From NCBI GenBank assembly GCA_012932295.1, contig JAAONU010000004.1, forward strand, positions 6,147,030 to 6,211,029: a stretch of DNA of 64,000 nt, given 5' to 3'. Below, piece by piece: positions 1 through 64,000 of the stretch (positions within the stretch are counted from its first letter, which is position 1; every line of letters starts with the position of its first letter). Made by a program: the position numbers and the translations under genes. This stretch comes from Cyclina sinensis. Taxonomy: Eukaryota > Mollusca > Bivalvia > Venerida > Veneridae. The notes under the pieces were generated by a model. The model was not told the DNA's origin, searched no databases, and was given only the letters and a program-made list of their open reading frames with translations.

Positions 1-840
1 ATTCAGCGATAGTTCTAGTTTGTTCAAATGTCATGAAAATTCATTAAAATGTCTTGATGATATTTAAGCCAAGTTTGAATATAGGTCATCTTTGGTCAAA
101 ACTAGGTCATAGTGTCCAAACAGATAAACCTTGTTAATGCTCTAGAGGCCACATTTTCTTTCCAAATGTCATGAAAATTTGTCAGAATGTTTGTCTTGAT
201 ATTATCTAAGTCGAGTTTGAATATGCTTCATATTTGATTAAAAAAACTAGGCCATTGGGCCAAAACACAGAGTTACCTTGTAAACACTCTAGAGGCTACA
301 TTTTCTTTCCAAATATGATCAAAATTTGCCAGAATCTTTGTCTTGATGATGTCTAGATCAGGTTTGAATATGGGTCATTAGGGGTTCAAAAACTAGGTCA
401 AAAGATGTCATGAAAATTTCTCAGAATATTTGATATTATCTGGGTCATGTTCCAATATGGGTCAAATATGATTCATATTTCTTCAGAGTTGCCTTGTTAA
501 CACTATAGAGGCTACATTTTCTTTCCAAATGTGATGAAAGTTTGTCAGAATCTTTGTCTTGAACATGTGTTGGTCATATTCGAATATGGGTCATCTGGGG
601 TCAAAAACTAGTCATTGGGTCAAAACACAGATTTATATTGTTAACACTGTAGAAGCCAATGATTTTGTCCAAATTGCATGAAAACTTGTCAGAACACTTG
701 TCTTTATGATCTCTAGGTCATGTTTGAATATGGGTCATCTGGTTTCCTGAACTAACTTCATCCCATCATTGGTTCCAGAGTTATGGCCCTTTAGCAATGG
801 GATGCAGGTGGGCGATTAAGGGCCAGCATGGCCCTCTTGT
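1..840 (+). mobile_element. 3' part of a tandem-repeat-core (pearl/Helentron-like) element
   Basis: Imperfect tandem copies of a ~145-bp unit fill this stretch. Each copy carries GGTCAAAAACTAGGTCA, AACACTCTAGAGG and TTTCTTTCCAAAT-type segments. The element runs off the left edge of the window. Its right end is a short hairpin (GGGCC, five-base loop, GGCCC) followed by TCTTGT, the same terminus as at 5265 and 56455. Core of tandem units, subterminal inverted motifs and a 3' hairpin match the known layout of bivalve pearl elements and non-autonomous Helentrons. Family assignment is by architecture only. Confidence 0.65.
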
Positions 841-1503
841 CTGTATTTTTATTTTTTAAATAAAATAATATGTATTCATGAAAACTTTCATAGAATGGCC
901 TTAGTCTGTCTGAGTGTATTAAATCAGTTGAAAATGTCAGAAGAAAAATTTCTGTAATAGATGACATCTAAATTTGATCAGACATTCATACTTGTTTCAA
1001 TCTGAAACAGAAATGCAGTTTCAGATTTAGTAGTAAAAGTGAATATTCTTTTCAACTGAGTAAAGTCTTCAGTGACCAATCTATTTTGCCTTTCCTGTCA
1101 CATTTTAAAATGCAGCCTTTTGAAAGGAGAATCCCTCATAAACAATGTGTTAACAATAAATAATGATGAAATTATGTTGTTTGGCCTTTTTAGCAAAAAA
1201 TAGCTCCTAACTGAATTATTCACCATGCTGTATAGTTGACACATATACCTTAAAAAGATAGTTTGGTGTCTCTTGCCTCTAAGTATATGATCAATATTCA
1301 AATTTTAATGCTCTTCAAAATAGTCTAGTAGATATATATGGGTAACAATTTTATGTCTGTTTCTTGGCTCTGAGCTTAGATAATGGCATTTAGAGACTTT
1401 TTTAAGCTAAGTTTGTCTTTTTAATAGGTCTTTGTCATGCAAAGTCTGTTCATGTTGTAGAATGATATATAAGTTGAGATTTATCACCTCATGATCAGTT
1501 TGT
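841..1503. other. AT-rich sequence without recognised feature
   Basis: No convincing exon, promoter or repeat boundary is visible here. Short open frames lack splice signals and coding character. Confidence 0.5.
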
Positions 1504-1660
1504 GCAACCTGGTCTGTTCTGAGCAGATGTGGTCACTTCTACAAGACAAAATTTAGTGCATAAAAATATGTGTTTCTTACATAAACCATTCTAGAACAGA
1601 ACAACCTGGTCTGTTCTAAGCAGGTATGGTCACTAAAGCTACAAGACAAAATTTAGGGTA
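1504..1660. repeat. Tandem dimer, unit about 105 bp
   Basis: Two copies of a unit beginning CAACCTGGTCTGTTCT, each continuing through GGTCAC and ACAAGACAAAATTTAG, lie head to tail. The right copy abuts the next repeat-core element. Confidence 0.6.
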
Positions 1661-4600
1661 TGATTTCTAGCTCAAGTTGAAATATGGGTCATGTGGGGTC
1701 AAAAAATAGGTCACACAGTTTGTATATGGAAAAACCTTGTTAACACTTTAGAGGGAACATTTTCAGCCCAAATATCCTGGAAATATGTCAGATAGGTTGT
1801 TTCGATGATTTCTAGGTCAAGTTCGAATATGGGTCATCAGGAGTCAAAAACTAGGTCACACAGCCCAAATATGGTGAAACCATGTTAACACTTTAGAGGA
1901 AACATTTTTAGCCCAAATTTCCTGAAAACTGTCAGAAAGCTTGTAAAGATGATTTCTAGCTCAAGTTGGAATATGGGTCATGTGGGGTCAAAAACTAGGT
2001 CACACAGCCTGTATATGGAAAAACCTTGTTAACACTCTAGAGGTAACATTTTCAGCCCAAATATCCTGGAAATATGTCAAATATGTTATTTCGATGGTTT
2101 CTAGGTCAAGTTCGAATATGGGTCATCTGGGGTCAAAAACTAGGTCACAGAGCCCAAATATGGAAAAACCTTGTTAACACTTTAGAGGTCACATTTTCAG
2201 TCCAAATGTCCTTGTAATATGTCAGAAAGGTTATTTGGTGATTTCTAGCCCAAGTTGTAATATGGGTCATCTGGAGTCAAAAACTAGGTCACAGAGCCCA
2301 ATTATGGAAAAACCTTGTTAACACTTTAGAGGTAACATTTTCAGCCCAAATATCCTTGTAATATATCAGAAAGGTTATTTGGATGATTTCTAGCCCAGGT
2401 TCGAATATGGGTCATCTGGGGTAAAAAACTAGGTCACTGAGACCAAATATGGAAAAACCTTTCTATCACTCTAGAGGTAACATTTTTAGCCCAAATATCC
2501 TGGAAATATGTCAGAAAGGTTGTTTTGATGATTTCTAGCTCAAGTTTGAAAATGGGTCATGTGGGGTCAAAAACTAGGTCACACAGCCCAAATATGGTAA
2601 AACCTTGTTAACACTCTAGAGGTAACATTTTTAGCCCAAATTTCCTGAAAAACTGTCAGAAAGCTTGTTAAGATGATTTCTAGCTCAAGTTGGAATATGG
2701 GTCATGTGGGGTCAAAAACTAGGTCACACAGCCTGTATATGGAAAAACCTTGTTAACACTCTAGAGGTAACATTTTCAGGCCAAATATCCTGGAAATATG
2801 TCAGATAGGTTATTTTGATGGTTTCTAGGTCAAGTTCGAATATGGGTCATCTGGGGTAAAAAACTAGGTCACACAGTAGGTCACACAGCCTGAATATGGA
2901 AAAACCTTGTTACAGTAACCTTGAGACTCATCGTGGACGAAATCTTGCACAAAATTTGTTTGCGAGACCCCTCGGACTGAAAATGTTCACCAACGCGGAC
3001 ATGAATCTGTGGCCGTCAGCGTTTTCCCCCACGGAATGCCGCAGTAAATCGCGGGGGAACGCGGTGGTCAATCACTGCAGATTGTGGTAAAAACTGTTGC
3101 TTTTTACGATTAATTATTAAAATTTTACTACTTAAAATATGTAAAATTTGATTTTCTAATAAAAAAAATTATGTATATACAATGTATTTGTTGTTTGTAC
3201 ATCTTGTTGTTCTGTCGTTATTGAATTACCATGAACAAAAATACTCTAAATCGCGGCAAATCATTGTCGTATTAAATTCAAAAATAGAGTAGATATGCAG
3301 GTTCATGATTGTGAAAACCACTTTTAAGTCAAATACTGAATAACCTTGGTGTACGGCATTTACGAAAAAGTAACAAGAGACAACAATGAAATTGTCAACT
3401 TTTGTTTCTTACACCATGAAAACTTAATCCTTGTCAATATCTCCTTACAAAACTAGGTGTTACTATTTATAGATTTTCCGAAAATGAGAATTGAAAGTAG
3501 AGAAAGTGTGCAGCATTAGATCATGTGATGTGGAAAAGGCTGTAAAATACTGGGATTTTTTGATGGAAAATTACTCAGGCTTGCTGTCAAAGGTTAGCTC
3601 TTGAATTACAACCAATAAAAATATGGCGTTGTAACACGTGTAAAGATCATAGGTCACGGGAATTGTGATTGACAGGTTGTTCCTTTGAGGCTACATATAG
3701 GTTTCACAACAATATTACGATATCAGAGATTGTGAAATTCATCCCCAAATGATAGAAATATAAAAGGAAAGTTTTTGTTATGCAACAAAAAATATACTTA
3801 TACAAGATCTGTAGATTTCACTTTCAAACCAGAGCTCAGTTTGGTTTATAAACTAATTTGAAAAAAGTGATTTAGTTTGTATTTAGGTATGTTATTCACA
3901 CAGGTGTCAGCTGTGATTTTGAGTTAATCTGAAAACATGGCGCCCTTTGTAAAAAGTTGAAAGCCGCTATTGAGTGATGTAATTTCTTTGACAATTAAAG
4001 CAGTTCACTTAAAATAACCCCGATAATTAGCATGTGTATCATGTAATTGTTGTTAGGAATGTTCTAATTTGCGACGGTTTTGGATAGTTCAAGGGAGTAA
4101 GGATCCTGTAGTATACTCCGTAGTATGTAGTTTGTGTCTATCGACGCGGTCACTCCAAATTTTACAATCAAAACAAAGGTAACGTTTTTCATTTTAAATG
4201 CCGTTTCAATATTTTTGCATCTAAAATTTTAACTAATGTTATTACCATTTAAGTATTTTGGTTGATTTAAAGTCATCTTGTAAAATAAGAACACGGTGAA
4301 AATTTTATAAAATAAACATTTATTTTTGAGCTATAGTTATAATGGCCGCAGCGATCCGCCGTGAGAAACAGGTAACCGATTTTATCGATAATTTCAATAT
4401 AATCTTCGGTATTTTGTCCGCGGTGGAAACAACTGGACACCGCGGATCGCGGCGGAAATTAGCCCTCTCATCGCCGACGTCCGCCGCGTTTGTCCGCGAT
4501 AAGAAAAAATTGTCCACGGTGGTATCGCGGAAAAGGCAGAATCCGCGCTGAGCGTACTGTAACACTCTAGTGGTAACATTTTCAGCCCAAATATCCTGGA

Positions 4601-5265
4601 AATATGTCAGAAAGATTGTATCGATGATTTCTAGCCCAAGTTCGAATATGGGTCATCTGGAGTCAAAAACTAGGTCACAGAGCTTAAATTTGGAAAAACC
4701 TTGTTTACACTCTACAGGTAACATTTTCAGCCGAAATATTCTGGAAATATGTCAGAAAGGTTATTTTGATGGTTTCTAGGTCAAGTTTGAATATCGGTCA
4801 TCTGGGGTCAAAAACTAGGTCACAGAGTCCAAAAATAGGAATATCATGTTAAGGCTCTAGAGGCTACTGTTTCAGTCCAAATATCCAGGCAGTTTGTCAG
4901 AAAGGTTGTTTGGTTATTCAAAATATTAGATTAGGTTAAAGGTCACGGAGGCTAAAAATAGATTTATCTACTGTACCTCATAAAGCCTTCATTTATAGTC
5001 CAATATCTTTGATATTCAATATGTAGGTTCCTTGCATTGACCTCTACCCATGGGTAGGGTTTGAGGTCACTGGGTCAAGGTCACCATAGCTTATAATAGA
5101 TATTTCTACTTTCTGTCATAGAGCCTTTATTTATTGACTGATATTTTACATATTTGGTTTGTAGGCACTTATATATTTTCAATTAAAGAATGAAATACTG
5201 CTTAACAGCAAACCTACAGCCAAAGTACTCAGGTGAGCAATCCAGGGCCATCATGGCCCTCTTGT
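1660..5265 (+). mobile_element. Tandem-repeat-core (pearl/Helentron-like) element, interrupted by an insertion
   Basis: About nine copies of a ~145-bp unit (AATATGGGTCATCTGGGG, AAAAACTAGGTCACA, GGAAAAACCTTGTTAACAC) run from 1660 to 2912 and resume at 4560. A non-repeated 3' module of about 340 bp then ends in a hairpin (5245-5259) and TCTTGT. The gap 2913-4559 is a separate transposon. The 3' module is nearly the same as that of the element at 54131-56455, although the tandem cores differ. The left boundary is truncated or unclear. No protein-coding capacity is seen. Confidence 0.65.
2913..4559. mobile_element. TA-flanked DNA transposon insertion, 1,647 bp, no transposase seen
   Basis: The repeat unit is broken between CCTTGT and ACACTCTAG. 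The inserted DNA starts CAGTAACCTTGAG and ends CGCTGAGCGTACTG, with TA on both sides. Removing the insert and one TA restores the expected CCTTGTTAACACTCTAG. The ends share only an inverted CAGTA plus weak further similarity. Both ends are much richer in CGCGG/CCGCG motifs than the AT-rich middle, which suggests subterminal binding sites. TA duplication with CAGT-type termini fits Tc1/mariner-like elements. No transposase frame is visible, so it appears non-autonomous. Confidence 0.65.
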
Positions 5266-6088
5266 TTGTTATAAGTTCTGTTGAAATGGTTTTGGTTCTT
5301 GTCTTGCTGCTCATGGTAGTGCAAATAACCGTTCCCCTTTTGGTCTTGTAATATTATTGAACTTTTTTCTTTTGATGTTATAACTTCCTGGACAGGAAAA
5401 AACAAAAACAGGAAAGATTTATTTGCTCAAAGACATTTCAATCTTTTTTCTCTGTCCAGTTAATGGCACTAAATCTAATGTGGCAGTCATGATGTAATTT
5501 GACTTCTTTTATTTTAAAGAGCATGAGTTTTCGTGGGAAATCAAGAGAATTGGTTTTTGATTTGTTGTAGAGGACAAAGCATTGAAAGAAAAAATTTTTT
5601 TGAAGTGTTACAGATGTTCGTATTTCTTCTGTAAGTTGACTGTAGCCATATTTGACCAATATATTGACGTGTACTAGAGCTTGATTGACAGTAACTAATA
5701 AGTGCTCTGCAAGGTTACAGATTCAGAATTCAATTATTTTGGAATGTTTTCTTTATGAATAAGTTATTTGCACCGTATTTTCAAACAATTTGTTTACACT
5801 GTGGAATTCCTGTATGAAACAGTGGTGATAAACCCTGTGAAGTGGTTTGTCAATTTCTCAGAAACTGTTGAGTTGCATGGCATGTTGAAAACTATATAAG
5901 GTATTGTAACTACTATAGCCTTCTGGAATTACCTTTGAAAGTTCAGATTGGGGAAATAATAGTTGTGGAAATATAACATCGGAGACAGATAATACCTAAT
6001 TTGATGGAAATATTATGTGCATTTAGTGATAAAAGAAGCGAATAGAGGAACTTGTGCAGACGGGGTTCTGTTCTTTTGATTGGAAATA
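5266..6088. other. Intergenic sequence upstream of candidate first exon
   Basis: AT-rich, with no CpG island, TATA-type core promoter or repeat boundary that I can support. Any transcription start for the exon at 6089 would lie here. Confidence 0.4.
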
Positions 6089-6259
6089 ATGAGTTCAAAG
6101 AAGAAAAGTGTAAAAGAGTTACCGTTAAGTGTGATTCCAAAAGAATTAAGGAACGGACAGATGGCGCCGGTTTTTAAGCTTATAGTAACAGATCATAGTA
6201 CCGAAGATGGAAGGAAGGGAAAGAAACATAAAGGGAAGAAATTAAGTTCATCAGCAGAG
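6089..6259 (+). CDS. Candidate first coding exon, unidentified basic N-terminus
   Basis: An ATG in the context AAATAATGAGT opens 57 codons ending at AGAG|GTAGGT, a good splice donor, in phase 0. The peptide starts MSSKKKSVKELPLSVIP and has a lysine-rich stretch (RKGKKHKGKKL, residues 42-52) followed by a serine run, which suggests a flexible cytosolic or nuclear N-terminus. No signal peptide or membrane segment is visible. The phase fits the acceptor at 6741. Codon choice and even composition look more coding-like than flanking DNA. I do not recognise the family, so function is not assigned. The stretch could be a chance frame; support comes from the phase chain with the next two exons. Confidence 0.5.
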
Positions 6260-6740
6260 GTAGGTTTGTATTCTTATATTATACACCTTAAAGGAATTAA
6301 AGAAGTTTAAAATTGTTGTCACCTAACTTTTGGTCAGTCGGTTTCTTTGAAACACTGAGATAAGGTCCTGGCTAAGGCATGTCACCCAAATTTTCCTTGA
6401 CAGAAGTCCAGAAAAAAAAAAGAGATATCTTCTGTTGAAAAAAATAATGAAAAATAAAATAGTCATATATGGTTGTTAGGTAAAAGGCAAAATCATTCTC
6501 ATAAACTACATATGGTGTTTTAAATATTAAAACTGCTATGGCAAAGTTTGTAATACAGTTGAAAAGCATTTCTTCATATCTGTAATGGACCTTGTCTTTT
6601 TTTCCCCATAGAATTGCGGTTCTCATTGCATCACATAATTCATTCCTATAGCAAATAGTTCTGTAGGGACTGAAGATAATGTTTGTAGTTCAGGATGATT
6701 TTGTTTTCGTTTTGTCAGAATTCATTCTTTTGTGTTTCAG

Positions 6741-6774
6741 CTGTACTTAAAACAGTGGCTTAATGGCATAGATG
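6741..6774 (+). CDS. Candidate exon 2 (34 nt)
   Basis: A pyrimidine-rich acceptor (CTTTTGTGTTTCAG) precedes CTG TAC TTA AAA CAG TGG, followed by a donor GATG|GTAATG. Read in phase 0 from the exon at 6259, it encodes LYLKQWLNGID plus one base. The next candidate exon (23432) begins with the two bases needed to complete a glycine codon. The exon is short, and the donor is only moderately strong. The intron to the next exon is about 16.7 kb and contains the CACTA element. Confidence 0.42.
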
Positions 6775-6941
6775 GTAATGTTGTGTAAAAAATCTTGCTT
6801 ATGAAAGAAAGAAAAAAAAACATCACAGAAGAAACCATGTTAAAAGTTCACCTGATACAAGTAATGATATCTGGATTGATTGGTTTTCTGAAGTGGGGAT
6901 TTTAGTGAAATTAAATGTAATGTTGTGTGTGCTCTCTTAAA

Positions 6942-7137
6942 GGAGTGTGTCTGATGGGGACTGTAAATCTGGTTATTTAAGGAGTGTGTCTGACGGGGAC
7001 TGTAAATCTGGTTATTTAAGGAGTGTGTCTGACGGGGACTGTAAATCTGGTTATTTAAGGAGTGTGTCTGACGGGGACTGTAAATCTGGTTATTTAAGGA
7101 GTGTGTCTGACGGGGACTGTAAATCTGGTTATTTTTA
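6942..7137. repeat. Minisatellite, 39-bp unit, 5 copies
   Basis: Five nearly perfect head-to-tail copies of a unit beginning GGAGTGTGTCTGACGGGGAC. Only a few positions differ (TGATGG against TGACGG in copy 1). The period is divisible by three, which produces a spurious open frame. It lies in intron 2, 170 bp past the exon donor. Confidence 0.95.
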
Positions 7138-8920
7138 AGCTTAAGACAGCTTTTTATTCTGACAAGTTGTAAATTAAAACTTAAAGGTCACAGAATAAAA
7201 TGCTAAACATAGAAAAAATGGTAGTTTTCTTGACAAATACAAAAATGTAAGCTTTAAAAGGAGGTTTGTAATTATTTGAATGCCACATCAATGAATGTTA
7301 AGCCAGTTTGTTAGGATACATACAAGATTAATTTTGATGCAAAGCATCAAAGGCGGCGCACATGGTTTTGAAATAAGATAAATAATAAGTGTATAAATTA
7401 ACCTAAACAATTGTACACGTGTGTAGTACATGTTGTACATTTTGATGATATAATCAAGTTATTTACAGATGGGATGTAAAAAGATTTTAAAGGGGGACAT
7501 TTGAATTATATCCATGTTTTAATCACTTTTATTGAATATGTGAAATCATGTGAATTCACTTTTCTTCAACAAAATGACCAGATATGAATGACTATATTCT
7601 CATAAAAAATCATTTGATCTTTCACTTTTTATGAAAATTGCATATTGTCTCCCTTTAAAATTAAAAATTGGGATAATAATCAAGTGTTCTTCGTCTGCGA
7701 CACAATTCAGCACTTGAATATTCCAAATGTCTACTTTTACTTTATTTCAACAATCTATACCCTTTTAATGATTTCAGTCTGTTTAAATCCTACTGTTTTG
7801 TGTCTTTTTCTGTTCTATCCTGGTTGCGCAACCATGATAAACAGGATATAATCCAATTTTTACAAACTCAGATTTTAAGCCTTCAACGTATATTAAATAC
7901 TATACTTTATATAGATTTGCTGCGATTGACCAAGGAACATTTTGGAATCATCGATAGCACATTAGGTAAATTGAAACAAGGATGACTTCAGTGATCGGAA
8001 AGTTTCAAAAGGGTTGCTAAGTTTACTGTCCAAAGTTTCTAGGCAGCCCAAGACATGTCAAAATTTAAAATTTAAACCTTGAATGACAATTCCAAGAATA
8101 TGTTTTTCTTCCCAAAGAGAATGAGAATTTGAGATCCATGGGCGGTTATTTCTGTAGAAGAGAAATGTAGAAGAGAATGGTCATTATAAATTATTTAAAA
8201 TCACCTCGTAATCTTGCTTTTTCCCCGGTCTGTGTTTAAGAGAAAATTATATCTAAGGAATTACCGTCTCTGGTAGGAAACGGGAAACGAATTTTTGTGT
8301 AGCAGTAGCAGTGTGAGTGTATTTCTGAAATTGGAACAAAGAGAGCTGCCGACCTGACAGTGCTTCCGATAGGTAATCAACTATGGAGTACACATTCTCC
8401 TATAATAGATGAAGTGCTTTATTACTAAATATTTTCTTGTACGCATAATATTCCCAGATTTGGTGAAAAATATAGCAAGATACTTGTCTCTGAAGGTGTG
8501 TCCTCGATTTTGAAATAACAATTCCTATGTTATCGACATCCAAAAAAATAAAACCTTACATGTAACATCTTAGTTCGAATTCCACATTTCACAGTATGGT
8601 ATTACATCATTTCAAATATTTTGTAATTTGTCTGCACTAGATAACACCCAAGGAACAACTGGTACTCTATCATATTCATGGTTTAACGGTTTAGTGGCGT
8701 AGTGAATAGATATGTTTTTTGTAACTATAACGACTGAATTGACTCCAGCAAAGTAAGAGTGTTCTTCAAATTCATCCTTGTGTCTGTATTCACAAAGACA
8801 GACTCATTCTTTATTATTGTATTAAAACGACAGATTTTGTACAATTTCTATTTTCAAGTTAGTTTATACAAATCAATTTTATTTCGATTGTGACGAAAGC
8901 TTTTAGCTAATAAAATCATT
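7138..8920. other. Intron-like AT-rich sequence
   Basis: No supported exon. A short palindrome (TGATGCAAAGCATCA, near 7337) followed by AAGGCGGCGC may be one end of an old element; see findings. Confidence 0.4.
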
Positions 8921-8924
8921 CTCA

Positions 8925-9115
8925 AATCCGTCCCTGGAACCAACCAGTACTAAGTAATGAGAATAAAGTTTCTTGCTGAAGGAAATAACCGATGCCTACA
9001 TGGCCGCTGACGGGGTTCGAACTCGTGTCTTGACGAGCTATCCTTAGAGTACAAGTCCGACCTTTTAACCACTCGGCTTCACCTTTCTTTATATAGCTAT
9101 AGCTGAAAGAATTAA
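8925..9115 (-). mobile_element. tRNA-derived SINE
   Basis: Read on the minus strand, a tRNA-like head contains an A-box-like GCCGAGTGGTTAAAAGG and a B-box GAGTTCGAACCCCG, and ends CAGCGGCCA. The A-box resembles class II (Ser/Leu) tRNAs. The 5' acceptor strand does not pair with the 3' strand, so this is not a functional tRNA gene. Downstream comes a CTTAGTACTGG-type core segment, shared in form with the copy at 59155. This head-plus-core layout is that of tRNA-derived core SINEs in bivalves. Confidence 0.65.
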
Positions 9116-9499
9116 CAAAGATTTGCATTTCAGATTAAGTAGCAACACACTGCTAGATAAATGCAGTGAATACACAAGTACTTGCAGCCCTTTGATTTGT
9201 TTCGGGAAAAGTAATTAAATCTGTAATTTTTGCATCAAAAACTTTTGATTAAAAATACAAACTTACCTGATTTGGATCAATTTATTTTTAAAATTAATAA
9301 ATACGATTTATGAAGTGACATATTTTAAGTTGATTACGTCAGTGCATGGTACAAAATGAAACACTATTCCAATATAGGCGTCGCCGTTCTCGGCGCCGCC
9401 AATAATACCATTTGCATGCTGTTTGTTCAGAATGACTTCCATTTAGGCAATTAATACTCATTTTTGGGAGCTCAAACTACATTCTCAGTATCATTTTAG

Positions 9500-9890
9500 C
9501 ATGATATAATGTGTTATCAACTTAAGGTATATTGCAAAACTCTCTTGAGCAAAATTAGTTGATTTTAGTATAACACCAGTTGTTGTTTAACACCAAATAT
9601 ATGGCAAAGCTCTCTTACTTAAGCACATAATAGTAGCTGTTGTTCTGCTTCAATTATGTTTCAAGCTCATTTGAGCAAATACCAGCTATTGTTAATTAAC
9701 TTCACATACATTGCAAGCTCATTTGAGCAAATACCGGCTATTGTTTGTTTCAGATGCAGTATTGAAAGCTCATTTAAGCAAAGTTTTAGAAGCTATTTAA
9801 TCAGAATTTGTTTCAAAGAGCCTTTTAGCCAAATACTAGTTGTGTTTCATCAGAATAAATTCGAGCTTAGCTAAGCTTTGGTGTTGCTGA
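9500..9890. repeat. Degenerate tandem repeat, unit roughly 60-65 bp
   Basis: Five to six diverged copies of a unit containing GCTCATTTGAGCAAATACC followed by AGCTATTGTT-like sequence. The open frame across it is a by-product of the repeat. Confidence 0.6.
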
Positions 9891-9948
9891 TTTCTGTTTC
9901 GTTGATCACAAACAAGATACTTGTGATTGTATGATTAACAATGTCTTC

Positions 9949-10191
9949 TTAACCCTTTACCACATGGTTAAGTGTTAAATCTCATATGCGACCAGTGCAG
10001 ATCCAGATCAGCCTGCACATCCGTGCAGTCTGATCAGGATCTCCACTGTTCGCTTTTTAGTCAGAAATTCTTTTATGGATATAAAAGCGAACAGTGGAGA
10101 TCCTGATCAGACTGCACAAATGTGCAGGCTGATCTGGATCTGCACTGGTCGCATATGCGTTAAAACACGTATCTATGGAGTAAAGGGTTAA
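9949..10191. mobile_element. Foldback MITE with 75-bp arms, TTAA-flanked
   Basis: Arms 9983-10057 and 10083-10157 are reverse complements over 75 bp with two mismatches, separated by a 25-nt loop. The outer ends read TTAACCCTTTACC and GTAAAGGGTTAA, so the element is bounded by TTAA on each side, as in piggyBac-type insertion. A related, shorter copy is at 27798-28011, and degenerate relatives are at about 27430-27500 and 43400-43507. No coding capacity. Confidence 0.85.
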
Positions 10192-10879
10192 GCTCTGTTA
10201 AGAAACTACCAGCAAAGAATCAATTTTGTGTGTTTGTTCCAATAATTTCGTTGTTGTGCTGTAATAACCAGTAAATAATTGATGGATTTCCCATAAATGT
10301 GTAATGGTAATTGTTCATGATGCATAGACCAAGTGTGCTAAGTGCAACACTGATTGGCTTGTCTAAGAATGGTGGTCACTGGCTAAACACTAGTAAAGAA
10401 ATATCAAGGTGACCCATTTGTTGCAAAAATAATTCACTTGCATAATTTTTTATTTTATTTTATATTGGTTGTAACAGGTATGACACTTCATGAAGCAAAT
10501 ACAGCTATTAAGACAGACATTATCTAAATGTCAAACTCATAAAGATTCATTAGCCAATACTACTCTATCTTCAAGAACAATACTTTGAGAAATTACAGTA
10601 TATTGAATTCTAGGCATGTTTAGCTTGTGCTATTAGTCACATATTGAAATAAAGTGATCTGTTGATGGCAATGTAAAATGACATTTTCTTTCCATGTATT
10701 TAAAGGACAGTGATGCGTGATCTTTTTAAAAAATGATGAACTTTTTCTTGTTTGATTTAGGGATTTTTATCTAGCAATTATTTCACAAATGGAGGATATA
10801 ATTGCACTGTTTGAGTTTCCCCAAATACTTTATGAGTAGTAGGGGGGACATTCTATCTGAATGTCACAGTCACAAATCA

Positions 10880-11430
10880 CTCCCATAACATTGTCATTCC
10901 TAAATAGATTTTAAAATTATTTGGCAGAAATGTTAATCACCATAAGACCATGTGTTGTGCACAAGAACGAGTTCCATACCACCAAGGTCAAGGTCACACT
11001 TATAAGGTCAGTGTCTAAAATTTTTGTTGATAACTTTGTCATTCCTTGATGGATTTTGAAATTATATGACAGGAATGTTTCCAACCATGAGACAGTATGT
11101 CATGCGCAAGATCCAGGTCTGTACCTTCAAGGTCAAGGTCACACTTAGAGGTCAAAGCTCAAAAATGGGTTTTTTTCTTGTGCACTCCATAACTGTCTTT
11201 CCTTGATGGATTTTGAAATTATATGAAAAAAATGTTTCCAACGATGAGATAATATGTCATGTGCAAGAACAAGGTCTGTACCTCCAAGGTCAAAGTCACA
11301 CTGAGAGGTTAAAGGTCAGAAATTGGATCTTTGTTTTTTTCTTGTGCACTCCATAACTTCGTCTTTCCTTGATGGATTTGACAGAAATGTGCAAAATCCA
11401 GGTCCATACCTCCAAGATCAAATGTTCACC
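10880..11430. repeat. Tandem repeat block, unit about 165 bp
   Basis: Three to four diverged copies share TTCCTTGATGGATTTTGAAA, CCATGAGACA, GTGCAAGA and CCAAGGTCAAGGTCACAC. The organisation resembles the core of the pearl/Helentron-like elements, but no terminal hairpin was found. Confidence 0.65.
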
Positions 11431-12308
11431 ATCATGAGACATTTATGAAAACATGAAATGAGTTTCAGTTCAACACAATTTGCATAATGTTTTTTATTTA
11501 AAAAGATGTTATATCGGTATCTGCATCCTTGGCAACAAAACTGTGTGTTTCAGGTGAGAACATAGTATTTTATTTGAATTTTATGGTGAAAATGCATGCA
11601 TTTGTATATAATTAAGCAAGAGGTTTATAAGTATAAAAGAGTATTTTTATAAGGGTGTGACAGGAAAAACAGTATCTGATAAGATAAAAAACTACTGGAA
11701 TCCCTGTATACAATGCATTTAGCTTCATTTTCTTTGTCCCTATCAAAAAAGTAGCCATGTACAAAGTACAGTTATTTTATGATAAATGAATGCATACATG
11801 TAAAAGTATAAAACTGTAAGTAACAACACCGAGATGGAGTTGTTTACACAGTTCTCTAAATATATATCCATGTTCATCTAATGTATGTTCAGGTGAAACG
11901 GGGTAGGAGAGAAGGGGGAGACATGTTCTTTATTTCACAAATAAACTCTAGTTTATCATGTAATTTTAGTTTTTGAATCCCGATACCATATGTTAATTTC
12001 CATGGACAAGACACATTTGTATATGATAGGCACTAATAATCTAGTGAATTTTGATACACTTTACTTATAAAATGCAGTGAGATTTCAAATAGATGATTAC
12101 ATCCTAGTTCTTGTTTTGTAGCCATTTTGGACAAAGAAGTTTTAGATAATAAACATTTTATCAGTAATGTTGCATTTCATGTTAATAGATAATACTTTGA
12201 GCCTTCATCCAGAAGACAGTTAGTACAGTTAGATAAGTAGCAGGAAATCAAGCTATGATATGTCCAGAACTGAAGTTATTAAGCTCTGATACAGTTGTTG
12301 TTGTTGTT
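11431..12308. other. Intron-like AT-rich sequence
   Basis: Nothing recognisable as exon, RNA gene or repeat boundary. Confidence 0.4.
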
Positions 12309-12912
12309 CTCTGTGTCTCTAAAACCTCAGAAGGCTGTCTTTATTGCCACCTTATTCAGGATCTTTGTGTGTCTAACACTTTAGAAAGCTGTCTGTATTG
12401 CCACACTTTTCAGGTTCTCTGTGTCTCAGAAACTTCAGAAAGTTGTCTCTATTGCCACACTATTCAGGTTCTCTGTGTCTCAGAAACTTCAGAAAGCTGT
12501 CTGTATTGCCACACTATTCAGGTTCTCTATGTCTCAGAAACTTCAGAAAGCTGTGTGTATTGCCACACTATTCAGGTTCTCTATGTCTCTAAAACTTCAG
12601 AAAGCTGTGTGTATTGCCACACTATTCAGGTTCTCTGTGTCTCAGAAACTTCAGAAAGTTGTCTCTATTGCCACACTATTCAGGTTCTCTGTGTCTCAGA
12701 AACTTCAGAAAGCTGTGTGTATTGCCACACTATTCAGGTTCTCTATGTCTCTAAAACTTCAGAAAGCTGTGTGTATTGCCACACTATTCAGGTTCTCTAT
12801 GTCTCTAAAACTTCAGAAAGCTGTCTGTATTGCCACACTATTCAGGTACTCTGTGTATCTGAAACTTAAGTACCCTGTCTGTATTGCCACACTTTCCAGG
12901 TTCTGTGTGTCT
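12309..12912. repeat. Minisatellite, 54-bp unit, about 11 copies
   Basis: Head-to-tail copies of a unit with CTCTGTGTCTCAGAAACTTC, AGAAAGCTGT and TATTGCCACACTATTCAGG. Central copies are nearly identical, and the edges are diverged. The 54-bp period keeps three frames open (up to 204 codons). No start context, splice signal or codon bias suggests that these are genes. Confidence 0.93.
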
Positions 12913-14040
12913 CTGAAAACTTGAAGGATTCTAATGTACATGGTCATGAGAGGGTTGCTATGTTGACTTGTGTATTGTGTCATACATTTAATTCTCTGAA
13001 TTATATTCATATTTCACTTGGTACTCATCTTTCTCTTGGTATGGATTTTTGTGCTTCACTCACTAATATGATTATAGGGAACAGAATGGTATCATAGTGA
13101 TACAGAAGTAGCATTTTACGGACAGCATGATATAGAGAAATTATTCTGATATTTTTGTCCATGGTCCCAGGTCTTGTTACAGGGAAAATATAATGGGTAT
13201 ATTACTGAAACTTAGGTTTAAAAATGTTAGCACCAACATATGCAGAAAAAAGAGCTGAAATCAAAGGACTGCGATGGCACCCTTTTGTGGCGACTTCTTG
13301 CATTTGACAGTTTGAAGCCCATGGTAGGAATTAAAGGTGTCTGTAAGCTATGAAGTCAACATTCTTTTTTTGAGAAAAACAAATAGAAGTAGCTAATTTA
13401 GTACTCTTCAAATTTTAGGTTTGATGATGATTATCTGTTTCCAGCAATCTTCAACTTGATATTGTACTTTTTATGCTATTTTTTTTTTATTTAGGGCTCT
13501 TTCATCAAAGAAAGGAATTAACTTGTTATGATGTTCATGCATACAACTGATACTTTTATTGTACTGAAATAGCACTGGCAGCTGAGACAGTCAGAAGCCA
13601 GTTTGACCTTGACCTGCTTGACCTTCACTTGGTTAATGGTGATTAGCTTCTGAAAATCTGCTTGATTTTTTTATAATGAAGATTTGGGTCCAAGATTCAG
13701 TGACTGGTTAAGTTCATAGCCTACTCAGATTCTTTAAATAGTCCTTGTTTTATGTATATGCATTTTGTGACTGCTCCCAAAATGGGACATGTAGCAGTGC
13801 TCCAATATAATTCAATAACTATTCTTTACTGTGTTCTTTGTCTGCTTCTCTTATTAAGGTTTTATAGATAATAGTTCCTTTTATTACAGACATATATTGT
13901 TGTTACAAGATTATGTTGTCTTTTCCAGTTTATTTTGTACTTTTCCTGAACAATAGATATCTGTAGGACATACAAGTAAATTTTTTGGGCTGATTATACC
14001 CCCCAGACAGAATATCTTTGGGCTATATTAAATTAATGTG
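12913..14040. other. Intron-like AT-rich sequence
   Basis: No supported feature. It contains scattered TGACCTTGACC motifs near 13600. Confidence 0.4.
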
Positions 14041-14670
14041 CATTGGTTAGTAGGTCTGTCTGTCTGTCTGTCTGTCCATAGACAAAATTTGTCCTGACTG
14101 TTTCGCAGCAACTATTACTCAGATTTTAATAGTACTTTGCAAGAGTCCTAAGTACCAAGCCTAGTTGTGTTATATCATTGTCACATTCCACTCTGATGAT
14201 TTTTCTTTGAGTTATGACCCTTTGATTTTTTGTGTGCCCCCATTGCTCTTGTCTGTCTGTTTGAAAGTTTGTGACAGATAACACTTTTACTTTTCAGTCA
14301 AGGAAAAGCAGAGTAAAGGCCACTGATTTGGTCAAAATTACTACAAAACGTTTGTCTTTTGCACACGGCCAACTTATGGTCATGAAACTTCACAGGAGTG
14401 TAGATTAGCAAATGAAGTTGCACACATGGGTTTTTTTTTTTTAGTTCCCTGCACCCCCCCCCCAAGGGAGAGCAGAGTTATGGCCCTTGGTTTAGTGAAA
14501 AAAAGCTGCAAAAAGTTTGTGTCATGTGCTCAACAAACACTGTTGCACCCAGGGTCATGAAACTCTACAGGGATATATATCAGCAAGTGAAGTTGTCCAC
14601 ATTGGGTTTTTCATTTCCATCCTTCTAGGTGGAGCAGAGTTATGGTTCTTGATTCCATTCAATGTCTATT
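14041..14670 (+). repeat. Diverged tandem-core repeat with (GTCT)n start
   Basis: A (GTCT)n run at about 14055-14080 is followed by units of roughly 174 bp sharing GGTCATGAAACT, CACAGG/CTACAGG, GCAGAGTTATGG. This is the same general build as the pearl/Helentron-like elements, where a TGTCCGTC-type microsatellite precedes the core. The ends are not resolved. Confidence 0.5.
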
Positions 14671-15479
14671 TTGCTCAAAAGCTTAAAGACCTTTTATCAC
14701 ATTGTTTTCACCTATCTAGAATTAACAAATGCTATGATATCCTCTGTCTTGATTTTCTCCTATAAAAACTTACCAGAAAGTGTTCTTCACAAAAATGCCT
14801 GAAATGCTCCAGGCTAATGCCAAATATTCATCAAAAGAAGTAATTCAGGACTCCTAAGGCTGGCATTGTCAGTTTCCACAGTTCTGTCCTCAGAAGCTGA
14901 AGAAAAGTCATTCATTTTTTTTGAGGAATAAAAGTCTAATTGGTTCAGTAGTGTAATGGCTTTCAAAGTTGATTTCTGGCAGTAATTTGTAGAATAATGT
15001 AATCAAATTAATGATACTGGATTTTGCTTGAAAGACTGTCATGGTTTGGCTTGAAAGACTCATGGCTGAAATGGTTATGCACAAAAGTACTTTCCGTGCT
15101 TTGATTCAAATATTGTTTTTTTTTATTGACATAAAACAGTATTGTTATAGTTTCATCTTTCAATGAATTTTTAAATAGCTTCTGAATTAATACTGATAGC
15201 TGTAGCTACCCTACATTGGTTTAGCTACCACATTGCTGACATTGTTGAACATTGAAAATTTATACATGTATTTTAATATTGTTTCCAAAGAATTGCCATC
15301 TGATCAAAGCAAAGATCTGTTTAAGTAAGTGATTACAAGACTGGCCTTCATTTTCTATCAAAAGAAAAAAGACATATGTTTTGGTTAAGAACTTCTATTC
15401 ATGGGTAGATGTATTGAAAATTACTGTCTGTTCTCTCGTAAGTAAAAGAAAAAAATCTCCAATGACACTGCGAAAAATA

Positions 15480-15785
15480 TGTAGATATACGGGAGTGTAC
15501 GGAATTCCGTATATCATTAATATACGGGTAAAAATACGGAAAACATAAAATACGGAGGTGTACGGTGTCGTATATTCAGCAAATCCGTATTTGACCAAAA
15601 TACGGTGTTCCGTATACTTACAAAACACGGAAAAGAAGATATACGGTGTCTGTATTTTTCTAAAATACGGGAACGTCATAATAAGTCCGTATATTACTAA
15701 AATACGGTATCCTGTATTCTTACAAATACAGGAGTATGCTTGCAAGTCCGTATATTACTCGAATACGGCATTCCGTATATTTGAA
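15480..15785. repeat. Left subterminal CCGTAT/ATACGG array of the CACTA element
   Basis: Dense, mostly palindromically paired motifs (TACGGAATTCCGTA, CCGTATATTACTAAAATACGG-like pairs) at spacings of 10-25 bp. In plant CACTA elements such as En/Spm, subterminal motif arrays bind the element-encoded protein. The same role here is inference. Confidence 0.85.
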
Positions 15786-17859
15786 AAAACGAATATAATA
15801 TCGGTCATAGTTACACAGTTACTGTTATATAGAGTTATAATGACTAGTTGAAACTAAGGATCTGTATATAGGAAAATGTTTTCTTTTCGTAATAATGGTT
15901 TTTCCTTTTTTTTCTTTTTTTTTGGGGGGGGGGAGGGGGTGGGGGTCTGTTAAAACTAAATTCCACTCTTGATTTTATGCCGGATATAAATCATAATCCG
16001 ATGCAGGCGTCTTAATCTTGAAAACGAAATTAAAATGAAACCGACTTACTTTTAATTAATCTGCCCGTGTCTATGTTCTAATATTTATCTCCAAGATGAT
16101 CAGTGATGTGCTTTATTGTCTTAACCAAATTGCAGTATTGGATTGTTAAAGCCGGATATGGATCATAGTTCACAGCAGGGTTTTCAAGTTTTTAACTAAA
16201 TTTAATCAAACCGTGCCTCTTGTTAAAAATTTCCTTGCTGGCTGATCTAATATTGCGTAACAGTGATGTACTTTATTGTCTTGAAACAACATTGCAATTT
16301 AAAGTAGGTTTTCTACGGTGATATTATTTATACTTAAATGTGCTCTTAGGTCTGCTTGTGCTTCTGTCTTTTAGAAGAAAAACTAAACTATAATGACTTT
16401 TAAAAAGTAAAAAATAAATGGCAGGTTCAATAATTCTTAAAAAGACCTTCTATTGAAATAATTAGTTTGCCTTTGCTTTGATTACATCGAGCATGTAGAT
16501 CTAATTTATCTAAACTGTCCTGTTTTTGGTTAGACATCTTTTTTCACCTATGATGAAACATGATTACTTATAAACAGCAAAGAAATTTAAGCCAGTAATA
16601 CAACATTTACAATTTTGCTTCAGAAAAATAAACAGCTTCATAACATTAAACTAGCTTAACCAGTTTGCTGTATGTTATAACAATAAACAAATAGTTTGTT
16701 TGCTATGAGATGTAAATTATCAATTAATATATAGAACGAATAATCAATTTACAGTTACAATTTACTTAGATGAATCATAGATAACATCTCAATCTGACGA
16801 ACTGTTAAATTAAGCTCTTGTGATATTCTCCGGTAGATTAATACTTTTTATTTTATCAAAATTTCACGAAAAACTGACTTTAAGAAGTACATGTTTCTAT
16901 CTTAAAAAGAAATCTGTATAAAAGGGTACAGTTACATGTGTCATAATTATTTCGTTTTCCGTAGTACAAGAAATATCGTCAACAATAATATTTAAAATAA
17001 GAAGAAAAAAAAGCAAACGTATTATTTGTAAGATCAATATCTTACAAACGTGTGCATTGAAGCTATAATTTTTTTCTGCATACACAAACTCGAATGCTGT
17101 ACATGTTAATACTTTGCAAAAAAAAAGAGAGAAAAAAAATCCGAAATGCAAGAAATAAATATTAGAGAAAAGGTCTATTCAGCAGTAGATGCTAAATTTT
17201 ATATAACAATCAGGAACAAATAAAGACCATGTTTTATAGCCTTCAGGCATTTTCTCAAGAGCAAATTTTGTTACTAAAGTGTTTTACTGTGACTGATCAA
17301 GGAACACCGACAAAGACAATTAACGGTGACTTATCAAAACAAAGCTAGTATGTCACCCCCATATTACGTAACCACATCCCTTCTCCACAGGACACCGCGA
17401 AAGACAAAAGAGTGTGATAATAATAGAAGCGCTAAATGATGCACTTTTATTGTCAAGTATTGTTTGAAACTGTATCATAGAATAAAACAATTTTTAGTTA
17501 ACATTCTATATCAACATGCGGTTGATGAGCGAAATGTTTAATTTTGTCCATTTTGTAAACTTTCAGAGGTGTTCAAATAATTGAAATCATATTTTCAACT
17601 TTTGGAAAGGAACAGTTATATGTGATTTACACGACTCAATCTTTAATTTTGAACAGTCAATGGTCTTAATTCACCGTCTTTCATGTATTTAATAATTCAA
17701 GTTAATAATATGTTCAAGTCAGTAATAAAACAAACAGAAAAGTAATAATAATACAATAAAATGATGTCACAGAATTCACGCGATAAAAGACAGCATGTCA
17801 CCTTGAAATGTGCTAAAGTTATACAAAGTTTTACGGGACTTAGGCATCACATCGAAGTT

Positions 17860-17937
17860 AAGCAGCCTTTTAATGGCGGACAGTCACGTGACATTTATAA
17901 TGGCGGCGTTCAATTTATCAGTTATGGAACGGTCTAC
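17860..17937 (+). promoter_or_regulatory. TATA-less promoter-like segment (E-box plus ATGGCGG motifs)
   Basis: An E-box CACGTGAC (about 17885) lies between two AATGGCGG motifs (about 17873 and 17909), a combination common at TATA-less metazoan promoters (USF/MYC-type and YY1-type sites). It sits directly upstream of the candidate start codon at 17938. Local CpG content is higher than the surrounding DNA. Function is inferred from motif content only. Confidence 0.4.
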
Positions 17938-17976
17938 ATGTGCGCTAAAACTTCAGAAGCAGATATAAGATCTTCG
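17938..17976 (+). CDS. Candidate exon 1 of a small gene inside the CACTA element
   Basis: ATG TGC GCT AAA ... TCT TCG|GTAATG gives 13 codons (MCAKTSEADIRSS) ending in phase 0 at an acceptable donor. The acceptor at 21372 accepts phase 0, so the joined product would be 46 residues. The same frame is open upstream to 17761, so the true start could be earlier. An alternative ATGGCGGCG at about 17910 is in another frame and stops after 22 codons. The gene could be a captured host fragment or an accessory gene of the transposon. Identity unknown. Confidence 0.35.
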
Positions 17977-18350
17977 GTAATGATCAATATTCATACATTA
18001 ATAACAGCTTTTTAAAGGCTAACAGTTTATATTTAAAGAGGTTCACTCAGTTATTATCATATTTTAGGCATCACACACAGTCAGGGGTGTTTAAAGTCTT
18101 CGTTTTTATTTATTATTTGCAATGATAGTTTTTTTTTTTTTTTCTTTTTCTCAAGACTAGCTCTACAAGATAATGATTTTTGCGCAGGTGGATCGAGACA
18201 CATGGGTATTTTGGCGACAACATCAACCAAGAAAACCATATTCATCAAGTTTTATTAACTAGATTGGTTCTCTTTTATCATAAAAATATTAGTTCCCCAA
18301 GACGAGAAAGAGAAATATACTGTACCTGTCAGTGTAACAAAGCACATACC

Positions 18351-18507
18351 ATGTGACCAGATCGCCCCAATCAAAGGTAGCGTGGGTTTATTCCATGTGA
18401 TCAATCCCACCAATCAAAGGAAGCGTGGGTTTATTTCATGTGATCAGATTGCACCAATCAAGTATAACTTGTGTTCACCTATCCAATCATTTCTTTGGGC
18501 GCGAAAT
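18351..18507 (+). promoter_or_regulatory. Promoter-like region: triplicated CCAAT unit plus E2F-like site
   Basis: Three head-to-tail copies of a ~44-bp unit (starts 18351, 18395, 18438) each carry CATGTGAYCA and CCAATCAA. The first two also share AGCGTGGGTTTATT. A fourth CCAAT (TATCCAATCAT, 18480) is followed by TTTGGGCGCGAAAT (18494-18507), an E2F-like sequence. Regularly spaced CCAAT boxes next to an E2F site are typical of NF-Y/E2F-driven proliferative promoters. It lies in the middle of the CACTA element, just upstream of a splice donor at 18587. Confidence 0.5.
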
Positions 18508-18529
18508 GGAAGAAGCAGATTTCAGCAAT

Positions 18530-18587
18530 TCATGTCTCAAAAATTGCCTTTTTTCGAAGTCTTCGTCATTTTGAAAACAAAAATGAG
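18530..18587 (+). CDS. Possible transposon first exon ending at a strong donor
   Basis: From the ATG near 18531 an open frame (MSQKLPFFEVFVILKTKM, then AG) reaches ATGAG|GTAAGT, a near-consensus donor, in phase 2. A different upstream ATG (18506) gives a 22-codon frame that stops before the donor and may act as an upstream ORF. The partner exon is not identified: splicing to 21372 would read that exon out of its natural-looking frame. It may be a noncoding or alternative leader exon. Confidence 0.28.
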
Positions 18588-18813
18588 GTAAGTCAAAGTT
18601 TTTGTATAATACTTTTCAGTTTTACTGAACTCATGCTTGGAATTAAATGCTTGATCATGCCCTGCAATGAATGGCTTATGATGATTTTTGTATGCTTCCG
18701 TTTTTAAACGGGTGTTGGTAAGTTCGGTAAAGTGTTGTTCATCGTCAAAATTAAATTCGTATTGCAGATATTAAACTGAATTTTCTTTTGAAAAATATTT
18801 AGATATTATATCA

Positions 18814-19097
18814 AATGACAAGCTACGATTATGTTCACATACTATAGAGATAGAGTTAGGAAGGTATGCTAATGTAGAAAGAGATAAAAGATTGTATAAA
18901 GTATGTGATCAAAAAACTGTAGAGTCTGCAGATAATTTTAATTTATGTTGCTCAGGATACAGCTATATAACACAAAACACTTAGGTCAATGTTCATGGTC
19001 TACTATACAAAAGTTCAATGCATTAACGTCATCTCAAAGTAAAAAATTGATGTATAATCTTGCAAAATATATCAAAGAAGCCTTATGTTTAAGACAG
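18814..19097 (+). pseudogene. LINE reverse-transcriptase-polyprotein C-terminal fragment
   Basis: The translation contains SHTIEIELGRYANVERDKR and a KVCDQKTVESADNF segment, the arginine-rich plus Cys motif found at the C-terminus of many molluscan LINE polyproteins. After a deleted and frameshifted stretch, WSTIQKFNALTSSQSKK and LMYNLAKYIKEALCLRQ follow, matching the usual helical tail. The His/Cys part that normally follows is missing and stops intervene, so this is a dead 3' fragment. It lies inside the CACTA element, either as a nested insertion or as captured DNA. Family recognition is from motif memory, not a search. Confidence 0.6.
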
Positions 19098-21371
19098 ATA
19101 GTGATAAAGTTGTTGTGAAAAGCGCCTTTGATGACGAGTTTAATTGGTGTTTTTGTGCAATTTCTATAAATATATAGTTGTATATAAAAATATATTAGTT
19201 ATTGATGTATCGAGTATTGATGTGTTGCAGTATATTATAAAAGTTTTATATATTTTAAATGTGTTTTCATATTAGTACATTGTCGTTATTAGATAATGAA
19301 CCGATTTAAATCAAAGATCAAGCCGTAATCATTGAATACATTACTTCCTTCAGCGTCATTTTAAGTGTAAAAAAGTAACTATGATTATAAAATTTTAGAA
19401 TCAGTTATAATAATTTTTATAATGACAATTGCATGACAAACACAAATTATATAATTACCTGCGGAGACAAATTAATAACCTATCTAACGACCGACACGTG
19501 TCGTTAGCACCTTTCTATGATCAGCAGTGTACCCCAGCATGCCTTTTCACACCTACTCTATCACCTTTATGGGTACATACAGTATTTTTATTGTTACCAA
19601 TTTTTCCTTTTTTCACTATATAAAATTATTTTACCGATATTTCGGTAAATCATTTGCATATTATAAGATAAGTGAGACTGAATAATTCTGTGAATAAGCC
19701 CTGATAGATAATTGATTATTTGTTTAAACATTCACAAATGTCGGCAATTAGATAATTAACTATTTCATAATCGAAATCAAAATTAAGAAAATTAAAGATT
19801 TTATTAATTAAAAAGACAAAATATGATTCTATAAGACGCATTGGCAATGAAATTGTAAAATGTGTAACATCCTGTTCCTAGTTCCTTAATATGATTGACT
19901 AGAGAATTAATTTTAATTGACAACGCATAAAAAGTTTTTATAATTTGATTAGAATAAATATTTTCATCGGCGTTAAGAACTTACAACGCTAATCAATAAA
20001 TTAGTGTATATAGCATATTAAGCAGAACAGAACAATATATGTTTTTATCAAGGTTTTTACATGGGGTATATCAAATGCTTTGTAGTCGGAAACAAAAGTT
20101 AAATGACTCCGGAACAAGAAATTACTTTAGTTTTTTTTCATAAAGGGAAAAAAAATGATAATACATATAAAAAACAACGAACAAATAACTGCTGAGTTCG
20201 GTACGTTGTATTTAGGGATATTGTTTAGGGGGACCTAATTTATCAAAGTTATTCCTATAAATTAAAGGAAAAATTTCAACAAAAACAGTTTTGATTATCA
20301 TTTTGTTATAGAACTTAAGATGGGAATTAATCAAATTACCATGTCATTAATAAAGGTGTTGATTAGAAGTTGTATGATACACTTGGCCTGTTACGGTAAA
20401 AGTGTTTATCAAGTTAGTGAATACTTATGCCATGATAACAAAATTTATTCGTAAGTCAGTTTAGCTTTTTTCTCCTTATTCAGTGGTATACCTAGCGAAA
20501 AAAGAATTACTGATTGGAAGGACATGAGTTTGCACACCGTTAGGTCAACAACTTTTTTCTTCCATTCTAAAGGTGTATAGAAGCGCAAAATTATGTTGTT
20601 GTTTTTTTCTCATGATATTTTGATTTCTCTTTAATTTTCAGAAGAACAGCTTCTTTAAGTAATAAGCGTTGTTTCCGTTTTTTACATTCATAATTATATT
20701 TTCTTCAATGTAATATAACTAATGAATTTGTTAGTGGAATATAAATTAAAAATCTGTTTTTTACCCGTCTTCTATGAAACATAACATCCCTTCACGTGCT
20801 TCGACAGGTCACGTGCATCACTCAGTAACGGTATATAATTCAATTTTTCAGAGAAATGTAGGACGAACAATTAAATAAATCACATATTCAATATGTATGA
20901 AAATGAAAATGGAAGTTATATTTACATTTCTTCTCCTTACTTATCTTTTCTTGGCTTTACTTATATTTACCTTACTTCTCCTTACTAATCTCTACGCATC
21001 CTTACTTTTGATATTTATGCATCCTTACTTATCTTTCTGCATCCTTACTTCTTATTTGTCTTTATGCATCCATACTTCCTTACGTTTATGCATACCATGT
21101 TTTTTGCAAAATACGCATGCGCAACTTTTAAACATGTGAAAAATAATTCTATGTAAAACTGCGAACACACAAAAAAGTAAGAATGAGAGTAATTAATTGA
21201 TGAAATATGCAACTCTTAATCATTCCAGCATCTTTCCATGACAATAACAATTTCGAAATAGGTAATACATTTTTTATGCAAAAGCGATCAAAACCCGGCA
21301 GTAAATGTTTAAAAGTAATGATTGAAAATTAATTAAAATACAAAATCAATGCTATCATTTTGTATTTTCAG

Positions 21372-21473
21372 ACAAATGGATCTTATGATGCCATTGCAGA
21401 GCTGCAGGAGCAGATGCGAGTCTTGCACGAGTCCCAGAAAAAGTCACAGCCACAAGACAATGAAGAAGAATAA
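21372..21473 (+). CDS. Candidate terminal exon of a small acidic-tailed protein
   Basis: A pyrimidine-rich acceptor (TTTTGTATTTTCAG) is followed by 33 codons and a TAA. The peptide starts TNGSYDAIAELQEQMRVLH, looks like a short amphipathic coiled coil and ends in a polar, acidic tail (SQPQDNEEE). An AATAAA follows at about 21487. It accepts phase 0 and would pair with the exon ending at 17976, or, less likely, with the host exon ending at 6259. There is slight resemblance to the C-terminal coil of MYCBP-like proteins, too weak to name. This is the most coding-like segment in the CACTA element. Confidence 0.45.
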   Translation, partial: TNGSYDAIAELQEQMRVLHESQKKSQPQDNEEE

Positions 21474-22274
21474 AAAAAACAAAAAGAATAAAACTTTATG
21501 AAATGCATGTTGTAAATGTATGTCCTTGTTAGAAACAGTGAAATAACTCACAATAATCCTATAAATCAAGTATGTTTATAAGTGAAACTGGGTCTTATAT
21601 ATAAGCTGTGATCGTAGCAAGTAAAAATGCCACTTCCACATAGTTTAATAAGATTTTTTTAAATATTTCTCATTTATATGTAGTACAGCTAAACAATGAC
21701 CCGTGACTACATACACATACAGTGATACTTGGATTTCTATTGATTAACGATAACGTATGAAACAATACCAATGGCATGAGCTGACAAATCTTTGATATTA
21801 CATATGTTATTGTAATTTGAATATATGTTTCCAAGTGGTCAAGGGTCACTAGTCATTGTTTGCATAACTTCAAGATTGATTTCAGTTATGTTCTTATCTT
21901 TGCAATATGCTTGGTTTTATTATTGATTGTTACTCTTTTATGATCATATTACATTTATTAATAAACTTGTTCATAAAATACTATTTATTAAATTCAGAAC
22001 TTATTTGAATTACTTTTGTTTGTGCACATCCTCATCCTTTACAAGTTACTGAGTTAATTTTTATCATGCTTATGGCATATTTCGTGTACGCCAAAGTAAA
22101 CTTTCTGTCAGTATATCTATTTAAAAAAGGTATGTTTCCTACCGTTCTCTCAGACATTGCAGGTCTTTATATTTTTTCGTATGCTTCAAGTCGATACGAC
22201 GAGGATCTTAACTAGTCTGTTCTAGAAATGAAGTAGTAACTAGATATAATGATCCCGCACATTATGTACATGTA

Positions 22275-22895
22275 AATTATCGGTCTATATTTGGTTCCTG
22301 TATCCTGTAATATATCATGTCCGTATTCTTGATCCGTACATGTAATATAATAAGTCCGTATATGTGTCATGTACGGCTTAAAGCTTTCCCGTATTTATTG
22401 AAAATACAATTCCGTATTTCCTACGTATATCTACAGTATACAAATTCCGTATTCTTGCCCCGTATTTGTGTCATATACGCTTTTAAGCATTTCCGTATTC
22501 TATGAAAATACATTTCCGTATATTCGTCGTATATCTCTAGTATACATAGTCCGTATTCTATCCCGTATATGCATCATGTACGATTTTTAGCTTTCCCGTA
22601 TTCTATAAAAATACAAGTCCGTATATTGGTAAACTAGATGTTGTTATAGCCCGTATATGGCTGAAATACGGGTTTCGTACTGTGCGTATATTACAAATAT
22701 ACGGACACATATACATACATGTATATTGGAAGAATACGGAAATCCGTATTTGTATGACTAATATACGGAGTTCCCGTATACCCGATGTTCCGAATACGGA
22801 TTAGTATTTTATGTCCGTATATTATGCGAATACGTCCCGTATATGCCCGTATATCTAAAAAATACGGGACCGTACACTTCCGTATATTGATGTAT
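22275..22895. repeat. Right subterminal CCGTAT/ATACGG array of the CACTA element
   Basis: About 600 bp with more than 20 CCGTAT or ATACGG motifs, twice the length of the left array. It includes a repeated ~100-bp block (CCGTATTC ... TATGAAAATACA). The array ends a few bases inside the right terminal inverted repeat. Confidence 0.85.
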
Positions 22896-23431
22896 TTTTC
22901 GCAGTGTGATAAGTTCTGGTATGAGTCTTGTCAAAAGAGCATTTCATATTGCTTTGGGTGCAAAGTCTTGCATCAAAAGTGAACTTAAAGTTTGAATTTA
23001 GTCATATAAAATGAATTTTATAAAGTTGAAATAAGATATTGTGACAGAGCATGGAAAATGTGATTAAGTTCCTTGCATGGTACTTATTTGTGATAATTCC
23101 ATCTCTAAGACGGCTGCTAATTGCGATTTCTAGATCGTTTCCTGGATGTGGTGCTGTACATATTTAATAGTATTATTGTCAAGATGATTCTGCACTAAGC
23201 TACTGTTTTGATGTTGCAGTGCACAAATGAATAATACAGAAGCTTTACCTTGTTCCAGAATGGAGAAATGAGCTCAGTAAAGCTCAACATATTTACTACA
23301 GTAATATGAAATTCTTTCTGAGTTAGACAATATGAGATCAGAGACTTGAAACCAGTATTTTTAGCATACATTTAAAGAAGCAGATTGTTAGGTCTTGTAT
23401 GCAGGGAAAAAGTGTTTGGCATTTTATGCAG

Positions 23432-23562
23432 GGAACCATAGTGAGCCAAGAACCAAAGATAAACAACAAATATCTCCAAAAAAGATACTCGGTGTTGGTG
23501 GGAATTACACAGTACAGTCCTACGAAATACCGGAGATTTCAGTGAATTTTGGCCTTCCAGCA
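23432..23562 (+). CDS. Candidate exon 3 of the split host gene
   Basis: The acceptor ATTTTATGCAG is followed by GG and 43 codons, ending CCAGCA|GTAGGT, a good donor in phase 0. The leading GG completes a glycine codon with the last base of exon 6741-6774. The peptide includes SEPRTKDKQQISPKKILG, then GGNYTVQSYEIPEISVNFG and LPA, with balanced composition and no repeats, unlike nearby chance frames. A second possible acceptor, a GTATGCAG copy, lies 29 bp upstream in the same phase. The protein family is not recognised. It lies 526 bp beyond the right end of the CACTA element. Confidence 0.5.
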
Positions 23563-23639
23563 GTAGGTATCCTGGATTCATGAAGTCTTACCCTGTATCT
23601 CTAATATCAGTTAATCAAAATCAAGCTCATGTTTGATAA

Positions 23640-24146
23640 TACCATAAAAATTCTATTTATAGCCCATCCTCTAATACACGCCCACCCCCCATATTTTGGA
23701 CAAAGTTGAAAAATCAACTGCCCCTTTTTAACGCCCATCCCCCGATTTGAGCAAAATTGAGCTTGCCTTTACAATTCAAGTTCACTTATTTCCCTTTTAT
23801 TTTACTTTTATTTCCCTTATTTTTGCCGTAAGAGAGTAGTAAAGATCATGCGTGAGGCTCATTTTGTATTTCCGTGCTCAGCAAACTTTCACACATACCG
23901 GACTGTACATGTACGGTAATAGCGGAAATGAACAGATTTTAGCATTGTCTGCAATAAGTCAACATCTGCACTTTCTCAGGATCCGATTTCTTCTTGTAAT
24001 TATTAGGGGCGAGTGGATTTATAAAGCCCTGCTTAGAAAATCAGTCTGTCTAGTGAAGATGTGTCTCCAATGAATGCCCATCCCCAGCTTTCGAACAATC
24101 CATGATTCTAATAAAAGCCCGGGCTTTGAATAGAATCTTTACGGCA
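23640..24146. mobile_element. MITE with about 25-bp terminal inverted repeats
   Basis: The left end ACCATAAAAATTCTATTTAT plus AGCCC is mirrored at the right as GGGCTTTGAATAGAATC followed by TTTACGGC. The interior carries repeated ACGCCCACCCCCC / GCCCATCCCC motifs next to both ends. No coding capacity. The target duplication is not clear. Confidence 0.65.
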
Positions 24147-24424
24147 AGTCATTTTGAATTTTTGTGCATCTAGTAATGGGATATTGTACCTTAGTCATCC
24201 TTTCTGCCTCATTCAATACAACAGCTCATCATGTTTGTAAATAACACAAGTCATGTCAGGATACTGACCATTACCATTTATGTGGCATAGTTGGAAGTTT
24301 CTTATACAGAGAGAATCTGGTACTGGTCCCTCCAAGGAACAATAGGTGAATTGCCTGTCTAATATGTCTGACTGATTGATGAATGGTATTTTACTCTAAC
24401 CTTAATGTAAACGCATATTAAAAT

Positions 24425-24680
24425 AGACAAAATGTCTTCTTTTCAGAGGAATCTTAAGTTGTCAATAATGAGCACCTTAGATATTGGGGTTATAGCCCTT
24501 GTTTTGGGCCATGAATTAGTCTGTGAAGTAGTAGGAAGCTACAATAGGTAGGACACAAAAAAATATACAAAATGTCTTCTTGTCACAGGAATCTAAAGTC
24601 ATCAGTAAAAAGCACCCCAAATATTGGGGTTACAGCCCTTGTTTTGTGCCACAAATTTGTCAGTGTAAGAAATATGGGAT
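24425..24680. repeat. Tandem dimer, unit about 140 bp
   Basis: Two copies share ACAAAATGTCTTCTT, CAGGAATCT, ATATTGGGGTTA and AGCCCTTGTTTTG. The CTTTTCAG in copy 1 mimics a splice acceptor, but it belongs to the repeat. Confidence 0.65.
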
Positions 24681-24699
24681 GATTTCATATGCAAAGACC

Positions 24700-26430
24700 T
24701 TCAGGAGTGTTAGACAAGAAAAAGAGATGTGAGGAACTGAATTCACCTGAGCGATCAAGACTGACATGTTTTAGTAGATATAAATCCTAGATCATGAGTT
24801 TAGTGACAGCTAGGTTCAAGTAAGTTCTGTTTGTGACTGAAATTGTTTAGTACCTGACCACCTTCATAGAAAACCTTGAGATAAGATGTTTTGCTGATTT
24901 TTTCATGACATTTCCAGAACTATAAGAGCTATGTGTTTTCACAGCTTTTACCACTAATACCCTCTTGAGTCTTAAAGACTCATGGCTGATTTGTGTAAGT
25001 AATTGGTTTCCAATAGACTCACAGACTTGTCACACATTCTGTATTTACTTACTTGTAATCACTCCCACAGGCTGTTTTCTTTATGTGTAAATGACTTAAA
25101 GAATTAACCTTAGAAGTAATATTTTTGACACTGAAGAAGTTTGGTTCTTTCTGTGTTCAGCAATTTTATATACTTTTATAAGTTGCACTCTCTCTCACAC
25201 ATACAAATTTGCATAACTTTTATTTCAGTTACGACCAAACTTCCTTTTGAAATTTTGCACAAGGGATCAAACCATCTTTCTATCAGCCTTATTCAGAGCA
25301 GAACAGAGGTCGTTCCTGATCTTTAAAATGATTAGTTGATGGAAAAATTCTTGTAACATAAAATGTAAGAGACTAATATCTGGATATTTTTCATTCGGGG
25401 CACAATGTCCATATTTGTAAAATGTTATCAGCATGACAACATCAGATGAAAAAATATTTTATTTAAGCTAATTAACTCTAAATCAAGCACCAGTGATATA
25501 ATGAGAGCATAGCTGTAATATAATAGTTTTCATTTTCTGTTTTCCTTTGATATCTGGCTGTTTGAATAAGGAGGATAGTTCAGTTAGTTTTAATCGATAT
25601 ATTATTATTTTATGGTTATATTCTAAGATCTGGGTTCTTTGAGTTCAGAAGCTGAAACTAAGACAGGCTGAAGGCACTAGATTTCAGTTTTCATGACCTT
25701 TACTTATATATATATATATGCATTAAATGGATGAAATAAACTTATCTTCTCTTCAAAAATCAAGGAACTTACAATTCCCTGCTGTTTGTTGAGTGGTAGA
25801 AAATATTTATTCTTTATTTTGTGATATTGTATAATATTGTTATCATCTTAATGGTATCCATAACAATTGAAACTCTATGGCTTTGCAAGTAGGTTACTAA
25901 GGGTAAGAGTTGGTAATATTACTACCACTTGCAAAACTGATTAGAGATTACACTGTTAGGTAAAGATTTAGACTCGTCGGTACACCTGTCAAAAATCAAT
26001 TAAAGTGCAGCCCAATGTGTTTCTTTCAAACTCCGCCTTTTATCTATCAGTAGTGTCATTCTGTGTACGAAATGGAAAAGTGGTTAGGAAAAAACATATT
26101 GTGTGAGGATTTCCAGTAGCAACAGAGCGACAGTTACGACACAGCAACTTTGGCACCACCCAGACACATTTTTCTGGCTGCAGGTAGATTGCAAGACGCA
26201 GTTTTACTGAGAGGTATACCTGAGAAAACTGCCATGATGTGATTGGATAATCAGCTAAGTGACAGTTTAAGCTACTGAAATAAACGTCATAACATCACTT
26301 TTTACAGTGTTCCTAATATGTGAAACTCTAATCAGCTTGACAGTTTTGGAACTAAACACAGGGTATCAGAGTTGTGAGCAGATCTGGTGAAGTTTTTTCA
26401 CTTGAAAATGTTTTATTTCAAATATTTCAA
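24700..26430. other. Intron-like AT-rich sequence
   Basis: No supported exon. A TTTATTTCAG acceptor-like site at about 25228 leads into sequence that resembles a dispersed repeat and has no good donor. A short (TA)n tract is at about 25705. Confidence 0.4.
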
Positions 26431-26434
26431 TTAA

Positions 26435-26919
26435 AGGGATACACAGGCAAATGAATGCCCAAGAAATGAAAACTGATATTATTTGCTCAAATCATGTTCA
26501 ATATGAAGAACTTTAAGTTCCAAGTATGTTTGTCAATATAAATAAAGTGAAATGCGGGCTTGAACGTAAATATTTGAACCTTCTTTAACAGAAAGTAAAA
26601 CGTGAACGGAATCACCAAGTTATTTTAAATAGGTCACGTGACAAAAACATCCAATTGTCTTTTCTCTTGGGTTGCTTTTTGCCGTTTATCACGTGAGAGG
26701 TACTTCAACCGTCCAATCATTCCCTGCAAAAATTAGCGCGAAATCTAAGTTTTCTATCTAGACCCACATGGGTCAAGTTAGGAAACCACCCGGTTTTTCA
26801 TTAAAAAAAAATGAAATCTTTGTTACTGGGACTGATCATTGTATTTATTTCAATTACATTTATTGTATATTGATTGAAGAAACGAGAAATAAAGCATAAA
26901 CTTTTGCCTGTATATCCCT
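26435..26919. mobile_element. piggyBac-like MITE, 485 bp, with TTAA duplications
   Basis: The ends AGGGATACACAGGCAAA and TTTGCCTGTATATCCCT are inverted repeats, each flanked by TTAA (26431-26434 and 26920-26923). The interior carries two CACGTGA E-boxes (about 26635 and 26690), CCAAT sequences and AGCGCGAAAT, the same set of sites as in the CACTA element's internal promoter region. No transposase. Confidence 0.8.
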
Positions 26920-27429
26920 TTAAAAGAAGCCATTTAATTTTTGCTGAATGTGAGCTGAGCATGTATAGTTTCATAATCATAGGGCCTGGACTCATTATGA
27001 CTGTTCAAAGATAGAAATTTACATGCAGTGATGTCCTGGGTGAAGAGACATAACACAACATTTGTACTTTACATTTTAGCACAACGAGACATGACGCTAA
27101 TAAAAGGAAGTAACAGTTATTATGTTAAATTGGAAAACTGATATTCTCACTTTATTTGATTAGGTTGTAGTAATATAAGGTCATTGTTTGAACATTTCTT
27201 GTTTCTAATACTCCCAGAAGACCTGTATTAGCTTAATATGTGATTCCTTATTCCTGTTGTTCAGTGTTTTAGTTGGAACAAGATTTGAAGGAAAAAGAAG
27301 TCATAGAATATTTATTCAGATGCGATAATGAAAAGGTGACTCTTTATGACTCTTTCGATTAAGACCAGTTTGCAAGTAACAACCAAAAGACTTAAATAAT
27401 GTACCTGTATCTGATTAAGGCAGTTGTTT

Positions 27430-27500
27430 CTGCCTTTGAGACCAGTGCAGACCTGATCGGCCAGCACTGCCATACAGTCTGAACATGATCTCAACAAATA
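27430..27500. repeat. Degenerate relative of the 9949-10191 foldback family
   Basis: GAGACCAGTGCAGACC ... CATACAGTCTGA ... GATCTC resembles one arm plus part of the second arm of the foldback MITE. Confidence 0.4.
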
Positions 27501-27797
27501 TAGATAATACCTAGCACATTGTAGAAGTTTAGTGTAAGAGTTCAATTCACACTGCAAAAAGTGTAAAAGAATACACATTTAATCAGAATTTGTGAAAATC
27601 TTCTCCTACATGTAGTGAAATAACATCTGTCAGCTGTAAAACAGTATGAAAATTCTTTTGTCGAAAAACTCCTTTGTTGTAGACCACTTGTCTACAGTGA
27701 CCATGAGAATTTCTTCAATTTTGACATGGACAGTGAAAAAATAATCACTGAATTTCCATACATTCAGGAAATTACAGCGTTAGGAGTAGTGACTAAT

Positions 27798-28011
27798 TTA
27801 ACCCTTAACCTGCTGGAACTGAAAGGAATTAGCCTTTACCACCAGTATAGAGCCAGGCCAGCCTGCACATCCGTGCAGTCTGACCAGGCTCTATACTGTT
27901 GGTAGCTCTATTTTTGTATTTTGATATTAAAATCCCTTAAACTTTAAATGGACTGTTCCAAATTCAAAGCTGGGCTAATCCATTACAAAGTTTCAGCATG
28001 TTCAGGGTTAA
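27798..28011. mobile_element. TTAA-flanked foldback MITE, second family member
   Basis: The ends read TTAACCCTTAACCTGCTGG and CATGTTCAGGGTTAA. An internal hairpin pairs CCAGTATAGAGCC with GGCTCTATACTG around GCACATCCGTGC, a core also found in the 9949-10191 element. Confidence 0.7.
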
Positions 28012-28829
28012 TGCAGTAGGCAAAGCTTTTATAATGTTCTTCATGTCTTGACAAGTTCTCTTGTAAGTTGTTTACCTTCTGTTTTATCATTGTGTGAGAC
28101 AGTCCTGATAAGGAAGAATTAATTCAGATAATAGATCAGGACTGAATAAGGATTCCCTCAATGGAAGCCATTTTTTTTTGCCATGGTTACATTAGATTAT
28201 TTTGCTGTGTGCTTATATATTCAAGCTCTGTTTCACATTGAAGTTTGGTCACTTGAGATATGACACAGACTTTTATCTCTGTATAAATGAGCTTTTGCTT
28301 GTATTTTTAAGCTATAATTCATATTTAGTATGGTCACTAAGAGAATAGAACACTGCTCTCCTCACCTTACCTTCCCCTTTGTTTCAGCATTATTTTGACT
28401 TGTTTGTAATTTCAGTCACCAGTTCCTGTTTTATTTTGTCATGTTTGTTTGTGAAAGGGCTGAACTTTAAGGAAAAATATGTTTTTTTTTTAGGGCTGAT
28501 TTTGTCCCAGAGTCCTCCAAAATAAATATGGGGTTCATTCAATTTGCTGTTTTATAGGTCACCAACACAAGGAGTTGTTAACTCCTTTCAAAAGGTCAGG
28601 CTATATTTTCCCTTGCCATATATTCTGTGATCTTGATCATTTCTAACATTCTGCAGAACTCTCATACTGGTGATTACAGGTGATTAAATTTGTCAACATA
28701 GCAACCATGCATTCCAGTATCCTGTTCACTGCATCCTAGAGACCATCTGAATTGATAAAAGGTTAATATTTGTTGCTGGAGAAGTGTCTTGGAATAAAAG
28801 AATTGCATGAACTGTTTGGTATTGTGACA

Positions 28830-29228
28830 CCTCTCATGCCACTATGTAAAAGTGCTAGTTTATTACAGTGAAACCTCTACTGAAAGTCCAAACTGCAGCC
28901 GATATGCAAAAGTACTTGTTTATTACAGTTGTCCTTTCTACTGAACGCCCAAACTGCTGCCTGTATGCAAAAATGCTAGTTTATTACCGTGAAACCTCTA
29001 CTGAAAGTCCAAACTGCAGCCAATATGCAGAAGTACTTGTTTATTACAGTGTCTTTTCTACTGAAAGCCCAAATGCTGCCAATATGCAAAAATGCTTGTC
29101 TATTACAGCGACACCTCAACTAGAAGCCCAAACTGCAGCCAATATGCAAAAATGCTCGTCCATTACAGTGACACCTCAACTGGAAGCCCAAACTACAGCC
29201 AATATGCAAAACAGACTATTCATTATGG
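28830..29228 (+). repeat. Minisatellite array A, unit about 60 bp
   Basis: Six to seven copies of a unit with GTTTATTACAGTG, CCTCTACTGAAAG and CCAAACTGCAGCCAATATGC. It is the reverse complement of the array that begins 60 bp further on. Confidence 0.9.
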
Positions 29229-29284
29229 TCAGATTGTTTCGACAACTAAAAAGTAGTAATACCGACTGATATCTCTTTGCTATA

Positions 29285-30335
29285 ATTATATAATATTTCC
29301 TTCAACCAAGCACTTTGGCAGCATATTTGCAACATATTGGCAGCATTTGGTCTGTAGTAGAGGTGTCACAATAACAAACAAGCACCTTAGCATATTGGCA
29401 GCATTTGGGCTTTCAGAATAGGTGTCACTGTAACAAACTAGCACTTTTGCATATTGGCAATATTCAGGCTACAGTAGAGATGTCACAATAACAAACAATC
29501 ACTTTGGCATATTGGCAGCAGTTTTGGCTTTCAGTAGAGGTGTCACTGTAACAAACAAGCACTTTGGCATATTGGCAGCAGTTTGGACTTCCAAAGTACT
29601 TTTGCATATTGGCAGCAGTAAGGGCTTCCTGTAGAGGTGTCACTGTAAAAGACAAGCACTTTGGCATTTTGTCAGCAATATGGGCTTTCAGTAGAGGTGT
29701 CACTGTAACAAACACACACTTTTGCATATTGGCAGCAGTTTGGACTTCCAGTAGAGGTGTCACTGTAATGAACAAGCACATTTGCATATTGGCAGCAGTT
29801 TGAACTTCCAGTAGAGGTGTCACTGTAATATACAATCACTTTTGCATATTTGCAGCAGTAAGGGCTTCCAGTAGAGGTGTCATTGTAACAGACAAGCACT
29901 TTGGCATATTGAAATTTTGGGCTTCCAATAGAGGGGTCACTGTAATAAACAAGCACTTTTGCATATTGGCAGCATTTGGGCTTTCAGTAGAGCTGTCACA
30001 GTAATAAACAAGCATTTGGTTTATTGGCAGCAGATTGGGCTTTCAGTAGAGAGGTCACTGTAATCAACAATTTCTTTTGCATATTGGCAACAGATTAGGC
30101 TTCCAGTAGAGGTGTCACAGAAATAAACAAGTTCTTTTGCATACTGGCAGCAGTTAGGACTTCCAGTAGAGATGTCACAGAAATATTCAAGTTCTTTTGC
30201 ATATTGGGAACAGTTAGGGCTCTAGTAGAGGTGTCACAGAAATAAATTCTTTTGCACAATTGCAGCAGTAAGGGCTTCCAGTAGAGGTGTCACTGTAATA
30301 AACAAGCACTTTGGCATATTGGCAAAAGTTTTGTT
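29285..30335 (-). repeat. Minisatellite array B, about 60-bp unit, inverted relative to array A
   Basis: Some 17 copies of a unit with GCATATTGGCAGCAGTTTGG, CTTCCAGTAGAGGTGTCACT and GTAACAAACAAGCAC. Open frames across it are products of the ~60-bp period. Confidence 0.9.
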
Positions 30336-30859
30336 GAAACATTAGAGGATACTTTAATCAAGGGAAGGCACTTCTGTTTATATATTTTACTTGTATGCAT
30401 TGTTTCCTTCCCTTAAATTCATCTGATAGCTGTAGGGGAGAGAATTCTACCACTGCATATTTTACAACAGTTTAGCATTCTTTTTCCCCATTTAATAGTG
30501 ATTTGTTAATATCAGTAATTTTACTACTGAATGAGTGTCAAATTTTTACTGAATAATAATAGAAAGACGAGCCAAGGGTCAAGGACATTTTCAGAATGCA
30601 TATGGTCAAACTCTTATTTAGAATCTTATAGGTGAAGGTCATTATAAATATAATCAGAAAGTTACCACTCCCTTGCTTGTCTGAATGTCTGTTCTCAAGA
30701 CAGAAAACTCTTAAAATACCATAAATATAAAATTTATTGCAATTAAACTTCCTGAAAGCAGAAAGTGCTCAATAAATTTTGTTCAACAATGGTGGAATTC
30801 CTTAATTATATTTAATATGTTGAAAAAAGTCTAAAACATCTTGGAAAAGGAAAAATATT

Positions 30860-31660
30860 TTTAGTGGACCTTTGGATAACAAGAACTATAATTTATGGAC
30901 CTGGGAAAACAAGAAATGATTTGTTGACTTTGGGAAAACAAAATCCAGTTCTTGGGCCTTGGGAAAACAAGAAATGATTTGTGGACCTTTGGAAAACAAA
31001 ATCCAGTTATTAGACCATAGGAAAACAAGAAATAATTTGACAGCCTTGGGAAAACAAAATCCAGTTCTTGGATCTTGGGAAATCAAGAAATGATTTGTGG
31101 ACCTTTGGAAAACAAAATCCAGTTATTAGACCATAGGAAAACAAGAAATAATTTGACAGCCTTGGGAAAACAAAATCCAGTTCTTGGGCCTTGGGAAATC
31201 AAGAAATGATTTGTGGACCTTTGGAAAACAAAATCCAGTTATTAGACCATAGAAAAACAAGAAATAATTTGACAGCCTTGGGAAAACAAAATCCAGTTCT
31301 TGGGCCTTGGGAAATCAAGAAATGATTTGTGGACCTTGGGAAAACAAACAAAATCAAGTTTTTGGACCTTGGGAAAACAAGAAATGATTTGAGGACCTTG
31401 GGAAAACAAAATCCAGTTCTTGGAACTTTTGAAAACAAGAAATGATTTTGGACCTTGGGAAAACAAAATCTAGTTCTTGGAACTTGGGAAAAACATGAAA
31501 ATAGTCAGTTGACCTTGGGAAAGTAAGATAGTTGTTTGTTGAATTTGACAAGTTAGTAATTATAAATTTGTGGAGTTTGGGAAAATAAGAAAGATGTTGG
31601 ACATTGAGAAAACATTATAAGTTTGTGGATCTTGGGAAATAAGAAAAGGTTTGTGGACCT
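30860..31660. repeat. Minisatellite, 29-bp unit with 116-bp higher-order repeat
   Basis: Units of 29 bp alternate between GACCTTGGGAAAACAAAATC-CAGTTCTTG and GACCTTGGGAAAACAAGAAA-TGATTTGTG types. GAAATGATTTGTGGACC recurs at 30971, 31087, 31203 and 31319, exactly 116 bp apart each time, so four-unit blocks were themselves duplicated. The flanks decay. Confidence 0.92.
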
Positions 31661-33608
31661 TGGGAAATACTATTTCAATGAGAATCACATTTTTATATTT
31701 GACTCATATTTTTGCATTGTAAATTTACAAATTTGGATGTATATATTGAATAAAACTTTGAAACTTTTGTTATAAACTTTCAACAGATGCTAAGCACTCA
31801 TAATTTCTGTTTCTTTGAAATCCATATCAATCATATTTATAAAAAATATTTTAGATTTTGAAAAAAGTATTTTACTTACCTACCTACCCTACCCAAACTG
31901 GCATGGGTCACGGGAGGGGAAACAATAATTTATTTTAGGCCTTGAGGAAAAGGAATTAGTTTGCTGACTACCATAAAATATGAAATAATTAGTTGTCCTG
32001 CAGGTATTATGAAACACAAAAACTTAAGATACTTTACAGGAAAACAAGATTTTGCAACCAGGCTTTGAAGAGACACTCTTCTTGAATAATATTTAGGAGA
32101 ACTACTTGATCCTTTTGCAAATATAACTTGTATTAAAGAAAAAAGGAAGAGATTGATTTTAAAATGAAGTTAAAAAATATGAAGAAATAAAAAAGTATTG
32201 TTTTCAAACGATCATTAGGTGCATTGCAGCTTCAGTCAGATTAAAGAAAAAAAAAAAAGATTTGATAGATTGGAAGTAGATTTGAAAGATCAGAAGCAGT
32301 CAATAATATTCTTTCTTTGTTTAATACACACTCGGTGATCAGTGTTATATCAGATGATTCGATAATGAACATTTTCTGTGCCATCAGAATTAGAATCAAT
32401 ATTATCGATAAATTGGTCATTGTATTTCTTGCCAGTTTTAACAAATAATTATATATAGATATACGTGTTTGTCATGAGTTACAATTGTTGTGGTTTTGAA
32501 TAAGGTTAACGCTTAGCTTTTACAATGCAGAGGTGTTCTAAACAGCATGTATTCCAAATTTTGTTCTGAAGTGTTGGATTAAATTGATATTTATAAAATA
32601 AATATATATAGAGAGAGCCATATAGATATATATATATATATCTTATAGCAGTTTTAAGGTTGAGTGCAGAGTGTTTATTGATTTGTTAAAGCTGTGGATT
32701 TGTTAAGGCATCAAAAAGGAATTAATTATGGAAGCAATTCTTTTAAAGAATAAATGATGTATTTAATAGGTTGAAAGAAGTATTATATATCATATTTATT
32801 GCAGGATAAATATTGAAATAGATTGACAATCAATCAAGTTTTATTTGTTTAAAATATTGATTGTTGGTAAAGTGGATTAAAAATATATTTATTATAAACT
32901 GGATTAAAGAAAATATTCTCTGCACTAGGGAATATTTTTTTGTTTTTGATATAACATTATGTAAAATTAAGTGAAATGTTAATAAATGTTTCAATGGAAT
33001 TTTAAAGAAAAAAGAATAAAGAATAAATGTCTAGAAAGGAAATAAATAGGCATTTTAAGTGATAAGGTGATAAGGAATTGATTTCATTGTAGGAAACCAC
33101 CTTGTGATAGAACAGTTAATTTTATTAATTAATAGAAGGTATATTTGATGATTCGTGAAAGTACATGAAGTGTGAAGTGTGTTCTATGATAAAGGTTATT
33201 AGGTTGTAAAACTGGCACCTTTCATTGACAATGATGGTGACAAAAGGACTTCAACTGTACTGTTTAGTGTTTAGCTCACTTGAGCATACTGAGCTTAAAT
33301 TGTGATCACCCTGTGTCTGTTGTGCTGTGTGTGTCATCAGCTTTTTACTTCAAACAACATCACCTAAACCACTAAGTCCAAGTTAGTGAAACTTTGCTGG
33401 CATATTTCTTACATGAATATCTACCAATTTCTTTCAAAGAATTCTAATTTAAGCATAACTGTGGATGCTGGGGTGGAGCTGGGGACTGTAAACAAAATAT
33501 AGGAATTATCTTTCTCAGTCTTAGAAATGCAAAGATTGAAATCTTGTATATGGATTGACAGTGAAAGCATCCATGTAACTGTTTGTTTCTATGTTTCTTT
33601 TCTTCAAG
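31661..33608. other. Very AT-rich sequence
   Basis: Dominated by A/T runs and short (AT)n and (AG)n tracts (about 32610-32640). No exon or repeat boundary supported before 33609. Confidence 0.4.
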
Positions 33609-33644
33609 GTCTACAACATGTACTCTAGGAATCGCAGAAACAAG
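33609..33644 (+). CDS. Possible 36-nt microexon
   Basis: A long pyrimidine-rich tract (ATGTTTCTTTTCTTCAAG) precedes 12 codons, VYNMYSRNRRNK, ending CAAG|GTGCTC. It is phase 0 at both ends, so it would join the exon ending at 23562 without a frame change. The acceptor is good and the donor is weak beyond GT. The basic peptide resembles an alternatively used insert. Tentative. Confidence 0.25.
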
Positions 33645-34789
33645 GTGCTCATAAAATTTTGTTACTGTGCAATAAGTTTATATTCTAACTGTATATAAGT
33701 ACCTGTATTAGTGATATTTAGTTAATTATCTACTATTATTAAATACTTGTTGGAAACTTATTTACTGTGTCTTTGATGGCTAGTATTCATCTCCTATTCA
33801 TCTCCTAGTTTATAGATTTACTAGTTAGATTGTAATATACTTGAATATAAAGATGCCTGATTACCTCTGAAAAAAGGTGTGAATTTGTTTTCACAAACTA
33901 GATTAAGGTCTCATGAATAGAACAAAATATCTTTTAACACCCTGCAGAATTTTACTTCGCATTTTCATTTCACTTCAACTTTTTTAGATTATTGTCATAT
34001 GACCTTACCTGACCTTGAAATTATGTGACCTTGACCTGATGAATTATTTGAAACATTGATACAATATTACTGTACTCTGCAATATATTTGATATGCCTCA
34101 AAGGACATTCAAACTGCAACAAGAACTTATGACCTTGAACTAGAAATCAGCAGAGTGAAGGCAATATTCAATATTTTATTGACTATTTGATAATAATGCT
34201 GTGTGTGCATTGTCAACTGCTGAGGAGTGTTTGACACCAAATGAAATACCCGCAGATAACTTTAGGTGGTATTGTAGCTTTTCTTCTGAATTATTCAAAG
34301 CTGTGTTTATCTTATTCAATAAAATTCAGAAGTTATACAGAGAAATAGATATATGGCAGGCAGTGTGTTCACACATCAAAGTCAGAACTGAGAGTTATAA
34401 TGATATTTTGTCTGTTACCTGTAACTTGTATAAGTAATGTGGTGGAATGTTTTGGTTTCATATTAATATTCCTGTCACAAATGGCCTCTGAACAAAGTTG
34501 AGAGCTTGTAGATACTCTTTCTTTTGAAACAAAGAGAAATGGCGACGCCCTTGTCACATGCATAAGACTTTGATGACCTGAATCAGTTAGATGACATTGT
34601 GGTGAAACTTTTTACTGTGGTTCAAAATTGTCTATGTCCCAGAATACATCTGTAGAAAACTCTTCTTTTTTTCAATATAGACAAAACACAGTATTGCTCT
34701 AAGGGTGATTAATTTGATGTGCAGTGACAACCTACAAGTCAACATAATTGTGCCAGGGACTGTACAGCAAGTCTTACCTTTCTGTTATT

Positions 34790-35640
34790 GTGTAACTGTT
34801 CTTACCTTTCTGGGACAGGTCTTGCCTTTCTAGAACTGTGCTGCAGGTCTTGCCTTTCTGAGACTGTGTTGCAGGTCTTGCCTTTTAGGGAACTTGCTGC
34901 AGCTCTTGCCTTTCTTGGACTATGTTACAGATCTTGCCTTTCTGAGACTGTGCTGCAGGTTTTGTATTCCTGGGACTTTGCTGCAGCTCTTGCCTTTCTG
35001 AGACTGTGCTGCAGGTTTTGTATTCCTGGGACTTTGCTGCAGCTCTTGCCTTTCTGAGACTGTGCTGCAGGTTTTGTATTCCTGGGACTTTGCTGCAGCT
35101 CTTGCCTTTCTTGGACTATGTTACAGGTCTTGCCTTTCTGAGACTGTACTGCAGGTCTTGCCTTTCTGAGACTGTGCTGCAGGTTTTGTATTCCTGGGAC
35201 TTTGCTGCAGCTCTTGCCTTTCTTGGACTATGTTACAGGTCTTGCCTTTCTGGGACTGTGCTGCAGGTCTTGCCTTTCTGAGACTGTGCTGCTGGTCTTG
35301 TATTCCTGGGACTTTGCTGCAGCTCTTGCCTGTCTTGGACTATGTTACAGGTCTTGCCTTTCTGAGACTGTACTGCAGGTCTTGTATTCCTGGGACTTTG
35401 CTGCAGCTCTTGCCTGTCTTGGACTATGTTACAGGTCTTGACTTTCTAGAACTGTGTCGCAGGTCTTGCCTCTCTGAAACTGTGCTGCAGGTCTTGTCTT
35501 TCCGGGTTTGTGTTACAGGCCTTGTCTTTCTGGGTTTGTGTTACACGCCTTGTCTTTCTGGGTTTGTGTTACAGGCCTTGTATTTCTGGGACTATGTTTC
35601 AGGTCTTGACTTTCTGGGAATGTACTTGCAGGTCTTCTCA
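34790..35640. repeat. Minisatellite, 28-bp unit, about 30 copies
   Basis: Variants such as GTCTTGCCTTTCTGAGACTG-TGCTGCAG, GTTTTGTATTCCTGGGACTT-TGCTGCAG and CTCTTGCCTTTCTTGGACTA-TGTTACAG recur in repeated orders, indicating multi-unit duplication. The right end is diverged. Three units make 84 bp, so long artificial leucine/cysteine-rich frames appear; I do not regard them as genes. Confidence 0.93.
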
Positions 35641-36060
35641 TATTGTCTTCTGACATTGATCACATATTGTCTTCTGCTGCTATCACATACTCAAGTTGTT
35701 TTCTGCTGCAATCACATATTATCTTCTGCTACAAGGATGTTTTTTTTTGTTGGTGTTTACGATTCAGTCAATGACAGAACAGTCTGTTTTCATTAGCTTT
35801 TTCTGTCATATTTTCTGGATATATGTTGTGGCATTTATATGTTCCTGAAGTAAACATGCCATTGTATACTGTGTATAATAAGTATCTTCTTTCTATAAGA
35901 AGTTGTATTGTTTCTTTCATCTGATTCCATCACTGCCACATAAAACATGTTAATCTCCTTAAAATAGTAAACACTTCAGGTGCTACTGGCATTCATAGAA
36001 GCACTCCTCATAAACAGTGGTTAGCAAGTTGTTTCATTAGATCATAACGATTGTTTGTGA

Positions 36061-36645
36061 ATGCAAGACTTCTGCAGAAGAAAGTGGGCTATTTCATTTA
36101 CAAAGGAAAATCCGTATTTATCCATACGGTATAAACCAATTTATGACCATCCTGTCCATAAAATACCCAGATTAGCTAATCCCGCAACTGTTCATTTGAA
36201 AGAATGTATTATAAAGTTTTCAAAGGAGTGCACAACAACTAAAAAAGGAAAAAAAGTCTCTGCTGTATTTCATTGCCATCAAAATGATGTTAGAGTATTT
36301 CTCAATTCCGTGTCTAAGAAACTACTTAAAGATTTTGAGATGAAATGTTGAGGTCACAAACATCACAAGAACCAGAACTGAATGCCAGTTATGATGTGGT
36401 TATAACATTTTTTCCTCAGTGGCCTTGCAAGAACAACACAGGATGTATAAGTTCTGTAACCATTAAGCCTTTTTCTATTCAATATTTTCATAATCTTGAA
36501 AATGGATTTGAAACAAATTGCTACAGCCAGTGAATGGTATAAGATAGCTGGAGTACCATTGAAATACAGCTTTAAGTACAATATGGTCAAGAAAATGTTA
36601 CAGACCTTAAATACACTTTTGAACTCGGGACTTAATCTAGCCTAA
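36061..36645 (+). pseudogene. Frameshifted intronless coding remnant, possibly AID/APOBEC-like deaminase
   Basis: Protein-like sequence continues through three consecutive reading segments: 36061-36351, about 36351-36535 in a shifted frame, and 36502-36645 back in the first frame. Segment 1 contains CHQNDVRVFLNSVSKKLL, segment 2 YDVVITFFPQWPCKNNTGC, and segment 3 ASEWYKIAGVPLKYSF. A beta-strand followed by PC-x4-C resembles the zinc-binding half of AID/APOBEC-like and secreted SNAD-type deaminases, which are expanded in molluscs. The expected His-Ala-Glu motif would be replaced by NDV, so activity would be lost. The family call rests on motif shape alone. It may equally be an unrelated degraded gene. 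Confidence 0.33.
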
Positions 36646-37599
36646 TCTTCCTTTTATTATAAAAAAAACCCACAGGAATAATACACCAAACTTTAGTATC
36701 AATTTATTTGTAAACATTTTTGTCACATAGTGTACAAATCTGTTATAGACCAAGTCTTTTTTTTATTTTGTCATTTATAAGAAGGGATACAATAATGCCT
36801 GGGTGTATGCCAGCATCAGATTTGGGGTATCTATTGAAATACTGTCTTAAAATAGAAACATTGTAAACAACATTGAAAATGTCTTAAAGACGTGCCAAAC
36901 TACAAATATAACTGACAAATATTAGAAGAAAAGTATGAATAAATGAATATAATTTAACTTTATTTACAAAGTTTAAGCATAGGTGGCATTACTGAAGTTC
37001 ATTGTGCCACACTTGACTTTAACATTGAGGAGCAAAACAAGGTTTTATTTGTGGAGGATTTAAAAAGCACAATTACTTTTTGTTTGTTCTGTATTTCAGT
37101 TGAGTTCAGCTTCTGAATGGGTACTCTTCAGTCTGAAGGGGTTGTTCAACAATGTTTAGTGTTTTCATAATGTTTTAAAACCTTCTCTTTGAAGAGTAAC
37201 TCAGGCTTTAAGTGAGTTTTAGGGTTTAGATATGTCATGGTGAAATCTAAAAATCAGAAATATTAAAGTTCCAGATTTTCATTATTCCAAGCTGCCTTTC
37301 TTTTGTCAAAAAACCATAAGAGCTCAAACTGTCATGGATGTTTCCTCTCCGAAACATGTCTGTGCAATTTTAACTGGAAGATCAGACCAGTCTTAATGCT
37401 GTCAGTTATCATTGGTATATGTTATCTGGTTTCGGTAATGCAAATCAGGTCTGGTCACATGAGAGGAATTAATTATATGACAGATTTACAAAAAAAAAAA
37501 AAAAAGTCATTTTCAAAGATCAGGGTCATTTGACCATTTTTATTATCACCCAAGTTTTGCAACCAGAACTAGTGTTCTCATTAAAGTTACCTTATTTAA

Positions 37600-37920
37600 A
37601 GGGACATACCCTTCAATTAACAGATGATATACAACAAATATATTTTATTGGCTCATTGGCTATGAAATGAAAAATAATTGATAATTTAAAGAAGAACATA
37701 AGATCAAAAATTTTTCCTTTAAATATTAAGTCACAAAGAAAGCTTTCATTGGCTATCCACTGAAAAATGGAACAACAACAACTCTATATAAAGACTATTA
37801 ATAATATTGTTGTACAATGTTGTTTGACACCTTGACATCAGGTAGTAATTCATTCAGTATCATTGACATTTACATGATTTGAAAGACGAAGGAATACTAT
37901 TGATTTTAGCGTATGCCTCT
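37600..37920. mobile_element. TTAA-type MITE, copy 1
   Basis: Starts TTAA then AGGGACATACCC; ends GCGTATGCCTCT then TTAG, a decayed TTAA. The interior matches the copy at 58170 (ATATTTTATTGGCT, ATGAAATGAAAAA, TTTTTCCTTTA, ACAACAACAACTCTATATAA). Confidence 0.65.
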
Positions 37921-38170
37921 TTAGTTTGGTTTGGTTTTATTGAAGTTTAATGCCAGTTTTAACAGCTAAGGTCATATCCCTGTGGTCAGTGTAGCTAACC
38001 AGTGTTCCTGGATACCCAACCAGATTACTAACCAATTTCTCCGCAAGGGACTGACTACTTCCTCACTTGCTTCAGAGGTGAGGGACAAATGACCTTTAGA
38101 CGCATTGTCTGCAATCAGTTATCACAGAGAAATTTTGCCGGCCATGCCTCTTTAAAATGATCAGTATATA
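37921..38170. repeat. Dispersed repeat, unclassified
   Basis: Contains TTGGTTTTATTGAAGTTTAA, CCAGTGTTCCTGGATACCC and CACTTGCTTCAGAGGTGAGG, which has the look of a multi-copy bivalve repeat. Boundaries unresolved. Confidence 0.35.
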
Positions 38171-38550
38171 TAGCAGCATTTGAACATGCAGAAACATTTA
38201 TTTGATTAACATTCGAAGCGCTCAAAGCAGAAAGGTTTTAATTGACAATGAATGATGAATCAGATAGAACCATTATGCTTTCACGCCTCAAATCATTCTA
38301 ACAGAACCTTGACTTGTAATATAAGGCATTGTTTATGTTTTTCATGAATTTATCAATATTTTGTAATAGAGTCCACTGTTTTGTATTAAAAATTCATGAA
38401 CTGTGTGCATTTCCACTGAATATAATTTTGTACCTTTCAGGCTATTTATCCGGAATCATTTTGAAGAACTCATTTTATTAAAAGGTATTAATAATGGTTT
38501 ATTAAGATAATATTGTTTTATAGACATTTTGATATATGAGAAGCCAACAT

Positions 38551-39461
38551 TTTTATGCCCCCACAAAGTGGGGTGCATATAGCGTTGCACTTGTCCGTCC
38601 GTCCGTCCATCTGTCCGTACGTCCCGAAATCTTGTGAACGCAACTCCTCTTAAACCGGATGGCAGATTTTGCTTAAACTTCCAGGGATGAACAACCTTAA
38701 TGTGTAGATGGTAGTAAAGGAAGGAATTTTCACTGCGACCAAATTTAACAGAATTAAGGCCCTTTGTTGATTTTTTCACTAGAAATTTTGTGAACGCAAC
38801 TCCTCTTAAACCGGATGGCAGATTTTGCTTAAACTTCCAGGGATGAACAACCTTAATGTGTAGATGGTAGTAAAGGAAGGAATTTTTGCTGCGACCAAAT
38901 TTAACAGAATTATGGCCCTTTGTTGATTTTTTCACTATATACCATATAGAAATTTTGTGAACGCAACTCCTCTTAAACCGGATGGCAGATTTTGCTTAAA
39001 CTTCCAGGGATGAACAACCTTAATGTGTAGATGGAAGTAAAGGAAGGAATTTTTGCTGCGACCAAATTTAACAGAATTATGGCCCTTTGTTGATTTTTTC
39101 ACTATATACCATATTGAAATTTTGTGAGCGCAACTCCTCTTAAACCGGATGGCAGATTTCGCTTAAACTTCCAGGGATGAACAGCTTTAATGTGTAGATG
39201 GTAGTAAAGGAAGGAATTTTTGCTGTGACCATATTTAACAGAATTACGGCCCTTTGTTGATTTTTTCATTATATACCATATAAATAATTGAACATATAAA
39301 TTTTACATTTGTAATTTAATTTAACATGTACATAAGGTTACCTGTAGATCATTTTAGGTATATGTACAGAAAAAATCTTACATACAGGATATACATGCTC
39401 TTGTTTACGAGCACTTATGCATAGTGGGGGCATCCGTGTCCTATGGACACAGTTCTAGTTT
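38551..39461 (+). mobile_element. Tandem-repeat-core element with ATGCCCCCAC inverted ends
   Basis: Begins TTTTATGCCCCCACAAAGTG and a (GTCC)n run. Four units of about 160-167 bp then start at GTGAACGCAACTCCTC, followed by a non-repeated tail. The end carries GTGGGGGCAT, the inverse of the start, and a hairpin GTGTCC-TAT-GGACAC followed by AGTTCTAGTT. The same build as the elements at 1660 and 54131, but a distinct family. The open frame on the minus strand is an artefact of the repeat. Confidence 0.75.
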
Positions 39462-40888
39462 AGTTATATTGTGAAGTGTATAGTTTAAATCGAAAACAAA
39501 TACATTTTACCCTAGTGAAATTCCGTAAATTAATTTCCGAGTTTCTGGTAATGTTGCAAACAACATGTGCAACAAATAATTAATGTAGTTTGTGTAATTA
39601 ATCGGTTACCTTGGAACTGTACCAACCCTGAAATCTGCCAGATAGTTCTATTAATACCTGAGAATGATAGAAACTTGGAAAGATGCTTAGTTACAATTTA
39701 CAAAGAGCAGTATAATTTTACTTCATGCAGCATTCAGACCAGAACTGCCTGCAGTTTCTTGGTTTCAGTTCAAAACTTTAATATATCCTTCTTATTTTAA
39801 ATCTAGTTACAATAGTTTTACCTGCAATTATTTTCATTTTTTCTTCTTCTTTTTCTAAAAATATCAGTTAAAAGCCATTTGGCTTATATGCATCACTTGT
39901 TGTTGATTGTAATGTAATGAGAGCAGTGTGGGTATGGTAGTTATTGCAATGTTTTTCAGACATTATGCTTGAAATTCCTTAAAGCATACTGAAAGAATAA
40001 GCAACAGGAAAAAACTTGTTATGTACACAAAGCATAATAGAAGCTGCTATGTATCATACTAGTTTCCTTTAATTGATTAATGATTGATTAAGATAAAATG
40101 GTTATTTATAAAGAATTAGTTTAATTATTGAACATTCTTGGCCTCATTTTTGGCTTTCTGCAATATATGACATTTAATCACATGCCAGTTATCTTGCAGT
40201 GTGTTCATAGGGTGCTGTATTAGATTTTGTGTACAGTCAAAATATTATTGAGCAGTCTTCAACTTAAAGGTCCCAGGCTGTCAACAACTGCAGTCCTACT
40301 AGAATAGACCTGAACAGGGATTGAACCATGTTTTCAGATACATGGTTATCAAATGACAGAGAACTCTTTTTGTATTCCTCGGTAATTTTGTTGCATTGCA
40401 AATTACCTCCGAGACAAGTTCATGAATGTTTAGTACCATGACAATCTAATTTCAGGGAACCATTTAGGTGCAGTTACTAAGTTTTGTCAGGACTAAAATG
40501 TCATATTTGTTTTATATTGTCGACTGTCATTTTCACAGGGTTTAGCAACCATATGTAACAAAAGAAATTTCTTCTCTTAAAAAAAGATGCCTGAACTCCT
40601 GAAGTGTTTACCATTTGAACAGGGAATTTGTTTAAAGAAGCTGCAAATGCATAAATAAATAGTTGTTTAAAATCTGAATGGCATAACTTATATGGAATTG
40701 AAAAGCATTCTTTCTGGTGTTTGATGATAAGGCAAATACAAGAGCTTTTATGTAGGAAATGCCCAGACACTGTTGCTAGGGAAATTGATACTTGTGAATG
40801 TTTGGAAGCTTCGAGTTTCTTGGAAGTTTTGAAGAACTTGGCTTCTTTTATATCCGTTTTGGCAGGAGATTCAACTCTATAGAATTGA
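39462..40888. other. Intron-like AT-rich sequence
   Basis: No supported exon or repeat boundary. Confidence 0.4.
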
Positions 40889-41323
40889 TTGAGAAATGAA
40901 TCTGGGAATCCTAAAAATGATAACAGATATTATTACGTTTTTTTCCTATCGGAGCTTATTAATGATATGCCAATATTTAAAGCTAAGTTACTTCAGAGAG
41001 AGTGTTTGTTATTAGTCCAAACACGTCCTTGGGTTGTTCTTAAAGTACTTTATGCTAGGAACGAAAGATATGATACAATGAAAATGTCGATTCTACAGAG
41101 AGAGAAAAGAATTATCATGTCTGTAATATCCAGTTTGAAGAAACAGCATTTGCCAGAGAATAAAATAGTATCAATAAATAATACCTTTCGCAATGCCATT
41201 AAGGAAAGTCAATTGATTTTACCTCTTAAATTATGCATAATGGTGGAACTTTTTTATATGGCTTTATTGGGCCAAGTAAAAGTCTGGTTTACTTTCATAT
41301 ACAGACAATTTGTGGATCGATGA
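40889..41323 (+). other. Unassigned open frame, 144 codons, possibly a coding remnant
   Basis: The frame opens with a TTG; the first ATG is about 26 codons in. The translation (LLQRECLLLVQTRPWVVLK, ILQREKRIIMSVISSLKKQ) looks helical and has no repeats, which is unusual for this window. There is no clear splice site, Kozak start or known motif. It may be the remains of a gene or transposon protein. Confidence 0.2.
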
Positions 41324-41524
41324 TCCTGTTATGTTCCTTAAATATTTTTGGTACCGGTTGACCATATGACCGACACCCCCTGAATGGTTTAGTTATTTGG
41401 AAAGTGCAAGAAATAGAAAGCATCCCATTCCAGAGACAGCTCTGGTTGTTTTACAGGCTCTGTTTATAGCACAGATATGCTGGACCTTGGTTTTACATAC
41501 ATTTTGATATGTGAGACAGTTGGT

Positions 41525-41625
41525 ATTGTTAATAAAAAAGCAGGGATTCAAACCTACAGCCCCTGGATTTTGTGTCCTGTGTTTTACCACTGGACCCCTA
41601 ATGCCCTACTGCAGAGGCTACAGTT
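41525..41625 (-). repeat. tRNA-related SINE head, degraded
   Basis: On the minus strand GGTCCAGTGGTAAAACAC (A-box-like) is followed 40 bp later by GTAGGTTTGAATCCCTG (B-box-like). The anticodon region does not fold properly. Confidence 0.4.
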
Positions 41626-42287
41626 CAAGTATTGTGTCTGGTTTGAATACTTGCTCTCATATTTTCTTCAACCATATGAATATTGTTCATTTCATTATCT
41701 GCAGTACTTACATCATCTCCAAAGTTCTAGGAGATAAGTAGCATTGAAAGAAGAACTGTCATATCGGGACATTGTGTTCCTTTAAATTTTATTCCTCTTT
41801 ACTCTAAGTATTTCAGTTATGTTACAAAAAAAATAATTTTCCTTTATCTGCAAAAGTAAAGTTGCTGTTAACAGCAAAAACAATAGGTGACTTTGACCAT
41901 ATGACATCTGAAGTATTGATCTTCATTTGACCTTGCTGAAGAAACTGTAGTCAACCCTCGCATGAAATACCTTGACGCACTGTCCTTGACCTTGCTTTAT
42001 GTTTTGAAAATTACCATTGGTGTCTGGAAAAGATATTATATCTTGTTTTACTTTATTATAGAGAGTTTTTTGTGTGGAAATCTACATTTGTTACTGTTTG
42101 TAACACACAGCTTTATTATCTTGATGTGATTTTAAGTGTCTCTTTACTTTGTCATGAATTTGAAAATTCTATTAGCTAATGGAACCTTTGGTTTTATAAG
42201 ATAAAATAATGTTATATGGGATATGTGTATTTAAAATTGTTTCCTGTTTACAATACATTTTGTCTGATAATCAGTCACATTAATAAT

Positions 42288-42510
42288 AGTAATAGAGAGC
42301 CATTGTAAATTATTGATGGTGGAAAGAAAATTTGTAATGTCTCCATTTTGAAAATAAGTAAATTTAACAGAAATGTAAAGAAAAATGGGAAAAACTGAAA
42401 TTGTAAGATATATAAAATCCTTGCAGACCAGACTTGGCTGCCCCAGATTTCACCTGTGTAAGATCGTTAGAACTTACACTCCCATGTAAGATGAGTTGTT
42501 ACTGTACACC
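42288..42510 (+). repeat. Segmental duplication, copy 1
   Basis: About 220 bp from AGTAATAGAGAGCCATTGTA to CACTCCCATGTAAG that recurs at 43634-43863 with moderate divergence. Confidence 0.8.
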
Positions 42511-42719
42511 CTTGATCTCCCTTGATCTCGGCATTGTTTACAATGGACCTGATGTCATCAATGATGAGTCTCCAAAAGATGTATACACTTCTGTTGTAAA
42601 AGAGTGCAAGTTAATTTTTACTTGTCTGTTTCGAGGAAAAAGTCAAGCTTTTATGATCGCTGTGTTGTTGTCATTGTGCAAAAACTTTAATGGAGCCCAT
42701 TACTCAAACAATTTAAAAG

Positions 42720-43190
42720 GTATCAATATGAAACTTTGAATGCTTGCTTATCATGACAAGAGAGATTTGTAACACAAGGGGTATCATTCTGAAAGCTATA
42801 TTTTTGCAGTTATGCCCCTTTTTAACTTACAATTTTTGTCAAAATTGCTATTAAGTTGAATGATTTCTAAACTATCAGATGTATCAATATGAAACTTGGA
42901 CTGCTTGCTTATCATGACAAGAGGCAGCTGTTAACACAATGGGGATTATTCTGAAAGCTATATTTTTGGAGTTATGTCTCTTTTTAAATAACAATTTTTG
43001 TCAAAATTGCTTATTAAGTTGAATGATAAAGGTAGGTATAAACACGAACAATATCAACATCTTGACATGAACATGTCAGAGGTATATAGAACTCCTTCAG
43101 GAGTAGTGCACAAGAACCATAACTATGGCCCCCATTGTCAACATGCAAAACAGATGAGTGTTGACGCAGCTCCACGGAGCTCTTGTTTTA
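42720..43190 (+). mobile_element. Short tandem-core element ending in hairpin plus CTTGT
   Basis: Two copies of a ~170-bp unit (ATCAATATGAAACTTTG, TGCTTGCTTATCATGACAAG, AAAGCTATATTTTTG) are followed by a tail ending in AGCTCC-AC-GGAGCT and CTTGTTTT. This terminus has the same form as the elements ending at 840, 5265 and 56455. It lies between the two copies of the segmental duplication. Confidence 0.6.
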
Positions 43191-43399
43191 CTAAGATGAT
43201 AAAAGATAGAAGATGGTATGCAAGGAAAAGTATCATACATGTTTATAGGCACTAATCAGGTAGAGCCTCACGCTTACCAAAATGCTGTTGCTCTCAGAGT
43301 GAGTCTCCCAAACCTAACCCTCTAAATTTTCAAAATGGACTTATCCATCTTTCATTTTAGGAAGAACCATTTACCATTTAAAGTTGTCAAACTATAGAC

Positions 43400-43507
43400 T
43401 GAAAAGTGAACAGTGAAGATAATGATCAGACAGCACAGATGTGCAAGCTGATCTTGGTCTGCAGTGGTCACAGAGCCAAACACATTTGACTCAGCGGGAT
43501 AAAGGTT
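43400..43507. repeat. Degenerate member of the foldback family
   Basis: GTGAACAGTGAAGATAATGA, GCACAGATGTGCAAGCTGAT and CTGCAGTGGTC match one arm plus part of the other of the 9949-10191 element. Confidence 0.5.
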
Positions 43508-43633
43508 AAAGATATATATCTGGTCTGGCATACAACTATTGCCGGTTGGTCAAGAGGATATTACACCCTGCTGAAGCGCCATCTACTTCAGTGAGAGGCT
43601 TTTCTCCTCCCTTCTAACATTTTCAGAAGTATA

Positions 43634-43863
43634 AGTAATAGAGAGCCATTGTAAGTTATTGATGATGGAAAGAAAATTCCTGTGACGTCTCTATTTTGAA
43701 AATAAGTAACTGAAATGCAAAGAAAAAAGGGAAAACTGAAATTGTAAATTAATTAATTGTAAAATAATATCCCTGCAGACCAGATCTGGATTTCCAAGAT
43801 TTCACCTGTGTTAGATTGTAAGAACTTACAACCCCCATGTAAGACCAGTTACATACCCCCTTG
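43634..43863 (+). repeat. Segmental duplication, copy 2
   Basis: Counterpart of 42288-42510. Both contain CTGCAGACCAGA and TTTCACCTGTGT near the right end. Confidence 0.8.
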
Positions 43864-44689
43864 TACAGTCAACTAAACATAAGAGGAGTCAGTTGAGTTT
43901 ACAGTGGGTAGTTTCATGTTAGAATGCTGCTCTGGATATAAGTGGAATCAGAAATTGTGTTGATTACTTATCTAACTGAATATGATACCAAAAAAAAAAC
44001 TTCATATAGAAAAAAATTAAATGAAGTTGTTCTTTTTCAAATATCATGCCTTCAGATTAGCAGTTTAAGACCATTTTTTACCTCTTGTCAATTATTTTGT
44101 TACTTTAGAACCAGGAAACTATTTTATGAAATAGCACAAAAAGTAAATGGAAATAGATAAAAGAGGAGTTGAAGCTTTTATGAGATTTTTATAGCAATCA
44201 TACACTTAGCTGATTGTTACAGAAATTATATACAGAAATCAATTACATATAAATGAATTCCATTTACAGACAGCTTTTCCCACTCCACTTGTATTAAATG
44301 TTTTAGATGTTATTCTAACTTTTTGAATAAAAAAATAAATATTTGATTTTAAAATGTTTAGAATTGAGTGATCTATTTCCTAATATGGAAATGTCATTTT
44401 TGACAAGTGAAAAGCCTGCCAACCATGTTAGTGTTATAAAAATGTGTGAACGCTAAAGTTAAACTATGAAAAAAGAGCAGAATGTTCTCTTCATGAGTTA
44501 AAATGTCATTTTTTTTCCTTGTAAAATCAATTGACTTGTGTGTTTAGTTTATTGTACAATATATATGTGATAAAATTATTTTGAAACCTATAATTACAGG
44601 AAAGTTTCTTTCTCTTACAGACAAGTAATTGATTCCAGAAAGAAAACCAGTCATTTCAACTTAGTCTTCTGAAAAGTAAATAGAGTCTT

Positions 44690-45545
44690 AACAGTTTCAG
44701 AAAAGTTTGAACCAGTCTTAACAGTTACTTAAAAGTTGAAACAGTCTTAACAGGAGCTAAAAAGTTTGGGACAGTCTTAACAGTTAAAAATTTTGAATGG
44801 TCTTAACAGTTACTGAAAAGTAACATTTACTGAAAAATTTGGAACAGCTTTAACAGTCTTCTGAAAAGTTTATACAGTCTTAACAGATTCTGAAATGTTT
44901 GGAACAGTCTTAACAAAAACAGTCTTAACAATGACTGAAAAGTTGGAACAGTCTTAACAGTCACTGAAAAGTTTAGGACAGTTTAAACAGTTACTGAAAA
45001 GCTTGAAATAGTCTTCTGAAAAGTAAACAGAGTCTTAACAGTTTCAGAAACGTTTGGAACAGTCTTAACAGTTACTGAAAAGTTTAGGAGAGTCTTAACA
45101 GAAACTGAAAAGTTTGGAACAGTCTTATCTGTGACTGAAAAGTTTAGGAGAGTCTTAACAGAAACTGAAAAGTTTGGAACAGTCTTATCTGTTACTGAAA
45201 AGTATAGGAGAGTCTTAACAGAAACTGAGAAGTTTGGAACAGTCTTAACAGTTACTGAAAAGTTTAGGAGAGTCTTAACAGAAACTGAAAAGTTTGGAAC
45301 AGTCTTATCTGTGACTGAAAAGTTTAGGAGAGTCTTAACAGAAACTGAAAAGTTTGGAACAGTCTTATCTGTTACTGAAAAGTATAGGAGAGTCTTAACA
45401 GAAACTGAGAAGTTTGGAACAGTCTTAATAGTTACTGAAAAGTTTGGAACAGTCTTAACAGAAACTGAAAAGTTTGGAACACTCTTAACAGTTACTGAAA
45501 AGTTTGGAACAGTCTTCTGAAAGGTTTGGGACAGTCTTAACAAAT
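44690..45545. repeat. Minisatellite, 30-bp unit with 60-bp and larger blocks
   Basis: Units of the form ACAGTCTTAACAGTTACTGA-AAAGTTTGGA alternate with GAGAGTCTTAACAGAAACTG types. In 45060-45420 a block containing TTATCTGTGACTG, TTATCTGTTACTG and AACAGTTACTG repeats at 180 bp. Long frames on both strands (186 and 129 codons) come from the period being a multiple of three. Confidence 0.92.
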
Positions 45546-46690
45546 AACACCCACCTTTTTTATTAGCTACTCTTTAATTTAACCAAGCTTGACTTGGCTT
45601 GAATCAGCTATTAATTGTTAGATAAATACTAGTGAATAGATACAGCATCACTTGAGTGTACTTGTAAATGAGGAAGTTGTACTTGATTGAAAATATTTAA
45701 AGTTATAAACGTGTATAATATATTTATAGTAACTGTCTGGCTATTTATAAGGAAAGTTGTCATTTGTCTTTATAACATGTGTGAAAGTAACAAATCTGGA
45801 TTTATATAATTGTGAAAATAATTGAGCTACTATTTCTCTCTGTGTTTTTCCTTTTGTTTGGCAACAGTAGCAGTTATATATTTTTTTGTTGTCAAGGGGA
45901 ATGACTCGTCCCTAAGCAACATGTTGACAAAAAAAGTAAAAAAAAAATGAACATTTTTTGGAAACTGATGTAACTTTCTTAAATGTAGCATCCTTTTATG
46001 ATAGTCTGCACTAGGCCTTAAATTATAAGATTTTTAACAAACTCAAGGAAATAGGAAATGTCTTACTGAAAACAGAAAAAATGAAAAGAAAATAGTGGTT
46101 TGAGACATGCAGGTACCATATTCTCCCTGTATAAAGCTCCAGGGATCTGTGGTCAGACATTAATTTAAAGAAAATTGCTTTTCCAATTCCAGAATTCAGT
46201 ATGACTGCACTTCATGGATTGGATTAATTCTTCTAGAATAAATAGTAAAATGTGTTCACTTTTTAGGTTTTTGCCAGTTTGTTCCAAGGTAAGATTTTAA
46301 ACATTGACAAGGGGAGATAATTTTATGTTTGGAGCTTTTTACAGAGGGATTATGGTAAGTTAGAAATCTTTCTATATTTTTTTTCAAATTCAAAATATAC
46401 CTAAAACCATTAAAAAAATCGCATGCAATTTAAATGTATAGTTTGACAGGAAAGAAATTTTACAGAAAACAACCAAATTTTTAAACTTTGTTTAGAATTA
46501 CCATCTAGTAGTCACACAAGGTGACCTGAAAGCTTAGAAGAATTGTAACCATTGTATGGTAGTTCCTTTATGTGATGAAATTCCAAGTTAATAATTTACA
46601 AAATTTAGTTTATCAGATCATAATTCATGATAAATCCTTTAATAAGTCTTAGCTAATTGTTAGAAACTCTTTTATATATTTTTTATATCC
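45546..46690. other. AT-rich sequence without recognised feature
   Basis: No supported exon or repeat boundary. Confidence 0.4.
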
Positions 46691-46899
46691 AGTTTGTTTG
46701 GTAATTCAGATAACTTCTCCACTGAAGATGGTGTTCAGTGTTTCGGGTAACACTTTCCTTAAAACAAATAATGCTATGTTAATTTAGTGTTTTAGATTAC
46801 TTCTTTCTTAGAAGATATTGCAGTATATTTTTTCAGTGTTTCATATTACACCATTCTTAATAAAAACTTGATTATTATGCAGTTTTTCAGGTGACTTCC

Positions 46900-49600
46900 T
46901 TGTCAAGTTTGAATATTGCTCCTGATGACTTCTTCCTTTATACAATTTTGATCATGTTTGTCCAGTGTTTTAGGTAACTTCTTCATTGGTCCTGTGTGCT
47001 TTTTTTGTTGCAGATGCCTTCTTCCTTAAAACAGTTGTGGTCAGGTTTATCTAGTATTTCAGATGCCTTCTTCCTTAAAACAATTGTGGTCAGGTTTATC
47101 TAGTGTTTCAGATGCCTTCTTCCTTAAAACAATTGTGGTCTACTTTATCTAGTCTTTCAGAGGTATTCTTCCTTAAAACAATTGTGGTCAGGTTTATCTA
47201 GTGTTTCAGATGCCTTCTTCCTTAAAACAATTGTGGTCAGGTTTATCTAGTCTTTCAGAGGAATTCCTCCTTTAAAACAATTGTGGTCAGGTTTATCTAG
47301 TGTTTTAGATGCCATCATCTTTAAAACAATTGTGGTCAGGTTTATCTAGTGTTTTAGATGCCATCATCTTTAAAACAATTGTGGTCAGGTTTATCTAGTG
47401 TTTTAGATGCCATCATCTTTAAAACAATTGTGGTCAGGTTTATCTAGTGTTTTAGATGCCATCATCTTTAAAACAATTGTGGTCAGGTTTATCTAGTGTT
47501 TTAGGTGAATTCTTCCTTAAAACATTTGTGGTCAGGTTTATCTAGTGTTTCAGATGCCTTCTTCCTTAAAACAATTGTGGTCTACTTTATCTAGTGTTTC
47601 AGATGCTTCTTCCATAAAACAATTGTGGTCAGCTTTATCTAGTGTTTCAGATGAATTCTTCAGTGCAGTTTGATTAGATAGTGTTTATTTAGCTTTTTTG
47701 GTGACTGCTTCTTTTGAATAATCTGGGTTATCATGTAAATTTAATGTTTCAGGTGACTTTAGCCTTTGTACAAACTGGTTCATCATTGTTTCGTGTTTCA
47801 GAGGACTTCTTCCTTTAAAAGCACTGTAACATATTTGTCTAGAGTTTCTGATGACTTATTCTTTAATATACAGATTTGATTATATCTGTCTATTATTTCA
47901 TACGGCATCTTCCTTACAACAAACTGAGTCTTGTCTGTCTAGTGTTTCAGATTACTTTTTCCTTACAATAAAATGATTTATGTATGTCTAGTGTTTTATA
48001 TGACTTATTCCTTAAAACAAACTGAGTCTTGTCTGTCTAGTGTTTCAGATTACTTTTTTCTTACAATAAAATGAATTAAAATGAGTCAGGTCAGTCTTGT
48101 GTTTCAGATGTCTTCTTCCTTAGTAAACAGATTAGGTCATTTCTATCAAGTGTTTCAGATGACTTCTTTCTTACAACAAAGTGAGCCTTGTCTGCCTAGT
48201 GTTTCAGATGGCTTCTTTCTTACTTGTCAGTCCAGTGTTTCAGATGGCTTCTTCCTTAGTAAACAGATTAGGTCATTTCTATCAAGTGTTTCAGATGACT
48301 TCTTTCTTACAACAAGTGAGTCTTGTCTGTTTAGTGTTTCAGATGACTTCTTCCTTACAACAAACTGAGTATTATCTGTCTAGTGTTTCAGATCCCTTCT
48401 TCCTTACAACAAACTGAGTATTGTCTGTCTAGTGTTTCAGATGACTTCTTCCTTACAACAAACTGAGTCTTGTCTGTCTAGTGTTTCAGATGCCTTCTTC
48501 CTTACAACAAACTGAGTATTGCCTGTCTAGTGTTTCAGATTACTTTTTCCTTACAACAAACTGAGTCTAGTCTGTCTAGTGTTTTATATGATTTCTTCCT
48601 TAAAACAAACTGAGTATTGCCTGTCTAGTGTTTCAGATTACTTTTTCCTTACAACAAACTGAGTCTTGTCTGTCTAGTGTTTTATATGACTTCTTCCTTA
48701 CAACAAACTGAGTATTGCCTGTCTAGTGTTTCAGATTACTTTTTCCTTAAAACAAACTGAGTCTTGTCTGTCTAGTGTTTCAGATGACTTCTTCCTTAAA
48801 ACAAACAAGGTCTTGTCTGTCTAGTGTTTCAGATTACTTTTTCCTTACAACAAACTGAGTCTTGTCTGTCTAGTGTTTCAGATTACTTTTTCCTTAAAAC
48901 AAACTGAGTCTTGCCTGTCTAGTGTTTCAGATTACTTTTTCCTTAAAACAAACTGAGTCTTGTCTGTCTAGTGTTTCAGATTACTTTTTCCTTACAACAA
49001 AATGAGTCTTGTCTGTCTAGTGTTTTATATGACTTTTTCCTTAAAACAAACTGAGTCTTGCCTGTCTAGTGTTTCAGATTACTTTTTCCTTACAACAAAC
49101 TGAGTCTAGTCTGTCTAGTGTTTTATATGACTTCTTCCTTAAAACAAACTGAGTATTGTCTGTCTAGTGTTTCAGATTGCTTTTTCCTTAAAACAAACTG
49201 AGTCTTGTCTGTCTAGTGTTTTATATGACTTCTTCCTTACAACAAACAAGGTCTTGTCTGTCTAGTGTTTCAGATTACTTTTTCCTTACAATAAAATAAA
49301 ATAAAGTGAGTCTTGTCTGTCTAGTGTTTCAGATGACTTCTTCCTTAAAAACAAACTGAGTCTTGTCTGTCTAGTGTTTTATATGACTTCTTCTTTACAA
49401 CAAACTGAGAATTGTCTGTCTAGTGTTTCAGATTGCGTTTTCCTTAAAACAAACTGAGTCTTGCCTGTCTAGTGTTTCAGATTACTTCTTCCTTACAACA
49501 AACAAGGTCTTGTCTGTCTAGTGTTTCAGATTACTTTTTCCTTACAATAAAATAAAATAAAGTGAGTCTTGTCTGTCTAATGTTTAAGATGACTTATTCC
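46900..49600. repeat. Large minisatellite, 49-bp unit, about 50 copies
   Basis: The left part (47000-47660) uses ACAATTGTGGTCAGGTTTAT-type units. The right part (47930-49600) uses ACAAACTGAGTCTTGTCTGT units. Both share CTAGTGTTTCAGAT and TTCTTCCTTA at a 49-bp period, with a diverged stretch between. Every copy carries TTTCAG, a splice-acceptor look-alike. It ends at a C/T-rich tract (49612-49692). Confidence 0.92.
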
Positions 49601-49611
49601 TGTCGAACTGA

Positions 49612-49692
49612 GTCCCCTCTCTCCCCCACCTCCCCTGCATTCCCCCTCTTGCCCCATTTCCCCATCCCCTCTGCACCCTCCAGCTCCACCTG
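49612..49692. repeat. Polypyrimidine C/T-rich tract
   Basis: About 80 bases almost entirely C and T, ending CCCTCCAG. It resembles a long acceptor tract, but no suitable exon follows. Confidence 0.6.
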
Positions 49693-50673
49693 AAAAGAAA
49701 AGGGTCTTTTGACATGAACATTTCAGTTAGGAACATGTCAAGATGTCACAGTCAGTTTATCACACAATGAAATTGATAAACTATAAATATCTTTATAATG
49801 GAACTTATCCAATTTCCAAATTTTTTTTGTCCGCCAATTCCTTACAAATCACTTGGCAAGTCATGTTTATCTGCCCGATTTTAAGTGAATGCAATAAACT
49901 TAAAAGAACAGACTAAAAGAATTATCTACAGACTGTTTATGAAATAAAAGCAGACACTAAAATTACATTAGAGTGAAGATGTGCACAACATAAAGAAGAA
50001 TTTACCTGTAAAGTTGCTATTTATGTGTGTATGGAAGAAATTGCATTGTAGTACAGTTTGCTACATTTTTATCTGGTAGAGGAAAATTGGGAAAACCCGT
50101 AGTGGCTTCACCATACCTGTTTGTAATGGACGAATTAAGGAGAAGTTCCGTCTTTCTTATTGGAAGTTTTTTTAATGGAAAATGGATATATAGATTGTGA
50201 TTTCATTAAATTTGCATGATAAACAATTAGATGTATTGAAAAAAAATTAAAACTGTTGAATCTGAATAAGGTGAAAACTGTATTCACTATGTTCGGAGCT
50301 CTTTAAAGGAAAAGCTAGAGTGGATATTGGCATACTTCCTAGGGAATTTATCGTAGAGTTGTTTTATTAATTACTTTTTTCTGTTATGTTAGAGATAGTA
50401 AAATGTGTTAGAAGTAATAAAGCAATGCAAGGTGGTTTCCTTCAATGGAACTTATTTATTATAGCAATTTTTTAAAAATGGGGTAAGATACAGTTTCAGT
50501 AGACTAATATAAAAAATTTGGATGTAAAAGTGAAGCAAAGTTAGATGCAATATTAAATGTTAAGTTGAAAAAAAAAATCATAAGGAAATTTATGTAAATT
50601 GTGAAAATTGAATTTAGTGATTTGATTGGAATTATATCATCTGAATGGAAAAATAATATTGGAATAAGTGACA
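49693..50673. other. AT-rich sequence upstream of the 50674 exon
   Basis: No clear core promoter or repeat. Any promoter for the exon at 50674 would lie here. Confidence 0.35.
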
Positions 50674-50871
50674 ATGGATTTACTCGGTTCAGCGTTAAAC
50701 AAAATGCGACCTCGGCGAAGGTCAGTAGGTAACATTATACCGACACTTCAGGTCATACCGGATAATGAACAGGTTCAGATTTTCGAACCCGATAACCCAG
50801 AAGATGAATCAAAGCTGATGCTTAACAAATACGGCAGAAGACGGAGAGCCTCGTGCCCAGCGAACCCAAAG
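50674..50871 (+). CDS. Candidate first coding exon, phosphosite-rich N-terminus
   Basis: ATG (context AGTGACAATGGAT) opens 66 codons ending CCCAAAG|GTATGG in phase 0. The peptide has an N-terminal MDLLGSALNKMRPRRRSVG, an acidic middle (DNEQVQIFEPDNPEDES) and YGRRRRASCPANPK at the end. RRRS (residues 14-17) and RRAS (57-60) fit the PKA-type RRxS consensus. Base composition is markedly more GC-rich and coding-like than the flanks. No signal peptide or membrane segment. Phase 0 makes it compatible as an alternative first exon of the upstream gene, or it starts a new gene whose remaining exons lie beyond 64000. Family unknown. Confidence 0.6.
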
Positions 50872-53800
50872 GTATGGTAAGACTTTATGTGAGCTTGTCT
50901 TGCTACGGCTTGCTACTCATCTGGATATATCACCCTTTATTCATTTCTGAATCATGAGTAGAGGAAGCTGTATTCACTGGTACCCACTTACATCTGGGTC
51001 AATGGATAACAAACATCTTGCAGTAATTCAAACCTGAGACCTTTGAATCAGTGTGCTAACTAACAAACCACAGGGTTTTCAAGGCTCTTTTTCTTATCTC
51101 TTGAAAATTTTATTGTAGTCAACAGTGGGCGTATGGTTTTATCGAGAACTTAGGGCTATTTCTTAAATGAAAGCAAACATGTTTCACAGAAGAGCTGTTA
51201 TTCTTTGAAAAGTTTACAACAGCAAAATTGTGATAAGGAACTTTGAGCTAGTTAAAATTTAGGCGTTTTGACAATATACTATACAGGACTGAAGCATTCA
51301 GTTTAAAAGGTATTGGCCAGTTGTAAAATTGACAATGTAGCATTTTGATCAGGAACTCTGAGCTTCTTTGAATATTTCAAAATGATCCCACAGGGGTCCA
51401 CATAGACTGTAATTATAGTTTGCAAGAAAGCTGTTTAATATATCAAATGATAAAGAACATTTACTATTTAAAAGCAACATGAATGTTGTATTCAATTTAT
51501 TTCAGTTTTATAGTAAAGTATTTTAGTAAAACCATAGCATATTGAAATGGTGCAGAAATCAATTTGTTTGGTAAATTGAACAGGAAAGCAAATAAACAGA
51601 TTGCAGTATTGAAATTGATTGATTATATTTATATTTTGCTGAAGTAGATTTTACCAAGGTAAATGTAAATGATTTTGAGAAAAAAATTGATTAAAGTTTG
51701 AATTGATACTGGTTCTAAAATGGGAGATAAATCGCTCAGAGCAAATATTTGTTTTACTTGATAAAAAGCCTTTTTTGCTCATTATTGTTAAATTTATTTC
51801 CTATTTTTTCCCTATATCAAAGAAAATCATACCCTGTTTTTAACAAGTTTATTTTGGATTTCTTATCAAAAACAGGTTATCCTGGAGCATTCAAGTTGAA
51901 AGAACTGCAACTACATTGACTTGAGATTTTATGGTCGCCATTTTACTAGACAGTTTAAAAAAAAAAAAAAGACAGCACCAAAAAAACAACTGATTAGATT
52001 TGGTAGAAACATGAATTTTGTATATTTCAGAACTGTCTGATTCTCTGAGAGTTATGTCCCTTTAATTATATGAAATAATTAGAGAACAGTTACTGTTAAT
52101 TAGAATCATTATATTTATTATTAAAAGTGCTTGTTCATTTTGTTTCTGTGAAATGCAGATAACACCTTTTTTGAGTGAACTTGAAAGCAATGGGGAATAT
52201 GTTGATTGAATACTTATGACTGAGAACAAAATACCTTGTTGTTTATCATGGAAGTGAGTCATTATCATGTGTACTGACCAGCAAACAAACTATGTTATTG
52301 ATATAATCTGAAGGACACAAATTTTCTCAGAATGTTCCATCTCTTACAAAAAAAAAAAAAATAGTCCGCTAGAAATAATTCTGTTAAAATGACAAGATAA
52401 TCCTATTAGATTGAGGCAAATTAGTAGCGTCCTATTGGAAAGAATCATTGGGACTTAAGGACGACACATCCTGTTAGAAATAAAAGGTTTAGGAGTTGTT
52501 GCTGCATGAAAATAAGGGACCATAAACTCAAAAAGAAATAGCAGATTTGGTTTGCTAGAAAATATTTAAGATTTTTGAACTTGAGATCTTTTGTTGTTAT
52601 GAAATCTTTGCAGTTGACTTGTGAATTAGCTTTGTTACTATGTTACTAAATTGCAACAGTTGCTTGAAGTCATCCAGAAGGGTTAAAGCTCAAGGATTTA
52701 TAAGACTTGTACTGCATGTTGCAGTGAAAGGTTGTTAAGTCCTAAAGGTTTAATTAAGGATGACGATTTTATAAAGCTTATATAGCATGCTGAATTGGAA
52801 ACTAGTCTCGTGATAGATTTTATGCCCCTTTATATGCATGTGGATCCCTAATACAACATTTAGTGTTACTTCATTCTTTTCTCATGATATAAATCAGTAT
52901 TTCTGCTTCATTAACCTGTAAAGATTATGGTAAACCTGCCTGGAAATGTCCATATAAAAAAAACAGGCACATTTTTTATAACCTTTGGGTGGGGCGTGGT
53001 TTTAAATTTATTATCGCTAGTTTCTTAGGAGAATTGGCTATTATTTCAGATGAAATCTTTATATTTCTTTATATAAATATGTTTTCACAGTATCAACAGT
53101 GATTAAAAGTCACAACCTTGCTGTGATTCCATTAAAATCTCTGACACTATTAAGATTCCACTGGTTCATTAGCAAACACCTTAAATCAATGTGACATTTT
53201 CACTTCCATGTTATTTTTGTGCATTTCCTTCATTTACTGGGTAATTGCAGATCAATGAAGCTTTCACAAGCTGCTGATATGGTTAAATGTCATGCCATGT
53301 GGTTCAGTGTGATGACACCAGTTGAGCTCAGATAAGAAAAGTTTCCCTTGAAGGTAATTTGAGCTAACTGCATATACAGAAGCTGATAAAGGTCATGATT
53401 TTATGATAAAGGCTATTTCCAGCATTCCAAGCATGAAGGTTGTTTAATTCACTTAAATAATCGATTGATAGATTGATTGGATTGTCAAGTACTTTAGCGG
53501 TGCTGGCTTTTGTTGTTTCAAACGTATCTGACATAAACATGACACAAAACTGGATTCTCCGATGTTTGTCTGGTTACAAAATGTTTGTTATCAAGTTGAA
53601 ATTAACCCCTGTACACAATGATAGTGAAAAACATGAATTGCAGTTATTAACTTACAGCATATGTTTTATTTTCCTGTCCATCTGTCATTGTTTTTCAGCA
53701 ATACATATTAATTAGAAGCCCTTATAACTGACTGCTAAAAGTTTAGATAAAAGATCAAGGTCACTCTAGGTTTGTTTGAAGTTTTGGATTATGAAATACT

Positions 53801-54130
53801 GGTCTGTATAGGAAAACTTTTTGTGTATTATAGTTAAAGGTCAAGGTCAAGATGGTGACTTTAAATAAAAATGAGGGGTTCAAGGTCACAAACTTCCCCC
53901 TCTTGATGTTTGATTTGAGAAGTCAAGGTTATAGGTACATCAGAAAAGAAAAAGAACTTCATAAAGTTTAAAGACAATGTTGGGAACCATGGATGGTAAC
54001 TGCAAACATAAGTTCTGGGATCTCTTTCATGAGAAACACATGAACACATACACTATACAATAAATAGAGCATCTGACAAGGGCCTGAACAAAATTCAGGT
54101 TCTAGATTTGAATTTTTATGCACCCATGAC
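50872..54130. other. Start of a long intron, AT-rich
   Basis: No supported exon. A SINE-like fragment is at 50985-51085: on the minus strand GTGGTTTGTTAGTTAGCACA followed by CAGGTTTGAATTACTG. AAGGTCA-rich repeat sequence lies at about 53750-53900. Confidence 0.4.
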
Positions 54131-56455
54131 TTTTTAGCTCACCTAATGCTCAGGGTGAGCTTTTCTGATCGGTCTTTGTCCGTCGTCTGTCCGTCCGTCT
54201 GTCCGTCGTCAACTTTTCATTCAAACGACATCTCCTCTGAAACCAATGGGGCAGATTTAGTGAAACTTGCCTGGGATGTTCCTTGCATGAAGCTCTACCA
54301 AGATTGTTCAAATGGTTCTGGTCCATTGCATTTCTGGTTCACTGGAGCTAAAAATAGATTTTATAAGTTGGATCTTTAAAAATCTTCTTCTCCGAAACCA
54401 CAAGGCCTGGAGCTTTGATATTTGGTATGAAGCATCATCTAGTGGACCTCTACCAAGTTTGTTCAAATTATGTCCCTGGGGTCAAAACTGACCCCACCCC
54501 AGGGGTCAGTTGATTTTACATAGAGTTATATAGGGAAAACTTGAAAATCTTCTTGTCAGAAACGAGAAGGCCTAGAGTTAAGATATTTGGTATGTAGCAT
54601 TGTCTAGTGAACCTCTACCAAGTTTGTTCAAATCATGGCCTCTGGGTCAAAAATGGCCCCGCCCTGGGGGTCACTTGTTTTACATAGAATTATATAGGAA
54701 AATCTTAAAAAATCTTCTTATCAGAAACCGTAAGACATAGAGCTTAGATATTTGGTGTGTAGCATTGTCTAGTGGACCTCTACCAAGTTTGTTCAAATCA
54801 AAGCTTCTGGGTCAAAAATGGCCCCGCCCCAGGGGTAACTTGTTTTACATAGAGTTATATAGGAAAATCTTAAAAAATCTTCTTGTCAGAAACTGTAAGG
54901 CATAGGGCTTAGATATTTGGTGTGTAGCATTGTCTAGTGGACCTCTACCAAGTTTGTTCAAATCATGGCCTCTGGGTCAAAAATGGCCCCGCCCCAGGGG
55001 TCACTTTTTTTACATAGAGTTATATAGGAAAAACTTTAAAAATCTTCTTATTAGAAACCGTAAGGCATAGAGCTTAAATATTTGGTGTGTAGCATTGTCT
55101 AATGGACCTCTACCAAGTTTGTTCAAATCATGGCCTCTGGGTAAAAAAAAGCCCTGCCCCAGGGGTCACTTGTTTTACATAGAGTTATATAGGAAAATCT
55201 TAAAAAATCTTCTTGTCAGAAACTGTAAGGCATAGGGCTTAGATATTTTGTGTGTAGCATTGTCTAGTGGACCTCTACCAAATTTGTTCAAATCATGGCC
55301 CCTGGGTCAAAACTAGCCCCGCCCAAGGGGTCACTTGTTTTACATAGAGTTATATAGGAAAAACTTTAAAAGTCTTCTTGTCAGAAACTGTAAAGCATAG
55401 AGCTTAGATATTTTGTGTGTAGCATTGTCTAGTGGACCTCTAATAAGTTTGTTCAAATCATAGCCACTGGGTCAAAATAGGCCCAGCCCTAGGCGTCACT
55501 TGTTTACATAGAGTTATATAGGAAAAGGTTTTAAAAATCTTCACAGAATAAACCATAAGGCTTAGAGTTAAGATATTTTGTATGAAGCATTGTCTAGAGG
55601 ACCTCTATCAAGTTTGTTCAAGTCATGGCCCCTTGGTCAAAAATGGCCCCGCCCCAGGGGTCACATGTTTTACATAGAGTTATAAAGGAAAATCTTTAAA
55701 AATCTTCTTGTCATAAACAACAAGGCCCAGAGTTAACATATTTGGTGTGCAGCATTATCTAATGGACCTCTCTCAAGTTTGTTCAAATCATGGCCCCTTG
55801 GTCAAAATAGGCCCTGCCCTAGGGGTCACATGTTTTACATAGAATTATATAGGAAAAACTTGAAAAATCTTCTTGTCAGAAACCACAAGTCCTAGAGTTA
55901 AGATATTTGGTATGCAGCATTGTCTAGTGGACTTCTACCAAGTTTATTAGAAAAATGTCCCTGGGGTCACTATTGGCCCTGCCAGAGGGGTCACAAGTTA
56001 TAAATAACAATATAGAAGAAAATCTTTAAAAATCTTCTTGTCTGAAACCACAAAGCCTAGAATTTTAAAATTTTGCACGAAGCAAGCTTTACCAAGCTTT
56101 TTCAAATTATTAGATCAGGTTAAAGGTCACTGAGGCTAAAAGTAGATTTATCTACTGTACCTCATAGAGCCTTCATTTATAGACCAATATCTTTGATATT
56201 CAGTATAGAGGTTCCTTGCATGGACCTCTACCCATACGTAAGGTTTGAGGTCACTGGGTCAAGGTCAAGGTCACCATAACTTATAATAGATATTTCTACT
56301 TTCTGTCATAGAGCCTTTATTTATTGACTGATATTTTACATATTTGGTTTGTAGGCACTTACATATTTCCAATTAAAAAATGAAATACTGCTTAACAGCA
56401 AACCTACAGCCAAAGTACTCAGGTGAGCGATCCAGGGCCATCATGGCCCTCTTGT
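54131..56455 (+). mobile_element. Near-complete tandem-repeat-core (pearl/Helentron-like) element
   Basis: Starts TTTTAGCTCACC, with an AGCTCACC/GGTGAGCT hairpin (54136-54161) and a (GTCCGTC)n run. About ten units of ~165 bp follow (AATCTTCTTGTCAGAAAC, AGCATTGTCTAGTGGACC, CTACCAAGTTTGTTCAAAT, GGCCCCGCCCCAGGGGTCAC). The 3' module carries GGTCAAGGTCA, then GGTGAGCGATC, a GGGCCATCATGGCCC hairpin and TCTTGT. No coding capacity. Confidence 0.8.
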
Positions 56456-56459
56456 TTTT

Positions 56460-57110
56460 GTGGGGGGGGGGATGATATAGATTATTTGCCCTTGTCCATC
56501 CATCTGCGTCACACTGGTTTCTGTCACATGTAACTCCAAATGTATAACTGCTAGAGCCATAAAACGTTTTAAAAATAGTTGTCAGCATGTGAACTTATGC
56601 ACCCAGCTATTTCGATGTAAATTTATTGGAGATCGGCAGACTTATGCCCCTGATTAAGCAAAAAATAGCATTTTAAGACTTGTGTCCCATGTAACTCCAA
56701 ACGTATAACTGCTCAAACTTTCTAAGATATTGTCAGCATGTGAACTTATACACCTACATATTTTGAAGCAAATTTATTGGAGATCGGCAGACTTGGAGAT
56801 CCGCAGTTGTATGCCCCATGATTAAGCAAAAAATAACATTTTTAGACTCCTGTTGCATGTAACTGCAAACATATGACTGCTAGAGCCCTGAAACATTCTA
56901 AAAATAGTTGTCAGCATGTGAACTTACGCACCTGGGTATTTTGACACAGATTTATTGGAGATCTGCAGAGTTATACCCCCTGATAAAGCAAAAAATAGCA
57001 TTTTTAGACTCTTTAATGCTAAGGATAATGTTTATATGCACCTGTAATTGTACAGGATTTTATGCAGCACAATCTTGGGGCATTCGTGTCATATGGACCC
57101 ATCTAGTTAA
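56460..57110 (+). mobile_element. Second tandem-core element, adjacent and different family
   Basis: Three units of roughly 170-190 bp share CATGTAACTCCAAA, GTCAGCATGTGAACTTA and TTTATTGGAGATCGGCAGA. The end has GGGGCATTCGTGTCATATGG followed by ACCCATCTAGTT, comparable to the end at 39461. It abuts the previous element after a G run. Confidence 0.65.
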
Positions 57111-58169
57111 AGTGGAATTTAGTCATTTCTAAACCATGCTTCATTTGTAGATTTGAGTTGTAAACTGTAAGATCAGCAATCAACTCTGATAATAATGTTT
57201 TAATCACAGATAGTTGATACGGTACAATTTTTACAGCTTTTTTGAGATGTTTGATTACAGTCATTCACCCACCAAAGACGTTGACTAGAGTGATTAGAAT
57301 CTGCTGTACTCTGCATAGTACCTACATGTTTCACTGTTCCTGTGATGTTATGTCTATAATGATGGATTAATGATCTCAAGCAATTATGTTGTAGTGGATT
57401 ATAAATCCTAAGCAATTACTTTGATTGACAATTGACTGTATGGCCTGCAGAGAAACTGCTGTTTCTGCCAGCTCTTTCAGTATTGCTCTACAGTATATCA
57501 AAGTAGGCCGTGTAGAATTAAACTGTAGATTCCTATCTTCAAGACTTCAAGATAGTGTATAGCAAGTGTGTAAGTCTGAAACATGGTCTACATTATTCAA
57601 AGAAAAGCTCATAGCGACAGAACATGTTACCTTACACTGATCGTAAGTTACCAACAGCAGAAACTCAATCAAAGGTTGACAACGGAACAACTTCAAAATG
57701 AAGTTCCCAGATCAAAACTTTTTGTGACTTTATAGTGATTTTATTCATATGAGTTTCTATGTATTCCTGTTGTCTTTTGTACTTTCTTTCGAGAAAAAAA
57801 AAGCTGAGCAAAGTGAAATTGTCAGAAATAACAGGTTTAAAAGTGTGTGGTATTTACTAGTTCTTCGTGAAAAATGCCATCAGAAAAATGATATTTCACG
57901 GCCTGTCTGACAAGTTTGTTCTAGATTTTTCAGTCATTCTGTTATTTTCATGAACGGAAATTATAAATCAGTCAATATCTCGATAGCTGATTATACAGTA
58001 ATTTCCGCTGATAAATTCCAGGAGAAATTAATTATGATATGTAACAGAAGTATAAATGTATTTTTTACTGACATCTGAACAAATATGACTGATAGGGTAT
58101 AGAATTACTCAACTGGGATTTTAGTCTTCTGTGATGCACAAAACCACTAAAATTGCTTTAACAGCTTAA
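57111..58169. other. Intron-like AT-rich sequence
   Basis: No supported exon or element boundary. Confidence 0.4.
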
Positions 58170-58502
58170 AGGGACATATTCTAAAACTTACCAATGATAC
58201 AATACATAAGTATTTTATTAGCTTATTCTGCCAAATGAAAAACGATTGAAAAGGAAAACATAATACAACATTTAAAAATTTTCCCGTTATATGGCATATA
58301 TAAAGGCTTTTAAAATGTTCATTTGTAATAAATCTCTATCCGCCCAAAAATAGTACAACAACAAATCTTGATATAAAGAATTATATGAATGCATTCAGTT
58401 GACCTTCTTTAAACAGATTTATTGACTCACATCTTGACATAGTGTAATATATTCATTAGCATTAAAATTTACATGGCTTCGATCCACTAAATTTCTATGG
58501 CT
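58170..58502. mobile_element. TTAA-type MITE, copy 2
   Basis: TTAA then AGGGACATATTC at the left, and ATTTCTATGGCT then TTAA at the right. The interior aligns in order with the copy at 37600-37920. Confidence 0.65.
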
Positions 58503-59154
58503 TTAACTGAAGGTATAAGACTGCTATAAAACTATTTTTAGAATACTGTGTCATCAGCGTTATCATCATTTCTCTTGCTGTTGTAGTTACTGTTATAAAT
58601 GTCATTGTTATTATCATCACTGTTCAAATTATTATAATTGTTTAAGAACAATCTAAAGATGTCAGCAGAAGTCCATAATTTGAACAAGTATGCTTCAGTA
58701 CTGTAGGAAGTACCGTTAAACATATATTACTGTCTATTCTTTTGGCAGATTTCCTGCAAATATTACATCTGCTAACAGTTATTGGCATGCAGTAAAGATT
58801 AAAGATTTCAGCATGTCGATATATATGTATATTATTGTTATTATTGGTTTTCACAGGTTATGTTTCAGCTGTTATGTTTTACTGATGGAACACCAAATGT
58901 TTCAGATCAGCTAATGATGCAGTTCAAACTTCTCTTTTGTTAATGAAGCCGCAATCCATTCCAGATCAATTATCTGTTAAAAACCCATCTGGATTTGCTC
59001 ACAGAGGGCTACCACAGTGTGGGGATGGTGTTTTATGTTAGATTGTGGACTAAAATGAAGAAACAAGCATGAACCCTGAATATCAAGTAGTATCATTGAT
59101 GCTAGCCCCCTGTGGATTTGCTTAGCAAAATAAAAATAAATTTAAGGGTTTTAA

Positions 59155-59395
59155 GGTGATTCAGTGGCAGAGTGGTTTGTGCATTGATCTACGAAGCTAG
59201 CGACCCGGGTTCAATTCCAGGTAGCGACTGAGCTACCGACTGATTTCCCAGGACTGGGTGGTAACCTAACCTGGTACTGTTTCCAGAAGTATCGGCTTAG
59301 ACTGGGGATCGGGGAGATAAAATACACGCACAGTGGGCTCTTCTGGAAATAGGTTGTTCCACCCACACCAGGTGGGGACTTTCGTTGACTATCCA
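59155..59395 (+). mobile_element. tRNA-derived SINE
   Basis: A-box-like GTGGCAGAGTGGTTTG and B-box GGGTTCAATTCC lie 40 bp apart, followed by a core with AACCTGGTACTGTTTCCAG and a tail. It is a plus-strand copy of the same superfamily as the element at 8925-9115. Confidence 0.6.
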
Positions 59396-59534
59396 TGTTA
59401 AATAAGAAACCTTTACCTTTTTTACCTTTTCTTTATCATGAAAAGAAAATCTTGTTTATCATCGATACAAAATTTTGGTATATTATCTGTTTCATAAGGT
59501 ATGAAATTTTAATTGTAAACTGTAAATTCATTAA

Positions 59535-59560
59535 CTCCTTTTTTCTATTTTCAGGTAAGT
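59535..59560 (+). promoter_or_regulatory. Recursive (ratchet) splice-site candidate
   Basis: CCTTTTTTCTATTTTCAG is immediately followed by GTAAGT: a near-ideal acceptor fused to a consensus donor with no exon between (junction 59554/59555). This is the signature of recursive splice sites in long introns. It lies about 8.7 kb into the intron after the exon at 50871. Confidence 0.45.
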
Positions 59561-60044
59561 TGATTTCCTGTTTACACCAATGGAATTTGGTAGAATATAT
59601 AAGAAGACATGTTAGTTTGCAGTCAGCATAGAGGTAGGGTAATGAAATATTTGTAGTATATTATAGTACAAAATTAGTTTGTGTATTCATACAGAATGCT
59701 CAAGAACTGTGAGCATTTTATCATGACAGACTTATAAAAGGTATATTGGAAACTAGCTGTTGGATTAAAATGTGAAAGTTTGATTGAGTATAATATACCG
59801 AGTATATTTTTACTTAATCATATTTTTTGGAACTTGTTCTACCCTTATATCCTTTATTGATGTACAATAACATGTTTATATGTTTATACTAATTTATTTA
59901 TACTTCTTTATTTGTATCCATTTATTATATACTAAATTATTTCATCTTTTGTGAAACTAGATATTCCAACTTGGTTTTCATCACTTGCAATGACACCACT
60001 CATGATTGAAACAATCAGTTGAAAGATAAGCCAGTAACTTCCTT

Positions 60045-60200
60045 TACTGGTACCTGTTTACAGCTGGAAGGACTGGACCTTCTTGGCATTTGTGCCTTTG
60101 CACAAGAACATACCTGATGTTCTGGCTAGGATTTGAACCTGGGACCTAAAAATTGAAATGGCTAGCAGATGTTCTAACAAGACCCACAAAATTTTAATGG
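60045..60200 (-). repeat. SINE-like fragment
   Basis: On the minus strand GGGTCTTGTTAGAACATC and CCCAGGTTCAAATCCTAG are tRNA-box-like. A TACTGGTACCTG core-like segment lies at the far end. Confidence 0.4.
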
Positions 60201-61608
60201 AAGTTATGTTGAAATAAACTAGTAAATCAGGATAAGAACCATTGAAATCAAGCAGTATCAGCATTTCTTATTAACTGTGTTACCTATGTAGAAATATGTC
60301 AAAGGAAACTAACAGTGACAGAAATTTGTCTGTATTCATTGTATGTTAGACTTAGATGTAATCCTTTTTTCACAAAGACTGCAGTGAACAAAGTATATTT
60401 ATCTGTGGATGGGGAATTTTCAAGACAAAGCCATGTTATTGATAGATACTCAACAGGGGCTTGGTACAATACCTTGCTTTCAACTAAAGCAGACATTTAT
60501 AGCATTCATTTACTGTTATCTGATGTTACAGACAAAAATACTTTATTTTTTTATTCTACAGTCCTGAGAATTTCATCCTATGAATAGTAACTAAGGAAAC
60601 ACAGTTCTTTGAATGTTGTTATATACAAGTTCTTGACAATAAGTAGACTGTCTTCAGTCAGTAGAGTTGCTCGCTTTATCAACAAAGTGACAGTAACTCT
60701 AACATGTATTGAAAGTGACAGAGTTACTGCTCTTTCCTGCAAAAATCTAGCAGCAGAGAAAAAAACAATCTTTGTTCAATATCTGTTGAGTACTTTAGTA
60801 GAAAGTTGTAATTACTGAAATTGTTTATTAATTATCTTCTTGGTAGCCAGACTAGACTGTCAGTGAAAACCACTTTTCTTTTTGCTACAAGCATTTCCAA
60901 CCAGTTCAGTAGGTAATGTCCTTTGGCGGTAAAACTTAATGCATCATCTTAGCTGTTTCACTGTCAGGTCACAATTAAGACATCATGTTAGTGTGACATT
61001 TTTGTGAGCACCAGAAACTAAAATTGCAAATCTAAAATCTAAAATTTCATCAGTTAAGAAAACATGAAATGATCGAGAAACAACTCCCTTGCAATCACTA
61101 ATTTAGTCTGTTAGACATTTATTCTTTGAATCAGTCTGCTGTATCTACATTTTTTCTGAAACTATAAAAAGAAGATCGTGCCTGTTGGTGATGCCTGGCA
61201 GTTTTAATATCTTTCTATAACCGTGTTGCATTCATAGCATTAATTAAGACTTCCTAGCACATTACCAGCGGGAACAATATTTATTGTGTCATTTGATATT
61301 GGAGGAATTTTTATCATTTTTTAATCTCATTTTCTCAGCGTAATTTCAGTGCCAGTTTTATTATGTTATTATACGTTATTGCTCTTGAGACATCTTTAAC
61401 CATGGTAATAAAGAAAGGAAAACCAGCAACCATTGAAAAAACAAAGTTTATTGGACAGCAGGTGCCTGCTTTACTACACCCTGTATTTTCAAAAAAAAGA
61501 AGGAGCTATCCTCAGTTGGCTTTCAGACAAAATTGAAACTTTGGTCATCAGTATAGCAAAGTTGACATAGGAACCTTTTAAAAATCGACCAAGCTCTTAG
61601 GCTAAGAC
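60201..61608. other. Intron-like AT-rich sequence
   Basis: Open frames near 60315-60587 and 60609-60818 lack ATG context, splice sites and recognisable motifs; not called. Confidence 0.35.
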
Positions 61609-61616
61609 CATCATAT

Positions 61617-63485
61617 CATACCTGCCATACGTCCCGGATCGTCCGGGAAATCGAGGCCCGTCCCGGAGTCCCGGAAAGACATCCGACGTCCCGGAAAACA
61701 TGAAAAACGCACATATCTTTGATCAGGCCAGTCAAATTTTTGACATGCCGCTAATTCTTTAGATATTCGTTATGATAATATGTTCTGATTCGGTGAATAC
61801 ACCGTGTGTCATTGATAACCAATTAACAAATGACCGCTATCGGCTATCGATTTATTGACTTGTGGTGCATTATTTAATTTGTAAGATACCTGCCCCTTTC
61901 AAAGACTGTCTCCGCGGTAATTGGTGTGAATAGAGATGCTACTTAAAATTAAATTTAATGCAAACGCGCATAAAACTCGTGGTGAATATTGTAATGTTCG
62001 ATCAAATTGCGCCGATACTTGTAATACGAAGCATAGACGACGCTGTCATCAAACACCCATGATTCAACTTGAATTCGAGTTTATGATGTTAATTAATTAA
62101 TGGTACACAGCAGGGCTCCTAAAATTTTGAAATCTCAATCGGTCCGAGTCCTCGACCCCCCGCCCCCCCCCCCCCCCCCCCCCCCCGAGATCAAGAACCA
62201 ACAAAAAATAGAAACGATTTAAGGGCAAAGAACAATTTGAGTTATGATAGTGTTGACGTCGCGAAAATATGTGTTTTTCAAAGCGAAAGTAGAATTAGAG
62301 CTAATTTTACAACGTCAAACTAGTCACTGATATTTTAATGTGTGCTTTGTGCTGCAGCTATCCACTACAATTACTATTATTCCCTTAATGAAATTAAGCA
62401 GACGACAGTTATCGCCTATTTCGATGCACACTCCTCGCACCGGTTACGTCACGCTTTTCTGTACTGATCAGGGGAAGTAACCGCTGCGGGGAGTATTATA
62501 TTTCACAGTTTGAGCCGGTCAACTGTAATCGATTGGCCGGCTGCTAATCAAGCACACTTTTACTTGTTTACAAGTTAATTGGCGATAATTGCCGCGGGCA
62601 ACATTGACAGTTTTATGGTTTTATGATAGGTGTGAAGTACCGGATTAGCGATCAATTGAGGTTTTGGTGTGAGATTTTGACTGTTTTTTGAAAAGTTAGA
62701 CAGATTTTTTTTTTTTTTGGAATTTATCTGGACCGATTTTTTAAGGACTTTTGGACATCGAAATCGGTCCATAGAGATAAAATTCGGTCAAAACCGGCAA
62801 ATTTTCGGTTTTCGGGAGCCCTGGTACACAGTAAATATTTTATGATTACTGCTACACAACTGAGGACGAGTGACAAAAATTTCTACTCGTCCTGCATCAT
62901 CACCAGTCCTGGTGACCTAGGAGAAATAAGATCAACGGTACTGTGGGGTTTACTGAATTAAAAAAGGCGCAGTGCTCCCCCTTACTCACGCTTCCGATTT
63001 CGTTTTGACAGCGTATTACATGGAGAATTTACTGTTGGTAAACTGTGACGTTATACAGCTCCATTGGTATATTTCTTGCGGTTTTTGCATTCGTTCTGCG
63101 GGATGATCGATCAGAAAATTATTCTCGTCCTCCTACCTTCTCCACTCGTAAATACGAGCGAAAGCTTTTTTTGAAGTGGTTGAGAGGGGTGGGGTAATAA
63201 TTGTCGGGTGGTCGGACCAAGTGAGCTTGAAACATTTCTGCAAGCCTGTCAATTACTATGCTCTTGCAACTAAAATAAAAACTATGAAACTGATGGTACT
63301 GATGTGTATTTGAAAGACGTGCATGGCTTTTCCCGCCAAAAACGGAATCCCGTCCCATTTTGTATGCTGCCAACGGTAGGGCATTAAAAGTATATGAATA
63401 GTTGTATGTCCCGGAAAATCGGCTCAAATCCTGGAAATTCGATATCAAAATCCCGGAAATGGCCAGAAAAATTATGGCAGGTATG
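61617..63485. mobile_element. hAT-like transposon with 8-bp target duplication
   Basis: The ends CATACCTGCCATACG and TTATGGCAGGTATG are inverted repeats flanked by the perfect 8-bp duplication CATCATAT (61609-61616 and 63486-63493). Both ends contain repeated TCCCGGA motifs. Length is 1,869 bp, including a nested 713-bp element and its duplication. No transposase frame is seen. An 8-bp duplication is typical of hAT elements, although these termini are not the classical CAGxG, so superfamily assignment is tentative. Confidence 0.75.
62111..62823. mobile_element. Nested hAT-type non-autonomous element, 713 bp
   Basis: Ends CAGGGCTCCTAAAATTTTG and TTTTCGGGAGCCCTG, flanked by a perfect 8-bp duplication GTACACAG (62103-62110 and 62824-62831). 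Contains a pure C run (about 62165-62186) and repeated ATCGGTCC motifs near both ends. CAGGG termini with 8-bp duplications are classical for hAT. Confidence 0.85.
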
Positions 63486-63592
63486 CATCATATGATGTTC
63501 TTTGCTGCAAACACCTTTTCTGATGCCTATCCGAACTTGAAGCCATATTTCTTCAGAGCCAGTCCTTGGTGGTTTTATGAACCAGAAAGCCT

Positions 63593-63715
63593 GTAACAGA
63601 AAGATGCAATACTTCTTAGAATACACCAACCTGAGTGGGATTTAAACTCTGATCTTACTGCATTGAAGACCAACACTCTAACCACTGAGCAGAAGAATAG
63701 ATTTTCTGACAGTTG
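63593..63715 (-). mobile_element. tRNA-derived SINE, copy 1
   Basis: On the minus strand GCTCAGTGGTTAGAGTG (A-box) and GAGTTTAAATCCCACT (B-box) are followed by a segment ending in ATTGCATCTTTCTGTTA. Confidence 0.65.
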
Positions 63716-63927
63716 TCAGAAGTTGTATTTGTACAATTATAGAAAGGTATGCACTAGACTGTGACACACCCCCTCTTGAGAAAATCATTTATGATGACGA
63801 ATGTTGTTGTCTATATATAGACCAGAAGATCAGACAGAAATCTTGAAAGATTCTTTTTTATTTCATTTTTACAACTAAGTCCAGGAGAGGTCATTCCAGA
63901 TGAGCACCCTTGTTTCAAACAAGAAAG

Positions 63928-64000
63928 TTCGTAACAGAAAGATGCAATACATCTTAGAATACACTACCCAGAGCGGGATTCGAACTCTGTTCTTATCGCA
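63928..64000 (-). mobile_element. tRNA-derived SINE, copy 2, cut by window end
   Basis: TAACAGAAAGATGCAATAC, ATCTTAGAATACAC and GCGGGATTCGAACTCTG repeat copy 1 in the same orientation. The B-box is better preserved. The A-box part lies beyond the window. Confidence 0.6.

Follow-up and report, generated by a model that had tools for sequence, protein, structure and literature searches.

An abundant transposon family with CACTA-type ends and a gene-like interior in the bivalve Cyclina sinensis

The closest described systems to the transposon that we consider here are the plant non-autonomous CACTA (EnSpm) elements, dSpm and Pack-CACTA, which share with it CACTA or CACTG ends, 3-bp duplications, subterminal arrays, a gene-like interior, and the lack of a transposase. 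Pack-CACTA elements are described in the available parts of PMC8903248 and PMC13317346. According to the available part of PMC1636069, animals have CACTA-superfamily elements with Transposase_21, known as TRC (SmTRC1 and its kin). Animal genomes also contain Pack-TIRs, which are DNA transposons that carry duplicated host sequence and are sometimes multicopy; in the available part of their description (PMC8277862), CACTA is mentioned once, in the reference list. Finally, Chapaev3 elements have similar ends (CAC...GTG) and also a 3-bp duplication.

The window (the whole stretch of DNA that we analyzed) is 64,000 nucleotides from the genome of Cyclina sinensis. We think it very likely that positions 15466–22906 of the window are a copy of an abundant non-autonomous CACTA (EnSpm, CMC) family, that this family uses a transposase in trans, and that its interior was acquired once and is ballast.

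Ends, copies, and empty sites

In the window copy, the element proper runs from CACTG to CAGTG and is 7,441 bp long. An earlier note on this DNA had proposed a complete CACTG-ended element with TGA on either side, which the sequence bears out; the span that it gave (15463–22909) contains the element, but it counts in the outer TGA target-site duplications at 15463–15465 and 22907–22909. The left terminal inverted repeat, at 15466–15502 on the forward strand, begins with CACTGCGAAAAATA, and the right one is at 22870–22906 on the reverse strand, as placed by the arms from a repeat finder. The ends are indeed inverted repeats, but they are exactly identical over these first 14 bp, rather than nearly identical over 16 bp as the note had it. 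The wider arms are 85% complementary across 41 nt, including the TGA duplication. Both ends of the window copy carry this 14-bp sequence, as do the left ends of all 20 copies that we fetched.

The subterminal arrays of CCGTAT (or ATACGG) reported in the note are far denser than in dinucleotide shuffles. The left array is at 15487–15778 and the right array, part of which is a 104-bp tandem repeat, is at 22321–22885. We counted 15 motifs in 15466–15800 (mean of 300 shuffles 0.8, maximum 4) and 25 motifs in 22300–22906 (mean of 300 shuffles 1.9, maximum 8), and none across the 6.5 kb that separate the two arrays. Rfam and tRNA scans of the window found nothing.

The window copy belongs to an abundant family in its own genome. 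Our genome searches scored 40 of 546, 150 of 265, 150 of 581, and 150 of 862 first-look candidates. The 40 scored matches (of 546) to the left 338 bp, which include the window itself, are all 94–100% identical, and the copies stop at the same bases when compared, so the ends are not due to chance. Except for L040, which diverges after 18201, the 20 fetched copies align to the window copy over the whole element or over as much of it as was fetched. Both ends are present in 15 of the 20, and the end-to-end span is 6,000–9,198 bp (14 copies measured). Matching 3-bp duplications, which vary in sequence among copies, flank 14 of the 15 both-ended copies; the exception, L046, counts against our reading.

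The note had suggested a search for other copies and for empty sites, and besides the many copies, we found two empty sites. We joined the flanks of 14 copies and of the window copy. Two of the 15 joined flanks (those of L031 and L043) align through the junction, with no gap there, to unoccupied units of the tandem repeats that host these copies; these units show precise, paralogous empty sites. The matching duplications and the paralogous empty sites show that the family moves by a cut-and-paste mechanism that duplicates 3 bp of the target. The ends, the copies, the duplications, the empty sites, and the null search for a transposase (below) are our basis for annotating 15466–22906 as a whole non-autonomous element, and it is confirmed as a real and complete transposon copy.

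Subterminal arrays are a CACTA-like feature, which argues against the idea that the element is a Chapaev3 instead. CAC and GTG ends with 3–4 bp duplications define Chapaev elements as well, but the duplications of Chapaev3 are TWA, between A and T (available part of PMC4079192), and just 3 of 15 duplications in our family are TWA (14 copies and the window copy, counted by hand). We consider Chapaev3 to be improbable.

The search for a transposase

The note had reported no visible transposase, and our results agree. When we ran hmmscan on the six frames of 15466–22906 (with X at stops), we obtained no Pfam families at E values of up to 10. As a control, we treated a LINE that lies within copy L049 in the same way and detected RVT_1 and endonuclease, so this search is able to detect a gene of a transposable element. 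The nested inserts that we saw in the interiors of fetched copies belong to other mobile elements and are not a transposase.

Could the element be autonomous, with a transposase that Pfam misses because it is highly diverged or interrupted by introns? Short exons can escape a single-frame hmmscan, and Pfam's Transposase_21 spans only 213 positions. However, besides the empty six-frame result, the longest frame in the consensus is 173 amino acids and looks repeat-driven, and the interior varies evenly among copies, with no conserved peaks. We consider an autonomous element very improbable.

CACTA (EnSpm) elements are mobilized by a transposase of the TNP2/Transposase_21 type (PF02992). Elsewhere in the genome, we found 48 matches to Transposase_21, of which 34 are in stop-free open frames of 600–991 amino acids (counted by hand). 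None of these matches is within 30 kb of the 150 scored left-end matches or the 150 scored right-end matches, or within 20 kb of the 150 scored matches to the element's putative last exon (see below). Because the element has no recognizable transposase, it is most likely served by a transposase made elsewhere. By analogy to plant CACTA elements, the CCGTAT subterminal arrays are most likely the binding sites of that protein, and the CACTG ends its cleavage sites. The genome's long-frame Transposase_21 genes could supply it and are a candidate source. One point against our reading is that we infer transposition in trans, because no autonomous element with the family's ends was found among the scored genome matches.

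The gene-like interior

The promoter-like blocks, coding-like exons with splice signals, and LINE fragment that the note had described can all be recognized. Two putative promoter-like blocks, both on the forward strand, differ from the AT-rich remainder of the element. Block 1 (17865–17973; CACGTG E-box, AATGGCGG) has a GC content of 42% and 7 CpG in the consensus of the short subfamily, versus 31% GC overall. Block 2 (18367–18506) has tandem 43-bp units, four CCAAT boxes in the same orientation, and the E2F-like TTTGGGCGCGAAA. The function of these E-box, CCAAT, and E2F-like motifs is putative.

A putative first exon (18507–18587, forward strand), seen in the sequence and in the consensus, ends with ATGAG (18583–18587) before GTAAGT (at 18588). 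A putative last exon (21372–21473, forward strand) has the acceptor TTTTCAG and is followed by AATAAA. Joining this donor and acceptor gives a single open frame in the consensus, or a possible two-exon mini-gene of 35 amino acids. Of the 16 readable copies, 13 have an intact last-exon frame; in the window copy the exon is frameshifted. At 18775–19194 on the forward strand is a sequence related to the end of the reverse-transcriptase frame of a LINE (35% match over 48 amino acids, E = 4e-6). Most informative copies (13/19) are missing 18831–19194, with ATTA microhomology at the joint; the LINE piece is an old relic. Interior deletions are common among copies.

In the present copies, variation in the last exon looks neutral. 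Among the 16 readable copies, we found 18 nonsynonymous changes, 1 synonymous change, 1 stop, and 2 frameshifts, versus an expectation of 218:54:16 (nonsynonymous:synonymous:stop) from all possible changes. The rate of change in the last exon is about that of the element (0.0153 versus 0.0131 in the short subfamily and 0.0239 versus 0.0238 in the long subfamily). These results rule out selection on the last exon in the present copies. One point against our reading is that the related copy L051 has a last exon with no difference from the short-subfamily consensus, although its flanks differ at 20 of 599 columns and at 52 of 711. This hints weakly that the exon was constrained in the master lineage, but non-exon stretches near this exon are almost equally similar. 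L051 also has a LINE after its last exon. We considered whether this indicates a second, LINE-linked family, but it is a private 5'-truncated insertion, and other near-identical copies of this LINE piece are not beside scored last exons.

The gene-like interior is common to the fetched copies. It is a trait of the family, which rules out cargo that is specific to the window copy, and any capture therefore happened once, in an ancestor. The note had proposed an animal gene-capturing CACTA. The element, its duplications, the arrays, the gene-like interior, the LINE piece, and the lack of a transposase all stand, but the capture of a host gene is only a possibility, as the interior is family-wide and no parental gene was recognized among the 150 scored last-exon matches. 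It is just as conceivable that the first and last exons in the interior are remnants of an autonomous ancestor that has since been lost.

If a host gene was captured, as in an animal Pack-CACTA, then the interior would be genomic DNA (promoter, first exon, LINE-bearing intron, and last exon with a poly(A) signal) that was captured once and then multiplied. This is possible but doubtful. It would account for the distinctive promoter-like blocks, the open frame across the splice junction that is intact in most readable copies, the position of the LINE relic in the would-be intron, and the absence of a transposase remnant. The last exon is also faintly similar to the coiled coil of BRD4 (E = 0.35), which is a lead only, as about one such match is expected by chance in three such searches. 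On the other hand, the product is just 35 amino acids, and Pfam gives no family for it. Also, none of the 150 scored last-exon matches (of 265 first-look candidates) is less than 94% identical, and 114 of them are located close to one of the element's ends (left or right), on the same strand. That a host promoter and first and last exons were captured as genomic DNA and spread, with their own promoter, to hundreds of places seems rather unlikely to us.

Alternatively, the promoter and the two exons could come from an autonomous CACTA that is now lost; they would be the remainder of its transcription unit after the transposase exons had been deleted or replaced. This, too, is possible but doubtful. 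Internal deletion gives rise to non-autonomous CACTA copies, and the frequent deletions in the interior are in keeping with this. However, E-box and E2F/CCAAT blocks are commoner in host promoters, no remnant of a transposase is present in the six frames, and no scored match to the family is near a Transposase_21 match. According to the available part of PMC1636069, plant CACTA elements have one long, alternatively spliced transcription unit, and the accessory DNA-binding protein of a schistosome element has no BLAST match in relatives; because of the latter, an exon that does not encode transposase would be expected to lack a Pfam match.

For a non-autonomous family moved in trans, the interior (the promoter-like blocks, the possible mini-gene, and the LINE relic) would have been gained once, before the family spread, from either a host gene or the element's own transcription unit. 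It would since have been ballast, decaying after each insertion.

Comparison with known systems

As things stand, this non-autonomous transposon is a good example of its kind, but an ordinary one. It gives us an animal genome with a well-dated and abundant CACTA family that has plant-type ends (CACTG, 3-bp duplications, and subterminal arrays) and precise empty sites, and the family offers a way to ask by which Transposase_21 protein of this genome it is mobilized. Should the interior be a captured host promoter with exons, then Pack-CACTA elements would form outside of plants, and the family would supply hundreds of mobile promoters.

In contrast to plant dSpm and Pack-CACTA elements, no parental host gene was found among the scored matches, and the 7-kb copies of the family share a constant interior. 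TRC elements have CCC ends and 2-bp duplications (available part of PMC1636069), versus CACTG and 3 bp here. Among animal Pack-TIRs, 323 of 370 are hAT or Tc/mariner elements (available part of PMC8277862). The preference of Chapaev3 for TWA targets (available part of PMC4079192) is not seen in this family. The window copy does have one hallmark of a Pack-CACTA, CACTA-type ends without a transposase, and it has the structural hallmarks of CACTA (EnSpm) elements: CACTG terminal inverted repeats, 3-bp duplications, and subterminal arrays with motifs in both orientations.

The element and its copies

Positions 15466-22906 of the window hold a complete element, bordered by CACTG...CAGTG with TGA on each side, as read from the window sequence. 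The structural claims of the earlier note, which described a CACTA transposon here, all hold apart from the length of the inverted ends: these are near-identical, as stated, and match exactly over 14 bp rather than 16 bp. The 41-nt arm is 85% complementary. CCGTAT or ATACGG is present 15 times in the first 335 bp (shuffle mean of 0.8) and 25 times in the last 607 bp (shuffle mean of 1.9), and is absent between these two subterminal arrays.

We searched an assembly of 903 Mb; the published genome of the clam Cyclina sinensis has 902.8-903.2 Mb and 19 chromosomes (PMC7251785). The left 338 bp of the element had 546 first-look candidates. The 40 that were scored, which include the window copy itself, are all 94-100% identical, so the element has many other copies. 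We retrieved 20 of the remaining 39 (~9.9 kb apiece). These align with the window copy over its full length, or up to the retrieved limit, except for L040, which diverges beyond 18201. Both ends are present in 15 of the 20, and 14 of these have a matching 3-bp duplication, of varied sequence (the exception is L046). In the 14 copies whose full length was measured, the element covers 6,000-9,198 bp, and the longest holds a nested insert. Leaving L040 out of both groups, 13 "short" copies diverge by 1.0-1.6% from their own consensus, and 7 "long" copies (window included) by 1.7-3.0% from theirs.

To look for empty sites, we took the left and right flanks of the window element and of 14 copies, joined each pair minus one duplication, and compared the joined sequences with all of the retrieved DNA. 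Two of the 15 joined flanks, from L031 and L043, had matches spanning the joint, and the better alignments are ungapped there, which shows precise insertion with a 3-bp duplication. The L031 target is a 165-bp tandem repeat, with unoccupied units in the window at 54376-56061; the L043 target is a different tandem array. Empty sites, which the earlier note had proposed to look for, are thus found for the family.

Several other observations concern the copies and their surroundings. In the short subfamily, the ends are less variable (0.0069 for 15466-15800 and 0.0081 for 22300-22906, versus 0.0131 for the interior); these copies were chosen by their left end, not by their right end. One and the same LINE interrupts L047 and L049; its open frame is 1171 aa long in each, which suggests that this LINE was recently active. 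In L037, the 81 bp immediately left of the element have an exact repeat in the right flank, ~110 bp from the element. Tandem repeats are unusually common in the window (56 rows in the repeat listing, including 1660-2876, 12306-12922, 28838-30331, 30896-31522, 34816-35636, and 47006-49544), and by eye we saw no other long gene-like frame outside them in the 64 kb.

The interior

The interior contains two GC-richer promoter-like blocks, at 17865-17973 (CACGTG and AATGGCGG) and 18367-18506 (four CCAAT boxes and TTTGGGCGCGAAA). More CACGTG E-boxes lie within 19438-19537 and 20741-20840.

A putative donor (ATGAG then GTAAGT, 18583-18593) follows the second block, and a putative acceptor (TTTTCAG) lies ahead of the putative last exon (21372-21473). 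In the consensus, the predicted splice is in frame and gives a 35-aa product, MRQMDLHDAIAELQEQMRVLHESQKKSQPQDNEAE, followed by AATAAA. GTAAGT is present at three further places, so this donor by itself carries little weight.

The frame of the last exon is intact in 13 of the 16 readable copies; it is frameshifted in the window copy and in L043, and L038 has a stop. (Five retrieved copies lack a readable last exon.) Relative to the consensus, there are 18 nonsynonymous changes, 1 synonymous change, 1 stop, and 2 frameshifts, with several common to more than one copy; all possible changes would give 218:54:16 (nonsynonymous:synonymous:stop). The rate in the last exon equals the whole-element rate in both subfamilies. 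Given this spectrum and rate, the last exon shows no purifying selection in present copies. A weak hint to the contrary comes from L051, whose last exon is identical to that of the short consensus while the surrounding blocks differ at 20/599 and 52/711 columns; in non-exon stretches close by, the similarity is nearly as high.

The sequence at 18775-19194 is a LINE relic, similar to the final part of a LINE frame (35% over 48 amino acids, E = 4e-6). Thirteen of the 19 informative copies lack its segment 18831-19194 and show ATTA microhomology where the two sides meet, so the segment was deleted from those copies and not inserted into the window copy.

Transposase, genomic layout and origin of the interior

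A six-frame translation of the window element (with X at stops) had no Pfam families at E values up to 10, which agrees with the earlier note's statement that no transposase is visible. As a control, identical treatment of the LINE in L049 detected RVT_1. The longest frame in the consensus of the copies is 173 aa. The genome has 48 matches to Transposase_21 (PF02992) above the cut-off, and 34 of them, counted by hand, are in frames of 600-991 aa without a stop; no such matches were present in 14 control genomes. None of the 48 is within 30 kb of the 150 scored left or 150 scored right markers (translated frames of the ends), and none has any of the 150 scored last exons within 20 kb. Hence the family appears to be non-autonomous. 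The Transposase_21 genes are candidate helpers.

A right marker occurs within 25 kb of 38 of the 40 left ends from the 338-bp search, and for 37 of these it is within 12 kb. The left-end frame had 862 candidates and the right-end frame 581, with 150 of each scored (right markers at 60-100% identity). By our own cut on score, 49 left markers are close and 101 more distant. A same-strand scored right marker is within 20 kb of 42/49 close and 32/101 distant left markers, and a same-strand scored last exon is within 15 kb of 27/49 and 64/101. One 1.8-kb piece of L051, a copy from the distant group, confirms a related subfamily; this has an internal deletion of its own, together with a LINE insertion that is private. 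A scored last exon lies within 12 kb upstream of 70/150 right markers, mostly at 1.2-1.45 kb. The other 80 include the window copy, with its frameshifted exon, so a missing scored exon is no proof of a different interior; a portion of them may have one. At C1:65237961-65246284 and C12:37266115-37274510 of the assembly (G000), the layout is alike, with one last exon on each strand, 8.2 and 8.3 kb apart; these are perhaps nested or duplicated pairs of elements.

Where did the interior come from? The last exon has 265 genome candidates, of which 150 were scored. Every scored candidate has an identity of at least 94% (48 at 100%), and 114 of the 150 are near a same-strand left or right marker. A parental gene could be hidden among the other 36 and the 115 unscored candidates. 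The last exon has no Pfam match, and its best structural-database lead, a BRD4 coiled coil, is not significant (E = 0.35). The interior may be a captured host gene or a relic of the element's own transcription unit. Both are tentative possibilities, which we judge about equal.

Comparison with known transposons

Chapaev3 elements have TWA duplications (PMC4079192) and animal TRC elements have CCC ends and 2-bp duplications (PMC1636069). The family fits neither: 3/15 of its duplications are TWA, and its ends are CACTG with 3-bp duplications. Animals are known to have DNA transposons that carry genes: PMC8277862 describes 370 Pack-TIRs, of which 323 are hAT or Tc/mariner. Among titles and abstract openings, mostly outside subscription journals, we found no gene-capturing CACTA in an animal. 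The host here, we infer, is an animal. Bivalve repeat studies report EnSpm and CMC elements (PMC8905726, PMC10294476), so finding a CACTA family in a clam is in itself no surprise. Three of the four CACTA-defining features are present, and for the fourth, a Transposase_21 helper, there are 48 candidate matches in the genome, none within 30 kb of the scored ends. An abundant, non-autonomous CACTA family is well supported.
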